Shown in pieces: positions 1 to 64,000 of a DNA stretch of 64,000 bases. The notes beneath the pieces were generated by a model. The model was not told where the DNA came from, did no database searches, and saw only the letters and a list, made by a program, of their open reading frames with translations. The DNA comes from Poriferisphaera corsica (lineage in GTDB: Bacteria > Planctomycetota > Phycisphaerae > Phycisphaerales > Phycisphaeraceae). A program made the position numbers and the translations under genes. Position 1 is the first letter of the stretch; each line of letters begins with the position of its first letter. Location of the stretch: assembly GCF_007747445.1 (NCBI RefSeq), contig NZ_CP036425.1, positions 992,001-1,056,000 on the forward strand. Direction: 5' to 3'.

Positions 1-488
1 GATGTCACAGTTTGAATGTTGAAGTCAATCTTGTTTGTTTCCGTAACAGTTACGGGTGTACGTTTTTCCTCCCCCGGTTATCCCCTTCCGGTATCTTTCT
101 CTCCGTTATGTTGCTGTTATCACTCACCAGGCAACGGAGACGACAACGAACTGGCTGCAGCACCTTTGCGATTGTCGAGTCGCGTTCGAGCGTTGGCGTG
201 TTTAGTCAAAATGAATGGGTATGGCTAGGTGCGAAACTGAATCATGTGTACATATAGTTTTGCACGAAAACCCGTTCATAGAGACACAAACACAATTGGC
301 TCTTAGTTCAGGTGCAAAGAATAAATTTGGTTTGTTAACGGATTGTTAGCGGTAGATGAGGAATGTAAGAAAGCATGCTAACGTTCGTTTTAGGGGCATA
401 AGAGGGGTATGGAATGTTAGGAATAGGTTAGATGTGTTCAGATTGTGCGTAACAGGTGTTGATGTGGAAAGGTCGAGAAGCATGAATG
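1..488. other. intergenic left edge, no gene recognised
   Basis: This stretch lies downstream of the minus-strand UbiA gene and reaches the window edge. Short open frames exist on both strands, but none has a ribosome site, a family-like sequence or neighbour-like codon use. I see no clear terminator or RNA gene here. The true gene to the left is outside the window. Confidence 0.5.
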
Positions 489-1502
489 TTAGAGCTGATC
501 GGATAGGCCGAAGGTTGGTGGGGAACCGATTAATGCGTGAATGATTTTGCCGAGGCAGATGATGAGGACGGCAAGTAGGAGTAGCGCGGTCATGACGATG
601 GCTTGCCAGTACATGCCGAGGCCGATGAGCCATGCGACGTCGTAGACGATGAGCCAAAGTCCGGCGATGCGGGAGTATCGGAGTCCAAGTTGTCGACGTG
701 TGGTGATGTTTAATTTTTCGGCTTTGCCAAACATAATACTGGTGATGATGGCGAAGACGATGATTGCGAGGACGGGGCCGAGCATGAGGCGGATGATGTG
801 CGCTTGAGTTGCGGTTTGTGCGATTGGGTTTTCATGAGGCCGGAGGACGCCAACGATGAGCATGCTCCAGAAGAGCCAGCCAGCGCAGATGCCGAAGCCG
901 TCTTTTGCGGTGAGTCGGGGGCGTTTGTTGGCGAGCCAATGACGAGCGGTTGAGCAGAACATGACGTGTGTCATGGCGAGGATGATGGGCCATGCATATT
1001 CGGGTCGAGGGTCGGGGATGAGCATGACGAGTGATGTGATGAGCCCGAGAGAGACGACGCCGACGGCGGGCATGAAGCGGCCGGTGAGGTTGTAGAAGAG
1101 GATGCCGCCGACGGTGATGAGTGTGATGGTGGTGTTGAGTTCGCCGAGCCAGATGGATGCGGCAACGGCGTCGATCATGCTGACAACAGCGGCGGCGATG
1201 GCGAAGCGGACATTGACACGGCCAGCGGGGATGGGACGTTTGGGGGCGAAAGCACGGTCGTGGCGGGCATCGAGTACGTCGTTGAGTGCGATTCCCAGGC
1301 CGGCAAGACCGAGTGCGATGAGTGTGACAAGGATGAGGTGAAGGGTGAGAATGGGGGTGAGGCCGTTGTCGTCACGGTGGAGGATGAAGGTCATGAGCCA
1401 AATATTGGCGATGAGTGTGAGGATAACTTCGCCGCGTCCGAGTTCGAAGAGGTGAAGTATGTCACGTAGGTTGATTCGTGTTTTTGTGGATGGGTGGTTC
1501 AT
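489..1502 (-). CDS. UbiA-family prenyltransferase, polytopic membrane protein
   Basis: This is a 337-residue integral membrane protein. The UbiA signature is visible as N74-D75-x-x-D78-x-x-x-D82, the Mg-diphosphate binding motif, at the end of a hydrophobic helix. Most of the rest is alternating hydrophobic segments, consistent with the usual 8-9 helices. UbiA enzymes join a polyprenyl diphosphate to an aromatic or other acceptor during synthesis of quinones, haem O or lipids. The second Asp-rich motif is less clear (a lone D near residue 196), so the acceptor cannot be named. The genome uses the futalosine route (mqnC at 18.8 kb), so a MqnP-like role is possible, but the genes are not linked. 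It is divergent from the next gene and appears to be a single-gene unit. The ATG start lacks a strong ribosome site. Confidence 0.85.
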   Translation of the reverse strand: MNHPSTKTRINLRDILHLFELGRGEVILTLIANIWLMTFILHRDDNGLTPILTLHLILVTLIALGLAGLGIALNDVLDARHDRAFAPKRPIPAGRVNVRFAIAAAVVSMIDAVAASIWLGELNTTITLITVGGILFYNLTGRFMPAVGVVSLGLITSLVMLIPDPRPEYAWPIILAMTHVMFCSTARHWLANKRPRLTAKDGFGICAGWLFWSMLIVGVLRPHENPIAQTATQAHIIRLMLGPVLAIIVFAIITSIMFGKAEKLNITTRRQLGLRYSRIAGLWLIVYDVAWLIGLGMYWQAIVMTALLLLAVLIICLGKIIHALIGSPPTFGLSDQL

Positions 1503-1679
1503 CAGTGTTATTATCGGCGTGATGGTGAGTTGTAGCCTTAATAAAGTCTTGGCGAGTTGGCAGAATGGGGGTGAATGCTCAGAAAGGGGGGTGTGGCGAA
1601 CAAGGGGGGTAAGCCGATCGTATACAGAGTGTAAAGATCAGTGCAATGGTTGGTTAAAAAAGGTAAACTGTCAGGCCTG

Positions 1680-2570
1680 ATGAGAAGATCAAGTGTGAAA
1701 AAGATCGGTGCGACAAAGGTCGCGTTGTTAACAACGATGGCGTCGCTGCTGTTGGGTGGCTGCAGTGCGAGCTCGTCAGGCAATCCGATATTGGATTTGC
1801 TATCGGATTTTATGCCGCCGTCGCCGAAAGAAGCGGCGTTGGATTTGTTTGATATTTATGATGCGGATAAGCGTCGTCGTGCGGTGGCTTTGATTGCGGC
1901 ATCGCCGTTTGGGCATGAGGAGCCTTATGTCCGGACGTACCGGGTGATGTTGGGTCGTGGGTCTGAGGGACAGGTGTTGCCTGTGGACGATGATGCGACG
2001 GTGAGGGCGACGTGTGCGAAAGCGCTTGGGATGCATGGGACGGTTGAGGATGCGGAACTGATAGCGCCGTTGTTGAAGGACAAGGTTTCGTATGTGCGTT
2101 GGCAGGCGGCTCAGGCATTGCAGCGGATTCATAATCCGATTGCGGTGCAGCCTTTGATTGAGACGCTTCGGATGGATGAGGACTCTGATGTGAGGCAGGC
2201 ATGTGCGGCGGCGTTGGGGCAGTACCCTCAGCCGTTGGTCTATGACACGTTGGTGGGTGCGTTGTCCGATCCGAATTATGGTGTTGTGCAGGCGGCGCAT
2301 CAGTCGTTGCGAACACTGACGGGGCAACAATTCACGTCGCAAGGTGAAGCGTGGATTAAATGGGGAAGTGAGAATCGCTCGACATTGTTTATTGATCAGC
2401 AGATGTATCAGTTTTTGCCGTATCAAAAGCCAGCATCGATCATCGATAAGGTGCGTTTCTGGAAGGAACGCGAAGAGGTTCAGCCGAAGCTTCCGATTGG
2501 CAAGCGGCCGCTTGAAGAAGAAGATGTTATTGCAGTTGAAGCAATGACGCCGACAGACGAGGAAGAATAG
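1680..2570 (+). CDS. HEAT-repeat lipoprotein
   Basis: This predicted exported lipoprotein starts with a basic stretch and a hydrophobic segment ending in the lipobox LLGGC, with the acylated cysteine at residue 28 from this ATG. A longer frame could start at 1641, but the 1680 ATG gives a normal-length signal peptide. Residues from about 90 to 230 hold helical HEAT/PBS-lyase-type repeats, with phrases such as ATVRATCAKALG, SYVRWQAAQALQ and SDVRQACAAALG about 30 residues apart. HEAT repeats are protein-binding scaffolds, so a periplasmic or outer-membrane assembly role is likely, but no partner is visible. The C-terminus is acidic. It converges on the next minus-strand gene, with two terminators between them. 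Confidence 0.8.
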   Translation: MRRSSVKKIGATKVALLTTMASLLLGGCSASSSGNPILDLLSDFMPPSPKEAALDLFDIYDADKRRRAVALIAASPFGHEEPYVRTYRVMLGRGSEGQVLPVDDDATVRATCAKALGMHGTVEDAELIAPLLKDKVSYVRWQAAQALQRIHNPIAVQPLIETLRMDEDSDVRQACAAALGQYPQPLVYDTLVGALSDPNYGVVQAAHQSLRTLTGQQFTSQGEAWIKWGSENRSTLFIDQQMYQFLPYQKPASIIDKVRFWKEREEVQPKLPIGKRPLEEEDVIAVEAMTPTDEEE

Positions 2571-2596
2571 GCGGGGGTTATTAAGAAGAAATATTG

Positions 2597-2623
2597 CGGT
2601 CGCCTAAAGGCGGCCGTTTTTTT
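2597..2623 (+). terminator. rho-independent terminator of the HEAT lipoprotein gene
   Basis: An 8-bp GC-rich stem (2597-2604 with 2609-2616, one G-U pair, TAAA loop) is followed by a run of seven T on the plus strand, 26 nt after the stop codon. Confidence 0.8.
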
Positions 2624-2630
2624 ATATAAA

Positions 2631-2660
2631 AAAGATCGCTCGATATAAGGAGCGATCTTT
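2631..2660 (-). terminator. terminator of the PEP-CTERM glycosidase gene
   Basis: A perfect 11-bp inverted repeat (2631-2641 with 2650-2660) has an 8-nt loop. On the minus strand it is followed by a U run (A run at 2625-2633 on plus). It ends the minus-strand gene that stops at 2681. Confidence 0.85.
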
Positions 2661-2680
2661 GTGTGAGATGATTTGTTGTG

Positions 2681-4180
2681 TTATGAGCGGCGGCGTCTAT
2701 TTGTCATCGCGAGTATGCTGATGGAGATCAGGCATAGGGATGCGGGTTCTGGGATTTGGTTTGACGAAATGCTTAGGCCAGAAGCAACTGAGTAGCCAGT
2801 GAGGTATGAGAGGCTTCCGTCGGTGTCATGTGCGAGGTTGTCGAGATAAACGACGGTGTCGCCTTTGCCCCAGATTTGGATGGAGTCCATTGTGAAGTCA
2901 CTGCCATCAATTTGACCATTGGTGTTATTCACCCAACTTTCCCAAGCGGTCGCGTCATCAATGTTCCATTCGTAGAGATGCCAATTGCCGTCAGCGGTGA
3001 TTGCTTTGCGGATACCACGATCACCAGTCGTTGGATCATCAAGTGCAATGGAGATATAGGCATCGGTGTCAGTGGTTTTGGCCCAGACTCCGACATATCC
3101 GTCTGCGATTCGGATGGTGTTTTGGCTGCGTGTTGCGTAACTTCCTGAGACGAGTCGAGCGAACCACTCGTTGGTTTGATAGGCGTCATCGGTAATCGTG
3201 AGTTTCATGGCACCTTGGCCAACGGCTACATCAGAAGTGACGATTTCAGTTGTTGAAAGGCTTTCATTGAAGCCGGTGCTGCTGCCTGAGTAGCCGGGTG
3301 AATATTCAAAGTTCGCGAAGTTGTTGTGTTCGAAGTTTGCGAAGGCCATGTATGAGTTGTCAGCCACAGCGTGTACGCCGAAGTTAGCACCGACAGCGCG
3401 ATATGTATCTGATGGTGTATTTACATAATGTGCAGTGCCATTGTTCATGGTCATTTGAGTCGAACCGCCGCCATCGAGGTTGATTGCCCATGTTGCGTCG
3501 AATGCCTTCATGAGTTTACCTAACTCATTGTTAGTGACGCCGATAGAATCGGAGCGACGGCCATCAACAGTCATGAGAATGAGTTTGTTGAGAACGGCGT
3601 TGTAGCCTACGGCAGTGCGGGGGTGACGTGAAGTTGCGTGCGAGAGTTGGCCGTTGCCTGTGAGTTGACCGTTTTGAACGATGATGTCGCTGCCTGCAAA
3701 TGCGTTTCCGTAGGCATATTGATTGCCGGTATAGCTGGTGAGGAGTTCGATTTGTTTTGTTGGTGAGATGTTGACAGCGGGCCAACCGGTTGAGAAAGAT
3801 GAAACGAGATTGGAGTCGGAAACAACTAGACCAACGTTGTCAGCATTTGGACTGAATGTGCCATAAAAGTTAGTGTTAATGGCGATTTCAGTGTTTGTTG
3901 CGTTCATGAAATCCATTGTGGTTTGAAGTGTCGTATCGTATGGATCTGAACCGTTGCTGGGTGTCGAAGTGAAACTGATAGATGGTTGTGCGAGTTTGAT
4001 TTCCATGACATCGACGTCGAGGTGGCTATAACTCCAGCCGAGAATACCGTGAACGTCAGTACCTCGCAGCGCGCTGTATGAGACGCCGCTAAATGGGTTG
4101 GTTGTCGTCCAACCGGCAAGCGCGTGAGAGGTGAGAGCAATGGAGCATAATAGTCCGAGTGCGATTCGTTTTTTCATCAT
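2681..4180 (-). CDS. PEP-CTERM phosphodiester glycosidase-family protein, copy 1
   Basis: This 499-residue exported protein has an N-terminal signal peptide (residues 1-22, ending HALAG). It then carries a phosphodiester glycosidase (NAGPA-type, PF09992-like) domain recognised by RHPRTAVGYN (185-194), VDGR (205-208), the TNNEL segment and NLDGGGSTQM (234-243). A beta-rich module (about 290-470) resembles a carbohydrate-binding domain. The end is a PEP-CTERM sorting tag: IPEP at 476, a hydrophobic helix and RRRR. NAGPA domains hydrolyse sugar-1-phosphodiesters in lysosomal enzymes and occur in bacterial exopolysaccharide proteins. The PEP tag predicts exosortase-dependent processing and release to the surface or matrix. 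The start follows AAGGAA. It is a paralogue of the next upstream gene, in the same orientation. Confidence 0.85.
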   Translation of the reverse strand: MMKKRIALGLLCSIALTSHALAGWTTTNPFSGVSYSALRGTDVHGILGWSYSHLDVDVMEIKLAQPSISFTSTPSNGSDPYDTTLQTTMDFMNATNTEIAINTNFYGTFSPNADNVGLVVSDSNLVSSFSTGWPAVNISPTKQIELLTSYTGNQYAYGNAFAGSDIIVQNGQLTGNGQLSHATSRHPRTAVGYNAVLNKLILMTVDGRRSDSIGVTNNELGKLMKAFDATWAINLDGGGSTQMTMNNGTAHYVNTPSDTYRAVGANFGVHAVADNSYMAFANFEHNNFANFEYSPGYSGSSTGFNESLSTTEIVTSDVAVGQGAMKLTITDDAYQTNEWFARLVSGSYATRSQNTIRIADGYVGVWAKTTDTDAYISIALDDPTTGDRGIRKAITADGNWHLYEWNIDDATAWESWVNNTNGQIDGSDFTMDSIQIWGKGDTVVYLDNLAHDTDGSLSYLTGYSVASGLSISSNQIPEPASLCLISISILAMTNRRRRS

Positions 4181-4206
4181 ATGTTTCCTTAGAGAGGTAG
4201 AAAAAG

Positions 4207-4238
4207 CAAAAAAGCCGACGATAGATTTTCGCCCCGGC
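4207..4238 (-). promoter_or_regulatory. possible leader hairpin/attenuator before PEP-CTERM copy 1
   Basis: On the minus strand, GCCG-GGG-CGA pairs with TCG-T-CGGC over a 7-nt loop and is followed directly by TTTTTT, 30-60 nt before the ATG. The stem is imperfect, so this may be an attenuator, a weak upstream terminator or chance. It is distinct from the strong terminator at 4437-4462. Confidence 0.35.
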
Positions 4239-4436
4239 GGAATGTTAGATACGTCATATGTTTGCAGAAAATAGAAACGAATTGATATGTGAAACAGAGA
4301 GCAAAGTACATGCAGATATGGACGCGCGTAAATATCAAAAACGATGAAATTAGATTATGTATACCCGCGGTCTTATTCTCGGCTTTGTTTGAAAGTGTTT
4401 CATTTAGCAAGGCTAGCCTATTGGAGTGTATATAAA

Positions 4437-4462
4437 AAAACCACTTCATTTGAAGTGGTTTT
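4437..4462. terminator. bidirectional terminator after PEP-CTERM copy 2
   Basis: A perfect 12-bp inverted repeat (AAAACCACTTCA with its complement, 2-nt spacer) has A/T runs on both sides. It lies 24 nt past the stop of the 4486-5934 gene. Confidence 0.85.
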
Positions 4463-4485
4463 AGAGTTTCGGGTTTTACGATTGG

Positions 4486-5934
4486 TTATCGTTTACTTCG
4501 AAGGAGTGCGAGGCCGCTGATTGCGAGAAGACTGAGGGTTGCGGGTTCTGGAATGATCATTGAGGAGACAGTGTCGTGCTTGAGGTTGTCAATGAATGTG
4601 ACGGAGTTTGATTTACCAGAGAGTAGGATTGAATCGAGTGAGAATGTGGCGCTGTCGATTTTGCCATTGCCTACGAAGCTATCCCATTGGTCGGCATCAT
4701 CAAGATTCCACTCGTAATAATGCCAGTTACCGTCGGCGACGAGCGCCTTTTTTGTGGATTTTTCGAGGTCAGATCCTTCGTCGAGTGCAAGTGAGAGGAA
4801 CTGATCTGCGTCGGTCGTTTTGGCCCAGATACCGATGAAGCCGTTGGCTTCAAATTTCGTGTTATTGGCGGCACTGCCGGAAGCAGAGACCATACGTGTG
4901 AGCCAATCGCTAGAAGACGAGGCTTCGTTGATGGTGAGTTTGAGTGCGCTGTTGCCTTCTGCGGCATCGCCTGTGATGACTTCGAAAGAGGAAGATGAGG
5001 CGATGTTATTTGAGGTGCCTGACCAGTCGAGGTTTTTATCGAATTTGGCAAGGTTACCGTGCTCGAAGGAAGCGAGTTCGGAATAGGTATTGTTGATGTT
5101 GGCGTTGACGCCGAAGTTGCCACCGACTTTGCGGTATTTATCTGAGGGGTTGTTGACGTAGTGAGCGGTACCATTGTTCATGGTCATTTGTGTTGAGCCG
5201 CCACCGTCGAGGTTGATGGCCCAGGTTGCACCGAAGCCTTGCATGAGTTTGGCGAGTTCGTTGTTTGTGACACCGATGGTACGGCTGGAGTCGCGGCCAT
5301 CGACGGTCATGAGGATGAGTTTGTTTTCTGCTGCGTTGTAGCCAACGGAAGTACGTGGGTGGCGTGAGGTGGCGTGGTCGATTTGACCGTTGCCCGTGAG
5401 CTGGCTGTTTTCGACGATGACGTCACTGCCAGCGAAGGCATTGAAGTAGGCATATTGATTCTGATAGTAGCTGGTAACAAGCTCGACTTCATTTTTCGAA
5501 GAGATATTGATTGCGGGCCAAGCACTAGAGAAAGAAGAGACGAGTTGGCCGTCAGAGTACATGAGGCCAATGTTGTCGGTTTCGGTGTATGGCGAGAATG
5601 TGGTGCCATAGAAATTGGTATTGATGGCAATTTCTGTGTCTGAGGACTGCATGAACTGCATGGTGGTTTGGCGGGTGGTGTCACCTGCTTTTGAGCCATT
5701 GGAGGGTGTGGTTTTGAAGTTGATTCCTTCTGCTTCGAGATCGATTTCCATCACATCCACAGCGAGGGGGCTGTAGCTCCAGCCTAGGAATTGGTGTGCA
5801 TCTTTGTTGCGAAGTTTGCTGTAAACAACGCCATCAAATGGGTTACTGGTTTCCCATGCCTGGGCAGCAGTTGCGATACTCAGGATCATGCCTGCGCTCA
5901 ATAGTCCCAAAGCGGATTTCATCATACGTTTCAC
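4486..5934 (-). CDS. PEP-CTERM phosphodiester glycosidase-family protein, copy 2
   Basis: This 482-residue paralogue of the downstream gene shares the same order: signal peptide (about 1-26), NAGPA-type domain with RHPRTSVGYN, VDGRD, GVTNNELAKLM and NLDGGGSTQM, a beta-rich C-terminal module, and a PEP-CTERM tag (IPEP at 461 followed by a hydrophobic helix and RSKR). The two copies are close in the catalytic part and more divergent in the C-terminal module, as expected of an older tandem duplication. The likely role is acting on sugar-phosphodiester bonds in extracellular polysaccharide; the substrate is unknown. The ATG is preceded by GAGGTGA at good spacing. Each copy has its own terminator, so they are separate transcripts. 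Confidence 0.85.
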   Translation of the reverse strand: MKRMMKSALGLLSAGMILSIATAAQAWETSNPFDGVVYSKLRNKDAHQFLGWSYSPLAVDVMEIDLEAEGINFKTTPSNGSKAGDTTRQTTMQFMQSSDTEIAINTNFYGTTFSPYTETDNIGLMYSDGQLVSSFSSAWPAINISSKNEVELVTSYYQNQYAYFNAFAGSDVIVENSQLTGNGQIDHATSRHPRTSVGYNAAENKLILMTVDGRDSSRTIGVTNNELAKLMQGFGATWAINLDGGGSTQMTMNNGTAHYVNNPSDKYRKVGGNFGVNANINNTYSELASFEHGNLAKFDKNLDWSGTSNNIASSSSFEVITGDAAEGNSALKLTINEASSSSDWLTRMVSASGSAANNTKFEANGFIGIWAKTTDADQFLSLALDEGSDLEKSTKKALVADGNWHYYEWNLDDADQWDSFVGNGKIDSATFSLDSILLSGKSNSVTFIDNLKHDTVSSMIIPEPATLSLLAISGLALLRSKR

Positions 5935-6389
5935 CTCTCAGAAAGTAAGGTCTCTACTCAACCCATCACAAAGCATTGGAACGACAGCTGTTATGCCGAT
6001 GCCTGTGACAGCAACTCATATATGCTTGAAAAAGCATGTTTACTTGGAGAAATGCGGTTTACCGATCAATTTGGCGTGCAAAGCTGGACGTCAATCCCGG
6101 CGGTCGGCATTTCAAGCGACCCACTGTGTATATAAATGTACATGAAATTCTGAAACTAACAAAGAAATTGTTCGGTGATTGAAGAAATATTTGTTTGGCT
6201 GTTCTGCCGGGCTGTAAGACGGGGCAAGATAGCTATTTTAGGTTGTTGATTGATGTTTGGATGCAGCGTTAGTCATATCTGTACAAGTTAGGTTTAAGTT
6301 TGGTTGAGTCTAGATGTAAATACTGACATAAAATTAATATTCACAAAGGCTTGTGTGAGATAAGATGTGCGTATCACGAAAGAGGGTTC
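5935..6389. other. divergent promoter region, no gene
   Basis: This lies between the minus-strand PEP-CTERM gene and the plus-strand phosphatase gene, so it must hold both promoters. It contains a CCCGGCGG block (6093-6100) that also occurs upstream of the other PEP-CTERM copy (4232-4240 region). No RNA gene or convincing ORF is seen. Confidence 0.45.
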
Positions 6390-7076
6390 ATGCATCAAAA
6401 AAATAAAAACGGGGTCGGGGATTGTGAACGGCCAAACCGATTCTGGTGGCATTTCACACTGATTGCGGTGGGTGTAACAGTTGTCAGCTTGTTAGTGACA
6501 AAGGTTCTTTTGGATCAAAAGATTCTGAGGCCGCCGTATCCTGCATTTGGGAAACAAGTGGCTTGGTTATTGGGTGAACAAGAATCTGCGTATAACTTCG
6601 ATGAGGTTGTGCCGGGGCTGGTGTATCGATCATCGAACCCTGATCTTGCGTTTCTGGAATATCTGAAGGCTCAGTATGGGGTCGGTACGGTAGTGTCACT
6701 CGCTGGGCCGCAGGATTGGTTTGAAGATGCTGAGAAAATGGGGATGAAAGTGCATCGATATGGGTGGGGAACATCGAAGTTGCCTGGGATTGATGAATTA
6801 GGTGAAGTTGAGAAGCTGATGGAGCAGGCGGAAAAAGGGGATGCGGTGTTGGTGCACTGTTCTGCGGGTGCGGATCGCACGGGATATGCGGTGGCATTGT
6901 ATCGGGTAAAAGCTGAGGGTTGGAAATTAGACGATGCGGTTGAAGAGATGCGCGGGTATTGGCATTTTCCAGAAACAAAGGAAATGCTTCACCTTCAAAT
7001 GAAGGTCTATCTTGAATCGCCAATTGAGACAGCGCAGGCGAAACCACCGGCTTGGGATAATGCGGCTTACGAGTGA
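6390..7076 (+). CDS. membrane-anchored tyrosine/dual-specificity phosphatase
   Basis: From the ATG at 6390 the protein has 228 residues. A TTG at 6351 is an alternative, but 6390 is preceded by AGAGGG, although with only 3 nt of spacing. Residues 18-40 form one membrane helix. The rest is a cysteine-phosphatase domain with the P-loop HCSAGADRTG (C157 nucleophile, R163 phosphate-binding), the CxxGxxR[TS] signature of the PTP/DSP superfamily. An Asp general acid is expected upstream, and candidates such as D135 in GIDEL are present. With one N-terminal helix the catalytic domain could face either side; the N-terminal charge pattern does not settle it. The substrate may be a phosphotyrosine protein, a phosphoinositide or a nucleotide. 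No kinase partner lies nearby. It converges on the ABC-F gene. Confidence 0.8.
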   Translation: MHQKNKNGVGDCERPNRFWWHFTLIAVGVTVVSLLVTKVLLDQKILRPPYPAFGKQVAWLLGEQESAYNFDEVVPGLVYRSSNPDLAFLEYLKAQYGVGTVVSLAGPQDWFEDAEKMGMKVHRYGWGTSKLPGIDELGEVEKLMEQAEKGDAVLVHCSAGADRTGYAVALYRVKAEGWKLDDAVEEMRGYWHFPETKEMLHLQMKVYLESPIETAQAKPPAWDNAAYE

Positions 7077-7111
7077 AGAATTTTGGTGGGGCTAATCATC
7101 AGATAGATAAA

Positions 7112-9118
7112 TTAATTTGATCGCGAGAGCCATTCGTCTTCGATTTGGCTGTACTCACTTTGCAATTTTTCTCGTTCAGCTGTGAGTTGTGTGACTTGGT
7201 CACCTTCGCGGTAAGTGTCTGGATTAGCGAGCAGGGTGTCAATTTCTGTGAGACGCACTTCAGCAGCTTCGAGGGCGGCTTCGAGTTTTTGCTGATTCAT
7301 GTGCTTAAAGCGTGTGTTTTTTCGTTGGGTTGGTTGCTGTTGAGGTTGTTGTTTCTGAGATTGTTGAATGCGGATTTCTTCGGCTCTGCGTTTTTCAGCC
7401 TCTTTGCGTTGTTGTTCGTTGCGAGCTGCTTCGGCTTTTGCGGTTGCTTGATGCTTTTCTCTGGTGATGGTTTCGGCATACTCGGAGTAATTGCCGAGGA
7501 ATTGTCGGACGTTACCGTTGCCGTCAAGGATGAGTAGTTGATCGACGAGATTATCGAGAAGCATTCGGTCGTGGGAGATGAGGATTAGTGTGCCTTCGAT
7601 GGGTTTTTCACCGACGGTTGTGTAATTGTTGACGGGCTTAGTGTATTGCTTGAGTGATTCTTCAAGGCGTTCAGATGAGGGGATGTCCAAGTGGTTGGTG
7701 GGCTCGTCGAGGATAAGGACGTTGTGGCCGCCTGCAACAAGGCCTGCAAGGACGACACGTGCGCGTTCGCCGCCGGAGCATGTGCCAAGGAGCGAGTCCT
7801 GTTCGTTGCCGGTGAAGAGGAATGCGCCAGCCAGATCGCGAGCTTCCTGCTCGGTTTCGTTGGCAACGTGTCGGCGGAGATAGTTGACGACGGTTTCGTT
7901 TAGTGCGAGGTCTTCATGGGTTTGTTTGAAGTGCCCGACGTCGATCTGCGCGCCGTTTTTAACGATACCTGCATCGCGATCGAGGAGACCGAGGAGAACT
8001 TTGACGAGTGTGGTTTTTCCAGCACCGTTGGGGCCGATGATGCCGATTTTTTCGCCGCGTGTGATCTTGATGTCCACATCTTTAAAGAGGACTTTTGATC
8101 CATAGGCTTTGCTGACGTTTTCTGCGATGACGATGTGGTCGCCGGGACGTTTGGCTTTCTTGAAGCTGAGATTCATGACGTCGAGTTCTGCGGGACGCTC
8201 GAGCTGCTCGTCACGTATATATCGGCTGAGCCGCTTTTCACGGCCTTGCGCTTGTTTTGAGCGTTGGCCTGCGCGGTATCGATCGATAAAGGCTTTTTCC
8301 TGTTTGATTTTGGTTTGTTGCTTATCGTAGGCGCGGCGTTGGGCGAGAATACGTTCAGTGCGAAGCTCACGGAATTTGGTGTAGCTGCCGGGATATTCGA
8401 CCATTCTGCCAAGTTCTAACTCGTAGATAGTCTTAACGCTGCGGTTGAGAAGCCAACGGTCGTGTGAGATGAGGATGACGGCACCGTTGTATTCGCTGAG
8501 GAATTCTTCGAGCCATTTACGGCCTTCAATATCGAGGTGGTTGGTGGGTTCGTCGAGTAGCAGGATGTCGGGGTGTGCGAGCAGAAGTTTGGCAAGCGCG
8601 AGTCGGCCTCGCTGTCCGCCGGAGAGATCTTTGACTTTGACGCCAAAGAATGCGTCAGTGAGTCCGAGGCCGTGAAGGACTTCGTCGACGATGTGATCGA
8701 CGGTATATCCACCAGCAGTATGCATGTTGTGCTCGACACGCTCATATTGCTTCATGAGTTTTTCGAGTTGACTGCCTTCGGCATCTGCCATTTGGTGGGC
8801 GATATTTTCGAGTTGGGCATGCATTTCATCAAGGTGGGCGAAGGCTTCGCCTGCTTCCTCGCGGAGCGTTTTTTCACCATCGAGGTTGTGATCCTGATGG
8901 AGGTAGCCGACGGAGGCGCCGCGAGCGACTTGGATTTGCCCTTTTTCGGCTTTAAGGTTGCCGATGCCGGCAATGAGTTTCATCAGCGTACTTTTGCCAC
9001 AGCCGTTACGACCGACAAGGCCGACGTGCTCACCGGCATCGAGGGTAAGGTTGACGCCGTCAAGGATGACACGGTCGCCGAAGCTGAGTTCTACGTTTGC
9101 TACGCTGATAAGAGCCAT
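7112..9118 (-). CDS. ABC-F family ATPase, ribosome-associated
   Basis: This soluble protein has two fused ABC ATPase domains and no membrane segments. I chose the ATG at 9118 because it opens with MALISVANVELSFG, the normal family start; a frame up to 9247 adds 43 unrelated residues. Seen, in order: Walker A GRNGCGKST (36-44), LSGGQ (165-169), DEPTNHLD (189-196), a charged linker (about 245-310), a second Walker A GPNGAGKTT (362-370), a second signature CSGGE (447-451), DEPTNHLD (471-478), a Q/K/E-rich linker and a C-terminal coiled coil (about 590-668). ABC-F proteins bind the ribosomal E site and rescue or modulate translation. The C-terminal coiled coil resembles the Uup type. This is probably a housekeeping factor rather than a resistance factor. 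Confidence 0.88.
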   Translation of the reverse strand: MALISVANVELSFGDRVILDGVNLTLDAGEHVGLVGRNGCGKSTLMKLIAGIGNLKAEKGQIQVARGASVGYLHQDHNLDGEKTLREEAGEAFAHLDEMHAQLENIAHQMADAEGSQLEKLMKQYERVEHNMHTAGGYTVDHIVDEVLHGLGLTDAFFGVKVKDLSGGQRGRLALAKLLLAHPDILLLDEPTNHLDIEGRKWLEEFLSEYNGAVILISHDRWLLNRSVKTIYELELGRMVEYPGSYTKFRELRTERILAQRRAYDKQQTKIKQEKAFIDRYRAGQRSKQAQGREKRLSRYIRDEQLERPAELDVMNLSFKKAKRPGDHIVIAENVSKAYGSKVLFKDVDIKITRGEKIGIIGPNGAGKTTLVKVLLGLLDRDAGIVKNGAQIDVGHFKQTHEDLALNETVVNYLRRHVANETEQEARDLAGAFLFTGNEQDSLLGTCSGGERARVVLAGLVAGGHNVLILDEPTNHLDIPSSERLEESLKQYTKPVNNYTTVGEKPIEGTLILISHDRMLLDNLVDQLLILDGNGNVRQFLGNYSEYAETITREKHQATAKAEAARNEQQRKEAEKRRAEEIRIQQSQKQQPQQQPTQRKNTRFKHMNQQKLEAALEAAEVRLTEIDTLLANPDTYREGDQVTQLTAEREKLQSEYSQIEDEWLSRSN

Positions 9119-9432
9119 GTTGTGGAGTGGCCTTTCGATTGGTGATGCGGGGTACGGATAGTTCTGTTGCGGGCTGGGATCGCTTGAGTTGATGAGGGTA
9201 GAGATTGTAGCTGACATGGTGATTGCCGCCAAAAGTGACAGGATCATTACAGATGGTATGGCCGTTACGATTGGAACAGAAGGGTGTATTAGGACCGTTT
9301 TTGTCTGGGGGATTCGTTACTTTAGACAGTTGATGACACCTGTGCGGATCGACCAGCGTGGCCGTGATTTTATCCTTGATATTAGGGCGAAAATGTTCAA
9401 CAAATGGGTCTGTATCTCCTATGCTTTGTGGC
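9119..9432. other. divergent promoter region between ABC-F and sulfatase-fold genes
   Basis: Open frames extend into this stretch from both flanking genes, but the coding-like sequence begins only at the chosen starts. It must hold the two divergent promoters. I cannot point to -10 or -35 boxes with confidence. Confidence 0.4.
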
Positions 9433-10836
9433 ATGAGATCGACGCCCAATTTGTTGATAATCTTGCCGCGAGGATTCAGATCTGATGCGGTATCGGATGA
9501 ACATGCGTGGCCGCTAGCGACTGCGCATCTGGAGGCGCTTGCGCGACGAGGTTCACGGATGGTAACGACCGCGTCATCGCCAGCGGATCCACTAGCGTTT
9601 GACTCGCTCATTACGGGGTTGCATGCGAGGCAGATGAGTGGCCATTTGGTGGCGACGGATGAGGATTTGGTGGATGAGGAAGGTGAGAAGAATGTACGGC
9701 CATATTCGCAGCGACAATTGGATGTGTCATTGGCGGGGTATTTGAGGGATGCGGGATATCACACCGCGGGAGTGGGATTGGTGCGGCCGTTTTTGACGCA
9801 TCTGGACCAGTCAGTTTGTCTGGAAGATTTAGATATTGTGCGGCAATCGCGTGCGACTGAAGATTTGTATTACAGGCATTTACGAAAGCGTGGCTTGTTG
9901 GCGGCAATCATGAAGCAGCGGATGACGCGAAAACGGTATGGGCCGTTTAAACCGGAACGGTTGCTGCTGGAGCCATGTGATGATATTGATGGGTTTATTG
10001 CAAGGCAGGCGGAAGAGATGATTCCGACATTGCCTGAGGATAGGCCGTGGGCATTATTTATTGTGATGGCTGGGCCTGATTCACATTTGCCGCCGCCGAC
10101 GATTTATGATGGACTAGTTTCGACAAAGCATTTGCGTGATGGTTTTACGTTGGCAGATTTCAGGGGGATGCATGCGATGACTCAGCCGGTATTTGTGCGG
10201 ACATCGCTGCAGCATCTAGATCCGGGGCAGTTGGCTCGAATCAGAGCGGATTATCTGGGGCGTGTGTCGATGGTGGATTATGCGGTGAGGCAGATTGTGA
10301 CGGCATCGGATCAGCGTAAAGATCGTGAACGGACATGGACGGTGTTTACATCGGATCGTGGAACGATGTTGGGAGAAAAAGGCCTTGTTGGTCATCAGTC
10401 GTTTCATTCGGGGTGTATTCAGACACCGCTGATTGTTGCACCGCCACGTCATACGACAATGCCGCATGATGCGATACCTGAAGGATTTTTCTCGACCGCT
10501 GATGTTGTGCCCACACTATTGGATATTGCAGGGGTTAAGCAATTGTCTAATGTAAGGTTAGGCGGTCGATCGTTGAAGCCATTGTTAATGACGGACGATC
10601 TTGTGCCGAAGGATACACCGCTTGGTTTGATATCAGAATTTGAGGATCGATTATTGATCGAAACACAGCGATACAAGATTGTGTACCGTACGCCGAGCTT
10701 TGAGCCGATGGCAGTTTATGACCTGATTGGTGATATTGATGAGAAAAAGAATTTAGTGAACTCGACCATTGGTTTTGGCGTGGCGAATGCCACGAAGCCA
10801 CGGTTGGATACGATTCTTCAACGGATCTCTGCCTGA
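9433..10836 (+). CDS. sulfatase/alkaline-phosphatase-fold protein, probable pseudoenzyme
   Basis: About 467 residues, sulfatase-like in overall order: an N-terminal beta strand NLLIIL, a SLITGLHARQ segment (compare ASLLTG), a YLRDAGYHTAGVG segment, a FTSDRG block, and a C-terminal block with TADVVPTLLDIAG, RSLKPLL and YKIVYR. The key residues are missing. The metal-binding DD after the first strand is PR (12-13), the formylglycine position of CxPSR reads D52-P-L-A-F, and the DHG histidine is R309 (SDRG). Established knowledge: sulfatases need the formylglycine and these metal ligands, so hydrolysis is unlikely. A structural, binding or regulatory role is inferred. The start is uncertain: ATGs at 9421 and 9433 and a GTG at 9358 are in frame, and 9433 places the first strand as usual. 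Confidence 0.75.
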   Translation: MRSTPNLLIILPRGFRSDAVSDEHAWPLATAHLEALARRGSRMVTTASSPADPLAFDSLITGLHARQMSGHLVATDEDLVDEEGEKNVRPYSQRQLDVSLAGYLRDAGYHTAGVGLVRPFLTHLDQSVCLEDLDIVRQSRATEDLYYRHLRKRGLLAAIMKQRMTRKRYGPFKPERLLLEPCDDIDGFIARQAEEMIPTLPEDRPWALFIVMAGPDSHLPPPTIYDGLVSTKHLRDGFTLADFRGMHAMTQPVFVRTSLQHLDPGQLARIRADYLGRVSMVDYAVRQIVTASDQRKDRERTWTVFTSDRGTMLGEKGLVGHQSFHSGCIQTPLIVAPPRHTTMPHDAIPEGFFSTADVVPTLLDIAGVKQLSNVRLGGRSLKPLLMTDDLVPKDTPLGLISEFEDRLLIETQRYKIVYRTPSFEPMAVYDLIGDIDEKKNLVNSTIGFGVANATKPRLDTILQRISA

Positions 10837-10953
10837 TAAAGTCGGAATAATAAAGATGGATACGAACGAGCTTGGTTCGAACCCATCGCCAGGCTATCGC
10901 GGGGACTGGTGGCCTAAAGAAGATAACGCGGTTATGGTTTCTTTATTGCATGT

Positions 10954-10985
10954 AAAAAGCACGCTTAAACAAGCGTGCTTTTTGT
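10954..10985. terminator. bidirectional terminator between sulfatase-fold gene and acs
   Basis: A perfect 13-bp inverted repeat (10954-10966 with 10971-10983, AAAC loop) has A and T runs that serve both converging genes. Confidence 0.88.
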
Positions 10986-11003
10986 ATTAAATAGAGATTG
11001 TGA

Positions 11004-13025
11004 CTAGTCACTATTTTGTTGCAGCTTCTCAACGATCGACTTGTCCTCAAGTGTTGTGATGTCACCTGTGATTTCACGGCCAGCGGCGATATCACGGAGT
11101 AAACGCCGCATGATCTTGCCACTGCGTGTCTTGGGTAACGCAGGGGTAAAGCGGAGTTTGTCGGGCTTGCTGATAGGCCCGAGTTCCTTTGCAACATGAT
11201 TGCGGACTTGAGCTTTGAGTTCATCGGTTTCTTCGATACCACCGACGAGCGTCACGAATGCCGCGATGCCCGTACCTTTGATGTCGTGTGGGAACCCGAC
11301 AACGGCAGCTTCGGCGACAGCCTCATGTGAGACGAGTGCAGATTCAACTTCCATCGTGCCGAGGTTATGACCCGCGACAACGATAACGTCATCGATTCGG
11401 CCCATGATCCAGAAGTTGCCGTTTTCATCTTTTCGTGCACCATCGCCTGCGGTGTAGCATCCCTCGATTTTTGACCAGTAGGTTTCGAGGAAGCGTTCAC
11501 GGTTTCCGTAGATACCACGGAGCATGGATGGCCAAGGTTTGCGAACGACGAGAATGCCGCCTTCATTGGTGCTGACTTCTTCACCTTCACTGTTAACGAC
11601 CGCAGCGTCGATGCCGAAGAATGGCCGTGTGCAACTGCCGGGGGTGGTGGTTGTGGCGCCGGGTAGTGGTGTAAGCATGTGCCCGCCAGTTTCGGTTTGC
11701 CACCATGTATCGACGATGGGGCATTTTTCGTTGCCGATGACTTTGTGATACCACATCCATGCTTCGGGGTTGATCGGTTCGCCAACGGTGCCGAGGACTT
11801 TAAGTGACGAGATGTCGTGTTTATCGATCCATTCGCGGCCCCATTTCATAAAGGCGCGGATAGCGGTCGGTGCGGTATAGAATTTGGTAACTTGATGACG
11901 TTCGATAATGTCCCAGAAGCGATCTTTTTCGGGAAAATCGGGGGCGCCTTCGTACATGAGCGTTGGAACGCGGTTGGGAAGTAATCCGTAGATGATATAA
12001 GAATGGCCAGTGATCCAACCAATATCTGCGGTACACCAGTAGACATCACCATTTTCTGCGCCGCCGTTGCCATCAGGCTTCGTTTCGTGTAAGTCGAAGG
12101 TGTAGCGGCTAGTTAGATAGGTGTAGACCATGTAGCCGCCGGTGGTGTGCATGATGCCTTTAGGTTTGCCGGTGGAGCCTGAAGTGTAAAGAATGAATAG
12201 CAGATCTTCGGAGGCCATCTCTTCAGCAGGGCAGTGCTCGCTTGCTGTGGATATGACTTCATGCCACCAATGATCACGACCATCAGCCATGACGATGTTG
12301 TTTTTGCAGCGCTCGTAAACAACGACGGTTTCAACGAGATCTGTAAGTGTGAGCGCTTCATCGACGTTATCTTTAAGTGGGACAATTTTACCACGTCGCC
12401 ATCCACCATCGGCGGTGATGACGATTTTACTTTTGCCGTCTTCGACACGGTCACGAATCGCACTGGCAGAGAAGCCGCCGAAAATAATCGAATGAACCGC
12501 ACCGATGCGTGCGCATGCAAGCATCGCAATCGCAAGTTCGGGGATCATTGGCATATAGATGGTGACGACGTCACCTTTTTGGACGCCGAGCTTTTTCAGC
12601 CCATTCGCAAAGCGGCTGACTTCGCGACGAAGATCGTAGTACGTGAGCTTGCGGACTTCGGGTTGGCCATTCTCAAGGGGCTCACTTTCCCAAATGATTG
12701 CGGTGTGATTGCCAAGCCCCGCGTCGATTTGCCTGTCGATGCAGTTGTAGCAAATATTGGTCGATCCGCCGACAAACCATTTCGCATCAGGTAATCGCCA
12801 ATCTAGGACTTGATCCCATTTTTTAAACCAGTGCAATTGATCTGCGATCTCAGCCCAGAAAGTTTCCGGCTCATCTATCGAGCGCTTATGCATGGCTTCG
12901 TATTGCTCAATGGACTTGATATGCGCCCCATTTGAGAAAACCTTTGATGGCGGAAAATGACGATGTTCATCAAGAATCGATTCCATCGTGCTGCTGGTTT
13001 CGGCTGCGCCTTTTGCTTGAGTCAT
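11004..13025 (-). CDS. acs: acetyl-CoA synthetase (AMP-forming)
   Basis: This enzyme converts acetate, ATP and CoA to acetyl-CoA, AMP and diphosphate. From the ATG at 13025 it has 673 residues, close to the usual 650; GAGGAG lies at ideal spacing, whereas a longer frame to 13088 lacks such a site. Seen: the P-loop [10 protein letters not shown] (281-290), [12 protein letters not shown], the [10 protein letters not shown] block and the C-terminal [11 protein letters not shown] motif, where K637 is the lysine acetylated in homologues to switch the enzyme off. It stands alone, divergent from the carbonic anhydrase gene, and ends at a shared terminator. Together with gltA at 40.5 kb it feeds acetate carbon into the TCA cycle. 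Confidence 0.96.
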
Positions 13026-13540
13026 AGCCACGCTCCTCGTGATGTGCAATTCGTGTCTGTATGTTGATCTGAATGATTGTGTGTTCAATCATAGGTTGTG
13101 ATCAAGCCGCTGAAATGAATGCGATAATTCAGCAGCCATGATTGATTGCCGACTTAACTCTGATGCGCTCGATCACTTGGTCGTATATAGGACTAACTAA
13201 AAACCCTTACGCATCTGCCATGCGTTTCATATACTTCCGCAGCTTATCCCTATGAACCCTCATGAGCAAGATATTTTTGAATCGTGTGATGGGTATGTCA
13301 GTATCATGTGAAAACGGATATGTCCCTATAAAAACAGTATAAATAAGACTGATATATATTTAGATCGGTGTTTAAGCTATGACGAACAAGATGTGGGCGT
13401 ATCTGGCAGAATGTGTTGAGCAGAAATAATCGTATGGGCAAAATGTACCCGCGTTTTGGCAAATGATTTATCCCCATTCAGACGATCTTCTCTTAAGGTT
13501 TTAGTGAGCTATCGCTCGCGATGCGGTTGGCGAATATTCA
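13026..13540. other. divergent promoter region between acs and carbonic anhydrase
   Basis: About 515 nt with no ORF of interest and lower GC in its middle. It must hold both promoters. The compositional switch of the plus strand from G/T-rich to C/A-rich occurs around here. Confidence 0.45.
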
Positions 13541-14752
13541 ATGAATGGAAGGTTGGTTTCGAAAATGGCTGTGATTGCAACTGTGTTTGGCCGCATGTTG
13601 TGTGCGGGTGTGATACTGGTCGGACTGTCTGCGATTGGCTCGCCAATTCATGCTCAGGAAACAGGACTCATTTCCGATTCACAAATGGCAGAGATGCGAA
13701 ATCGATTTGCTAACAAAATAACTGCCGACGATGCGGTTCGCAGATTGAAAGGAGGAAACCAACAATTTGTGAAGCAGGAAAATTCGACGATTCATCTTGA
13801 TCTCAAACAGTTAAAAACGATCTCACAGGCAGACCAATCAAAATATGCGTTTGCAACGATTCTGTCCTGTTCAGATTCACGCGTACCACTGGAATTGATA
13901 TTCGATCAAAGTTTTTTAGATCTTTTTGTCATACGCGTTGCGGGTAATGTTTCAGGCGTATCGCAGCTTGGCTCAATTGAATACGGCTTGGCTCATGTGA
14001 AAACACCTGTACTGCTTGTCTTGGGTCATGAAAACTGTGGTGCCGTCGAAGCGACAATCCAGGCAGTGGATCAAGGCAATCTAGTTTTAGAACGAAATAT
14101 CCCCGCGTTGATCGAACAGATTAAGCCGGCTGTTGAGCGAACAAAAAAAGAACATCCCAATGCCAAAGATCATGAGTTGCTTGATCTTGCGATAGCAGAA
14201 AATGTTTACCAGCAAATAGCGCAAATCTATTACCTATCACCAGTCACCCGTAAGCTATCTCAAGCAGGGTTGGTTCGTGTCGTCGGCGCGGTCTATAACT
14301 TGAGGAATGGTGAAATAAGTTGGTTATCACAAAATCGTATTAACGGGATTTTAAGTGACGTACTTTCAGATCCAGACCGTGTAAAGGATGTGTATGCGAT
14401 TCCAGAAGTTCAATTCGGTTTGTCAGAGGCAGCACCTTTAAACGGGTATCCCATGTCGCATGTCTATCGACGAGACCATGATCGCTCGATTCGAGAGAGT
14501 CGCGCAGGGCCAGGTCCGGATAGCATCTCGGCGAAAGGCCGATTTTCCATTACAGGGTTAGGAGCAGCGGATTCAACTGATCCAGCGCCTCTACCTTATC
14601 CTAAGAATCTGACCAAATTAGACGATTCAGTTCTTGCAATACCAACAAAAACTTTTCCATGGCAAGATGTCATTATTGTTGTGATCCCATTTGCAATTGT
14701 CGTTCTGCTTGTGCTGACAACATTAATCGTGCGGCGATGCTATTCTAAATGA
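13541..14752 (+). CDS. exported, membrane-anchored beta-class carbonic anhydrase
   Basis: This 403-residue protein should interconvert CO2 and bicarbonate. The beta-class zinc site is complete: C110-x-D112-x-R114 (CSDSR) and H163-x-x-C166 (HENC). The N-terminus is a signal peptide ending near PIHAQ (residue 39), so the domain is periplasmic. The usual domain ends near residue 265. An extension of about 110 residues and a final membrane helix (about 375-397, IIVVIPFAIVVLLVL) with basic RRCYSK after it would tether the enzyme to the inner membrane facing the periplasm. Typical beta-enzymes are cytosolic and about 200-230 residues. An alternative ATG at 13565 has GGAAGG upstream and would shorten the leader by eight residues. 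No transporter gene is adjacent. Confidence 0.85.
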   Translation: MNGRLVSKMAVIATVFGRMLCAGVILVGLSAIGSPIHAQETGLISDSQMAEMRNRFANKITADDAVRRLKGGNQQFVKQENSTIHLDLKQLKTISQADQSKYAFATILSCSDSRVPLELIFDQSFLDLFVIRVAGNVSGVSQLGSIEYGLAHVKTPVLLVLGHENCGAVEATIQAVDQGNLVLERNIPALIEQIKPAVERTKKEHPNAKDHELLDLAIAENVYQQIAQIYYLSPVTRKLSQAGLVRVVGAVYNLRNGEISWLSQNRINGILSDVLSDPDRVKDVYAIPEVQFGLSEAAPLNGYPMSHVYRRDHDRSIRESRAGPGPDSISAKGRFSITGLGAADSTDPAPLPYPKNLTKLDDSVLAIPTKTFPWQDVIIVVIPFAIVVLLVLTTLIVRRCYSK

Positions 14753-14810
14753 AATCCGATCAGCGTAAGCTGCCGACACGCCGTTGCTATCCACTCTATA
14801 ATGCTGCACC

Positions 14811-15605
14811 ATGCTCATTATTGACGCATACAACGTACTGCATCTGCCGATGCCTCAATCCCTCGCTGGGCTTGACGAGGCGCGGTTATGCCTTGCGATG
14901 TCGCGATCCGCATACCGTGAACGATCCGCAACCGTGGTTTGTGACGGTCGCCCAAAACCGCATATCCCCTCAACTTCGCCTGTTCCATCAGTACAGCTGC
15001 TTTATTCTGGTTTATCTAATTCTGCTGACGATCTGATTATCTCGCTGCTCGATGCGTCGACATCGCCTCGAAAGATCACGGTGGTGACCAACGACCGAGC
15101 AATTAAGCGAGCCGCTAAACGCCGCAAGGCTCAGCTTCTGTCTTCCGAATCTTTCATCACCCGTTTAGCCTCAACGCTCGGCTCAATACCTCCACTTCCA
15201 AAATCTGCAAAGCCTGACCTTTCCCCTGTCCCTGAAGATCAGGTGCGTGGTTGGCTTGAGGAGTTCGGTCTGACAGTCGAGGATCTGCAGAACGACCCGC
15301 TTTATGCAGAGCTACAATCGCTATCTCACGCAATCAACCCCGAAGCGCGCCCTGAGCCCACTGGGTCTCAGCAAGCTTCTCCAGCTTCAAACGAGGACAT
15401 CATCCAAAAGCTCCGGGCAACTGAGAAAGCTGAAACCAAAGCAAAACGCAGGCAGAAAAAAAACAAAACCAACACCAAAAATCACAAGAACAATCGCATC
15501 ACGCCGCCGCTCTCTAAACATGTCAACCGCCTCGACCCTGACAAACTTTTATCTTCGGATCTGCGGGAGGAACTCTCGAAATATTGGCCTCCACCCGGCC
15601 TCTAA
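14811..15605 (+). CDS. YacP-like NYN-domain protein (putative RNase)
   Basis: This is a 264-residue cytosolic protein. The first ~130 residues form a NYN/PIN-like nuclease fold: D5 and N8 in LIIDAYNVL, D45 in TVVCDGRP, the SADD pair (D73-D74) and TNDR (93-96). These acidic residues are the expected metal site of YacP/Rae1-type ribosome-associated endoribonucleases. The C-terminal half is low-complexity, rich in A, K, E and Q, with a basic KAKRRQKKNK run (about 220-230) that may bind RNA. It lies just upstream of pyrH and frr on the same strand, which fits a translation or RNA-turnover role. The start ATG lies 58 nt past the previous stop. Confidence 0.78.
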   Translation: MLIIDAYNVLHLPMPQSLAGLDEARLCLAMSRSAYRERSATVVCDGRPKPHIPSTSPVPSVQLLYSGLSNSADDLIISLLDASTSPRKITVVTNDRAIKRAAKRRKAQLLSSESFITRLASTLGSIPPLPKSAKPDLSPVPEDQVRGWLEEFGLTVEDLQNDPLYAELQSLSHAINPEARPEPTGSQQASPASNEDIIQKLRATEKAETKAKRRQKKNKTNTKNHKNNRITPPLSKHVNRLDPDKLLSSDLREELSKYWPPPGL

Positions 15606-15795
15606 ACGGCCCTGTTCGCCCTTGGCCCCGTTTCCACCCGTAAAACCCACCTATTTTCGCATATTCTTATCTTTTTCACCCTTCACACACCCCCAATTCC
15701 AACCCAATAGCGTGTATCATTATCCCAGCGTAGGGCAGGGTATCGCTCCGCTCTTTTCCGCAAGTTTTTTAAATCAGATTAGGGATCACGCCTCC

Positions 15796-16524
15796 ATGAC
15801 CCAGCCAGCAACCTCTTATAAACGCGTTCTCCTGAAAATCTCCGGCGAAGCGCTCTGCAAATCAGGCTCCTTTGGTATCGACTCCGATGAACTCAAAATC
15901 ATCGCCAATGAAATCGTCAAAGCAGCCAAGGTCGGGGCTCAACTCGGTATCGTCGTCGGTGGCGGCAACATCATCCGTGGTGCGACCCTCGCTCAAGAAG
16001 GCGCAATTCAGCAAGCGACCGCCGACCAGATGGGGATGCTCGGCACCGTCATGAACGGTCTCGCTCTGAAGGAAATGCTCGAAAAACTCGGGCAACCCGC
16101 TCGCGTTCTTTCTGCAATCAATCTCTCTGCTGTCGCAGAAACCTTCATCCGTGGTCGTGCGATCCGTCACCTCGAGAAAGGTCGTGTCGTCATCTTCGTT
16201 GCTGGCACAGGCAACCCATTTTTTACCACCGACTCTGCCGCCTCGCTCCGTGCAGCCGAAATCGGTGCAGACGTCCTCCTCAAGGCCACCAAAGTGGACG
16301 GTATCTACGACAAAGACCCCGTCAAATATCCTGACGCAACGCGCTACAAGCATCTCACCTTCTCTCAGGCGATCGACCAAGATCTTAAAGTTATGGATCT
16401 GACCGCCTTTGATATGTGCCGTAAACGCAATATCCCCATTATCGTCTTCAACATGAAGCAGACTGATCACATCGCCAACGTTGTGGCCGGTAAAGATCAT
16501 GGCACCAAAGTGACCGTCAACTAA
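15796..16524 (+). CDS. pyrH: UMP kinase
   Basis: This 242-residue enzyme phosphorylates UMP to UDP with ATP in pyrimidine nucleotide synthesis. It belongs to the amino-acid kinase family: KRVLLKISGEAL (9-20), VVGGGNIIRG, and the nucleotide-binding segment from GTGNPFFTTDSAA to LLKATKVDGIYDKDP. Length and motifs are normal. An open frame runs upstream to 15304 but overlaps the NYN gene; the ATG at 15796 gives the standard N-terminus. Clustering of pyrH with frr is a widely conserved gene pair. Confidence 0.95.
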   Translation: MTQPATSYKRVLLKISGEALCKSGSFGIDSDELKIIANEIVKAAKVGAQLGIVVGGGNIIRGATLAQEGAIQQATADQMGMLGTVMNGLALKEMLEKLGQPARVLSAINLSAVAETFIRGRAIRHLEKGRVVIFVAGTGNPFFTTDSAASLRAAEIGADVLLKATKVDGIYDKDPVKYPDATRYKHLTFSQAIDQDLKVMDLTAFDMCRKRNIPIIVFNMKQTDHIANVVAGKDHGTKVTVN

Positions 16525-16687
16525 ATCTTCCTGCCTCAAACATCGCGCACCACTCAAAATCGCAACTTTTACCCACACATACCCCTACTTTTGAGTACAA
16601 TAGCCCAACAAGTCCGATCATGGACACCAAAGCACAATCAACCCTCACGCCGCCGCGGCGTCGAGTCACATAAACAAGGACAGAATC

Positions 16688-17254
16688 ATGGATATCGATA
16701 CCATCCTCCTCGAAGCCGAAGAAGCTATGGACAAAGCCGTTGATTACCTCAAAGGTGAACTCAAAGGCATTCGTACCGGCCGCGCCTCCACCGCACTTGT
16801 CGAGTACATCAAGGTCGACTACTACGGTTCCATGACCGATCTTCGTCAGCTTGCCATGATCACCGTTCCCGAGCCAACACAGTTGCTCATCAAGCCGTTC
16901 GATGCTTCCTCTGTGCAGGCTTGTGCGAAAGCCATCCAGAATGCTGGCCTCGGCCTCAACCCGCAAGTGGACGGTAAACAGATCCGCCTTAATCTTCCCG
17001 CACTCTCCGGCGAACGCCGTCAGCAACTCATCGGCACAGTCAAGCAAATGGGCGAATCCACCAAAATCTCACTCCGCAACACACGCCGCGATGCCAATAA
17101 GCATCTCGATAAACTCGGCAAAGATAAATCGCTTCATATCCCCGAAGATGACGTCGCATCCTCAAAGGACGATATCCAGGAAGCGATCAAGAAGCACGAA
17201 AAAACAGTCTCCGAGCTTGTTGATTCCAAATCCAAAGAAATTCAAGAGATCTAA
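16688..17254 (+). CDS. frr: ribosome recycling factor
   Basis: This 188-residue protein splits post-termination ribosomes together with EF-G. It has the family's two-domain layout: a helical bundle with LKGIRTGRAS near residue 30, and central strands around DLRQLAMITVPEPTQLLIKPFD. The conserved C-terminal helix carries SLRNTRRDANKHLDKL. Its length matches the typical 185. An AAGGA site precedes the ATG. It follows pyrH by about 160 nt and is closed by a strong terminator. Confidence 0.96.
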   Translation: MDIDTILLEAEEAMDKAVDYLKGELKGIRTGRASTALVEYIKVDYYGSMTDLRQLAMITVPEPTQLLIKPFDASSVQACAKAIQNAGLGLNPQVDGKQIRLNLPALSGERRQQLIGTVKQMGESTKISLRNTRRDANKHLDKLGKDKSLHIPEDDVASSKDDIQEAIKKHEKTVSELVDSKSKEIQEI

Positions 17255-17271
17255 TCTCCCAATAGATAAAC

Positions 17272-17305
17272 AAAAAAGCCGAGGCATCATGCTTCGGCTT
17301 TTTTT
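17272..17305. terminator. terminator after frr, shared with the converging metalloprotease gene
   Basis: A GCCGAGGC/GCTTCGGC stem (one G-U) extended by A/T pairs has a 5-nt ATCAT loop and is followed by T7. A runs on the other side allow bidirectional use. Confidence 0.88.
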
Positions 17306-17329
17306 GTATTCAACTTTTGGGCAGTGCCG

Positions 17330-18577
17330 CTATTGCTTTTTCATTTGTTCTAACTCACGTCTCTCATACGGCCGTTCTAATCGCATCGGAGTCACAACTT
17401 CCCCCTCTTCCGGCAGCTTATCAGCACGTCCCGACGCAATCAGCTTCTTCAATTGATCGCTAATCCATTTATCTCTTTTTGCCTTTAATTTATAGTCGTT
17501 TGCGATCATCATCGCATACCCCAACCCTCTGCTTACAGTGACCGTTCCCTTACTGCGAAAAACCTTCTCGCCATTCTTCTTTAAGTACGAATACACAAAC
17601 TCACGCAAGCGAATGTCTTCTGCTAATGACCAATCCTTATCCCAATGCTCGTACACATATTTCACCGTCTCAATCATCACATCCCCCTCTTGCGGCACCT
17701 CGCCCGGAAAATGAACGCTCGGCCACTTGTCAGGGTGACTCATGAATTCATGCAGCAATAAAAAACCAATCGCGACCGATGCTTCGTAGTGTGATTCCCC
17801 CTTGTCACCGTGATCCAGCTCAAACAACCTCGCCCAACACGTAATCCGCATCGCTTTTGGGGTACTGTGTCTAAGCGCTGTTAAGTCAGCATAAAATTCC
17901 TGCAGCACGCCATACACCTCACCGTGATATCGATACAACTCAACCACCGCTTCTTTCGGCAAGCGTGTTGTGATGTAGTTGTGCCCCAATTCATGCCGCA
18001 CAATCACCTCAACATAATTACCCATCGTGATCTTATGCAGATCCGCCAGCTCGCCAACAGCCGGCGTTGGACTGTTGATATACTGCGGCCGCCACGATAC
18101 CACAGGCAAAATATCGATCACACGTCCCTGCCGGTTACGACGCTCCAAAACCATCTGTACACCAACTTGCTCCTTATCCGGAGCGTAATTTGCAGTAAAC
18201 TTATTCCCCCACATATTCACATCAAACGTGATCGGCTGCGGGCTCGATACATGCTTCCACCATTTTGGCCGAAAGATCTTCATGTAACTTTGTACACGTC
18301 GTACCGCTAACTTCTCATCCGCCTTTAAAAACCCACTCATACCTCTAACTGAACGCGATAACGCTTCAACTTTATCCCAATCATTGCTCAGATAGGCCTT
18401 CTCGTACTCGGCATATGTCTTCGCAGCATTTGCCTTACGTTCTTCCAACGATGCCCGTGGTTTTACCGCGCCAAACGCGACACCTCCGCACATCACAACC
18501 AATAGCAATGCGATACCCCAATTAGCCCACCACTTCTTGCTCTCCGGATATTGGCATTCATGCATACAGTAACTCAT
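17330..18577 (-). CDS. membrane-anchored HExxH metalloprotease-like protein
   Basis: This 415-residue protein has one N-terminal membrane helix (about 19-37), so it is probably anchored with the body in the periplasm. A zinc-protease motif is clear: R-HELGH-N (H195, E196, H199). E227 in QEFYAD is a plausible third ligand, giving the HExxH...ExxxD layout of gluzincins. The family is not one I can name, and the substrate is unknown. A later C-terminal segment is rich in K, R and E. The N-terminus has several cysteines before the helix. It converges on frr and is a single-gene unit. Confidence 0.7.
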   Translation of the reverse strand: MSYCMHECQYPESKKWWANWGIALLLVVMCGGVAFGAVKPRASLEERKANAAKTYAEYEKAYLSNDWDKVEALSRSVRGMSGFLKADEKLAVRRVQSYMKIFRPKWWKHVSSPQPITFDVNMWGNKFTANYAPDKEQVGVQMVLERRNRQGRVIDILPVVSWRPQYINSPTPAVGELADLHKITMGNYVEVIVRHELGHNYITTRLPKEAVVELYRYHGEVYGVLQEFYADLTALRHSTPKAMRITCWARLFELDHGDKGESHYEASVAIGFLLLHEFMSHPDKWPSVHFPGEVPQEGDVMIETVKYVYEHWDKDWSLAEDIRLREFVYSYLKKNGEKVFRSKGTVTVSRGLGYAMMIANDYKLKAKRDKWISDQLKKLIASGRADKLPEEGEVVTPMRLERPYERRELEQMKKQ

Positions 18578-18759
18578 CCCATGAAAACTGATTTAAGACG
18601 GTTTTGTGGTTTTTGCCCCACATTTCGCCCCTATTCTAACCCATCACATCCCCATACCCAAGATTTTCCCAACCCAGTCCCTCAATCCTTCCCCCAATCC
18701 CATCAGCCCCCCGAATCCTTTACAATATTCCCCGTACCCAGCCGTGCACCCTCTATGAG

Positions 18760-20265
18760 ATGGCAATCAAAATGACCCAGCAAACAACCACCCGCGCTCT
18801 CATGCTTCCGCTCGATTCAATCGATATTGATGCCGTCGTTGCAGGCACCAAACGTCTCACCCCGCAGGAAGCCTATAGCCTCTATCATCAAGCCTCACTC
18901 TACGATCTCGGCCGCTGGGCTAACGCCGTCGCCGAGCGCGTCCACGGCTCCTCCACGCGTACATACGTCAAAGATCGCAACATCAACTACACCAACGTCT
19001 GCACCGCACGTTGTACCTTCTGCGCCTTCCGCCGTGATCTCAAGGCCGATGGCTCATACACCCTTTCAACTGAACAACTCCACACCAAAATCAAGCAGCT
19101 TCTCGACGTTGGCGGCACGCAAATCCTCCTTCAAGGTGGTATGCATCCAGAACTCCCCATCGAGTTCTATGAAGACATGCTCCGCGATATGAAATCGACC
19201 TTCCCCTCAGTTCATGTCCACGGCTTTTCCCCGCCAGAATTCGTCGAATTCGTCGCCATCTTCAACATCCCCGGCTTCCCAACCCCCGGCCCCCTCAAAG
19301 CGCATACGCTTGACCCAGACATCTACATCGAAAAACTCACGGTTATTATGAAACGCCTCCAAGACGCAGGCCTCGATTCCATCCCCGGCGGCGGCGGCGA
19401 AATCTTCCCGCCTCATGTCCGTAACCGCATCGGCATCGGCAAAGCCGACGCGAATCAATGGCTGCAAGTCATGAACATCGCCCACTCCCTCGGCATGAAG
19501 ACCTCAGCCACCATGATGTTCGGCCACATCGAAGGCGTCTACGACCGCATCATGCACATGAACCTTTATAGACAGTGGCAGGATAAAGCGCATCAGCAAA
19601 ATCTTCCGGGGGAGTACGTCTCCTTCATCGCTTGGCCATTCCAACGTGAAAACACACCCATGGGCAACCTCCCTGACTACGATCCCGCATCAACAGACCA
19701 ATTCCCCGGCGACATACTCGCCGACTTTATCGCTAATCAAGAGATAGACCCTAACGATAAAAAAGCACATGTCGCCGCAGTACCCGATGCCGGCAAAGTC
19801 GTCCGCCTCGCCGGTGCAACCGAATACCTCCGTACACAAGCCATCGCTCGCCTTTTCCTCGACAACATCCACTCCATCGGCTCATCTTGGGTCACCATGG
19901 GCCCGCACATCGGCCAGCTCGCCCTCAAATACGGCGCCAACGACATGGGTTCCATCATGATGGAAGAAAACGTCGTCTCCGCCGCTGGTACAACCTACGC
20001 TCTCAATGAGCAGTACCTCTGTCACCTCATCCGCACCGCCGGCTATACCCCCGCCGAACGCGACAACTCATACAACATCCTCAACATCTACACCAACGAC
20101 AATATCGATGCCCCTGATCTGGCAGTTGAAGATTGGTCAACCCAACGCGCCACCACCATCCACTACGAAGACGGCTCCTCTTCCGGAACCTGTGACAGCA
20201 TCCCTGCCGATCAACAATCTCAATCCGGCGATCCCAATACAATCTCACTCGACATCGCCGACTAA
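18760..20265 (+). CDS. mqnC: cyclic dehypoxanthine futalosine synthase (radical SAM)
   Basis: MqnC closes the spiro ring of dehypoxanthine futalosine in the futalosine route to menaquinone. The radical-SAM cluster motif C81-TAR-C85-TF-C88 follows INYTNVC, typical of the MqnC/MqnE/CofH group. Later IPGGGGEIF, TSATMMFGHIE and SFIAWPFQREN fit MqnC better than MqnE or CofH. At 501 residues it exceeds the usual ~370-400, because of an insert around 305-345 and a C-terminal tail of about 45 residues. Starts at 18760 and 18772 are both possible. No other mqn gene is in the window, so the pathway is dispersed. It is monocistronic, with its own terminator. Confidence 0.88.
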   Translation: MAIKMTQQTTTRALMLPLDSIDIDAVVAGTKRLTPQEAYSLYHQASLYDLGRWANAVAERVHGSSTRTYVKDRNINYTNVCTARCTFCAFRRDLKADGSYTLSTEQLHTKIKQLLDVGGTQILLQGGMHPELPIEFYEDMLRDMKSTFPSVHVHGFSPPEFVEFVAIFNIPGFPTPGPLKAHTLDPDIYIEKLTVIMKRLQDAGLDSIPGGGGEIFPPHVRNRIGIGKADANQWLQVMNIAHSLGMKTSATMMFGHIEGVYDRIMHMNLYRQWQDKAHQQNLPGEYVSFIAWPFQRENTPMGNLPDYDPASTDQFPGDILADFIANQEIDPNDKKAHVAAVPDAGKVVRLAGATEYLRTQAIARLFLDNIHSIGSSWVTMGPHIGQLALKYGANDMGSIMMEENVVSAAGTTYALNEQYLCHLIRTAGYTPAERDNSYNILNIYTNDNIDAPDLAVEDWSTQRATTIHYEDGSSSGTCDSIPADQQSQSGDPNTISLDIAD

Positions 20266-20324
20266 TCGTCAGATAGCACAAAATCCCAACTGCCGTGATC
20301 TTACAGATTGCAGATTATCAATAA

Positions 20325-20357
20325 AAAAACGACCAGTATCTCAAACTGGTCGTTTTT
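20325..20357. terminator. bidirectional terminator between mqnC and the HTH gene
   Basis: A perfect 13-bp inverted repeat (20325-20337 with 20345-20357, 7-nt loop) has A and T runs on the two sides. Confidence 0.88.
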
Positions 20358-20412
20358 ATATTTTCATTTTCTGCAAGCCATGCAATCAACTCGCTCGCAG
20401 ATTAATCCCAAC

Positions 20413-20976
20413 TCAACTTCCGGGGGCGACCAGCTTCAATTTGCGTTTCCTGCGCTGCTCTGCCATATCCACCAGTACCCGCTGCGTGATCGTGCAGTTT
20501 CTCGCGACTTCATTCAACAGCGCAATCTGCTGCAGCGTTTTCTCAGGATCCATGGGCTCGCCGTTACGTACCGCACGCAGTTGTGCCAGCGTCTCAGCCG
20601 CATTACGCATCATATTGATTGCCGCATCTAATGCGTCTTCAACATCAACAACACCGTCGTCATTCACATCAAGTTCTAGATCCATATGCGAATACTGCCA
20701 AGCTGTCCCCGCCGAGTAGACCGAAAGCAAAGCTTCCTGAGCTTCTTTACGCGGCATGTGCCGCACCAGTAACCGAATCGAATCAAAGTCTGGCTGACTC
20801 TGCCCACTAATCCACCGATAGACTGTTGACGTCGACACGCCAGAAAGCTCCCCAATTTCTTTCGCCGTCGTCAGATTCTCATCTATCATCATCTGAAGTG
20901 TTTTTGCAAGCATACGTCGTACATCCTTTCCCGGAATACCTTGTCCATTGTTGATCGTGAATCCATCAACACACAT
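20413..20976 (-). CDS. XRE-like HTH regulator with an EF-hand/dockerin-type loop
   Basis: From the ATG at 20976, preceded by GAGAGG at 6 nt, the protein has 187 residues; a GTG at 21003 is a weaker alternative. Residues 38-60 form a helix-turn-helix (AKEIGELSGVSTSTVYRWISG), so it should bind DNA. In the middle lies D103-x-N105-x-D107-G108-x-V110-D111-x-x-D114, an exact EF-hand/dockerin calcium-loop pattern, followed by a helix. The C-terminal helices hold a basic KRKLK tail. It may sense a ligand or calcium, but that is inference; a Ca-loop in a cytosolic XRE regulator is unusual. The overall layout vaguely recalls phage CII-like regulators. It is a single-gene unit. Confidence 0.7.
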   Translation of the reverse strand: MCVDGFTINNGQGIPGKDVRRMLAKTLQMMIDENLTTAKEIGELSGVSTSTVYRWISGQSQPDFDSIRLLVRHMPRKEAQEALLSVYSAGTAWQYSHMDLELDVNDDGVVDVEDALDAAINMMRNAAETLAQLRAVRNGEPMDPEKTLQQIALLNEVARNCTITQRVLVDMAEQRRKRKLKLVAPGS

Positions 20977-21431
20977 CGCAGGCCTCTCAGTCTCCAATTC
21001 CACTACCCATGCGGATCAAAGATCCTCCCGCCGTATGTTTGAATCAGCGGCAAAACCTGCCGCCATAGTATAAACGCTTTTTTCGTTTGCCCCAGTATCA
21101 ATTCGTAAAAGTCTACCCGCTCATCTTCCTCAGCTCTGATAACCTGCTATCCAATATCCCCATTCATGCAATCCTCGTTCCTCCCCGCAATTCCCCCTTT
21201 CCTCCCTAACCAGCCCATCCTCCCCCCTCCATCCCTCCATCTCTCTCCAGCCTCCCTCCCCAAGCACATTTCGCGCCACGTCCCTCCCCAACTCATCTAT
21301 AACCCCACATTATTCAGCCCCAATACCAAGCACATTTAAACCGATACTGTTAGTAACCTTCTTCTCCGCAAAGACTCATTTCTCCTCAATATCACTCGCA
21401 CGATTTACTCGCTTGTTTTGGAGTTCTAATC
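20977..21431. other. pyrimidine-rich intergenic region
   Basis: No gene is seen. The stretch 21165-21310 is a long pyrimidine-rich tract on the plus strand (repeated CCTCC-type units), low in complexity. It should contain the promoters for the HTH gene (leftward) and the small membrane-protein gene (rightward). Confidence 0.5.
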
Positions 21432-21953
21432 ATGACCAATCAACCACCCCATGCCAACGCCGCCCCCACACCTCCGCAGCGACCCACCGTCGTTTCGTTT
21501 TTCTACGCATACATCACCTTCATGAATCTGCTCTACGCGATCGTTTTCGCTTTTTCTCTTCTCGCGATTGCGCTCCCGCCAGATGCCGATCAACCTCCAA
21601 GTGATGTACCTGCCGATACCGCAGCTTCGCAACCTGATCCCACCCTGTTCGATAACGATTCATTTCTGCAAGGTGCAGATCCTCAATTCGTAGGCCAGCT
21701 TCTCGCTGTTTTTTCCATCGTCATGATCATCCTTTTCACGACTTCTTACTTTATCAATCCGAACCGTTTTCGTTGGGTATATGCACTCATCCTCCTCGCC
21801 ATCGGCGCCCTCAATCTGTGTCTTTGGCCTGTCGTCCTCCCCATCCTCTATTTCTGGTTGCAACCCAATAACCGTCTCTACCATCAATTCAACCCACTCG
21901 ACGTCTATCATCGTCAACACTTTGGCCCCGACATTGAGCCGCCCAAACACTAA
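21432..21953 (+). CDS. hypothetical membrane protein, three helices
   Basis: This 173-residue protein of unknown function has a proline-rich N-terminus, a helix at about 23-48, an acidic linker rich in D, P and A (50-85), and two further helices (about 86-108 and 115-143, ending LPILYFWL). A Shine-Dalgarno TGGAG precedes the ATG. It ends at a terminator shared with the converging aminopeptidase gene. I do not recognise the family, and neighbours give no hint. Confidence 0.7.
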   Translation: MTNQPPHANAAPTPPQRPTVVSFFYAYITFMNLLYAIVFAFSLLAIALPPDADQPPSDVPADTAASQPDPTLFDNDSFLQGADPQFVGQLLAVFSIVMIILFTTSYFINPNRFRWVYALILLAIGALNLCLWPVVLPILYFWLQPNNRLYHQFNPLDVYHRQHFGPDIEPPKH

Positions 21954-21978
21954 TCCCAAGTTAGCCACACACGCACAA

Positions 21979-22012
21979 TAAAAGCTCGCCATCAAGACGA
22001 GCTTTTAGTTTT
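21979..22012. terminator. bidirectional terminator before the M29 aminopeptidase gene
   Basis: A perfect 10-bp inverted repeat (21979-21988 with 21998-22007, 9-nt loop) is followed by T5 on the plus strand. Confidence 0.75.
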
Positions 22013-22014
22013 TA

Positions 22015-23220
22015 TTACTTTAAATGTACTTCGCGCGTCCTTTCAAGGGCGGGGTTGAAACAATCACTCTGACGAACAGGGGGGGATGGTGAAGGCCACG
22101 TCGAATTAATAAACCGTCCATCCTTCGATATCACTTCCCCATCCACCGTGATCGTCCCACCTTCACGCAGATCACACACCATATCCCAGTGCAATCCACT
22201 CACATTCTCATTCCTCGTCTCCGGATAGCCAGCCCCGACTGCAATATGGAACGTTCCGCCGATTTTCTCATCAAACAGCGTATTTTTCGTATATTCCTGA
22301 ATCTGATAGTTGGTCCCAATCGCAACCTCACCAACTGCCCGCGCCCCTTCATCCATGTCCAGCATCTTCAGCAGAAATTCCTCATTCTTCTCTGCCTTCG
22401 CTTTGACAACTTTCCCCTTTTCAAACCACAACTCCACACCATCAACTTCACGCCCAAGATGCACCGCCGGGAACGAATACTTCACGTACCCATTAATCCC
22501 CCCATCCTCAGCCTTAAGGTTCGGCCCCGTAAATACCTCGCCATCCGGGAAATTCTCATGTCCACAACAATTAATCCACTTCATCCCCGATACGTTCACC
22601 ACTACATCTGTCCCGTTAGCGCTCTGGAACCGAACCTCTTTTTTCCCATTCAGGTAATCCGCCACAAGCTGCTGACGTTTTTCAATCTCTTGCCATACAG
22701 CGACCGGATCTACCTTGTCTAGGTGTCCCGCCTTGAATACAAAATCTTCATACTCACGCAAACTCATCTCTGCATCCTGCGCACTGCCATTGGTTGGATA
22801 CTGTGTCCCACACCACCGCAGCTCACCCGCCGCCGCACGCTTCATGAAGATCTCGCCGATTTCTTTTCTTGCCGCGCCTGCAAGCCCTTGCTTCGCTGGA
22901 TCCACACGACTAAGCGATTTCGTGTTCACATCTGCCCATAACCCGATCGAGCAATCAATGGTCTTGATTTCTTGTAGTGATAACTCACTCACATACTGCA
23001 ATTGCTCATCGTTCGCCTTTTCGTACATGATCGCCTCAAACGCCTCTGGCGAACTCCGCCAAAACGCATGCGCGCCCGCTTCAATAACCTTTTCATACAC
23101 CGCCTCGAGCAATGGCAATCCAACTGGATCGCCGCTCAATCTCACCAGATCCCCTTGTTTCACGCCCACCGAATAACGCACAATCACATCCGCCAATTTA
23201 TCTAAACGATCATCACGCAT
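22015..23220 (-). CDS. M29-family metallo-aminopeptidase
   Basis: This 401-residue cytosolic peptidase is of the thermophilic-aminopeptidase (M29/AmpS) type, which removes N-terminal residues using two metal ions. Expected elements are visible: the N-terminal YSVGVKQGDLVRL start, GEVFTGP (metal-ligand Glu), FHIAVGAGYPET, and LHWDMVCDLR, which carries the His and Asp ligands. Family members end soon after the DLR block. This one continues about 40 residues past the DGRFI segment with a proline/arginine-rich tail of unknown use. AAGGA precedes the ATG at about 7 nt. Single-gene unit. Confidence 0.88.
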   Translation of the reverse strand: MRDDRLDKLADVIVRYSVGVKQGDLVRLSGDPVGLPLLEAVYEKVIEAGAHAFWRSSPEAFEAIMYEKANDEQLQYVSELSLQEIKTIDCSIGLWADVNTKSLSRVDPAKQGLAGAARKEIGEIFMKRAAAGELRWCGTQYPTNGSAQDAEMSLREYEDFVFKAGHLDKVDPVAVWQEIEKRQQLVADYLNGKKEVRFQSANGTDVVVNVSGMKWINCCGHENFPDGEVFTGPNLKAEDGGINGYVKYSFPAVHLGREVDGVELWFEKGKVVKAKAEKNEEFLLKMLDMDEGARAVGEVAIGTNYQIQEYTKNTLFDEKIGGTFHIAVGAGYPETRNENVSGLHWDMVCDLREGGTITVDGEVISKDGRFINSTWPSPSPPVRQSDCFNPALERTREVHLK

Positions 23221-23434
23221 CGCAGCAATCCTTTTTTAAATCCGTTATCATTCTCACCGACCCGCCGCTACATAAACCCCATTATACGCCCTCTTCGCCC
23301 TTCTATCCTTCCTCATAAGCCTCATCCCTCTCATGCTCCTTATTTATCAAATTCATTCTTAACCTTCCTAGCTCGTGACCCTATAATATGACTACCAATT
23401 CGAAGCCGTTCCCTTCTTTCAGGACACCGTGCCC

Positions 23435-24580
23435 ATGAGCCAGTCCCAGTCTTGCAGCCGATCGCAAAAAGTCTCAAGCGATACACCCTCCACCGAGGCT
23501 GATTCAGAACCATCAAATAATACCACGCCGCTGCCCGCTGAAGATCACGCTGCACACACCGCACCCGACGTCCCGCCTGAACTCAACACCGGCCACTTCG
23601 GCTCTCACCTCGAACCCATCATCAAACAGACCCTCTCGCCAAACCTCGGCGATATCCACTGGTTCCGCACCGATTGGCAACGAGGTGGCGCACTCACCGG
23701 CTTCTCCACATGGACAACACCCGACAAACAATCTCATGACGTCGTCATCAAGCTTCCCGTTCCCCCATGCGAGCGTCATTGGCTCGCGCACCTACAGGCT
23801 TACGCCGATCAAAACCCCACCGAACCTCCCATCGCGCCACGCCTTTTTGCTCACGGCGAATCTCTCGGCTCACACGACCTTTCTTACGTCGTCATTCAAC
23901 GCCTCCCCCACGGCCCGCTCAACCATAAATGGCAAGGACACGAATTCGACCTCCTCACCGATGTCGCATCACGCTTTTACAAAGCCACCGCCAACCACCC
24001 CCTCTTAGGCGAACCTCTCCACCGTGATTGGCGGCAAGTCTTTTCCCTTGCTCAAAAACACGTCAAAAATCATTCCCTACCCAAGCAACTCGAAAAACGT
24101 TGGGCGAAAGTTTTCAAGAAAACCAAAAAAAAGCTCCCCGAATGGATCAAGATCTGGGACGATCGGCCCATCAACGGATGGAACCACGGCGACCTCCATC
24201 TCCGCAACGTATTAACCTTTAATCCTCCCCCTTCCCAAACAACACCCCCCGCATCCAATCAAAACAAATCCATAGCAAATACTTTCAGCGGCGCCGTTCT
24301 TATCGATTTCGCCGAAGTGCGAGTTGGCCACTGGACCGAAGACGCCGTCTATTTCGAACATCTATACTGGGCTGCACGCGATCGCCTTCAAGGCCGCAAA
24401 CTCTGCAAAATGATCGCTCATGCACGTAAGCTCGCTGGCTTCACACTCGATCCTCATTGGCCACGCTTCGCTCAAACCAAACGCAACCTCCTCGCGATGT
24501 CCACGCCAGCCATGCTCCAACATGACGGCGGCTTTCACCATCTCCAAGCATGCCTCGAAGTCCTTGAAGCAAACGTCTAA
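23435..24580 (+). CDS. aminoglycoside-phosphotransferase-like kinase domain protein
   Basis: About 381 residues. After a disordered N-terminus of ~45 residues rich in S, T, P and E comes a kinase-like fold. The ATP-binding lysine is in VVIKLPV. The catalytic loop NHGDLHLRNVL gives the base D253 and N258, and IDFAE gives the metal-binding Asp (about D291). APH-fold kinases phosphorylate small molecules such as choline, homoserine, fructosamine or aminoglycosides; nothing points to which. An insert of about 20 residues rich in T, P and Q separates the two catalytic motifs. The ATG at 23435 follows AGGA; a GTG at 23429 is also in frame. The GNAT gene follows 38 nt later, so the two may be co-transcribed. 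Confidence 0.78.
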   Translation: MSQSQSCSRSQKVSSDTPSTEADSEPSNNTTPLPAEDHAAHTAPDVPPELNTGHFGSHLEPIIKQTLSPNLGDIHWFRTDWQRGGALTGFSTWTTPDKQSHDVVIKLPVPPCERHWLAHLQAYADQNPTEPPIAPRLFAHGESLGSHDLSYVVIQRLPHGPLNHKWQGHEFDLLTDVASRFYKATANHPLLGEPLHRDWRQVFSLAQKHVKNHSLPKQLEKRWAKVFKKTKKKLPEWIKIWDDRPINGWNHGDLHLRNVLTFNPPPSQTTPPASNQNKSIANTFSGAVLIDFAEVRVGHWTEDAVYFEHLYWAARDRLQGRKLCKMIAHARKLAGFTLDPHWPRFAQTKRNLLAMSTPAMLQHDGGFHHLQACLEVLEANV

Positions 24581-24618
24581 TAATCGATTAGGCTGCGTCT
24601 TTGATATCCCCCTCAGGC

Positions 24619-25095
24619 ATGACCATTACCACGCTTATGCAGTACACCATCAAGCTCATCTCTCATACTCAGGCTCCGCTTGATCTCCTCCTCGAAGCTG
24701 ATCCTTCCGTAGAGAAAATCAATGCTTACCTCCCGCATTCACATTGCTACGCAGCCATCACCTCGATCAATCAAATCTGTGGCCTCTACGTCCTGACCCC
24801 TCATTCATCCAATACCATCGAACTCATGAACCTAGCCGTCTACCCCGATCACCAAAAGCAAGGCATTGGCACTACGCTCTTAAAACACGCCATCCAAACC
24901 GCTCGTTCACGCCACTACCACACGCTCACTCTCGGCACGGGTATCTTCGGGTACCAACTCCCCTTCTACCAATCACTTGGCTTTACACCCACATACTCCA
25001 TACCCAATTACTTCCTCAATCATTACTCAAAAATAATCTACGAATCAGGCAAGCAACACCACCACATGACCTGCCTTTCATATTCCCTTGAATAA
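24619..25095 (+). CDS. GNAT-family N-acetyltransferase
   Basis: This 158-residue acetyltransferase (from the ATG at 24619) transfers acetyl from acetyl-CoA to an amine. Motif A is clear: ELMNLAVYPDHQKQGIGTTLLKHAI, with the QxxGIG pyrophosphate loop. Motif B follows as LGTGIFGYQLPFYQSLGF, where the Tyr is typically the catalytic acid. The substrate is unknown. It follows the APH-like kinase closely on the same strand; a joint role in modifying small molecules is speculation. Confidence 0.82.
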   Translation: MTITTLMQYTIKLISHTQAPLDLLLEADPSVEKINAYLPHSHCYAAITSINQICGLYVLTPHSSNTIELMNLAVYPDHQKQGIGTTLLKHAIQTARSRHYHTLTLGTGIFGYQLPFYQSLGFTPTYSIPNYFLNHYSKIIYESGKQHHHMTCLSYSLE

Positions 25096-25516
25096 GCAAC
25101 ACGCCATCTATTGAATATTGAACAAAATGCTGGAATCAATAATATCTCATATATATAGGTGTTTATCGTACCTGCGATCAAACTATCGCTCCTATCTTTT
25201 TCATTTAAACGCCGTTTGCTGAATAGTGCAGATACCATTTTGTAAAGTGAGAAATTAAGTATTTTAAGCTGCTGTTAAAAAAAAGATGTCAAAATTGCGC
25301 TGTGATACACAAAAGCATTGCAGGTATCCCATAATCTGTTTTTTTAACAAAATCGTCTGTTATATTAAATTGTTGAAAACACTTGACTGCGATCAAAAGA
25401 ACGAAACTCTTAATTTAGAAATCGTATTTATATTATTTCAATAGCTTTTTATCTTTGTGTTTCTTTTGTGTCTGTGTGGGAACAAACCGGGACATTTGAC
25501 TGATCAAGGAAATATC
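25096..25516. other. AT-rich intergenic region before prepilin-like gene
   Basis: Noticeably AT-rich compared with flanking genes. It contains no ORF with support. It should hold the prepilin promoter, but I cannot assign boxes confidently. Confidence 0.45.
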
Positions 25517-26332
25517 ATGTCTAGAAAAAACGCCTTTACGTTGATTGAATTGCTAGTAGTCATATCTATCATAGCTCTGCTCATCGGAATACTACTCCCA
25601 GCACTTGGAGCCGCTCGTAAATCTGCTCTCAGTATTCAATGTCTTTCAAATCTCAGGCAACTCGGTACCGCAACACAGGCATTCGCGGTTGATCATGATG
25701 GATATATGCTCAAAGCATGGTTCAATCGTGGTATTTATTACGGCAATAAAAATTCGAATGTTGACGTCTGGATTGAAGTCGATTGGCCTCTCTACGGATT
25801 CGATGATCGACTCGCAGCTCTGACAGGCAGTAAAGACTTTTTGCATTGTCCTTCAGATGACAGCGGCGTCTTACGTGATTCTTTTGTCAGCAGTTATCCT
25901 GAAGTTGATCCCAACTCAGCTTCCTATCGCGTGAATATTAGCAATAACCCAGATGAAGGCAGAACCGCGATTAGTCTTGATAATATTAAAAATCCAACCC
26001 AATCAATTTACATCCTTGATGGCAATCCAGTTTATAGCGGCAGTGGTAATCCAAATAAACTGCACCACGTGGCAACCTTTGATTCTGTATGGGGCACAAA
26101 AGTAAGTTCGACTCACGATTATAACATTGGTTTCCGCCATTCCAGCAACGAAAATTTCAACGGTAACTTCAATGCAAACTTCTTGGATGGCCACGCATCA
26201 AGCGTCGGATGGGCAGATTCATGGGAGTCATTCGGTTCCTCCGGCCCAAACCGCGATCACACGCTTTGGCGCTCTCATTACGTTGAGAACCAATTTTTTA
26301 ATGCTGGCGCAGTATCCGAAAATCAACAATGA
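25517..26332 (+). CDS. prepilin-type (pseudopilin) protein with H-X-DG-like tail
   Basis: This 271-residue exported protein begins [22 protein letters not shown], the class III prepilin signal: cleavage after A6 and E at +5, followed by the pilin helix. The ATG at 25517 is fixed by AAGGA upstream; an in-frame extension to 25457 would spoil the leader. The body has [12 protein letters not shown], common in planctomycete DUF1559-like proteins, and CPSDD. Near the C-terminus RH(15 residues)DGHAS is a variant of the H-X9-DG motif used by these proteins, with a longer spacing. Such proteins are thought to form pseudopili or a surface matrix. Many paralogues usually exist per genome; only one lies here. 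Terminator at 26356-26385. Confidence 0.85.
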
Positions 26333-26355
26333 TCGACTCTCGCATGAGCATAACC

Positions 26356-26385
26356 AAAGGGACTGCGTTTACGCAGTCCCTTTTT
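26356..26385 (+). terminator. terminator of the prepilin-like gene
   Basis: A 13-bp perfect stem (26356-26368 with 26371-26383) has only a 2-nt spacer and T5 at the end; it also has A3 on the left for possible bidirectional use. Confidence 0.85.
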
Positions 26386-26870
26386 ACATCAACGTGTCGA
26401 TCACTCACCTCATCGTTCGCAACAGATGCAGCTAATGTGTAAACCTTCACGCAAAGATTTACGAATTGTGTTGTGTCTTGAATTCCAAAATGACTTCGCA
26501 CACAAACAATCACTCATCTCGAAAAACTCGCCCATGTTGTATCTGTTTTAAAACTCAGTCTATGCAGCATGATGAGAATGGAATCAGATTGCGCGCACAA
26601 AAACTCACCGAGACGCATAAGTCCTTATTTTTCGAGACCCCCACTTTCTGTTTTTGGCTAAAAACAATCCAAAACGCACCAAAGTTTGGCTATTTCGAAT
26701 TAAACATCGCGATTCTTGGATCAGGCAAAACCCCAAAATCGAGATTTTGTGCGCACAAAAACCTCAAATTTTATCCGGCTCACCATGTAGATGGTTCAGA
26801 AAAAGATGAGTACAGCACATCCTTCATCACTGCTGCAAATTTAATTTTCGATACTGACATCCACCACAAA
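26386..26870. other. non-coding region with GCGCAC-type palindromes (element A)
   Basis: A 155-codon frame crosses this stretch but has no family-like content and runs into the alr gene, so I treat it as non-coding. It contains GCGCGCACAAAA at 26591 and a perfect 16-bp palindrome TTTTGTGCGCACAAAA at 26745-26760. The same pair of motifs with about 150-nt spacing recurs at 54546-54703. Confidence 0.5.
26591..26760. repeat. dispersed palindromic element, copy A
   Basis: Left motif GCGCGCACAAAA at 26591-26602 and right 16-bp palindrome at 26745-26760 bound about 170 nt. Just inside the right end, a CGATTN(~7)CAGGCAAAAC-N-GATTTTG string aligns loosely with the same position in copy B (54666-54690). 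The middle is not clearly conserved, so only the ends are supported. Confidence 0.45.
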
Positions 26871-28151
26871 CTACTTCAAATACACCCGCGGAACGTTTTC
26901 AGCGATACGGCACAGAATTTCCCACGGGTGTGATCCAATCATCGCACTCGTGCGTGGCACACTGTTGGGAGCATTCTCATCCGCACTGTAAAGCTCGACC
27001 ACAGAACCAATTAGCGATTCAATCTCCCCGTCCCAATCTTGTACGACATCGGTCAAATCAATACTGATCTGATCCATATTCACCCGCCCAAGCACAGGTA
27101 CATCACAGATCGGCAACCGTTCATCTGTAGGATGCAATCGAATCATCCCCTTGCTGCTGAGCGCTAGTGGATATCCATCGCCATAACCTATTGGTACTAC
27201 AGCAAGTAGCGAATCTCGCTCCAGCGTTGCCGTTCCGCCATATCCTACCTTCGAGCCTTTTGGCATTCGTTGTATCAGCGCGATACTGCTCAGCCAGCTC
27301 ACCGCATGTTTTAATCCCATGCTGTCCGAAATAATCGGGCCAGGCTCGAGGAATTCATATCCATAACCCCACAACCCGATCCCTGGGCGGATCATGTCAA
27401 AGTGATATTTACCATCACGAAGTATTGCGCAAGTGTTTCCAATATGAAGAGTTACATCTTTCGGAATGTTCTCAGCATTCTTCTCGATCGCTCCTTCGAA
27501 ATTTGCCCACTGCTGATCTAGAAATTCCGGATTATCATCCGCTGTCGCCATATGTGAGTAAATCCCCGCCAGCTTCACGTGCTTGTAATCCGCCAATTTA
27601 CCGATCATCTCATCGAACATCGAGAGGCTCATCCCGCCTCTGCTCATCCCAGTGTCGAGCATGATGTGAATGGGGATTGTTAAACCGTAAGTCCTGCCTA
27701 TTGCATTGATTGCATCAAGTTGTACGAAATCATGGACAGACAAGTGCAGGCGATCTTGTGACAGGGGTCTGTACAGTGAATCATCCCGCTCGAGCTTTGT
27801 AAAAGGTAAAAAAAGCAGTACAGGCTTATTAATCCCACTTTTGATCAATTCGTCCGCTTCTTGCGGGCTGTAAACCGCGAGCATTTCGCAGCCGAGCTTG
27901 ATCAGGCGATGCGAGATGACATCCGCGCCCATGCCATAAGCGTTCTTTTTGACCACACCGCAGACCTTGGCGGGTTGCCCGGATCGAGACGTTAAGTTGC
28001 GTAATGAGTTGACGTTATGATCGAGTGCGTTGAGATCGACTTCGACCCAGCTCACGGCGATTGAGTTTGGAGCTTGATCGAGTGATCGCCGATTTTTCTG
28101 TCTGTCAGCTTTCACATTGTTCTCAGCGGTGGAGGAGTTGGAAGGAATCAT
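26871..28151 (-). CDS. alr: alanine racemase
   Basis: This PLP enzyme interconverts L- and D-alanine for peptidoglycan. Residues fit the family: the PLP lysine K68 in VVKKNAYGMGAD, the MLDTGMSRGG strand, the IYSHMATAD block, RPGIGLWGYG, the catalytic Tyr in GYGGT, GYGDGYP, and VNMDQISIDLTDV near the end. Length (426) exceeds the usual ~370 because of an N-terminal extension of about 30 residues rich in S, N and K. The ATG has no strong ribosome site. It is divergent from the helicase gene. Presence of alr fits a planctomycete with normal peptidoglycan. Confidence 0.94.
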   Translation of the reverse strand: MIPSNSSTAENNVKADRQKNRRSLDQAPNSIAVSWVEVDLNALDHNVNSLRNLTSRSGQPAKVCGVVKKNAYGMGADVISHRLIKLGCEMLAVYSPQEADELIKSGINKPVLLFLPFTKLERDDSLYRPLSQDRLHLSVHDFVQLDAINAIGRTYGLTIPIHIMLDTGMSRGGMSLSMFDEMIGKLADYKHVKLAGIYSHMATADDNPEFLDQQWANFEGAIEKNAENIPKDVTLHIGNTCAILRDGKYHFDMIRPGIGLWGYGYEFLEPGPIISDSMGLKHAVSWLSSIALIQRMPKGSKVGYGGTATLERDSLLAVVPIGYGDGYPLALSSKGMIRLHPTDERLPICDVPVLGRVNMDQISIDLTDVVQDWDGEIESLIGSVVELYSADENAPNSVPRTSAMIGSHPWEILCRIAENVPRVYLK

Positions 28152-28671
28152 GTCAGGTTGCCTGTGTGGGAGTCTGGTGGGGTGGATTGTGATCTAAACG
28201 TGTGTAAACGGTGCATTGGTGATGCGTTACGCGAACGGCGGTTGTAAGCGTAGGCGAGTGTTTCTAAAATCAGTTGTCAACACACTTGTCAGGCTTATTA
28301 TGATAGGGACTCGCGGTCGATCAGTTAAGTCTTAAATAGCGATAAGCGATTACTCACAGTATTGTCTACATAGGTGATACGGATCGCCTGAAGCATTGCG
28401 AATCATGTGTGTTGATGTTTTGCAGGGATAGAAGCTGCAAGCGGTGTAAACAGCGCGATCAGATCCGCGAGATGTGATCGGTTCAATCGCTGAGTGCATT
28501 TCATGTGTGGGTTGTTGTTGATTGTTACAAACCAGCAGCAGGAACGATTTCTGGGCGATGAGGCAATGAAACAGGTGTGATGTAACATGCCTGGCCGGCA
28601 TATGGAAAGCGGTTACTGTTTATTTCCAGCCCCAAGGGAGGGGCTTACCTCAACGGGTCACAGAGTCATTT
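28152..28671. other. long leader/promoter region before the helicase gene
   Basis: 520 nt between divergent alr and the DEAD-family helicase. It holds a CCCCAAGGGAGGGG tract (28631-28644) about 30 nt before the ATG, but no ribosome site at normal distance. RNA helicase genes often have long regulated leaders, so an RNA element is possible; none is recognised. Confidence 0.4.
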
Positions 28672-30024
28672 ATGAGCGAGATTTTTGATACAAGTAATAC
28701 GTTTGAAGACCTAGGTTTGCGCAATTCCGTGTTAAAGGGAATTGAGAAGATGGGTTTTCAGCATCCGACGGATATTCAAGCGTTATTGATCCCGGCGGTG
28801 CTGAGCGGTCGCGATGTGATCGGACAAGCGAAAACGGGGACGGGTAAGACGGCGGCATTTGGTTTGCCTTTGCTTCACATGTGTGAGCAGGGTGTTCCGA
28901 TGCAGGCGTTGATTTTGACGCCTACGCGCGAGTTAGCTGCTCAGATATGTTCAGAGTTGGATCAGTTGGGCGAGTTTACGCCGATCCGATCGGTGAGCAT
29001 TATTGGTGGCATGTCGATGCGTAAGCAGCAGCAGGCAATTGAGGAAGGTGTTGAGATTATTGTCGGCACGCCTGGCCGCGTGATGGATTTGTATGGTCGT
29101 AAGCAGATCAACTTTAAGAACATGAAGCATGTAGTGTTGGATGAAGTTGACCGGATGCTTGATATCGGTTTCCGCGATGATATCCGCAAGATTTTGTCGA
29201 ACGTGAGATGCGAACATCAGACGGTGTTTGTGTCTGCGACGATTGATCCGGAAATTGAACGGCTCTCACGAAGCTTTATGAAGAATGATGCTGAGAAGCT
29301 GTCAACAGTGTCGGGTTCACTGACGGTTGATATGGTGGATCAGAAGTATTACACCGTTGAGGGTTGGGATAAACGTCGGTTGTTGATGCATATATTGAAA
29401 CATGAAGATCCTGAGACGACGGTTGTGTTCTGTAAGACGAAGGCAACGGTTCAGAAGATCGCGGATTATTTGCGTGGTCGGAAGTTTGATGTGCGTGAGA
29501 TTCACGGTGATTTGCGGCAGAAGAAGCGTAATAGTGTGATGAACTCGATGCGTGAAGGGAAAGTTCAGGTGTTGGTTGCATCAGACTTGGCGGCGCGTGG
29601 ATTGGATGTTGAGCATATTACGCACGTGCTGAATTATGATTTGCCTGAAGATCCTGAGATTTATGTTCATAGGATTGGCAGAACGGCGCGGGCAGGGCGG
29701 CGCGGTTTTGCGTGGTCGTTTGTGACGCCGGAACAGGGGCAGTTGCTGACGAATATTGAGATTCTGACGGGTGCGCATATTGAGAAGCTTGAGTTTGATG
29801 AAGGCTTCAAGCCGGGCCCGGTTCCTAAGGATGTGTTAGAGGAGCGGGAACGGGAGGAAGCGCGTCAGAAGCGGCGAGAACAGGATACTGTGCGAACAGG
29901 GCCGCGATCGCTTGATGGGCTTAGTGACGATCAATTGAGCGCGATGTTCCCAGGTGGGAAAATTCCGACAGGCGCGAGTAAGAAGAAATCGGGTGGCCGA
30001 TTGCGATCGAAGCGTCGCCGCTAA
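28672..30024 (+). CDS. DEAD-box-family ATP-dependent RNA helicase (DEVD variant)
   Basis: This 450-residue helicase unwinds RNA duplexes and remodels ribosomes or degradosomes. In order: an N-terminal F for the Q motif and GFQHPTDIQ, motif I AKTGTGKT, Ia PTRELAAQ, motif II DEVD in place of DEAD, SAT (motif III), VFCKTK, DLAARGLDV, and motif VI HRIGRTARAG. A basic C-terminal tail (KKKSGGRLRSKRRR) would bind RNA. It resembles RhlE/CsdA-type proteins; no specific name is assigned. The ATG lacks a good SD sequence. It is followed by a weak terminator. Confidence 0.93.
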   Translation: MSEIFDTSNTFEDLGLRNSVLKGIEKMGFQHPTDIQALLIPAVLSGRDVIGQAKTGTGKTAAFGLPLLHMCEQGVPMQALILTPTRELAAQICSELDQLGEFTPIRSVSIIGGMSMRKQQQAIEEGVEIIVGTPGRVMDLYGRKQINFKNMKHVVLDEVDRMLDIGFRDDIRKILSNVRCEHQTVFVSATIDPEIERLSRSFMKNDAEKLSTVSGSLTVDMVDQKYYTVEGWDKRRLLMHILKHEDPETTVVFCKTKATVQKIADYLRGRKFDVREIHGDLRQKKRNSVMNSMREGKVQVLVASDLAARGLDVEHITHVLNYDLPEDPEIYVHRIGRTARAGRRGFAWSFVTPEQGQLLTNIEILTGAHIEKLEFDEGFKPGPVPKDVLEEREREEARQKRREQDTVRTGPRSLDGLSDDQLSAMFPGGKIPTGASKKKSGGRLRSKRRR

Positions 30025-30050
30025 AAGCTAGAATAGAATTGAGATTACTT

Positions 30051-30080
30051 GAACCTCGTCATTGCATGGCGAGGTTCTTT
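30051..30080 (+). terminator. probable terminator of the helicase gene
   Basis: An 8-bp perfect stem GAACCTCG/CGAGGTTC with an 11-nt loop and a short T run, 27 nt after the stop. Confidence 0.6.
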
Positions 30081-30149
30081 ATCTAATTGATGGTTAGGCT
30101 TGTCGTGTTTAATTAGATGTGGTGATGTTGCGACGAGTTTGAACAGTGC

Positions 30150-30253
30150 CCCACACGCAGAGCGTGTGGGCTTGTAGTTTGGGCGAAGTGGCAGTGTTGT
30201 TGCAGACGATTGATCGTTGATCTGCTAAACACCCTGCCACCGGCGGTGGCAGG
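30150..30253. repeat. pair of REP-like hairpins
   Basis: Two perfect 9-bp hairpins with 3-nt loops lie 62 nt apart: CCCACACGC-AGA-GCGTGTGGG (30150-30170) and CCTGCCACC-GGC-GGTGGCAGG (30233-30253). Each is followed by a related tail, CTTGTAG or CTTGAAG. The stems differ in sequence but share geometry and tail, as in REP-type palindromes. They sit between converging helicase and GGDEF genes and could also act as processing or termination signals. Confidence 0.55.
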
Positions 30254-30291
30254 CTTGAAGATGGGGAGGATGTTGATCAGTGGTGTTTGTG

Positions 30292-32022
30292 TTAGACGAG
30301 GCAGAAGTCGTGGTATGAGCAAGATTGGTTACGGCCGGATTGCTTGGCGTGATAGAGCGCTTTGTCAGCAGCAGAGATGAGTTTATCGAGGGTGTCGAGT
30401 TCGGGTGTGAGAGCCGCGAAGCCTAGGGAGATGGTGATATTAAATGAGGTGTTGTCGTTGTCGATGGTGGTGTTTTGAATCGCTTGGCGGATCTGTTCTG
30501 AGATAGTACGCGTTTCATCTAATGATGTGTTAGGTAGAAGGATGGCGAATTCTTCGCCGCCCATTCGGCCAAAGGCGTCGGATTTGCGGAGGATTTTGTT
30601 GATGCATTGTGTGAGTGAGGTGATTGTTTTATCACCGGTGGGGTGGCCGTGGGTATCGTTGACGCGTTTGAAGTGGTCGATGTCGAGGAGTATGAGGGTT
30701 AGAGGGGTGTTGTCCGATTGCGTTTGATGGATCATTTTCTTGCTGTGTTCGAGGAAGTATGAGCGCGAGTAGATGCCGGTGAGTCCGTCTTTTGAGGCGA
30801 TTTTCTGGAGCATGGATTCGATGGCTTTGCGAGGAGAGATATCGTCGACGATCCAGAGGATACCTTTGTCGAGGTCGGGGGGAATGTTGGTGTCGAGTGC
30901 GTTGGCAGAGAAGGAGCACCAGACGGGAGAGCCGTCTTTGCGTTTGAGTTGTAGGTCGGCATGGATGGGTTCGCCGTTGATGAGTTTGGTGCGGTATGTG
31001 TGTACGAAGCGTTCGGTTTCTGGGTAATCGTAGTGTAGTATTTTGGTGCTATGTTTTTCGATATCGGAGGGGTGGTCGTAGCCGAGCATTTGGGCGAGGC
31101 GGGGATTGCACTTGTCGATGGTGCGGCCGGGACGCATGATACCGACACCTATCATAGAGTTAGAAAAGATAGATTGGAGCTCGCGTTTGTGCTCGGCTTC
31201 TGCGGTGATGTCACGGATGATGATACAGAGATGAGCATCGGCATCGACCCAAATGGGAGTCGATTGGATGAGGACTTCTTTTTGGGTTTTGTTGTTGAGT
31301 TTGATGATGAGTTGTTCGTGATCAGCTTGACCGCTTAGGAGCATGTCGAAGAGGCCGCGGGATGAGTTGATGGGCTGGGCGATGTGATTGGCGTGTTGTG
31401 AAGTTATTTGGTTGTAGTTTGTGTTGAAGAACGAGCAGGCTTGGTGGTTTGCGTCGGCGACGTGGCCGTTTTGGAGGTCGATGAGGATGATGGGGGATTT
31501 GTGGCCTTCGAACATTTGTCGGAACATGGCTTCGGATTCGATGGAGCGGTCTTCGGCTTTTTTCTGGTCGGTGATGTCGCGTGAGTAGATGAGTGCGCCG
31601 ATGATGTTGTTTTGCTTGTCGAAGTAGGGTGTGAGTTTGGTGGTGACGTAGCGTCTGCCGATGGCGTTGTAGTTGAACCAGCCTTCATAAGTGGTGGTGT
31701 TGCCGTTGAAGCATCGTTCGAGTGCGGCTTCGGTGTGGGTGAAATAGATTTCGCTGCCGATGACGTCTTTGACGTGCTTGCCGATGATTTGTTCTTTGGG
31801 CAGGCCGGTTGCGGTGACATAGCGATCGTTGATGATTTGATAGGTGATCTTGCGATCGATATAGGAGATGAAGTCTGGGGAAGTAGAGATGAGTCGGGAG
31901 AAAAGGTCGAAGAGATCGCGCGGGGGCTTTGCAGGCTCGTTATTGGATCGTGGCTCGACTGAACTCATGGTGTTGGGTGTTGCGGCCCGGTGTTTGGGGA
32001 AGCGAATTGCGCGACTATTCAT
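30292..32022 (-). CDS. PAS-domain diguanylate cyclase (GGDEF)
   Basis: This 576-residue soluble enzyme should make cyclic-di-GMP from two GTP. It carries three PAS-like regions (about 40-160, 165-275 and 280-400), the third with a PAC-like RKDGSPVWC. Next comes the GGDEF domain: DGLTGIYSRSYF, LDIDHFKRVND and the active loop GGEEF. The inhibitory I-site RxxD (RKSD) stands five residues before GGEEF, so feedback inhibition by c-di-GMP is expected. No membrane helix is seen, so it senses a cytosolic cue. A second start at 31968 is possible; neither has a strong ribosome site. Confidence 0.9.
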   Translation of the reverse strand: MNSRAIRFPKHRAATPNTMSSVEPRSNNEPAKPPRDLFDLFSRLISTSPDFISYIDRKITYQIINDRYVTATGLPKEQIIGKHVKDVIGSEIYFTHTEAALERCFNGNTTTYEGWFNYNAIGRRYVTTKLTPYFDKQNNIIGALIYSRDITDQKKAEDRSIESEAMFRQMFEGHKSPIILIDLQNGHVADANHQACSFFNTNYNQITSQHANHIAQPINSSRGLFDMLLSGQADHEQLIIKLNNKTQKEVLIQSTPIWVDADAHLCIIIRDITAEAEHKRELQSIFSNSMIGVGIMRPGRTIDKCNPRLAQMLGYDHPSDIEKHSTKILHYDYPETERFVHTYRTKLINGEPIHADLQLKRKDGSPVWCSFSANALDTNIPPDLDKGILWIVDDISPRKAIESMLQKIASKDGLTGIYSRSYFLEHSKKMIHQTQSDNTPLTLILLDIDHFKRVNDTHGHPTGDKTITSLTQCINKILRKSDAFGRMGGEEFAILLPNTSLDETRTISEQIRQAIQNTTIDNDNTSFNITISLGFAALTPELDTLDKLISAADKALYHAKQSGRNQSCSYHDFCLV

Positions 32023-32152
32023 CGTGTTGGTTAATCGTTGGAAACACTATGTGATTAACCTGACAGAATCTGGATCGGCATGAGTGTGGGGGGAAATGAA
32101 GTGAAAGGCGTGAAAAGTTAGTGATGTGATTGTGCTTGTTGTGCGAGATGAG

Positions 32153-32190
32153 ATGAAAAGAAAAGCGGCAGTTGAAAACTTGCCGCTTAA
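32153..32190 (-). terminator. terminator of the small cysteine-protein gene
   Basis: An AAGCGGCA/TGCCGCTT stem (32163-32170 with 32181-32188), extended inside by GTT/AAC, is followed on the minus strand by TTTTCTTTT. Confidence 0.7.
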
Positions 32191-32253
32191 TAATTGTTTT
32201 TCAGATTTATCTGATTATTTTGAGCGTTTTGTGATAATGCCTGCCGTGTTGCT

Positions 32254-32463
32254 CTAGCCGGCTCGCTTGACTGGTTCATAGCCATCGCAAGATGAGACGG
32301 CGGTGACTTTGAGGTGAACATTTTCCAGGGTGGGGTTGCCACATTCTTCGGTAAGCGTTTCGGGGGCTTCATGGTTGACTCGTATTTGAATAAGTTCATC
32401 GCCGCCGTGGTGCTCGCCAAAGTGCTTGCACATACCACACATTCCGTCACTGATTGATAGCAT
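32254..32463 (-). CDS. small cysteine-containing protein, unknown function
   Basis: This 69-residue protein starts at an ATG with GGAGAT 6-8 nt upstream, better supported than the 139-codon open frame that encloses it. It has C9-x-x-C12 near the start (MCGMCKHFG), followed by HH, then C41 and C59. The arrangement could bind a metal such as zinc or iron with four cysteines, but no known fold is recognisable. It has its own terminator and stands alone between the GGDEF gene and atpG. Confidence 0.65.
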   Translation of the reverse strand: MLSISDGMCGMCKHFGEHHGGDELIQIRVNHEAPETLTEECGNPTLENVHLKVTAVSSCDGYEPVKRAG

Positions 32464-32951
32464 CGTGTATCTCCTATTTAACGTTACTGGTTTGATCCGG
32501 TTATTTAATTGAATGATTGCTCGGTGGAAAAGTGGAGCAGGGGTGTTGCGGGTATTGGATTGGAGTGAGTGAGGTGTACGAAAAGCGAACGAGTTGAGGG
32601 GGTTTTGGGGGTGAATCGATCCGGTCGAGATGAGGCTATGTGTATTGTGGGGGAAAAGGTTCCGTGTGTGCATAGGTATTATCGTGCTAATAAGTAGAGA
32701 AATAGCAGAGAATAAGTATCAATTGCATATTGCGAGTGTGTTGCAAGAAGCTGAAAAAGAATGTTGTAAAAAGTGTGCTGAGAGGGTGAGGAAAGGGATA
32801 TGATTTTCGGACTTCGACTGATGTTGGAGGTAGTATTTATCCGAATAAGTAATAGACCTAAAGCGGACTGTAAAGTCTTTTAATTTTCTTTTAACTTCTT
32901 GAGGTAGCCGCCTTTGGCAAGATTTGACGAAGGCGGTATGATACGCCGACC
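32464..32951. other. intergenic region before atpG
   Basis: 488 nt. A 27-codon frame at 32800 (MIFGLRLML...) has GGAAAGGG upstream, but there is too little sequence to call it a gene. The atpG leader hairpin (32908-32936) is at the right end. Confidence 0.4.
32908..32936 (+). promoter_or_regulatory. leader hairpin before atpG
   Basis: A perfect 7-bp stem CCGCCTT/AAGGCGG with a 15-nt loop ends 15 nt before the atpG ATG, which has no Shine-Dalgarno sequence. It could modulate translation or be part of a leader. It is not followed by T, so it is not a terminator. Confidence 0.35.
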
Positions 32952-33833
32952 ATGCCAGCAAACGTACGCGAAATCAAGGGCCGAATGAAGGCCGTCGGGA
33001 ATATTGAACGTATCACGAAGACGATGCAGATGATTGCAACTGCGCGTTTTCAGGCGATGCAGAAGCGGGCTGTGGCCGCGCAGGCCTATACTCGGAAGAT
33101 CGCGGAAGTGGTCAGCGAGTTGGCAGACAGCGTGGGCAGTGATGCTGAGGGAGTTCATCCGCTGTTGTTGCAGCCTGAAGAATCGACGGGGAAGGTGGCA
33201 GTGCTTGTACTGACCTCAAACCGTGGTCTTTGTGGTGGTTACAACGCGAATATTATCCGTAAAGTGAACGAATTTTTCCGAGAGCATGATGATGCTCATC
33301 TGGAAGTTTCGGGCAAGAAGGGTCATGCTTACTTTAAGTTTATAGGCCGCAAGGTTGATGTCTATCATGACGAGTTTGATGACAGCCCGAGTTATGAAGA
33401 GATCGAGGCGGTTGCGAACACGTACATGAAGGATTTTGTGGCAGGGAAGTATGACGCGGTGTATGTGATTTACACAGCGTTTATCAGCATGGCGAGGCAG
33501 GAAGCGAAAGCGGTCCAGTTGTTGCCGATGCAGCCACCTGAGGCTGATAAAGATCATGGGGCGAAGGCTGAGACGATGTACGATTTCTCGCCAGAGCCAG
33601 AGGTGCTGTTGGCCGAGTTGTTGCCGGTGACGGTGAAGACGCGACTGTATCAGTGCTTTAATGAATCGTTGGTGAGTGAGCAGTTGGCACGTATGATTGC
33701 GATGAAATCGGCGACGGATTCGGCTGGGAAGATGAAAAAATCTCTCGGTAGGCAATATAACCGCGCTCGTCAGACAGCGATCACGACCGAGCTCAGCGAG
33801 ATTATCGGTGGAGCGGCGGCGTTGGATCAGTAA
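32952..33833 (+). CDS. atpG: ATP synthase F1 gamma subunit
   Basis: This 293-residue central-shaft subunit transmits rotation from the c-ring to the alpha-beta hexamer. The N-terminal helix REIKGRMKAVGNIERITKTMQMIATARF is typical, as is TSNRGLCGGYNANI and the C-terminal MKSATDSAGKM helix followed by RARQTAITTELSEIIGGA. Normally atpG follows atpA. Here it precedes the other genes, with its own probable terminator and 230 nt before atpZ. A middle insert (near 195-215, KDHGAKAETMYDFSPEPE) is longer than in many homologues. Confidence 0.95.
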   Translation: MPANVREIKGRMKAVGNIERITKTMQMIATARFQAMQKRAVAAQAYTRKIAEVVSELADSVGSDAEGVHPLLLQPEESTGKVAVLVLTSNRGLCGGYNANIIRKVNEFFREHDDAHLEVSGKKGHAYFKFIGRKVDVYHDEFDDSPSYEEIEAVANTYMKDFVAGKYDAVYVIYTAFISMARQEAKAVQLLPMQPPEADKDHGAKAETMYDFSPEPEVLLAELLPVTVKTRLYQCFNESLVSEQLARMIAMKSATDSAGKMKKSLGRQYNRARQTAITTELSEIIGGAAALDQ

Positions 33834-33847
33834 ATAGAATAAGGAAG

Positions 33848-33872
33848 CGCCGGTGATTTGCCGGTGTTTTTT
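33848..33872 (+). terminator. weak terminator after atpG
   Basis: A short CCGG-based hairpin (GCCGG-T-GATTT-G-CCGG-T) is followed by T6, 15 nt after the stop. The stem is only four strong pairs plus wobbles, so efficiency is doubtful. Confidence 0.45.
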
Positions 33873-34067
33873 GATATGGGATGGATCGGGACGTGTTGAG
33901 GGGGATGTGGGAATGACAATTAGTGAGTCATGTGCGTGTGATCAAGCGACGTGCGTGTGTGACGAAAGAGATCAGGGCTGCTGATTGAGAGATTGATTGG
34001 CGGAGATAAACCGAGGTTGTATTTACCTGTGTTAGGTGGATGTGACTAGGTCAATGGTAAGAGCTGC

Positions 34068-34493
34068 ATGAAGCGAGGTAAGCCGCAGGCTGACAATCCG
34101 TGGGTAATGTTTCACATGGGGTTGGAGTTTGCGGGCGCTGCAGTGATCTTGACTTTGATTGGTTGGTACTTTGTCGACCTCAAATTCGACACGGGTCCGT
34201 GGGGAGCTCTGACTGGTTTTGCGATTGGCTTCATTGGCGGCTTCTATTTGTTTATCAAAGAAGCATTGCTGGCGAACCGGTTGGCACAGAAGCATTACAA
34301 AGAGGGGTTAAGGAGCGGGCTAACGGGTAAGCCGAGCTTGATGAAGGGTGTGGAGCATTTGGGGAAGGGAATAGATGGGAAGGGTGATGAACCGTCTTCG
34401 GATGAGGCATCTGAAGATGAGGTTAAAGAAGAAGAAAACGGTTTGCCCGGCGATGAAAGTTTGGATGAATCGGATAAAAGTGAGAACGATTGA
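34068..34493 (+). CDS. atpZ: AtpZ/AtpI-family ATP synthase accessory membrane protein
   Basis: This 141-residue protein has two helices (about 18-35 and 45-63) with the glycine-rich turn GALTGFAIGFIGGFYLF, typical of the ATPase_gene1/AtpZ family found at the head of many atp operons. AtpZ proteins aid assembly or ion handling of Fo. The C-terminal half is unusually acidic, rich in D, E, S and K (about 95-141), and probably disordered. Its end overlaps the next frame. Confidence 0.8.
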   Translation: MKRGKPQADNPWVMFHMGLEFAGAAVILTLIGWYFVDLKFDTGPWGALTGFAIGFIGGFYLFIKEALLANRLAQKHYKEGLRSGLTGKPSLMKGVEHLGKGIDGKGDEPSSDEASEDEVKEEENGLPGDESLDESDKSEND

Positions 34494-34944
34494 ATCAGTG
34501 AGTCAGAAGCCAGCCACAATTCCACCCTTTCCGATCGTACGCAGCTACATCAGGCTGATTGCGAGTATCGTTATTGGTGTGGCTTTGGGCTTGTTTATTA
34601 CGATTGGTTTAGGTCATGGGCAGTGGGTGCTGCCGATGGTTTGTTCGGCAATCGTATGTTTGATTGCTTCGCTGGTTGCGATGGAGCCGATTCGAATCGT
34701 GAGTAAATGGGGAGTGGAGAAGATCGCACCTGCTTATTTGATAGGTATTGTGATCAGGGGTGGATTGAGTTTGGCTGGCGCGTGTATGCTGGTCTTTGGA
34801 TATGGCATGCCTTCACGTGAGACGGGGGTCTTTACAGCGGTATGGTATGTACTGTTGTTGGCTGTGGAGGTCATGATTTTGGTACGATTTTTCAACACCG
34901 CGACAGTTGATCCGACGAGACGTCCGGAACTGATGGAGAGTTGA
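34453..34944 (+). CDS. atpI: AtpI-like four-helix membrane protein
   Basis: About 163 residues if the ATG at 34453 is used; 34465 (ATG) and 34498 (GTG, just after the atpZ stop) are alternatives. The first option overlaps atpZ by 41 nt. Four hydrophobic helices are visible (about residues 35-52, 57-75, 90-112 and 120-140). Position between atpZ and atpB and the helix pattern fit AtpI, an Fo assembly factor, but sequence identity is weak. The stop TGA overlaps the atpB ATG (TGATG), showing tight coupling. Confidence 0.65.
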   Translation: MKVWMNRIKVRTIESVSQKPATIPPFPIVRSYIRLIASIVIGVALGLFITIGLGHGQWVLPMVCSAIVCLIASLVAMEPIRIVSKWGVEKIAPAYLIGIVIRGGLSLAGACMLVFGYGMPSRETGVFTAVWYVLLLAVEVMILVRFFNTATVDPTRRPELMES

Positions 34945-35978
34945 TGGTGTCGAGTTATATAAACATATTGGCTGAAGAAAACCTATTGGTTCACGTGTTG
35001 CCACAGTCTGCATTTAAGGTTGGCAACTTCACGATCTATAACCAGATGGTGCTTACAGGTATCGCTGCGTTGATCGTGTTGCTGATCTTTGGTTATGCGT
35101 CGCGCAAGATCCGAACGAATCAAAATGAGGGTTTGGATGGCTATGTCACCAAGGGTCGATTCGCACAGTTGCTTGAAGTGCTGTGCGTGTTTATCCGTGA
35201 AGAGGTGGCGCGGCCGAACCTTGGGAATCTTACAGATAAGTACATCAAGTACATCTGGTCGGTGTTCTTTTTTGTATTGACGATCAATCTTGTGGGGATG
35301 GTGCCTGCGGGGCCGTTCTTTGCAGAGATTGCATCGTACTTGCCGGAGAGCACGCAGACGGGCATTGTTCATGCACTTGAAGCGATCGGCGCGACGCCGC
35401 ACCCATATGGTGCTGACAAGATTGGTCTGGTGACGTGGTTGTCACACCTCAATGGTAATGCGAACGGTAACCTGAATATGACAGCTGCGATGGCGGTTCT
35501 TTCGTTCATCGCGATTGTTGGGATTGGTATGAAAGAGCAGGGGCTCAAGTATTTTGCTCACTTTGCTCCGGTACCGTTTACGCCGATTTTGATGTCGCCG
35601 ATCGCTGGGATGTTGGTGGTGATTGAGGCGATGGGCGTAGTGATTAAATGTGTTGTGTTGGCCATGCGTTTGTTTGGCACGATGCTTGCAGGTCACTTGG
35701 TCTTGGCGGCGCTGTTTAGTTTGATTTTGGCGGCAACCAAAGCGGGTGGGTTTATTATGGAAATGGGTGTTGGTGTGTTGGTCGTTGGTGGTGCGACGGC
35801 ACTCTCACTGCTTGAACTGTTCTTTGCAGTGTTGCAGGCGTTTATCTTTACCTTCCTGACGGTGCTGTTTATCAGTGCTGGTGCGGTGCATCATGGCGAG
35901 CATGATCATGATGAAGAACATGAGTTCGAGCCTAAGCACGACAAGGGTATGGAAGGGATTGAAGGCGTTTCGCTTTAA
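34944..35978 (+). CDS. atpB: ATP synthase Fo subunit a
   Basis: This 344-residue membrane subunit forms the half-channels for protons next to the c-ring. The essential arginine is in AMRLFGTMLAGHLV. Other family marks are the C-terminal LLELFFAVLQAFIFTFLTVLFIS helices and the GMVPAGP segment. It is about 70 residues longer than the enteric protein, from an extended region between helices (about 120-180) and a histidine/acid-rich tail (HHGEHDHDEEHEFE) that could bind metal. The ATG overlaps the preceding stop, and GGAG lies upstream. Confidence 0.94.
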   Translation: MVSSYINILAEENLLVHVLPQSAFKVGNFTIYNQMVLTGIAALIVLLIFGYASRKIRTNQNEGLDGYVTKGRFAQLLEVLCVFIREEVARPNLGNLTDKYIKYIWSVFFFVLTINLVGMVPAGPFFAEIASYLPESTQTGIVHALEAIGATPHPYGADKIGLVTWLSHLNGNANGNLNMTAAMAVLSFIAIVGIGMKEQGLKYFAHFAPVPFTPILMSPIAGMLVVIEAMGVVIKCVVLAMRLFGTMLAGHLVLAALFSLILAATKAGGFIMEMGVGVLVVGGATALSLLELFFAVLQAFIFTFLTVLFISAGAVHHGEHDHDEEHEFEPKHDKGMEGIEGVSL

Positions 35979-35991
35979 TAAGCAATGACAC

Positions 35992-36007
35992 GCAGCTGAG
36001 GCTGCGA
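35992..36007 (+). promoter_or_regulatory. small hairpin between atpB and atpE
   Basis: A 6-bp stem CGCAGC/GCTGCG with a TGAG loop, 14 nt after the atpB stop. Such hairpins upstream of atpE often tune stability or translation of the abundant c subunit; here this is inference. Confidence 0.35.
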
Positions 36008-36098
36008 AAAACGATATTCGCCCCGGGTTATCGGCGCCGCGTTGGGCAACTTTTTGAAGGCCGAAGTAACGTTTAATCTCAGAATTGGAGATTTTGAA

Positions 36099-36377
36099 AT
36101 GATGGATTCACTGATGACACTGGCGCAAGAAGGCGCAAGCATGATCGGCGACAAGGGTTTGGCTCTCTTGGGCTTGGCACTTGGTTTTGGTTTCACAATC
36201 ATGGGTGCTGCAAAGGGCATCGGCAACATCGGCGGTAAGGCTGTTGAGTCGATCGCACGTCAGCCAGAAGTTGCTGGTCCAATCGGCACGAACATGATTA
36301 TTGCTGCTGCACTGATCGAAGGTATCGCTGTTATCTCAATGGTGTTCCTTGCTTTCGTTCTTACAGGCAAGCTCTAA
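36099..36377 (+). CDS. atpE: ATP synthase Fo subunit c
   Basis: This 92-residue hairpin protein forms the rotor ring. The start is set by TTGGAG at 8 nt before the ATG at 36099; an in-frame upstream start would add 19 residues. Two helices are joined by the polar loop ARQPE. The ion-binding carboxylate is E74 in AALIEG. It is followed by G rather than T or S, and the sodium-type pattern is not seen, so proton coupling is likely. N-terminal residues 1-18 extend beyond the usual start. Confidence 0.95.
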   Translation: MMDSLMTLAQEGASMIGDKGLALLGLALGFGFTIMGAAKGIGNIGGKAVESIARQPEVAGPIGTNMIIAAALIEGIAVISMVFLAFVLTGKL

Positions 36378-36510
36378 ATTGGAAATTGCAGATGAGCGTC
36401 TAGCGACGTTTATCTGTTTTCAGGGCAGGGGACTAAATTGAAAACATGATTGATAGCACGAGAAGGTGCGAATCAATCGATCGAGCGTTTACACTGCAAA
36501 AGGTGAGACG

Positions 36511-37098
36511 ATGAAGAAATATTTGTTAATGGCAATGCTTGTGACAGCAACACTCTGGCTGGGAGGCGCGGAAGCTTTTGCTGCTTCTGACGCTGGGGGT
36601 GATGACAACCTCTTGAAGCCAATGCTGGGCCAATTCGCATGGCAGTTGATCTTGTTCTTGGTTTTGTTTGTGGTGTTGACCATTTTTGTTTGGCCACCAA
36701 TCCTGAAAGGTTTGCAGGACCGCGAAGCGAAGATCAAAGGCGATCTTTCCAGTGCTGAAAAAGCTGCTAAAGATGCGGCGGGCACGTTGGAAGAATACAA
36801 GGCGCAGTTGGCTGACGCACAGAAGAAGGCTCAGGAAGTCATTGAGGAAGGCCGTACTGCGGCGACGAAATTGTCTGCTGAGTTGAAAACTCAGGCGGAG
36901 AGTGAGATTCAGGCGATGCGTGAGCGGGCTGGGGCAGAGATCCGCGGTGCGAAGGAAGAAGCCCTCGCACAGATCTACGAGCAGGCTGCGGTGATGAGTA
37001 CGCAGGTGGCTGGTCAGATCCTTCGTAAAGAGATCAGTGTAGACGATCAACGTGGGTTGATCGATGCGTCACTACAGGCATTGAAGGAACGCAACTGA
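36511..37098 (+). CDS. atpF: ATP synthase Fo subunit b, with signal-peptide-like N-terminus
   Basis: The 195-residue stator stalk. The ATG at 36511 follows AAAGGTGAG. The N-terminus has a basic start, a hydrophobic run and AEAFAAS, a typical signal peptidase site, before the real membrane helix (about 42-62, WQLILFLVLFVVLTIFVW). After that come the RE-rich dimerising coiled coil, about residues 75-160, and the C-terminal helix that meets delta. Cleavage would place the mature N-terminus in the periplasm, as expected for subunit b. Confidence 0.93.
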   Translation: MKKYLLMAMLVTATLWLGGAEAFAASDAGGDDNLLKPMLGQFAWQLILFLVLFVVLTIFVWPPILKGLQDREAKIKGDLSSAEKAAKDAAGTLEEYKAQLADAQKKAQEVIEEGRTAATKLSAELKTQAESEIQAMRERAGAEIRGAKEEALAQIYEQAAVMSTQVAGQILRKEISVDDQRGLIDASLQALKERN

Positions 37099-37133
37099 TC
37101 CTATTCAGCGGTTAGTCATGAAGGATTGAGCCG

Positions 37134-37730
37134 ATGGCATTGAAAAAACAAGAAATGACAGATGCAGTGAGCGAAGTTTATGCTCGTGCACTGATTGAGA
37201 TCGCTGAAGAACACGGTGAACTGGATACAGTTGCCGGCGAATTGAACGAGTTGGCTGCTGTGATTGAGCAGGAGCCGGACATGATGCGGATCATGCGGAA
37301 TCTTGCGATCAGCAAGCGTGAAAAGGCGGGCTTTATAGAACGCGTTTTTCGTGGCCGATTCAGCGACACGATGTACAAGTTCCTGCAGGTGGTGAATGAA
37401 AAAGATCGTTTGGTGAGCCTTGCTGGTATGGTGACGGCTTACGATGAGCTGCTTCGTGAAAAGCGCAATGTGGTGAAGGTTGAAGCGTGGGTCGCTCGTG
37501 AGCTTGACTCGTCTGAGATTGACCGTGTTGCACAATCAATTGGCGAATCACTCGGCGGGAAGACCGTCGAGCTTGAGTTGCAGGTTGATGAGAGCCTGAT
37601 TGGCGGCTTGAAGATTCGTGTGGGTGACAAGCTCATTGATGCGAGTGTTTCCAGTCAGCTTAATTTGATGCAGCAACGTCTGGTCAAAGTTGGGCGTGAG
37701 AAAGCAAGAGAGGCTGCGGCCACTCTGTAG
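37134..37730 (+). CDS. atpH: ATP synthase F1 delta subunit
   Basis: This 198-residue subunit caps F1 and links it to the b stalk. The N-terminal helical bundle begins EVYARALIEIAEE, and the C-terminal part has the family's hallmark LQVDESLIGGLKIRVGDKLIDASV. Length is a little over the usual 175-180. AAGGA lies upstream of the ATG. It sits 35 nt after atpF and 87 nt before atpA. Confidence 0.94.
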   Translation: MALKKQEMTDAVSEVYARALIEIAEEHGELDTVAGELNELAAVIEQEPDMMRIMRNLAISKREKAGFIERVFRGRFSDTMYKFLQVVNEKDRLVSLAGMVTAYDELLREKRNVVKVEAWVARELDSSEIDRVAQSIGESLGGKTVELELQVDESLIGGLKIRVGDKLIDASVSSQLNLMQQRLVKVGREKAREAAATL

Positions 37731-37817
37731 CAGGCAGATTGCCTGAAATCGTAGATTAAAAGAATCAAGCGACTATGCTTGAAATAGAAGATGCCCCTTC
37801 AATAAAGAGGCCCATAA

Positions 37818-39353
37818 ATGAAGATTCAAACTGACGAAATTACTGGTGTTATCAAAAAAGAAGTTGAGAACTTTGGGCACGCGCTCGACGTTGCTCAGAT
37901 CGGCACGGTCGTCGAAGTCGGCGATGGTATCGCTCGTGTTTATGGCTTGTCAGAAGCCAAAGCTGGCGAGATGCTCGAGTTCGAGGTCGGTGACGGCGAA
38001 GTCGTTCGTGGTCAGGTCATGAACCTTGAAGAAGATATCGTTGGTGCGGTTATCTTCGGTGACTATCTCAAGGTTAGTGAAGGCATGACGGTCAAAGCGA
38101 CGGGTGAATTGCTGAGTGTGCCCGTTGGTCCTGGCGTGCTGGGCCGCGTGGTGAACGCACTCGGTGAACCGATCGATGGTAAAGGCCCGATCCAAGGTGA
38201 AGAAACCCGCAAGGTCGATATCATCGCTCCGGGTATTGCTGAACGTCAGCCTGTGACGCAGCCGATGCAGACCGGTGTTAAAGCGGTGGATTCGATGATC
38301 CCGATTGGCCGAGGCCAGCGTGAGTTGATCATTGGTGACCGTAAGACTGGCAAAACTGCAGTCGCGATTGACACCATCATCAATCAGAAAAAATATGTCG
38401 GCACCGAAGACGAGATGATTTGTATCTACGTCGCTGTCGGCCAGAAAGACTCCACTGTGGCGGGCGTTGTTGAACAACTCCGTCAGGCTGGTGCGATGGA
38501 TTACACCATCGTCGTGAACGCTTCTTCATCAGAAGCTGCTCCACTGCAATACATCGCGCCTTACTCGGGTACTGCGATGGGTGAGTACTTCATGTGGAAG
38601 GGTAAGCACGTTCTGTGCATTTATGATGACCTTTCCAAACAGGCAACGGCTTATCGTCAGTTGTCATTGTTGTTGAAGCGTCCTCCGGGCCGTGAGGCTT
38701 ACCCCGGTGATGTTTTCTACCTGCACTCTCGTTTGCTCGAACGTGCAACGAAGCTCTCCGATGAGAACGGCGGCGGTTCACTGACTGCTCTGCCTGTTAT
38801 TGAAACGCAAGAAGGCGACGTTTCTGCATACATCCCAACCAACGTGATTTCCATCACCGACGGCCAAATCTATCTTGAACCAGATCTGTTCTTCGCAGGT
38901 GTGCGTCCTGCGATTAACGTGGGCATTTCTGTTTCACGTGTGGGTGGTAATGCTCAGATCAAAGCGATGAAACAGGTGGCGGGCTCACTGCGTCTTGACC
39001 TTGCGGCTTACCGTGAGCTTGAGGCATTTGCTCAGCTCGGTACCGATCTTGATAAGGCAACCCAGTATCAGCTAGATAATGGTGCGAAGATGGTTGAGCT
39101 TCTCAAGCAGCCACAGTTCGTGCCGATGGATGTGATTGATCAGGTCATCCAGATCTTTGCTGCGGGGAACCGCTTCCTTGATGATGTTAAGTTGGATCAG
39201 GTGCAAAAGTTCTCGACTGATCTTGTTGAGTTCTTTAAAACGCAAGGTGCTTCAGTCCGTGAAGAGCTTGCTGAGAAGAAAGACATCAAGGGGCTTGAGG
39301 ATAAACTCAAGAACGTGATCAAGGACTTTAAGAATGGCTGGTCTGCCAGCTAA
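37818..39353 (+). CDS. atpA: ATP synthase F1 alpha subunit
   Basis: This 511-residue non-catalytic nucleotide-binding subunit has the P-loop GDRKTGKT (near residue 173) and the Q/S/R-finger region around [10 protein letters not shown]-terminal beta-barrel and C-terminal helical domains are complete. It is the last atp gene of this operon; the usual next genes atpG, atpD and atpC do not follow. A terminator lies 25 nt past the stop. Confidence 0.96.
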
Positions 39354-39380
39354 ATCAGGTCTATAAAATAGAATCTTCAG

Positions 39381-39414
39381 AACGCTCTGCGAGTAATCGT
39401 GGAGCGTTTTTTTT
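39381..39414 (+). terminator. terminator of the atp operon
   Basis: A 7-bp stem AACGCTC/GAGCGTT encloses a second short helix and is followed by T8. It clearly ends the operon after atpA. Confidence 0.85.
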
Positions 39415-39520
39415 GCAAGCATGCAGAAGAATTGTGTCGAAATCTCACTTCTGTGGGTATTGTTGCGTTATGATTGGTTGGTAGAAAATACACGAACTCG
39501 ATCAAGATGGAGATTCTGTA

Positions 39521-39781
39521 ATGCTAGAGATGATGAGTATGTTGGCTAATGGTGGGCATGATGCGCTCTCCTTCTTGCCGGTTTTCGGATGTGCAGCATT
39601 CGGTGGATTGATTGGATTACTATTCTTGATCTTTTGGATCTGGATGCTGGTTGATTGCTGCACGAAGCAATTTAAGAACAATGATAAAGTCATCTGGATT
39701 CTGGTCATCATCTTTGCTGGCGGTATTGGGGCGCTGATTTATTTCCTCGTGGGTAGAAATACCGCAATTGAAGAAAGATAA
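39521..39781 (+). CDS. PLDNc_N-domain small membrane protein
   Basis: This 86-residue protein has two helices and the LLFLIFWIWMLVDCC...W-x-L-x-I-I-x-A-G-G-I-G-A-L-I-Y-F pattern of the phospholipase D nuclease N-terminal (PLDNc_N, PF13396-like) family. These are small membrane proteins without catalytic residues. Function unknown. TGGAG precedes the ATG at 7-8 nt. It stands between the atp operon and citrate synthase. Confidence 0.75.
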   Translation: MLEMMSMLANGGHDALSFLPVFGCAAFGGLIGLLFLIFWIWMLVDCCTKQFKNNDKVIWILVIIFAGGIGALIYFLVGRNTAIEER

Positions 39782-39970
39782 GGGATGTTGTCGCAGATGT
39801 CGTTGGATGGCTACCGTCGGTGCTGCCGATGCGGGTAAACACTAGGCTGGTTTTTTCTTGTAACGCCTGAAGACCTGTCTTGATCGCGATAGCGTATAGA
39901 TGCCTGAAAGATTCGTGCCACTAATGGATACGCATTCGATCTGGCGATGTCAGTTGTTGCGAGGCAGTCT

Positions 39971-40060
39971 ATGCGGTACTCGAGAATTAAATTGATCATC
40001 TCAGTCCTAATTACGTTTGTTATCGTTTATGCAGGTTCGTATCTACTTTTGCCGCACTGA
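39971..40060 (+). CDS. candidate 29-residue single-helix membrane peptide or gene remnant
   Basis: A 29-codon frame starts at an ATG preceded by GAGG with 6-nt spacing. It reads MRYSRIK followed by a hydrophobic helix ending YAGSYLLLPH. The basic start, helix and small-residue end resemble an N-terminal membrane anchor. It could be a true small membrane protein or the remnant of a longer gene. No homologue can be claimed. Confidence 0.35.
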   Translation: MRYSRIKLIISVLITFVIVYAGSYLLLPH

Positions 40061-40330
40061 TTTGAGTTGCATGCTGATTATGCTTGGTGGTAGATGTGTT
40101 ATGGGCCTTCTCGGTCTCTTTATAAGGGCAATATTCATTGATGAGATGAGAAAGCGCCTATTCATAAATTAGACTGAATTGGTACTAATCGGATAAAAAA
40201 TCTAATAAATCTTTTTGTGGAAAGATCTTGTAGCCGATGACATCTACTGTGTTGGAATTATGTGAAAAGATGCGCGTTATCTACATAGAAACGCTCGATT
40301 ATGCTATGCTAGAATTGAAAAATAGCTGAA

Positions 40331-40364
40331 GATATGGGAATTTTATGGTTTTTTCCCGCATATC
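40331..40364 (+). promoter_or_regulatory. leader hairpin before gltA
   Basis: GATATGGGAA pairs with TTCCCGCATATC (one bulge) around a T-rich loop, about 140 nt before the gltA ATG. A T run lies inside the loop rather than after the stem. It may be a leader structure or a weak terminator of an upstream small transcript. Confidence 0.3.
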
Positions 40365-40505
40365 GGAACAGTTTCAGCATGCGGTACTTTGGGATGTGGC
40401 ATGGTGGGCCAAGTGGATTTTAGTCGGTAGCGAAAAAACGTAAAGCCTTCTAAACTACTATATGAGAACGCTATTAAAAGTTTGGTTTGGTAAGAAAGTA
40501 GGAAC

Positions 40506-41804
40506 ATGGATAACGCGATCATGACTGATACGGCAAAGATATCGTTCCCTGATGGCCAGGTCTTCGAAGCACCTGTCAGAATCGGTTCGGAAAAAGAAAA
40601 GTCAATCGACATCACGAAATTGCGTGGCGAGACTGGGTATATCACCCTCGACCCTGGCTACCGCAACACCGGCTCTGTCGCATCTGATATCACATTCATC
40701 GACGGTGAGAAGGGTATTCTTCGCTATCGTGGCATCCCCATCGAGCAGCTCGCTGAAAAATCAACCTTCATCGAGACCGCTCAACTGCTCATCTATGGCG
40801 AACTGCCTTCGAAAGATCAGATGGCACGCTTCCGTGAGTTGCTCACGATGGAGCAGAATATTCACGAAGGTCTCCGTAATGCATTTGATGGCTTCCCCGC
40901 TAATGGTCACCCCATGGCGATCCTCTCTGCGATGATCAATGCGGTTTCCTGCTATCACCCAGATATTATGGAAATGGAAGATGAGTTCAGCTTCGAAAAA
41001 GCTGCTGCTCGTCTGATGGCTAAAGTACGCACCGTTGCGGCAGCTGCCTATAAAACATCCATTGGTCAGCGCATCATGTATCCGCGCCCCGACCTCTCAT
41101 ATTGTGCAAACTTCCTGCACATGATGTTCTCGATTCCCCACATGGAGTACTGTCCAGACCCCGACGTTGTGCAGGCACTCAACCAAATTCTTCTGCTTCA
41201 TGCAGACCACGAGCAGAACTGTTCAACTTCCACCGTCCGTATGGTTGGCTCATCAGGTGCGAATCTTTTCGCTTCCTGTTCAGCGGGCGTATGTGCTCTT
41301 TGGGGCCCACTTCATGGTGGTGCGAATGTGGCTGTCCTCAAGCAGCTTCGTGAGATTCAACAAAGTGGTGTGAATGTTAACGACTACATCGAGAACGTGA
41401 AGCAAAACAAGGGCAAGCTCTTTGGCTTCGGTCACGGTGTTTATAAGAACTTCGACCCACGTGCTTTGATTCTCAAGAAGAGCGCTGACAAGGTGCTCTC
41501 TAAGCTCGGCGTGAACGATCCGCTGCTCGACATCGCAAGACGTCTTGAAGAAGCTGCGCTTAACGACGACTATTTTGTCAGCCGTAAGCTGTATCCAAAC
41601 GTCGACTTCTACTCCGGGATTATCATGCGTGCGATGGGCATCCCAGTGAACATGTTTACAGTTATGTTTGCTATCGGTCGTATGCCAGGCTGGATTGCCA
41701 ACTGGAAGGAAGTGCAGGATCAGAAGTCCAGCATCTACCGTCCGCGTCAGCTCTTTACCGGCTCAGAACCGCGTGACTATGTCTCACTAGATGACCGCAG
41801 TTAA
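40506..41804 (+). CDS. gltA: citrate synthase
   Basis: This 432-residue TCA-cycle entry enzyme condenses acetyl-CoA with oxaloacetate. The catalytic triad is present: H270 in GPLHGGAN, H310 in GFGHGVYK and D367 in VDFYSG. The N-terminal ~65 residues form the beta domain typical of the larger, NADH-inhibited hexameric citrate synthases (type II). TAGGAA precedes the ATG. It has its own terminator. Confidence 0.96.
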   Translation: MDNAIMTDTAKISFPDGQVFEAPVRIGSEKEKSIDITKLRGETGYITLDPGYRNTGSVASDITFIDGEKGILRYRGIPIEQLAEKSTFIETAQLLIYGELPSKDQMARFRELLTMEQNIHEGLRNAFDGFPANGHPMAILSAMINAVSCYHPDIMEMEDEFSFEKAAARLMAKVRTVAAAAYKTSIGQRIMYPRPDLSYCANFLHMMFSIPHMEYCPDPDVVQALNQILLLHADHEQNCSTSTVRMVGSSGANLFASCSAGVCALWGPLHGGANVAVLKQLREIQQSGVNVNDYIENVKQNKGKLFGFGHGVYKNFDPRALILKKSADKVLSKLGVNDPLLDIARRLEEAALNDDYFVSRKLYPNVDFYSGIIMRAMGIPVNMFTVMFAIGRMPGWIANWKEVQDQKSSIYRPRQLFTGSEPRDYVSLDDRS

Positions 41805-41838
41805 TTAACGTCATCACAAAATAATAGACGATAAGGGT

Positions 41839-41872
41839 AAAGCCCATAGGTCCAGCGCCTATGGGCTTTTTT
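41839..41872 (+). terminator. terminator of gltA
   Basis: A perfect 12-bp stem AAAGCCCATAGG/CCTATGGGCTTT (41839-41850 with 41858-41869) with a 7-nt loop and following T run. Confidence 0.9.
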
Positions 41873-42034
41873 CTGCTGGGCATCATCTTTCCGCCCTTCT
41901 TCTGACTTGATTCATATTTGTACGGAATATCACGTGGTTTTAAGACGTTTGCGTATTGTCCGTATAACGTCTAGCCAACGATATTCGGATTTATGCGATC
42001 AGTATGTTTCATACATAGATTCAATACGGAGTGA

Positions 42035-44746
42035 ATGATGGTCACGACTGCATCTGGGAAAAAGCGAGGATGGTTTGGCAGATATGTCCATTGGTTGCAC
42101 ACCAAGTGGCCGGCCGGTACCGTCGAAAAACTCCCAGATGTTGCGCCTGATGGCACAACCAATGTCAACGGCCTTTATGTTGTCGGTGATCTCACCGGCG
42201 TACCGCTGCTCAAATTCTCTGCCGACACCGGCGCAAAATCTGTCAAGAACATACTCGCTGATCCTTCATTTCAAAAACGAACACAGAACGATAACGTCAT
42301 CGATGTCCTCATCATCGGTGGCGGAGTCTCAGGCTTTGCCGCCGCGATTGAAGCTAAAAAAGCTGGTCTTACCTATAAACTTCTTGAAGCTTCTGAAGCT
42401 TTTTCGACCATCGTTAACTTTCCCAAAGCCAAGCCGATTTTTACCTATCCCACGGATATGACCCCCGCCGGTGATCTTCAATTTCACGAGAAATCTGCGA
42501 TAAAAGAAGGACTTCTGGAAGATCTAAACGAACAAATCACCGCGCATAATATTGAGCCTACCTATGCTCGTGTCGAATTCGTCAAAAAAATTCGTGGTGG
42601 AATCTTCGAAGCAAAAATGGCGAAAAGCAATGTGACGCACAAAGAGCCCATGGCTGCTGATATCCCCGATATGCTCAAAGCGCATCGCGTCATTGTCGGC
42701 ATCGGGCGTTCAGGTAATTTTCGCAAACTCGGTGCGAAAGGTGAAGACCTCGATAAAGTTTATAACCGTCTTTTCGATCCCAAGGATTTTACAGGCAAAG
42801 ATGTCGTTGTTGTTGGCGGCGGTGACTCCGCACTTGAAGCAGCCATCGCGCTATCGACCAACGGCGCCAATGTCTCCGTCAGTTATCGTAAGCCAGAATT
42901 TAGTCGTCCTAAGCCCGAGAATGTTGATAAGCTTAATATGCTTGCGTCTAATCCATCATTAGACGTTTCCATTGAACATCCCACGAGTGAGCGTGTGACC
43001 ACTGCTTCTGGCTCCTTTATGCGAGAAGATCAAGTCAAGGAAACATGCACACATTGCGGCGCATCACTCGTTGGTCAACCTACCGAAGGCAACTGCCCCG
43101 ATTGCGGCCACCATTACCGTAAATTTGAGGGTGCATTGCAACTCATGATGGCCTCTAAGGTCAAAGAAGTCACCGAGGATTCGATCACGATTACCAACAG
43201 CGAAGGACAAGACGAGTCCTTTCATAACGATGCTGTTTTTAGCATGATTGGCCGTGAGCCACCACTTGATTTTTTTCGCCGCTCGAATGTGCGCATCCGA
43301 GGTGAATGGTCAGGCAAATTCATTACCGTTATGATTTTTTTCATTCTTTTTTGCTTTTGGCTTTATCACTGGAAAGGTGAAAAAGCGATCCCTGCCATCG
43401 GTATGCTTCAGAACGTCGGCCAGAAAGTTGAATCCGTCACCGGACTCAACTTCATTGATGAAATCCTGTCCCCCGATCCCGACTCTATACTCAATCGTTG
43501 GTTCGGTAGTATGGAATCCATGATGGGTGATACCATGGGTTCTGTTATGGAAGGCATGAAAGATCAACGCGGAACTTTTGGCGTTGTTCTTACTTCAGCT
43601 GGCGCGCCTGCTTTCTACTACACACTTGCGTACTCGATCATCGTTGTCACTTTTGGTATCAGAAGAATCAGGCGAAGACGCACGCCTTACATTAAGACGC
43701 AAACCATTTCGCTGATGCTCATACAAACCATACCGTTGTTTATTCTCCCAGAGCTTGTTCTTCCCATCCTTGGTTACCACGGCTTCTTTGACTCTGGCGC
43801 TTCAGCATGGATCGCCGATCAAATCTTTCCGATAGTTGAATACGGTCACGGCCGCGAGTATTGGCGATCTTACGGATTCATCCTTGCCTGGCCACTCTTC
43901 GTTTATAACTGGTTTACGAATGAACCACTTTACGCTTGGCTGCTCATTGGTTTCCTTCAAACTTTTGTGATTATTCCGCTTCTCATCTATCGCTTTGGTA
44001 AAGGCGCGTACTGTGGCTGGATTTGCTCATGCGGCGCTCTCGCTGAAACTCTCGGCGATATGCAGCGTCATAAAATGCCACACGGGCCTAAATGGAATCG
44101 ACTCAACATGGTTGGGCAATTCATCCTCTGGATTGCCCTTTTCATGCTTTTGCTTCGAATCATTGGTTGGATTTTTCCCAGCTCCTTTATTGGTGATCTT
44201 TTCTACGTCATGTTCACCGGTAAAGTCCACTATGAATCGTGGCCTTTTTTCCTCAAACCAATCGGTCTTCTCCTTCAGGTCTTTAACTATCAATGGTTCG
44301 TCGACCTGCTGCTTGCCGGTGTATTAGGCTATGGCCTCTACTTCATGTATTCCGGTCGTATGTGGTGCCGTTTTGCCTGCCCGCTTGCCGCGCTCATGCA
44401 CATCTACGCTCGGTTTACTCAATTCCGCATCCTTTCCGACAAAAAGAAATGTATCTCTTGCAACGTTTGTACTTCCGTCTGTCATCAAGGCATCGACATT
44501 ATGAATTTTGCCAATAAAGGCCTTCCTATGGAAGATCCTGAGTGCGTTCGTTGCAGTGCTTGTGTACAAAGTTGTCCGACAGGTGTCCTCACTTTTGGCC
44601 GCATCGATCGACGTACCGGTGTGACCATTGGCAAAGATAAACTCGCCGCCTCGCCCGTTCAGATGGTCGAGATGTCAGTGAACGGCAAAAAAATGCCGAA
44701 ACGTGTTGAAGGACTCATGAATCGCGGTAAGAAAATGGATCAATAA
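42035..44746 (+). CDS. flavin oxidoreductase / zinc-ribbon / NapH-type membrane ferredoxin fusion
   Basis: This 903-residue redox protein is unusual. Residues 1-75 look like the C-terminal FAD/active-site segment of a thioredoxin-reductase-like enzyme (GLYVVGDLTGVPLLKF). The first FAD-binding fold follows (GGGVSG, 95-100), then an NAD(P) fold (GGGDSA, about 260-266). Two CxxC pairs (C338/C341, C354/C357) form a zinc ribbon. Membrane helices start near 430 and continue across 540-790 with NapH-type YCGWICSCG and WCRFACPL. Two 4Fe-4S motifs close it: CISCNVCTSVC (806) and CVRCSACVQSC (837). It could carry electrons from NAD(P)H via flavin and iron-sulfur centres to a membrane or periplasmic acceptor. 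GGAG precedes the ATG. The next lipoprotein gene follows closely. Confidence 0.85.
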   Translation: MMVTTASGKKRGWFGRYVHWLHTKWPAGTVEKLPDVAPDGTTNVNGLYVVGDLTGVPLLKFSADTGAKSVKNILADPSFQKRTQNDNVIDVLIIGGGVSGFAAAIEAKKAGLTYKLLEASEAFSTIVNFPKAKPIFTYPTDMTPAGDLQFHEKSAIKEGLLEDLNEQITAHNIEPTYARVEFVKKIRGGIFEAKMAKSNVTHKEPMAADIPDMLKAHRVIVGIGRSGNFRKLGAKGEDLDKVYNRLFDPKDFTGKDVVVVGGGDSALEAAIALSTNGANVSVSYRKPEFSRPKPENVDKLNMLASNPSLDVSIEHPTSERVTTASGSFMREDQVKETCTHCGASLVGQPTEGNCPDCGHHYRKFEGALQLMMASKVKEVTEDSITITNSEGQDESFHNDAVFSMIGREPPLDFFRRSNVRIRGEWSGKFITVMIFFILFCFWLYHWKGEKAIPAIGMLQNVGQKVESVTGLNFIDEILSPDPDSILNRWFGSMESMMGDTMGSVMEGMKDQRGTFGVVLTSAGAPAFYYTLAYSIIVVTFGIRRIRRRRTPYIKTQTISLMLIQTIPLFILPELVLPILGYHGFFDSGASAWIADQIFPIVEYGHGREYWRSYGFILAWPLFVYNWFTNEPLYAWLLIGFLQTFVIIPLLIYRFGKGAYCGWICSCGALAETLGDMQRHKMPHGPKWNRLNMVGQFILWIALFMLLLRIIGWIFPSSFIGDLFYVMFTGKVHYESWPFFLKPIGLLLQVFNYQWFVDLLLAGVLGYGLYFMYSGRMWCRFACPLAALMHIYARFTQFRILSDKKKCISCNVCTSVCHQGIDIMNFANKGLPMEDPECVRCSACVQSCPTGVLTFGRIDRRTGVTIGKDKLAASPVQMVEMSVNGKKMPKRVEGLMNRGKKMDQ

Positions 44747-44772
44747 CTCACGATTATCTGAAGGCTGCAATT

Positions 44773-46326
44773 ATGCAAATCAAACCTATAAAATCAGTCT
44801 TTCTAGCATCATTGATGCTGCTCATCGCATTTACATCCTCCGCATGTAAAAAAGAATCCTCCCCACCTAGTGAAAGCGATATCGCCACCGCTCAAGGTGA
44901 TTCTGCCTCTCAACCACCCAAGCCCGTTCTTCAATATCCAAACGATCGCGGCGATACTGCAACTGTCCCTCAAATGGAATCCGATGATAAGTATAATATC
45001 CAACATACCGAGCCCATAGCCCCACAAGATCAAGATCTCGAGCACAGTGATCAGCAAAAACTACAAGGTCGAACACTTCGCCGACCAAGTATGACTGTTC
45101 CATCTATCAAAGCACAAGTGAATGCAGCAGACACTAGTAGTAACCCTTCATCAAAGTCGGCAGATGAACCATCCGCGCCAACGACAGCTGACTCGCCTGC
45201 TGAGCAAGATGAATCAACAGAATCGCAATCAGAGACTAAAACCGAAGTGAAAGGCGACGAGTCTAAAAATGCTTCCGATGCGATGGATAAAGCTAATACA
45301 CAGTTAGATATGGAAGGTGTACCCAAGCCCATGGGCGAAGATGAAGCAGCCATCGAAGCTCAAGATATGGCAGACTCAGATCCTTACAATAATATCCGTA
45401 CTGATAAAGGTGAAGACGATCGTATGGACATCTCTGAACGTGAGAATGCGATCCGTAATAATGAACCAAGTTCCAAGTCAGCGACATCAGTCATCCCTGA
45501 AAATCCAGAGACTGTCAAAGAACCCGACGATCCTATCAACGCAGAAATGCAGCCAAAGGAACCTGTTGCTCCGCCAGTCAGCCCAATTCTTCCCGAGGCA
45601 ATGCCTGATGGCGAGGAGCGTGGCAAGCAATTGGTTAAAGACATCGAGGAGAACGAGAACTATAAAGGTTGGTACAGTCATCAAGCCATTGAGGGCCGTG
45701 TTGAACTCGTCTGGATGGGAGCCAAAGCCTTCGAAGGTGTTCTGGCTTTCCAGACTAATCTGGGTGCTGCCTGTATAGATCTCGATTCCGGCGAACTTCT
45801 CGTTTACGACGGCAACAGCGCATGGCTTAGCCCAACGAGTAGCGCTTTTAAACGTGCCCGCTTTCATCTCCTTACTTGGCCCTACTTCATCACTGTTGGC
45901 TACAAACTCAGCGACCCCGGTGTCAACATCGAATACCTCGGCGAACAGCTATGGAAAGAAGGCGAATCTTACCCCGCCTTCCGAATGACTTTCGGCCCTA
46001 ATGTCGGTGACACCCCCGACGACTGGTATGTCTTATATGTTGATACAAAACGCAATCTCATCGTTGGTATGAACTACATCGTTACCTACGGGACCACGCT
46101 CGCTGAAGCCGAAAAAGAAGTGCACGCCATTTCCTATGATCGCTATCAACTCATCGAAGGTGTTGATGTACCCTGGCGTATGACTTTTTGGCATTGGGAT
46201 CCCAGCAAAGGCATCACCGACAAGCTTGGCGAACTCAATTTCTCTTCTGCTAAATTCATCACGCCCGGCAAAACCTATTTTCAAAAACCCGAAAACTCAC
46301 GCGAAGATAAAATCCCCAATCAATAA
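44773..46326 (+). CDS. lipoprotein with long acidic linker and LolA-like/DUF-type domain
   Basis: This 517-residue protein begins with a lipoprotein signal (SLMLLIAFTSSAC; lipid Cys at about 25). A long disordered section (26-290) is rich in S, E, D, P and K. From about 290 a folded domain begins (YKGWYSHQAIEGRVELVWMG) with features of a LolA/outer-membrane-lipoprotein-sorting-like beta fold (GELLVYDGNSAWLSP, VDTKRNLIVGMNYIV, WRMTFWHWD). Family assignment is uncertain. The ATG follows GAAGG. It is only 26 nt after the fusion oxidoreductase gene, so the two are probably co-transcribed. Confidence 0.75.
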   Translation: MQIKPIKSVFLASLMLLIAFTSSACKKESSPPSESDIATAQGDSASQPPKPVLQYPNDRGDTATVPQMESDDKYNIQHTEPIAPQDQDLEHSDQQKLQGRTLRRPSMTVPSIKAQVNAADTSSNPSSKSADEPSAPTTADSPAEQDESTESQSETKTEVKGDESKNASDAMDKANTQLDMEGVPKPMGEDEAAIEAQDMADSDPYNNIRTDKGEDDRMDISERENAIRNNEPSSKSATSVIPENPETVKEPDDPINAEMQPKEPVAPPVSPILPEAMPDGEERGKQLVKDIEENENYKGWYSHQAIEGRVELVWMGAKAFEGVLAFQTNLGAACIDLDSGELLVYDGNSAWLSPTSSAFKRARFHLLTWPYFITVGYKLSDPGVNIEYLGEQLWKEGESYPAFRMTFGPNVGDTPDDWYVLYVDTKRNLIVGMNYIVTYGTTLAEAEKEVHAISYDRYQLIEGVDVPWRMTFWHWDPSKGITDKLGELNFSSAKFITPGKTYFQKPENSREDKIPNQ

Positions 46327-46721
46327 TTAATACTGTAGGCAAATTCACATCAATAATTTTGTCTTCTAAGCGAACATTAGTCGCCATAGTTTACCCTGCT
46401 TATAATAGTGGGTTTTCTGCAATACTCAATCGCATTCAAGACATAGTTCAGTGCATCTCTCCATGGTATATTCGAACCGTTCACTCAAGAGAAACTCAAG
46501 AGTGGGCTGTATATCGCAACTTACTTCGTGGTTGTATACCAGAACGATATAACGAATAATTGCCTGTATAACAAACAATATTCGTTTTTTGAATATTCAT
46601 CACAGGAATAAGTTTGTTCCTCGAACCGAGCAGACGACTCTTTGACTATAGAGAATATCAATAGTCGTTAAAGAAGCATTGCAGCCTAAGATGAGTTATG
46701 CACTGACGAGGTGAGTAACGA
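46327..46721. other. intergenic region before the GH2 gene
   Basis: 395 nt containing a possible regulator remnant (46359-46559). The GH2 ribosome site GAGGTGA lies at its end (46709-46715). No terminator is evident after the upstream lipoprotein gene. Confidence 0.45.
46359..46559 (+). pseudogene. possible N-terminal fragment of a XylR/LacI-type sugar-sensing regulator
   Basis: A 66-codon frame begins KRTLVAIVYPAYNSGFSAILN and continues with SPWYIR and RGCIPERY. This recalls the first strand, helix and second strand of XylR/AraC-type ligand-binding domains (KRVALI-x-GRGLLRGI-x-GPW-I). It then stops, with no DNA-binding part. Such regulators often sit next to glycosidase genes, so a decayed regulator upstream of GH2 is plausible. 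The similarity is judged by eye only. Confidence 0.3.
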
Positions 46722-49001
46722 TTGAACTTATCAATAAATGTCTTTCTATTATTAACAATATCAGTACTACATATGACGTTATTACAGCCAACAACGACGC
46801 ACGCAAACGAACAATTGGATACCCCTTGGACGGCAGATGTCGACAAGAATAATCCTCTTCCAGAATACCCGCGACCACAGATGCGTCGCTCTGATTGGAC
46901 AAATTTAAATGGCCAGTGGGATTATGCGGTCAAGCACCATTTAGATAACAAACCTACCGAATGGGGAGGAAGCATCACTGTACCTTTCCCCATCGAATCG
47001 CATCTTTCTGGCGTTAAACGTCATCCCACAGAACTCGAAGCGATTTGGTATCAGCGTAAGATCAATCTTCACAAGCCGATGGATGATCAGCGTATTCTCA
47101 TTCATTTCGGCGCAATTGATTGGCATGCAAAGATCTATGTAAACGATCAATACATCGGCGAGCATCGCGGCGGCTTCGTCCCATTCTCTTTCGACATCAC
47201 ACACGCACTCAATAACACTTCCGCACAAACCATCACCATCCGCGTTTATGACCCGACTAACTCCGATTCACAAGCACGTGGCAAGCAGATCCATAAACCC
47301 CACGGTATTTTCTACACCAGTGCCTCAGGAATTTGGCAAACAGTTTGGCTTGAAAAAGTACCCCAAGAGTATATCCAATCCATAAAAATTATCCCTGACC
47401 TTGATAATCAATCCATTAGTGTCAATGTCAGAACCAACAAACAAAATTCTAAACTCAAAGCCATACTTGTCACAAAGTACAACAATCAATCTTACACGAG
47501 TGCCCTTAACACTCCCTTTGAAATCCCCGCGAATGATTGTCAGCTTTGGTCTCCTGAATCCCCTAATCTTTACGATTTTGAAGTCATGCTGATTGATGGC
47601 AATCAAACGGTCGACTCTATCAGCAGCTATTTTGCGCTCCGCAAAATCTCTTTTACAAAAGATAAGACCGGCTACAACCGTCTGCATCTCAATAATAAAC
47701 CCATCTTCCAGTTCGGCCCTTTAGATCAAGGTTATTGGCCAGATGGTATCTACACCGCTCCTACCGACGAGGCGCTCCGTTATGACATAGAAGTCATGAA
47801 AAAGATGGGCTTCAATATGGTACGCAAGCACGTCAAGATCGAATCCGCACGCTGGTATTACTGGGCAGACAAGCTTGGCATCATGGTTTGGCAAGACTTC
47901 CCCAACAGTGGCGCTACAGGCGAAGCGAACAATCATCATGCCCATCAAAACACAACCGATGGTAAAGACGTTGACTTCAATGCCATCGAACACACACGTT
48001 TTATGGAGGAGTGGAAAGCCGCCATTGATGCGTACTATAACCACCCCTCAATCGTCGTCTGGATTCCCTTTAATGAGGGTTGGGGCCAGCATAAAACCAA
48101 CGACGTTATTCAATGGACAATGAACTACGATCCTTCACGTCTCACCGACGCGCCATCCGGCTGGTTTGATCGTGGGCTTGGCGACATGATCGATAAACAC
48201 AGCTATCCAGACCCAGGCATGTTCCCCGCATTAGACCACCGCGTATCTGTCCTCGGCGAGTTCGGCGGCCTCTTGCTAAATATCAAAGGTCATCTCTGGC
48301 AAGGCAAAACCTGGGGCTACAAAGAAACAAAATCACAAGATGACCTTCTCTATCAGTACGAAGACCTTATTCAACAACTACCACCCTTGATCGCTCGCGG
48401 CCTCGCCGCCGCCGTCTACACGCAACTCACCGATGTCGAAATCGAAGCCAACGGCCTCATAACCTATGACCGTAAAGTCATCAAAATCGACCCGCAAACA
48501 CTCACGCAAATACACGCCACTCTTTTCAAGACCCCTCCTGCCATCAATCAACTCTTGCCTACATCCGACCTCACACCACAAACTTGGCAATATACAACCC
48601 GTCTTCCAAAACCCTCATGGATGAATCCCGACTACGATGATTCATTATGGCAAAGCAGCGAAGGCGGCTTCGGCACACCCGAAACGCCAAACACTAATGT
48701 CGGCACCAAATGGAATTCCCAGTCAATTTGGCTTCGTAAGGAATTCAATCTCAACACTGAAGATATACAAAACGCGGGCTCACTTCGGCTCAAGATCTAT
48801 CACGATGAGGATGCCGAGGTCTATATCAATGGCATACTCGCCGCTGAATTCAAAGGCTTCACAACAAGCTACCGAACCGCCAGATTAAAACGTGAAGCCC
48901 TCGATTCACTCAAGCCCGGCCTGAATATCATCGCTGTCACATGTCAGCAAACCAAAGGTGGTCAATTCATTGATGTCGGCCTTGAACAATACCAGCAATA
49001 A
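46722..49001 (+). CDS. glycoside hydrolase family 2 protein, secreted
   Basis: This 759-residue protein has a signal peptide (about 1-28). A GH2 jelly-roll N-domain follows with the typical YPRPQMRRSDW start and WYQRKI, then an Ig-like domain, then the TIM barrel. The catalytic acid is E452 in FNEGWG and the nucleophile is about E513 in LGEFGG. A C-terminal beta-sandwich (about 600-759) resembles a carbohydrate-binding module. It probably cleaves beta-galactosides, glucuronides or mannosides of algal polysaccharides; which one is unknown. The start is TTG, chosen because GAGGTGA lies 7 nt upstream and the first ATG is inside the signal peptide. The sialate-esterase-like gene follows 140 nt later. 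Confidence 0.88.
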   Translation: MNLSINVFLLLTISVLHMTLLQPTTTHANEQLDTPWTADVDKNNPLPEYPRPQMRRSDWTNLNGQWDYAVKHHLDNKPTEWGGSITVPFPIESHLSGVKRHPTELEAIWYQRKINLHKPMDDQRILIHFGAIDWHAKIYVNDQYIGEHRGGFVPFSFDITHALNNTSAQTITIRVYDPTNSDSQARGKQIHKPHGIFYTSASGIWQTVWLEKVPQEYIQSIKIIPDLDNQSISVNVRTNKQNSKLKAILVTKYNNQSYTSALNTPFEIPANDCQLWSPESPNLYDFEVMLIDGNQTVDSISSYFALRKISFTKDKTGYNRLHLNNKPIFQFGPLDQGYWPDGIYTAPTDEALRYDIEVMKKMGFNMVRKHVKIESARWYYWADKLGIMVWQDFPNSGATGEANNHHAHQNTTDGKDVDFNAIEHTRFMEEWKAAIDAYYNHPSIVVWIPFNEGWGQHKTNDVIQWTMNYDPSRLTDAPSGWFDRGLGDMIDKHSYPDPGMFPALDHRVSVLGEFGGLLLNIKGHLWQGKTWGYKETKSQDDLLYQYEDLIQQLPPLIARGLAAAVYTQLTDVEIEANGLITYDRKVIKIDPQTLTQIHATLFKTPPAINQLLPTSDLTPQTWQYTTRLPKPSWMNPDYDDSLWQSSEGGFGTPETPNTNVGTKWNSQSIWLRKEFNLNTEDIQNAGSLRLKIYHDEDAEVYINGILAAEFKGFTTSYRTARLKREALDSLKPGLNIIAVTCQQTKGGQFIDVGLEQYQQ

Positions 49002-49149
49002 CATACCAATGTGATCGACCACGCATTGTTGCTTCTGGGGTATGGCATCTTAACGCCGTCACGTTAAGATAAATCGATCTCCACAGCAAAATCTCACCAC
49101 GTTGTGGCTGTAAACAAATCAGCAATACTCTTCTCTAAGGATGCAAGAC

Positions 49150-52068
49150 GTGAAAATCCATTGGATGTATCGTTACATACTCCTGTTCTCTGTGATTCTG
49201 CTTACAATCCCAAACGCCACCGCACTTGATTTGCCCGCCGCATTCACTGATCACGCCGTTCTTCAGCACGGTGTTTCTGTTCCTGTTTGGGGTTGGACTG
49301 ACAATAATGCCCAAGTCGAAGTCACCTTCCAAGGACACACCATCACCACCACAGCCAACGCTGATGGTGAATGGCAACTCAAGCTTCCTCCTCTAAAACC
49401 CAGCAAAACGCCCGCGAATATGTCCATCCGTAGCGGCTCAGAATCAACTACTGTCAAAGACATACTTGTCGGTGAAGTGTGGCTATGTTCCGGCCAGTCC
49501 AACATGGAATGGATCCTTGAACGTTCTCTGTCCTTTGATAACGTCAAGCAAAATCCGAACACGCTTATACGCATGATCACTGTCCCTCGCAAAACATCTT
49601 CAGTCAGATTGAAGTCCGCCAAGACCAAATGGCAAACCGCTTCAAGCAACACCGTCGGCCGGTGGTCTGCGGTGGGCTATCACTTCGCAGAAAAGCTTCA
49701 GCAGGAACTCGATATGCCCGTCGGTATGCTCTCCATCTCCTGGGGCGGCACCCTCATCGAGCCATGGATCCCAATCGAAGGCTATCAAAGAACACCCGAA
49801 GTTGAAGATATTTACAATAAGATCAAATTAAGCAGTCCTTCAACCAGTGAATACGAAACCGCAGCAAAGAAATATGTCAACAAGGTTGAAGACTGGATTC
49901 AAAAGTCTAATGATCAGATAGATAAACAAAAACCGATTAGCAGCGCACCAGCTTTCCCAAAGTCACTCAAGCCGCTCGATTCGAATCGCAGCCCAACCGC
50001 GCTTTACAATGGCATGATTAATCCTTTTGTTCCTTACGCCATCAAAGGTGTCATCTGGTATCAGGGTGAATCCAATCACACGCAAGATGCCAACAAAATC
50101 GGCCCCGCCCGTTGGGGTTATCTCCACAAAACCAAAGCGCTACTCGCAGGTTGGCGATATCTCTGGGACAACCCCACGCTTCCCTATTATTTCGTGCAGA
50201 TTGCGCCATACAACTACAAAAACAATGCCCCAGATGTACTCCCACAATTTTGGGAATCACAAGCCGAGATCGAAAAGCAACTCCCCAACACCGGCATGGT
50301 TGTCGTCAACGACATCGGCAATATCTCCGATATTCATCCTCGCAATAAGCTCGATGTGGGTCACCGCCTCGCCAATCTTGCCCTTCATGAGACCTATGGC
50401 AAAACCGAAATCGTTGCTCGCGGCCCGCAGCTCCGCGATATGATCGTCAGCGGTAACCAACTCCGTCTTAACTTCAACAACGCCGCCGACGGGCTTGACA
50501 CACGTGACGGGAAATCGCCAAGTCACTTCGAAATTGCAGGCACCAAAACTTCATGGCGTAAAGCTAAAGCAAAAATTGAATCAAAAGATACCATCATTCT
50601 CTCCGCTAAAGACATCAATCAGCCTGTTGCTGTTCGGTATGCATGGGATATGCTCGCCGAGCCCAATCTCATCAATTCAGTCGGCTTGCCCACAGGTGCG
50701 TTCCGGCATGGCGAACTACCCGACTACTCCAAGGTCGAAAAGAATATTCCTGATCGCGATCAATACACCGTCGTTTATGAAGCTGATCTCAATAAAGCCA
50801 AAAAGAAAATTGTTTATGACATCAACAATACAAACGATATTCAAGGCTTCGATCGTATCGCATACATGCTTGAGCTAAATGGTGACCAAGGCTATCAATG
50901 GGTCTTCGTTTCCATGGATGCATTTACCGACGACATTCAAAAAATTGCCGTCCCGACCGCCGATTCTAAAGCAGTTTTTCAGCAACAACTCGACAACCTC
51001 AATGTCTATTCAAATAACAATAGCCTGAAAAACGGCAATCATAAAAACGGGAATATCGAATTCTGGGCGACCAACTACAAGCCTAACAAGCAAAGCGGTG
51101 TTGCCTCAGCATCCGACGAAGCCTTCGATCACAGCGATACCAATAGCAAGGATGGTGATTATGGCAGCATGCAAATTCATATCGCAAACCCAGCCGAAAC
51201 TGTTTTTGCACTCAACCACTGGGTTGAAGGCTCAAAAACGTTAGACATTGGTATCGGTTCTCAGTCTTCCGGAAACGCCGACTGGACCTTCGCGAAAAAC
51301 GGCGGCCGCTATAAACTAAAAAAATTAACCGTGCTTGTTCGTAAGGCCGATCCCGACGTCATGGCTGCAATTGAAGCCAAGCGACTTAAAAAACAAGCAA
51401 TTGCTGCAGAGCAAAAACGCAAAGAATCCAAAAAGCTTAAATCAAAACTCATTCGATCCATCCCTGAAATTCGAAATTACACAGCCGTTTACACCACAAA
51501 TCTCAATAACGCTGGCCCCGCAATCTCATATGATCTGAATATATCGGATCAAATCGAATCTTTTGATCGTATCGCCTATTACCTCGAACTCGACGACGGC
51601 TCCAAATCGCGATGGATCTACGTCTCTCTTGACGCGTTCACCGATGATGTCCAAAAAATCGGTATACCTACACTTCAATCCCCGTTCGTCTTTCAGACAA
51701 CAGCAAAAAATCTTAGCGTCCTTACCAATCACCCCAATGTCACAGCCGGCAAATATCCAACCGGCCATATCGAGTTTTGGCCTTATAATTACGGCCCCAA
51801 TAATCAACTCAACATTCCAAACGCGTCACAACAAATCTACGATCACGGAGACGCCAACAAAAATACAGGCGATTACGGCAGCATGCAGATCCATCTCCTG
51901 AACCCCGCCTCAACCCTATTCGCCATCAACAACTGGTATGACGGTGCCCGCAAAATGGATATCGGTATCGGCAATTCAACCGGCAAATCTCGTGACTGGA
52001 CGTTCGCGAAAAACGGTAGTCAATACCGTATGAAAACACTCACAATCCTGGTTCGTGAATCTAATTAG
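49150..52068 (+). CDS. sialate O-acetylesterase-like protein with two tandem C-terminal modules
   Basis: About 972 residues. A signal peptide is followed by a beta domain (DHAVLQHG, VWGWTD) and an SGNH/GDSL-type esterase: S117 in CSGQSNMEW, WYQGESN, and the catalytic Asp/His block D-I-H-P-R-N (H about 396). This fits SASA-family esterases that remove O-acetyl groups from sialic acid or plant/algal polysaccharide. Residues about 539-730 and 777-972 are a duplicated module: YTVVYEADLN/YTAVYTTNLN, FDRIAYMLEL/FDRIAYYLEL, DAFTDDIQK/DAFTDDVQK, GDYGSMQIH and DWTFAKNG. A lysine-rich link joins them. I chose the GTG at 49150 because AAGGA lies at good spacing, while the ATG at 49141 overlaps AAGGA. 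Confidence 0.85.
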   Translation: MKIHWMYRYILLFSVILLTIPNATALDLPAAFTDHAVLQHGVSVPVWGWTDNNAQVEVTFQGHTITTTANADGEWQLKLPPLKPSKTPANMSIRSGSESTTVKDILVGEVWLCSGQSNMEWILERSLSFDNVKQNPNTLIRMITVPRKTSSVRLKSAKTKWQTASSNTVGRWSAVGYHFAEKLQQELDMPVGMLSISWGGTLIEPWIPIEGYQRTPEVEDIYNKIKLSSPSTSEYETAAKKYVNKVEDWIQKSNDQIDKQKPISSAPAFPKSLKPLDSNRSPTALYNGMINPFVPYAIKGVIWYQGESNHTQDANKIGPARWGYLHKTKALLAGWRYLWDNPTLPYYFVQIAPYNYKNNAPDVLPQFWESQAEIEKQLPNTGMVVVNDIGNISDIHPRNKLDVGHRLANLALHETYGKTEIVARGPQLRDMIVSGNQLRLNFNNAADGLDTRDGKSPSHFEIAGTKTSWRKAKAKIESKDTIILSAKDINQPVAVRYAWDMLAEPNLINSVGLPTGAFRHGELPDYSKVEKNIPDRDQYTVVYEADLNKAKKKIVYDINNTNDIQGFDRIAYMLELNGDQGYQWVFVSMDAFTDDIQKIAVPTADSKAVFQQQLDNLNVYSNNNSLKNGNHKNGNIEFWATNYKPNKQSGVASASDEAFDHSDTNSKDGDYGSMQIHIANPAETVFALNHWVEGSKTLDIGIGSQSSGNADWTFAKNGGRYKLKKLTVLVRKADPDVMAAIEAKRLKKQAIAAEQKRKESKKLKSKLIRSIPEIRNYTAVYTTNLNNAGPAISYDLNISDQIESFDRIAYYLELDDGSKSRWIYVSLDAFTDDVQKIGIPTLQSPFVFQTTAKNLSVLTNHPNVTAGKYPTGHIEFWPYNYGPNNQLNIPNASQQIYDHGDANKNTGDYGSMQIHLLNPASTLFAINNWYDGARKMDIGIGNSTGKSRDWTFAKNGSQYRMKTLTILVRESN
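50764..52065 (+). repeat. tandem protein-module duplication in the SASA gene
   Basis: Two ~195-residue modules begin at 50764 and 51478 with a lysine/alanine-rich linker between. Conserved phrases such as FDRIAY, DAFTDD, GDYGSMQIH and DWTFAKNG recur in order. The nucleotide copies have diverged, so the duplication is old. Confidence 0.75.
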
Positions 52069-52130
52069 CAGTTAGATTCAATACTTAGCCATATTTGGCT
52101 AGATAAGTTGGATCATCTATCGCAGCCAAC

Positions 52131-52158
52131 AAAGCCATCACGTATGTGATGGCTTTTT
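52131..52158 (+). terminator. terminator of the SASA-like gene
   Basis: A perfect stem AAAGCCATCAC/GTGATGGCTTT with a GTAT loop and T5 following, 62 nt past the stop. Confidence 0.85.
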
Positions 52159-52235
52159 ATATGGAACTCTAATAAATGAACAAGTAACCTCATCCGTGTT
52201 TCAGGGTAAGGCAGCCTTCACAGATTGAACCAAAA

Positions 52236-52269
52236 AAAAGACTCACAATCCAAGGATCGTGAGTCTTTT
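52236..52269 (-). terminator. terminator of tRNA-Lys
   Basis: An AAAAGACTCAC/GTGAGTCTTTT stem with a paired inner loop lies just beyond the tRNA 3' end, with a T run on the minus strand. Confidence 0.75.
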
Positions 52270-52276
52270 AACTTAG

Positions 52277-52349
52277 TGACCGGGCTGGGACTCGAACCCA
52301 GAACCTGCGGCTTAAAAGGCCGATGCTCTACCAATTGAGCTACCCGGTC
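52277..52349 (-). tRNA. tRNA-Lys (anticodon UUU)
   Basis: 73 nt read on the minus strand: acceptor GACCGGG/CCCGGTC with A73, D-arm GCTC...GAGC with GG in the loop, an anticodon loop C-T-TTT-A-A, and T-arm CTGGG-TTCGAGT-CCCAG. The first anticodon-stem pair (27-43) is a T-C mismatch. CCA is not encoded. A terminator follows directly. Confidence 0.93.
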
Positions 52350-52625
52350 AATGAAACTCATCTGAGTCTCAATTTTTGACCAATTATAGATCGAAAACCG
52401 GCGTAGTGACTTTAAACGCCGCATCGATGAGGTGCAAATGATAACAAAACTGCGGAAAAGGTAAAGTTTGCCTGCGGTTTTCCGCAATCTTCAACCTTTC
52501 AACCGTGGACAAGCTGACATTCGTGTCCGTTCTGGATACAAAACCCACCAGTTGGCTCTGTAATCCCATCATAAGCCCCATTTGAGAGCTTGTCGCTTAG
52601 GCCCTCTCTGCGGTACGATGGCCGT
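52350..52625. other. intergenic promoter region between tRNA-Lys and NeuB gene
   Basis: It must hold the divergent promoters of the tRNA and the NeuB-like gene. A TTTTCCGC-type repeat (52450-52490) is seen, but no clear promoter or RNA motif can be assigned. Plus-strand composition switches here from C-rich to G-rich. Confidence 0.4.
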
Positions 52626-53693
52626 ATGAGCAGTCTTAAGCAGCGTCATATCCCGCTTTTCATAGAGCCGACAGCCGAGGTTAGCCAGCATACGCTGATC
52701 ATTGCTGAGATCGGCGTGAATCATGATGGTTGCCCCAAAAAGGCGGTTGAATTGCTGCATGCTGCTCATGAAGCTGGGGCGGATATGGTGAAATTCCAGC
52801 TTTTTCATCCGGATCGATTGTTGAGCAGTCAGGCGCAACTCGCGGGTTATCAGGCGGGTAAGGCGGCGGATGCGTATGAACTTTTATCATCCTTAACACT
52901 TTCGACACAAGAGCTTACAGGGATTCTTCTCGAGGCAGATCGGTTGGGGGTCATGCGTGCCGTGACACCGTTTAGTTTGCAAGATGTGGATGATTTGGGG
53001 CAGATCGGGGCAGGGTTGGTGAGTGCTGTGAAATTGGCTTCACCAGACGCGGTGAATGGGCCGCTGCTGTCAAAGGCGGCAGGGTTAGGGTTACCGTTGC
53101 TGATTTCTACAGGCACGTGTGAGCTTCAGGAGCTGGACTATGCTGCTCAAATGATCCGTAGTCATTCCGTAGGCGGAGCATTATTGCACTGTGTATCGAG
53201 CTATCCAACGCCGCTTCCAGAAGCAGGTTTAAAAGCCATTGAGGTGATGCGTGATCGATTCGGATTGCCGATCGGGTATTCGGATCACACGCAGTCTGTG
53301 AGTACGGGCGCAATGGCGGTTTGTGCTGGGGCATGTGTGATCGAAAAGCATCTGACCTATGACCAAAATGCGGCAGGGCCGGATCATGCAGCAAGCATGG
53401 AGCCGTCAGATTTTGCTCTTTATGTGAAACAGATCCGTGAGGCGGAAGTCATGATGGGGCTAAGATTTAAGGGGGTACGTGAGGTCGAACGTGATGTGCG
53501 ACTTGTATCTAGGCAAAGTGTCGCGGCAGCCAATGTTTTAACCGCGGGCCAAGTCATTGAATCAGCAGATTTAACGGTGATGCGGCCGGGCACGGGCGTA
53601 CCGGCGATGCGATTTGATGAAGTCATCGGTAAACAGATCAAAATTGACAAACAGGTAGGTGAATTGATCCATGAGGAAGACGTTGCTTGGTAA
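52626..53693 (+). CDS. NeuB-family sialic-acid-type synthase with SAF domain
   Basis: This 355-residue protein condenses PEP with a hexosamine such as ManNAc, or a legionaminic/pseudaminic precursor, to form a nonulosonic acid. The TIM-barrel start AEIGVNHDG and MVKFQLF, plus ISTGTCELQE, IGYSDHT and EKHLTYD, are NeuB marks. The C-terminal part (from about 290, RQSVAAANVLTAGQVIESADL) is the SAF antifreeze-like domain. No NeuA, NeuC or glycosyltransferase is adjacent, so the sugar and its use are unknown. A longer frame to 52590 exists; 52626 is the first ATG giving a sensible start. Confidence 0.87.
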   Translation: MSSLKQRHIPLFIEPTAEVSQHTLIIAEIGVNHDGCPKKAVELLHAAHEAGADMVKFQLFHPDRLLSSQAQLAGYQAGKAADAYELLSSLTLSTQELTGILLEADRLGVMRAVTPFSLQDVDDLGQIGAGLVSAVKLASPDAVNGPLLSKAAGLGLPLLISTGTCELQELDYAAQMIRSHSVGGALLHCVSSYPTPLPEAGLKAIEVMRDRFGLPIGYSDHTQSVSTGAMAVCAGACVIEKHLTYDQNAAGPDHAASMEPSDFALYVKQIREAEVMMGLRFKGVREVERDVRLVSRQSVAAANVLTAGQVIESADLTVMRPGTGVPAMRFDEVIGKQIKIDKQVGELIHEEDVAW

Positions 53694-53955
53694 GTCGTTA
53701 AATATATAGCGCTTACTGTTTGCGATTTTGGCTTTGCATGGCCTCAAGCGTGGATGCGGGGATTGAAGGCAAGATTGAGTGGGGGATGGCTGGGGAAAAC
53801 GGGGGGTGTGTAAAATCATGGATTAGTGTGGGTGAGGCCGATGGTATTGGTGCGGGCCAGTGTGTGGATTGGGGTAAAGGGCATTTCCGGTGTTTCGTTG
53901 CAAATTATTTCAGATCCTGAAACGTTAAGTCTAATCTCTGATTAGAGGGTTGGTT

Positions 53956-54267
53956 ATGTTGTCATACGTGCTTTGGGCGTTAGGTATCTATGTGTTATTG
54001 AGTTACGTATGGGGTGCATACGTAGCTTGGCGGCTGAATCGGTTGCGTCGTCAGATGCAGGAAACGATCGACGCGAGTGAAATGCAAATGGAGTCGGACG
54101 GGCTTTCGGTTGATTTTAAAGGCTTACGGAAATGGGCTGACGAAGGGGCAGGGCAGTTAGGGGAGCAGGACATGATGGACGTTACGGATGGTATTACTGA
54201 TGGGCAAAACGAAGATGACCAGCATGAACACAAAGGCGAAAACAGCGGGGAGAGCGAAGCAGCCTAA
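53956..54267 (+). CDS. small membrane protein with acidic tail
   Basis: 103 residues with one N-terminal helix (about 2-24, LSYVLWALGIYVLLSYVWGAYVAW), then a basic stretch (RLNRLRRQ) and a D/E-rich C-terminus. Orientation by the positive-inside rule puts the tail in the cytoplasm. It resembles CcmD-like or other short membrane proteins only in shape. AGAGGG precedes the ATG by 6 nt. A strong terminator follows. Function unknown. Confidence 0.65.
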   Translation: MLSYVLWALGIYVLLSYVWGAYVAWRLNRLRRQMQETIDASEMQMESDGLSVDFKGLRKWADEGAGQLGEQDMMDVTDGITDGQNEDDQHEHKGENSGESEAA

Positions 54268-54326
54268 TTGAAGGTTAGGTAAACGGTTAACAAAAGACTA
54301 AGAATCATATGATGCGACTGAGCGGT

Positions 54327-54357
54327 AACACCCTCGCCTTTCCGGGGCGAGGGTGTT
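54327..54357 (+). terminator. terminator after the small membrane protein gene
   Basis: A perfect 12-bp GC-rich stem AACACCCTCGCC/GGCGAGGGTGTT with a 7-nt loop and only T3 at the end, as is common for strong stems. Confidence 0.75.
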
Positions 54358-54545
54358 TGCTAATCTCACCCCCCCCTATCCCCCCCCATCATCCTCCATC
54401 CTCCCACCCCCTAAAAATTTCTGATCCCAATCTGCCATCATCCTTTGTCACACTTCTTTTTCGCGATCGTTCTCGAAAATAGAGATGCGATGGTGAGCAG
54501 AGCATCATTCTCAACTAATATCTGAACTATCTAGAAAGCTGAGAG

Positions 54546-54781
54546 GCGCGCACAAAATCAATGTGCATTCTGTGCGCGCGTTATAAAAGCGGTAAAAAAC
54601 GGTCTATTTCTTGATGTTTTCTCGTGATTTCTATTTATATTTAGAGAAAGTTGAGCTAAAGCGCACGATTATCAGCAAAACATGATTTTGGGTGTGCGCA
54701 CAAAATGGAAAACCTAATTTATGATTAGATAATATGTTATGGACAGTCTTGCTTGAAACGCACAATTTTTGTGCGCACAAA
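54546..54781. repeat. dispersed palindromic element, copy B
   Basis: GCGCGCACA at 54546 and its exact complement TGTGCGCGC at 54571 form a 9-bp hairpin. A 10-bp palindrome TGTGCGCACA is at 54693-54702, and a 14-bp palindrome TTTGTGCGCACAAA at 54768-54781. The first and third are about 150 nt apart, as in copy A (26591/26749). Confidence 0.45.
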
Positions 54782-54877
54782 TAATGTGAATAAATTGTGG
54801 GAGTTGGATTGTAAAAAACACAGATTGGAAGAGGATGAAAAGAAATGGCTGTACCATAAAAAAAATACAAACAGGAT

Positions 54878-55798
54878 TTAGTATACATGATCTTGGTCGT
54901 TTGATACTTCATATGGTTTAGCGGTGGTGCGTATTTTTTTAAGTGTGATCAAGGCGAATAATAGGCAAGTGTTACTCCATGTGAAATTTAGAAAGATGTA
55001 TAGGAATATAATCACATTGTTGATACGGAAAGGCTGCTTACCTAACGTCCAGTGACTGAGTAGATAGATAGATCCGATGAGCGTCATGGGAAGATAGATC
55101 ATTGAAACTCGAGATGTGAGTTTTGCGATGCGTGTCTGTTTAAGCAGGCTCAGTGAAGCAGTGATATGACTCGTATATCTAAAGAATGCGGCGGCGTATA
55201 GGAATGCGACAAACGGAAAGATGTTATAGAGAAACAGGCAAACAGAATAGAAACGTGCCCGTGCGCGGATATGTGTGAAACCAAATAAATAGTAGTATCC
55301 GAAAAATAGTGTGAAATACGCGAGGAAAAGAAAGATTCGTGTAAGGGTTCTGCTTTTAATGCGGATTAGGTTGGGCGGATGGGGTTTGGTGAGTTGTGTG
55401 TAGTAAATGTTTGTGATGAAGAAGGGGAGGAGCGTGAGAGAAAGTACGATGCCGAATAGGGAGAATGAACAGTAGTAGAGTGCGGCAAAGGTTTCGAGGA
55501 TACCACCGAAGGCGGGGATGCCGAAAATATCGGGAAGAGAGATGGTCATGAGTAGCAATTGATGTGTGCTGAGGCAGAACAGGATGACGCCGAGTGTGAC
55601 GATGAGGGTGTCGAATGTTGAAAGGCGGCTGGTGATCCAGTTGATGGTGAGTTGACGGTGATCGAGTGTTTGATTGACGGGGTAGCCGCATTCAGGGCAA
55701 GATTGAGTGGGGGAGAGAGTTTTGAGGTTGTATTCACATTGAGCGCAGGGAAGGTCAGTCGTGATGGGCTGGTTGGCTGCGGTGATATTTGAGGACAT
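54878..55798 (-). CDS. zinc-ribbon multi-helix membrane protein, copy 1
   Basis: This 306-residue protein begins with a treble-type ribbon C18-AQ-C21...C34-PE-C37 (CAQCEYNL ... CPECGYPV), common at the start of planctomycete membrane proteins. Six to seven hydrophobic helices follow (about 60-285). It is a paralogue of the gene at 58301-59320. A transporter or sensor role cannot be told from sequence. It is downstream of and collinear with the chemotaxis-receptor gene, but the receptor gene has a terminator in between. Confidence 0.75.
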   Translation of the reverse strand: MSSNITAANQPITTDLPCAQCEYNLKTLSPTQSCPECGYPVNQTLDHRQLTINWITSRLSTFDTLIVTLGVILFCLSTHQLLLMTISLPDIFGIPAFGGILETFAALYYCSFSLFGIVLSLTLLPFFITNIYYTQLTKPHPPNLIRIKSRTLTRIFLFLAYFTLFFGYYYLFGFTHIRARARFYSVCLFLYNIFPFVAFLYAAAFFRYTSHITASLSLLKQTRIAKLTSRVSMIYLPMTLIGSIYLLSHWTLGKQPFRINNVIIFLYIFLNFTWSNTCLLFALITLKKIRTTAKPYEVSNDQDHVY

Positions 55799-55916
55799 AA
55801 TAAAACCCGGATCTTATGAGTGACATTGGAAGAGGCGATTGCTATTCAGAAGATAGGTGTTATACGTTTGTGGGGCAGTGTTTGTTTACGTGGTTTGAAT
55901 TTTGTTTTGTTTGAGA

Positions 55917-55950
55917 TGAAAAACGCACGGCTTACTGGGTAAGCCGTGCG
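55917..55950 (-). terminator. terminator of the chemotaxis-receptor gene
   Basis: A perfect 12-bp stem CGCACGGCTTAC/GTAAGCCGTGCG (55924-55935 with 55939-55950) is followed on the minus strand by T5. Confidence 0.88.
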
Positions 55951-55990
55951 ATGTGGATGAGAAGTGTTTTGGGGATGTTTAGAAGCGCGT

Positions 55991-58012
55991 TTATGCAGCG
56001 TCTTTGACTTTGAATTGTGCGACGAGCTGCTTGAGTGATTCGGCTTTTTCTGACAAACCGGCGGCGGCGACGCTGGCTTGTTGAGTGCCTTCACGGGACT
56101 GGTGCGTCACGGCGGCGATCGACTGAATGTTGCGTGAGATCTGCTCGGAAGCGGCGGACTGCTGCTCGGCAGCGGCGGCGATGGACTGCACCATCTCAGC
56201 GACGTTCTCTGCGCCATCCACAATATTGTTTAGCGACTCACCGGCACGACGCGCGGAATCGACACCCTTGCCGACGATCTCGGTGCCGCTGCTCATTTTT
56301 TCGACAGCCTGATGCGTGCCGGCCTGGATACCGGAGATGAGTTCGCTGACACCGTCGGTGGCTTTGGTGGTGCGGTCGGCGAGCTTACGGACTTCATCGG
56401 CGACAACCGCGAAGCCTCGGCCATGCTCACCGGCACGGGCGGCCTCGATGGCGGCATTGAGGGCAAGGAGGTTGGTCTGATCGGCGATGTCATTGATGAC
56501 TTCGATGATCTCGCCGATGCGTTCACCTTGCTTGCCTAACTCACCAATAGATAGGCTGGAATCGCTGACGACGGTTTCGATCTCATTCATGCCGGACATG
56601 GTTTGCTGGACGATGTCGCCGCCGTCGAGAGCAACCTGCTTGGCATCCCCTGCACTTGAGTTGGCGTCGTGGCTTTTTTGTGCGACTTCATTGATGGAAG
56701 CGCTCATTTCCTCGACAGCGGTAGAGATTTCCTGGACCTGGCCGGACTGCTCTTCCATGCCGGCGGCGATCTCCTCGCTGGACGCGGCGATTTGGGTCGA
56801 TGCGCTGGCGACGTCGAGCGTGAGACGCATGACGTCGGAGATAGTATCGTGAACTTTTTCGACAAAGACGTTGAAAGCTTGGGCGAGGTTGCCGAGCTCG
56901 TCTTTGGAGTTGATGGTCAATCTAACGGTTAGATCGCCTTCGCCTTGAGAGATATCGTTGAGGCTATCGACAACGTTTTGGATGGGCTTGCTGATTTTGC
57001 CAGCGGCGTACCACATGAGGAAGCCTGCGATGGTGAGGCAGACGATGCCGAGTGCGATGATTTGGTAGAGGGCGGCTTTGGCGGGGGCCATGATGACCGA
57101 GCCGGGGATACGCATGGCGCTGACGAGGTACTGGCCGGTGCTGCCGAGCTCGAACGGGTAGTAGAGAACGAGATCGCCGGAAGAGGTCCAGATGTACATG
57201 GATTCACCGGTAAGAACGCGGTCTTTCACTTTCATGAAGGTTGGGCTGATTTCGACAAGATCTTTGGTGATGAGGTCAGGTTTGCCTTGGAAGGCGATAA
57301 TTTTTCCGGTGGGGCTGAGGATTCCGAGTTTTGCTGAGCCATCGAATTCATTGTTTTTGTCAGCGATTTCCTGCATTTGATTCATGGAGATGTCGACGCC
57401 GGCAATGCCAACGGTTTTATCGCCGCGTTTGATGATTGTTGCGAAGGATGCTTGGAGCACGACTTGGCCGTTACCGTAATCCCAGATGTAGGGTTCGGAG
57501 AGGAAAATTTGTTTTTTGTTCCATGGTTCCCAGAACCACTGGTCAGTTGGTTTGGCGGTGCGATTGACCCGGCTTGATGATTCGAGTTTTCCGTTGTTGC
57601 GTATTGTAAGTGTTGAGGCGAATTTGCTCATATCGTGTTTGATGCCGTCTATCTCAAAGTTAGTTAAATCGGCGGTGTCTTTGTTGAGCCATGTCCATGC
57701 GGCGAGAAGATCGGGCTTGAAGAGGATCTGTCTACGGTTGATGCCTTTGACATTTTGCATGTTGAGGAGCGGCTCATCATCGGTGCGGTAGAGCGCGTCG
57801 CAGAGGGATTGTGCGGTTGATGCCTTTTCGTCCATTGAGCCTTTGAGGGTTGTTGAGGTGGAAGCAATGATTTTCATGGCTTCCTGTTCGGCTTTGGCTT
57901 TGGTTTCATTCCAGATTTTGATACCTGCGAAGCTGAAACCACAGATCATGGCGATGGTCATGGTGAGACCACACCAGACGACGACTTTCATACGTATTGA
58001 TAGATTGCGCAT
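55991..58012 (-). CDS. methyl-accepting chemotaxis receptor
   Basis: This 673-residue inner-membrane receptor has two helices (about 8-33 and 320-342) around a periplasmic dCache-like sensor (about 34-315). A HAMP domain (about 340-395, [17 protein letters not shown]) and a long signalling coiled coil follow. The hairpin tip is [36 protein letters not shown], which binds CheA and CheW. AGGAGG lies 5 nt before the ATG. No che genes are nearby. The ligand is unknown; dCache domains often bind amino acids or organic acids. Confidence 0.93.
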
Positions 58013-58300
58013 AGATGCCTCCTGGATATGCGTGTTGAGGGGATTGTGTTGCCGAATAACCGGGGCAACACCCCTATATTTGTTCGTGTGAAAAGAGAGG
58101 CGGCTTGAAGTGAAAGGGAAGAAAAAAGGAATAATTGGTTATCTTTTTCCGGTTTAGTCCGGATTTAATTGGGGTTTAGTACGTCTTGCACGGTTATTGT
58201 TGTGTTGACCAGTGGGCCGATCACATGAAACGAAGGTGTTGATCGATCCTATGAACTGACAAGACTTATGGATTTCATGCAAGCTGCTTTAGTTGTTGTG

Positions 58301-59320
58301 CTACTTAATGAGAGTGGTGTTGATGTGGGTTTTGATGGAGCGGTAGAGGCGAATAGAGAGGGTGACGGCGTAGAGATAGGAGAGAAAAAAGATGAGGGCG
58401 GTGATGAAGGCGGTGACGGTGAAGATGGCGAAGAAGGGGCCGGTGGTGATGTTGTTGAAGAAAATGTAGGTCGCATCAGTGGTCAGGAATGAGTGCATGT
58501 TGCTGGGGGGAGAATAATAGGTAAAGACAATGGCGGTGATAATGTTGATGATCCATGCGGTGAAGGTGATGAAGAATGAGTAGAGGAGAGATTTGGCACA
58601 GAAGGAGCAGGATCTGGCAGGTGCGATTTGGTTGAAGTGATTGGTGATGTGAGTCGAGAAGCGAAAGAACGTGGCGAGCATGAATAGGGGGTAGAAGCAG
58701 ATGATGGTGATGCTGAGGAGGTAAATTGAGGCGAGGATCATGCTGAAGAGATCGCTGCTTGAGTTCATTAAGATCATGCTGAGAAAGATACCGATGATGA
58801 GGGCGGCGATGGGGAAGGCGATGATGATGACAGACCAGATGATGATGAGATTTTTGAGGACGATGCGCGAGGTAGCTTCTTTGATGTGAATGGGGGGGGA
58901 TTGGCGAGCAGTGGTGTAGAGGATTCCTGCGATGATGAGAAGAAGGTAGGCGGCGAGGGCGAGGGGGATATTGAGTAGCGCTAAGAGGGTAGATGCGTTG
59001 CTGAACGATGAGTTGAGGAGGACGGTGTCGATGACGGGGTAGATGGCGTTGATGATGAAAAAGATGGCGATGAGGTTGAAGATGATGAAGCATGCGAGGC
59101 CGCGGCTGATGGATTTTAGCCAAGGGATGTGGTTGTAGTGGTTGTTGCCGCGGATGAGTGAGTCGAGCGTTGAGTGGCCGCATTCGGGGCAGGAACTGTG
59201 GGTGTGGAGTGTGCGGAGGTTGTAGGTGCAGTTATAGCAGGGGAAGTTGTCATGGATGTGATCGTCGGTGACGGGGGCGGATTGTGGTATGTCGGAATGT
59301 GTGGTGATTGGATTTGTCAT
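58301..59320 (-). CDS. zinc-ribbon multi-helix membrane protein, copy 2
   Basis: This 339-residue paralogue of the 54878-55798 gene has an N-terminal ribbon C29-YN-C32...C46-PE-C49 (PCYNCTYNLRTL ... SCPECGHS). About seven hydrophobic helices follow, plus a CSFC pair (about residue 235) absent from copy 1. It flanks the chemotaxis receptor on the other side. The function is not recognised. A plausible link to the receptor is inference only. Confidence 0.72.
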   Translation of the reverse strand: MTNPITTHSDIPQSAPVTDDHIHDNFPCYNCTYNLRTLHTHSSCPECGHSTLDSLIRGNNHYNHIPWLKSISRGLACFIIFNLIAIFFIINAIYPVIDTVLLNSSFSNASTLLALLNIPLALAAYLLLIIAGILYTTARQSPPIHIKEATSRIVLKNLIIIWSVIIIAFPIAALIIGIFLSMILMNSSSDLFSMILASIYLLSITIICFYPLFMLATFFRFSTHITNHFNQIAPARSCSFCAKSLLYSFFITFTAWIINIITAIVFTYYSPPSNMHSFLTTDATYIFFNNITTGPFFAIFTVTAFITALIFFLSYLYAVTLSIRLYRSIKTHINTTLIK

Positions 59321-59383
59321 AGCGGAGATGTTCCCGGCCGGTGTTGATATGGACCCATTATTGCAGATAAATTTCGTTTGGGA

Positions 59384-59415
59384 AAAGAAAAAAGCACTGC
59401 GCTGAGCAGTGCTTT
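59384..59415 (-). terminator. terminator of ftsH
   Basis: A perfect 10-bp stem AAAGCACTGC/GCAGTGCTTT (59391-59400 with 59406-59415) is followed on the minus strand by a T-rich run, 30 nt past the ftsH stop. Confidence 0.8.
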
Positions 59416-59444
59416 GGATGGGCTATGGGTTGTCTAATCCTAGA

Positions 59445-61559
59445 TTAGGCGGTCGCAGGTTCACCTGTTGAAGGTGTGTCCGGGTCTGTGTCAGATTGTG
59501 TTTCTGCGGCGTCTTGTTTTTCCTTTTCCTCTTCGGCTTTTTTGTTTTTAGCTTCTGCGGCGAGGATGTCGGCAACGGTTGCTTTTTCAAGCTTTTTACC
59601 GTCCATGAGGAGTTGGACTTCTTCGGAGTTGAGGGTTTCGTATTTGAGGAGCGCTTGGGCAAGGTCTTCGACTTGCTGTGCGTGATCTTCGATGATCTGT
59701 TCGGCTTGTTTGTAGGTTGTGTTGATGAGGTCGCGGATTTCATCGTCAACGAGTTTGTTGGTTTCGTTGGAGAAGGAGTCGCCGTGCTCCCAGGGGTTGT
59801 CGTTTTCGGTTGGGGCGTAGAGGAAGAAGCCGGCTTTTTCGGACATACCGAATTCGGTGACCATTGAGCGGGCGATGTTTGATGCTTGGCGGATGTCGCC
59901 GGCGGTGCCGTTGTACATGTCGCCGGTGTATTTGAGTTCGCCGATGCGTCCGCCATAGGAGACGCGCATCATGGCGAGGAGCTGCTTGCGTGAGTAAAGG
60001 TGTTTGTCTTTTTCGGGGAGCATGTGCGTGGTGCCGAGGGATTGGCCGCGTGGGATGATGGTGACTTTATGGACGGGGTCAGCGTCGGGGTCGAAGTGTG
60101 TGATGACGGCGTGGCCGGCTTCGTGGTAGGCGACGACGCGGCGTTCATCTTCTTCGATTTTGGCGGACTTACGTGCACGACCCCATTTGACTTTGTCGCG
60201 TGCTTCTTCGAGGTCGTCTTGCTCGACGAAGTCTTTGTTGAGGAGGGTGGCGCTGATTGCGGCTTCGTTGATGATGGCTTCGAGGTCGGCGCCTGAGAAC
60301 ATGGGTGTGCCGCGTGCGAGTTTTTCGAGATCGACGTTGGGGCCCATCTTGATTTTCTTGGCGTGTACTTTGAGGATCTCAAAGCGGCCGGGAAGGTCGG
60401 GCATGGGGACGACGATCTGACGGTCAAAACGGCCGGGCCGCGTGAGGGCCGGGTCGAGGACGTCGGAACGGTTTGTGGCAGCCATGACGATGACTTGATC
60501 GTTTGATTCGAAGCCGTCCATTTCTACGAGGATGGCGTTGAGTGTTTGCTCGCGTTCATCGTGTCCGCCGGAGTTGAAGCCGGTGCCACGGCGACGGCCG
60601 ACGGCGTCGATCTCGTCGAGGAAGATGATGCAGGGTGAGTTTTCTTTGGCTTGCTTGAAGAGGTCGCGTACTCGTGAGGCGCCAACGCCGACGAACATTT
60701 CGACGAAGTCAGAGCCAGAGATGGAAAAGAATGGGACATCGGCTTCGCCGGCGACCGCTTTTGCGAGAAGCGTTTTACCGCAGCCGGGATTACCCATGAG
60801 GAGTACGCCGCGTGGGACACGGCCGCCGAGGCGTTGGAATTTCTTGGGATTTTTGAGGAATTCGACAATCTCAGAGACTTCGTCTTTGGCTTCGTCGATG
60901 CCAGCAACATCAGTGAGCCGGATTTTGGAATGCTCTTTGTTGAGCATTTTGGCTTTGGATCGGCCGAATTGTCCGAGCATTCCGCCGGGGCCACCGCCAG
61001 CGGCGCGGATGGAGCGGAAGATGAAGAAGTAGATGAGGAAAGCGATGAGGATGAGCGGGCCCCACGAGATGAGTAGTGAGGTTAGGAGGTGGTTTGAGGG
61101 TTCATTTTTATAGACGATGCCAAGATCGTCGAGTTTTTCAGTGTAGGAAGTGAGTTGGAATGTGGAGACGGATTTGACGGTGACGCGAGAGTTGGGGGTG
61201 AGGCCTTGCGGGAGGCCTGTAGCGCCGGGTTTAAATTTTGCGGAGATGTTTGAGTCATCGACGGTGATGGAGCCGGGCTCAAAAGCACCTTGTTTGGCGT
61301 AGTTTTGGAATTCGTTCCATGCGATGGGCATGCCGTTGCCGCTGCCTGAGGAGAGTGTGATGAGGAGTGCGACGACGAGGCCGGCGAGGACGATCCATGC
61401 GAGAGATGAGCGTGAGAAAACTGTGGGAGGTTTTGGGCCGCCGGGGCCGCCTTGTCCGTTTTCGCCTTGCGGGCGGTTTTCATTGCTATCTTGTGATTCG
61501 TTCTGATCTTTCTGATCTTTGTTTTCCGAATCGTTATTGGGGTCCTGTTGGTAGGACAT
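59445..61559 (-). CDS. ftsH: ATP-dependent zinc metalloprotease FtsH
   Basis: This 704-residue membrane AAA+ protease degrades damaged membrane proteins and regulators. Seen: two helices (about 53-72 and 162-182) around a periplasmic domain, Walker A GNPGCGKT (256-263; the usual form is GPPGTGKT), Walker [16 protein letters not shown] second-region-of-homology arginines, and the zinc site HEAGH (479-483). An N-terminal extension of ~48 residues rich in D, Q, N and G precedes the first helix. The C-terminal tail is acidic. AGAGG precedes the ATG by 8 nt. Confidence 0.95.
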
Positions 61560-61770
61560 TGATGAAACCTCTGTGTGTTTTGTAGGGGTTTTAGTTTTCA
61601 GTTGAATGGGGGTGTGGTTGCCCCGTGATATTGGGTATGTATCGGCATAAAAGTATGCGATGGCCCAGTGGTGTGCCGTATTAGGGTGTGGATTTGAGTG
61701 TTTGAGTGGTTAGATTATGGGATTAACCGCGTGGTTGGGGAAAGTGTTCCCGTGAGTGGGGGGAGCGTGG

Positions 61771-62313
61771 TTACCAATTGGTTCGCATGCTGTCGACGAT
61801 TTGCGAGGCCATGCGTTGGATTGCCTGGTGCTGCCCGATTTGGATCAGTTCTGAGACGGGCTGTGTGGGGGTGTATCGGCCGATGGCTTGGTAGCCTTTG
61901 CGGTCAATGATTGTTTGCTGGGTACGAAGGTCTTTCCACTCGAAATTGATGGTGAGTGTGATTTGCATCTGCTCAGGGACGTTGCCTTCGCGTTTACGGG
62001 TAATGACGCGTTGTGCGAAGTTGGTAATTGTGCCTTGAATGATTGTGTCGGCAGTTGCGGGTGACGCGACTTTGTAGGGGGTGCGAGACTCCATTTCCTT
62101 GGCGAGTGCTTCGGCGAGGTCTGCTTCGACGCCGGTGTATAGTGATGAGTTCCAGAAGGTTCGGTTTTCGAAGATAGGTACGGCGACGGTGCGGTACTCT
62201 ACGGGATAGGTGTCGTGGGCGACGTAGCCGAGGCCGCAGCCAGATGTAAGAAGGATGAGCGTGGTGAGGATAAGGAGTGTGGCGAGGTGTTTGTGTTTGC
62301 TGAAGTTGTTCAC
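61771..62313 (-). CDS. LptE-like lipoprotein, LPS assembly
   Basis: 180 residues from the GTG at 62313, preceded by AGGAGA at 6 nt; a TTG at 62340 is an alternative. The signal peptide ends in a lipobox LLTSGC, giving an outer-membrane lipoprotein. The body fits the LptE/RlpB fold: EYRTVAVPIFENRTF, LAEALAKEMESRTPYKV, ATADTIIQGTITNFAQRV and LTINFEWKDL. LptE plugs the LptD barrel during LPS delivery. It follows the BamD-like gene on the same strand, 60 nt later. Confidence 0.8.
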   Translation of the reverse strand: MNNFSKHKHLATLLILTTLILLTSGCGLGYVAHDTYPVEYRTVAVPIFENRTFWNSSLYTGVEADLAEALAKEMESRTPYKVASPATADTIIQGTITNFAQRVITRKREGNVPEQMQITLTINFEWKDLRTQQTIIDRKGYQAIGRYTPTQPVSELIQIGQHQAIQRMASQIVDSMRTNW

Positions 62314-62372
62314 GTGATCTCCTGGCGTGATGTTGTTCAAGTGATTGTGTGCGTGAGTTGCCTAATCGTTGA

Positions 62373-63608
62373 TTAGTCGGGTTGGTTCGGGGCTTCATTG
62401 AATTCGGGGTTGGGTGTGGGCTTGAAGTCGCCGGACTCTTCGGCTTGTGGGTCTTGGCCACGTTCGAGGAATTCGCGTTGCATGATTTGCTCGTCGCGTT
62501 CGGCTTTGTCGGATGGTGGTGTGCGTTCGGATTGAAGCTCACGGTTGATGGTGTCATCCTTGAGTGGTGCTTCTTCGATTTCCTGGTATTCGGGAAGCGT
62601 TTGGCCAACGTGCTGTAGTTTGATTTTGTCGGGGACATCGAGCTTAGAGAGTTTAGTGAGCGCGAGTTGTGCGGCGGTGGTTAGTGGGTAATCGTCGATG
62701 ATGCGCCGGTAGATGTATGCGGCAGAGACGTTGCTGTGGCGGCGTGCGTACCAGTTGGCGGCAACGAGGTCTTTAAGTGCGAGTGATTCGTTGATACGGA
62801 CGAGGAGTGATTTAGCGCCGATGCGTTCGGCGGATGCGGGGTATTCTTCTTCGAAGACGAGGAGGCGTGTTTGTGCTTCGATGAGGCCGGCGGGGTCGTA
62901 TTCCGGGCCTTTGAAACGGGCGAGTGATGCGTGGATGAGGCGGAGGAGTGCCCATTCACGTTGTGTTGAGTTGGAGTAATTTGCGAGGAAGAGGTCGTAG
63001 CCTTCGGCAGCGTCTTTCATGTCGCCGATGTCGTAGAAGTAATCAGCGAGGTAGAGAGAGGCTTGTTCGCCGAGGGATGAGCCGGGGGCGCGTTCTTGAA
63101 TGCGGATGAGGAGTTCTTCGCCTTCGGTATCGGCGGGGATGATGGGGAGTGAGAAGAGTCGGCGTTTGATGCCGTTGAGGAAGAGTTTGCCGATTTGGAA
63201 TTCGCGTTCGAGAGCGGTGTGGAATTGTTCGGAAGCTGGGAAGTCGTTGATGACTCGCTCGTAGTCGTAGAGTGCTTGGTAGTAGTATTCGCGTCCGGTG
63301 AGTGAGTCGCCACGGAGGAGGTAAGCTTCAACGAGATTGGGGTTGTCGGGGTATTGGCTGATCCAAGATTTAGCTTTGTCTTGTGCTTCGCGGAATTTTT
63401 GTTCTGCGATGAGTTTGCGTATGGCTTGGAGCTTGCCTTCGGGGGAGTTTGGGGGGAATGTTGCGAGTTTTTGCCATTGGTTGCCGGAGAGTTCGTATTC
63501 TTCCTGAGCGTGGGTGAGTGGTGAAACGAAGAGGAGAGAAAAGAGGATGATTGTGATGCTGAGACGCATGTGTCGGGGTGAGTTTATGCTTGGTTGCATG
63601 GAAGGCAT
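62373..63608 (-). CDS. BamD/YfiO-like TPR envelope protein
   Basis: This 411-residue exported protein has TPR/YfiO-type helical repeats: RKLIAEQKFREAQDKAKSWI, LLRGDSLTGREYYYQALYDYERVINDFP and ASLYLADYFYDIGDMKDAAEGYDLFLANY. BamD-type proteins assemble outer-membrane barrels. The signal peptide ends in THAQE, not a lipobox, unlike most BamD. It is also longer, with an acidic, proline-rich tail. The ATG at 63608 follows GGAGA. Located with the LptE-like gene, it forms a small envelope-assembly operon. Confidence 0.78.
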   Translation of the reverse strand: MPSMQPSINSPRHMRLSITIILFSLLFVSPLTHAQEEYELSGNQWQKLATFPPNSPEGKLQAIRKLIAEQKFREAQDKAKSWISQYPDNPNLVEAYLLRGDSLTGREYYYQALYDYERVINDFPASEQFHTALEREFQIGKLFLNGIKRRLFSLPIIPADTEGEELLIRIQERAPGSSLGEQASLYLADYFYDIGDMKDAAEGYDLFLANYSNSTQREWALLRLIHASLARFKGPEYDPAGLIEAQTRLLVFEEEYPASAERIGAKSLLVRINESLALKDLVAANWYARRHSNVSAAYIYRRIIDDYPLTTAAQLALTKLSKLDVPDKIKLQHVGQTLPEYQEIEEAPLKDDTINRELQSERTPPSDKAERDEQIMQREFLERGQDPQAEESGDFKPTPNPEFNEAPNQPD

Positions 63609-63895
63609 GTATGTCTCCGTCGGAGGCGTGACGAACAGGGTTTTGGTTAGTGGCTGAAGGGTTGAGGCGTGTTGTGGGAGTGCGAGGGATAGCCACGGAT
63701 TTTTGTGACATTATGATACCGTGAAATGGTTGTTATTGCCCTGTTTATGATGAAAATGGGGGATTTAGGTAAGCGGCCTGTGGTGAGGTGCTGGTGTGGT
63801 GGATCGCATTTTTTCGGTGTTTACGGTGACCGATTGGAGGTGTGATGAGATTGTGTCATTAGTCATGTTGGGCTTCTACACAAGATCCACACATC
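63609..63895. other. divergent promoter region before the BamD-like operon
   Basis: No gene is seen. It must hold the leftward envelope-operon promoter. The right side is taken over by the tRNA promoter. Confidence 0.4.
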
Positions 63896-63923
63896 TTGAC
63901 AGAGAATTGATGTAATCTAAAAT
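63896..63923 (+). promoter_or_regulatory. sigma-70-type promoter of the downstream tRNA
   Basis: TTGACA at 63896-63901, a 16-nt spacer and TAAAAT at 63918-63923, about 43 nt before the tRNA 5' end. This is the best promoter match in the window. Confidence 0.65.
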
Positions 63924-63966
63924 GCTGAACTTATGAAAATAGTTTGTGCGTGAAGCATGAATGTAA

Positions 63967-64000
63967 GCCTCCTTAGCTCAGTTGGTTAGAGCATCGGATT
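63967..64000 (+). tRNA. tRNA, 5' part only (truncated by the window edge)
   Basis: The first 34 nt of a tRNA: acceptor 5' strand GCCTCCT, T8-A9, D-arm GCTC...GAGC with GG in the loop, and the anticodon-stem 5' strand TCGGA followed by TT. The anticodon lies beyond the edge, so the amino acid cannot be called. Confidence 0.85.

Follow-up and report, generated by a model that had tools for sequence, protein, structure and literature searches.

The 64,000-nucleotide stretch of the Poriferisphaera corsica genome analysed here (the window) encodes a member of a real and widespread class of permuted flavoproteins, and our search of the open-access full-text literature (subscription literature lying mostly outside its scope) found no earlier description of a permuted flavoprotein of the thioredoxin reductase (TrxR) or FNR type. 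The permuted domain order is supported by profile-profile alignment with shuffled controls, by two structural models and by a second architecture in related proteins; it is thus drawn from sequence profiles and modelling, and the conserved cysteines and gene associations described below were observed directly. The explanation that best joins these data, and that we place on the probable side, is that a permuted NAD(P)H-oxidising flavin module would feed two [4Fe-4S] clusters and, through them, a NapH/CcoG-type membrane module, with a probable arsenosugar link in many genomes.

Gene, domains and permuted order

The gene is read in the window as one intact frame of 903 residues with no internal stops (42035-44746, forward strand; Table 1). 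A lipoprotein-like gene lies 26 nt downstream and the next long ORF 395 nt beyond that, and the simplest reading is that the two genes form a unit; both are present, in identical order, in a genome of the same genus (G001). The terminator-like hairpin upstream of the flavoprotein gene is weak evidence alone, since the region holds nine such sites against 5.0 +/- 2.0 in shuffled sequences.

Within the protein, VVGDLTGVPLLKFSADTGA (residues 49-67) stands N-terminal to the first glycine motif (95-100), and the Pyr_redox_3 match of Table 1 is accompanied by a match to the NCBIfam profile YpdA at 90-290. The earlier note, made from the sequence of the window, had the chain continue into a membrane 4Fe-4S module, which the profiles bear out: a NapH-type module occupies residues 634-854 (NCBIfam TIGR02163, 60 bits, under the curated cut-off of 213.05; Pfam Fer4_5, 37.6 bits, over the cut-off of 22), with two 4Fe-4S motifs spanning residues 806-847. 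Hydropathy topology, together with the sequence RRIRRRR between the second and third hydrophobic segments of the membrane module, suggests that the flavin module and the clusters are both cytoplasmic.

Table 1. Features of the flavoprotein gene and its surroundings, in window coordinates
Feature	Position	Strand	Basis
Terminator-like hairpin 3' of the citrate synthase gene, between it and the flavoprotein unit	41839..41869	+	13-bp stem and T run
GGAG, 3 nt 5' of the first ATG and 6 nt 5' of the second ATG (residue 2)	42028..42031	+	Sequence
Permuted flavoprotein/NapH-type Fe-S membrane protein, 903 aa	42035..44746	+	ORF, profile matches, alignment, model
N-terminal helix, residues 13-23, with invariant Y17, W20, L21 and H22	42071..42103	+	Model helix; 80/80 rows
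Putative relocated C-terminal FAD-domain segment, residues 33-75, TNVxGLYVVGD strand and helix	42131..42259	+	hhalign; model
FAD Rossmann part, residues 88-250	42296..42784	+	Pfam Pyr_redox_3 92-296; model on YpdA
Predicted NAD(P)-binding domain, residues 251-424	42785..43306	+	Second glycine motif 261-266; R285 and R291 in 80/80 rows; YpdA alignment end at 268
CxxC-CxxC ribbon, residues 338-357, within 53-residue stretch 312-364	43046..43105	+	5/80 rows
Membrane module, ~6 hydrophobic segments, C660-x3-C664-S-C666 and C778-x3-C782-P	43307..44680	+	Five cysteines in 80/80 rows; hydropathy windows merged by eye
Two 4Fe-4S motifs, C806/809/812/816 and C837/840/843/847	44450..44575	+	Fer4_10 799-848; 80/80 rows
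Lipoprotein-like P0002, N-terminal signal with SSAC read by eye	44773..46326	+	ORF 26 nt downstream of flavoprotein gene
Conserved C-terminal lipoprotein domain, weakly DUF6503-like	45622..46317	+	Relatives' PF20113 matches

The earlier note had also claimed that the segment which normally ends a TrxR-type enzyme stands here at the N-terminus, before the first FAD fold, and this was confirmed. The segment occupies the same place in every row of our 80-row alignment (A2: the window protein and 79 homologues; L088, split over two frames, was omitted), and in 76 of these rows its best local match to the TrxR HMM falls at positions 270-299 of 327, with weak scores (median 1.2 bits; shuffled median -2.9, maximum 4.5). 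Aligned as a profile (hhalign), the N-terminal 86 columns scored 31.6 against TrxR, where residues 38-54 fall on columns 280-296 (probability 47%; E for a single comparison 2e-4), and 35.4 against YpdA, where residues 33-52 fall on columns 290-310 (probability 67%, E 5e-5); none of 100 column shuffles for either profile equalled these scores (maxima 25.5 and 28.9 respectively). The alignment of the core ends at TrxR column 268 and YpdA column 290; residues 33-54 thus match the profiles just where the core ends (YpdA) or about 12 columns past it (TrxR). The helix of residues 33-75 lies outside both hhalign alignments. When the alignment was rotated, the whole score rose from 144.0 to 157.8 for TrxR (shuffled maximum 149.0) and from 264.4 to 288.2 for YpdA (shuffled maximum 274.0). 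For the rotated YpdA profile the score rose, yet the printed alignment still ended at column 291.

Single sequences behaved otherwise. The HMM rotation test gave a gain in only two of 80 rows for YpdA and eight of 80 for TrxR, no better than shuffles (a gain in 59 of 800 for TrxR, with shuffled gains of up to +7.2 and +12.7 bits), and the N-terminus alone, compared with PDB sequences, had as its top match the C-terminus of AhpF at a non-significant E of 0.46. Only the profile-profile comparison is decisive for the permutation, single-sequence scoring being uninformative.

Structure prediction, which the earlier note had proposed as a check, is consistent with this order. The AlphaFold models (mean pLDDT 81 for the whole chain and 88 for residues 1-432) place residues 86-423 on residues 1-266 of YpdA (7a7b) in the whole chain (Z 19.6, rmsd 11.5) and residues 86-425 on residues 1-268 of 323 in the shorter model (Z 20.4, rmsd 6.4, 261 aligned), so that the modelled flavin part aligns with only the first ~268 YpdA residues; the structure matches listed concern the flavin part, two of 50 whole-chain rows reaching model residue 810. 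TrxR and FNR structures aligned to the 1-432 model mostly end at chain residue 251 to 278 too, sequence matches to 7a7b cover 4-214 and 217-265 only, and two related classes, represented by one protein each, match the YpdA profile only as far as 265 and 263 of 316. Strand 47-51 and helix 59-75 of the model would be the counterpart of the NVPGLYVAGD-type strand and helix left over.

The second architecture is a ferredoxin-first class (L043, L045, L046, L047 and the cut-off L044, with a shorter form in Emticicia, L022), in which an N-terminal ferredoxin precedes the permuted flavin module and, in the long forms, a C-terminal membrane part that is DUF4405/ferric-reductase-like, under Pfam cut-offs (tested in L043). 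Taken from six proteins, the stretch that joins the ferredoxin to the FAD motif aligned with the N-terminus of the main class (probability 97%, score 58.4 against a shuffled maximum of 21.7) and with the C-termini of TrxR (29.3, 35%, shuffled maximum 21.7) and YpdA (32.4, 53%, shuffled maximum 20.3). The PRK12771/GltD-like NAD(P)-binding proteins, a profile match of this sister class, likewise hold a flavin module and a ferredoxin in one chain, but their ferredoxin (profile 512-565 of 566) corresponds to residues 70-123 of the sister protein, at the opposite end.

Distribution, candidate partner genes and arsenosugar genes

To gauge distribution, one genome per species was scanned with two peptides of the membrane part, giving 568 pattern matches; relatives of one kind or another are encoded at 430 of them. 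Of these 430, the best 80 were all matched from about residue 2-17 to past residue 872, and their record titles name Planctomycetota, Latescibacterota, Acidobacteria, Gemmatimonadetes, Verrucomicrobia, Myxococcales, Deltaproteobacteria/Desulfobacterota, Dadabacteria, Chlorobi, Caldithrix and others. An extra relative is carried on a Pseudoalteromonas plasmid (47.5% identity, 96% covered), while L060, L069 and L114 have a divergent copy (25-26% identity) upstream of the main gene, and L058 a fragment of one.

The downstream gene product (P0002), which the earlier note had offered as a possible partner, consists of a signal, a long acidic and proline-rich linker and a C-terminal domain (284-515). 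P0002 itself has no Pfam matches; relatives in L033 and L119 match PF20113 with E of 4.6e-4 and 7.6e-4, under the gathering score. Genome-wide co-occurrence supports the partnership: among 61 related genomes, relatives of the C-terminal domain at E<1e-40, a threshold chosen after a gap in the list had been seen, occur in 14 of the 20 carriers of the flavoprotein gene and in none of the 41 others (16/20 against 3/41 at E 1e-4). Seven of the 14 have a copy adjoining the flavoprotein gene and seven have copies only elsewhere, and co-occurrence of this unlinked kind speaks more strongly for a shared function than adjacency by itself would, with the reservation that the genomes are related.

A genome counted as a carrier in this set when its flavoprotein match had E < 1e-90 (20/61), which left out the ferredoxin-first class and the divergent copies of G018 and G035; contig ends truncate G010 and G014. 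The radical-SAM gene ArsS was found in 19 of the 20 carriers and 10 of the 41 non-carriers (p 1e-7) and, within one family at 90% completeness, in 14 of 15 against three of 11 (p 8e-4). For wider samples the counts were 20/27 against 62/219 in the phylum (p 5e-6), where carriers were defined by the membrane module alone, and 5/9 against 26/190 (p 0.005) in a sample from the phylum of an Acidobacteria MAG, where only four candidates per genome were scored and three of the nine carriers matched only the membrane part at threshold. The centre of the latter sample, G313, was chosen knowing that both genes were present; without it the counts become 4/8 against 26/190 (p 0.02). The Fisher tests ignore phylogeny, and the sets overlap, several of the loci coming from the same genomes (e.g. 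L061 = G001). As controls, a canonical YpdA-like gene occurred in 12 of 20 carriers against eight of 41 (p 0.002; within the family p 0.25), and COX1, present in 59 of 61 genomes, was uninformative.

The association with ArsS, clear as it is in these samples, is not exclusive. Among 43 more distant carriers (loci of the best 80 whose titles do not name Planctomycetota or Phycisphaerae, four of them titled only 'bacterium' and one Uabimicrobium), ArsS was found in 24, one of these under the cut-off, and in none of the other 19, so that it is not the only context of the gene; the 19 include all five Gemmatimonadetes MAGs and all eight genomes with a DUF3179-type neighbour at the locus. A plasmid record (W01), the 44th, gave no match.

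The window's own genome encodes ArsS and an arsenite methyltransferase, both unlinked to the flavoprotein gene. Linkage is seen in other genomes: L168 carries on one strand, in order, DUF547, the flavoprotein gene, ArsM, ArsS and a GT87/GT2/TIGR04282 glycosyltransferase fusion, separated by 27, 75, 6 and 15 nt (first-start ORFs). ArsM and ArsS accompany the flavoprotein gene in L168, L169 and L119 (ArsM under and ArsS over the curated cut-offs), ArsS is nearby in L168, L119, L057, L169 and L167, and it lies within ~6 kb in four genomes of one genus (G101, G140, G254, G275) and at ~1.3 kb in G469. TIGR04282 and TIGR04169 match over cut-off in L078, and the Pseudoalteromonas genes match TIGR04282/04283 under cut-off. 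A DUF547 family gene occurs within two genes in 11 of the 80 loci (tested against Pfam in L130 and in L032, which shares its record with L075); neighbours encoding glutamate dehydrogenase, aldehyde dehydrogenase or CoA-ligase are each found in at most eight. PMC12159101 assigns the adenosylation of arsenic in oxo-arsenosugar synthesis to a radical SAM enzyme, and the reference that it cites at this point is titled on ArsS.

Proposed electron path and alternative readings

From this anatomy and these associations we infer FAD and NAD(P)H binding, the direction of electron flow, the acceptor and an arsenosugar role. A cytoplasm-facing flavin module, related by circular permutation to YpdA and the TrxR-like ferredoxin reductases, would oxidise NAD(P)H and hand electrons, one at a time, through the two C-terminal [4Fe-4S] clusters to the NapH/CcoG-type membrane module. 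With the permutation, the flavin module would end in its NAD(P) domain instead of its FAD domain, and from there the chain can enter the membrane helices directly. The electrons may then serve membrane or extracytoplasmic chemistry, which in many genomes is probably tied to the ArsM/ArsS route to arsenosugars (arsenolipids); candidate partners are the DUF547 proteins and the DUF6503-like lipoprotein.

Residues common to all 80 rows are Y17, W20-H22, the GD motif, R285, R291 and 13 cysteines, all 13 in the membrane/ferredoxin part. Across residues 1-430 of the 80 rows we found neither an invariant cysteine nor a recurrent CxxC pair (position 276 is Cys in 54 rows, Asn in the window protein, and position 253 in 29), which makes disulfide chemistry by the flavin module unlikely. 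The family thus lacks the CxxC redox pair of the TrxR NAD(P) domain and resembles the TrxR-like ferredoxin/flavodoxin-NADP+ reductases (3ab1, 3lzw, 6gar; Z 16.5-16.6), which have the same fold, no dithiol pair and, as would hold for the window protein, one-electron carriers as partners; unlike them it is permuted, membrane-bound and covalently attached to its own ferredoxin. The earlier note had proposed an NAD(P)H-to-membrane electron conduit, and the anatomy is consistent with one (NAD(P) fold without invariant flavin-module cysteine or CxxC, two 4Fe-4S motifs, CX3C-type module), binding, direction and acceptor being the conjectural part. Its other observation, a ribbon interrupting the second fold, holds for the window protein, where C338-x2-C341 and C354-x2-C357 sit within the NAD(P) domain, but not for the family: the site is 53 residues long in five rows, mostly 22-28 elsewhere and 0-5 in eight. 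The zinc ribbon is a lineage insert, incidental to the family, and was rejected as a general functional part.

NapH/MauN, NosR and CcoG share with the window protein membrane helices bearing CX3C(P) motifs and two C-terminal 4Fe-4S motifs; to our knowledge, none of these families has a pyridine-nucleotide flavin module. PMC5928378 describes a covalent FMN domain in NosR and RdhC and reports that changes in the CX3CP motifs of NapH and NosR impair function. In our alignment C778-x3-C782-P and the eight cluster cysteines are present in 80 of 80 rows, the first motif being C660-x3-C664-S rather than CX3CP. As the same source describes the NapH membrane segments as a proposed quinol-oxidising domain, electrons could run the opposite way, from quinol through the NapH-like part to the flavin module, which would reduce NAD(P)+ or another cytoplasmic acceptor, and the predicted cytoplasmic placement of both clusters and flavin would suit this. 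Against it, the sister class adjoins multihaem cytochromes: genes with 20 to 37 CxxCH each follow the ferredoxin-first gene in L043, L045, L046 and L047, all four of the loci with downstream sequence, and two cytochrome c3 family genes follow it in Emticicia. Moreover, electron transfer from quinol to NAD(P)+ is uphill without coupling, and we regard the reverse direction as unlikely.

CcoG is a copper reductase, and the Fer4_5/4Fe-4S membrane module and the ArsM/ArsS neighbourhood in some genomes would also fit a CcoG-like enzyme with an arsenical or a metal ion at the membrane as its electron acceptor. This too we consider improbable, given that a separate 502-aa Fer4_5 frame, ~2.4 kb after a COX1 gene in the genome, is the likelier CcoG and that ArsS is missing from 19 of the 43 distant carriers.

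YpdA/Bdr, the bacillithiol disulfide reductase (7a7b, 7a76), is the best profile and best structural match, with the same FAD and NAD(P) folds, and might suggest a membrane-anchored enzyme of that type. The window protein departs from its collinear FAD-NAD-FAD order, the last ~55 YpdA residues having their counterpart at the N-terminus, and is fused to a membrane Fe-S module. The cysteine of the YpdA GGGPCG motif, present in both PDB chains aligned, is catalytic, and in the family this position (99, in the first glycine motif) is S in 70 rows, A in nine and G in one; with no invariant cysteine in the flavin module and a TIGR04018 (YpdA) score of 119 bits against the curated cut-off of 339.9, a disulfide reductase is very improbable. 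Finally, the odd domain order might be put down to an assembly or sequencing join of two genes, as the earlier note itself had considered, but this is excluded, because the same layout recurs, at full length and in a single frame, in 79 homologues from other records, CP066225.1 and CP087563.1 among these being complete genomes.

The mechanism of a permuted NAD(P)H-to-membrane flavoprotein is therefore supported in outline, and its physiological role is a testable hypothesis. A broader reading, possible but more doubtful, is that permuted flavoproteins with two dinucleotide folds form a phylum-crossing superfamily and act as a plug-in NAD(P)H entry module for membrane electron conduits of different kinds, that this class is the missing membrane redox component of arsenosugar/arsenolipid synthesis, where it would reduce an arsenical or feed the radical-SAM enzyme, and that the lipoprotein is its exported partner. 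The class would show how a soluble reductase can be re-wired into membrane chains. With relatives in many phyla, often in genomes that carry arsenic-sugar genes, it may be a component of that chemistry that has escaped notice, and it provides a testable candidate for redox or membrane steps near arsenosugar lipid synthesis.

Divergent copies and the ferredoxin-first class

In three loci from other genomes, the main copy of the permuted flavoprotein is preceded, directly or nearly so, by a divergent fusion copy (25-26% identity). Very large multihaem cytochromes c adjoin the genes of the ferredoxin-first sister class, and the second cluster motif of this class, read by eye, is CxxHxxCxxxCP, with His replacing the usual Cys.

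Relatives and neighbours of the permuted flavoprotein (coordinates within each locus)
Feature	Position	Basis
Divergent copy of flavoprotein/membrane fusion	L069:1006-3372	
Divergent copy of flavoprotein/membrane fusion	L060:4926-7280	
Divergent copy of flavoprotein/membrane fusion	L114:1785-4079	
Ferredoxin-first permuted flavoprotein	L043:7466-9766	
Ferredoxin-first permuted flavoprotein	L045:7085-9361	
Ferredoxin-first permuted flavoprotein	L046:6802-9171	
Ferredoxin-first permuted flavoprotein	L047:6607-8919	
Ferredoxin-first permuted flavoprotein	L022:9617-10966	
DUF3179-type protein adjoining permuted flavoprotein gene	L076:6452-7963	Pfam

Irregular frames

The permuted flavoprotein gene of one MAG (L088:5958-10361) is broken across two frames, by frameshift or error. 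A canonical YpdA-like frame (L048:5735-8569) lies in an ORF lengthened by ~595 N-terminal residues that resemble a non-coding frame.

Gene neighbourhoods with and without ArsS

Between the genes for ArsS, of arsenosugar synthesis, and the permuted flavoprotein in L167 lies a candidate riboflavin-synthesis gene (9222-10451), RibB-like by eye. A DUF3179-type gene adjoins the flavoprotein gene in eight loci (L076, L068, L077, L081, L085, L093, L118 and L120), the assignment being Pfam-tested in L076 only, and ArsS is absent from all eight genomes. This neighbourhood without ArsS is perhaps a second functional context of the permuted flavoprotein.
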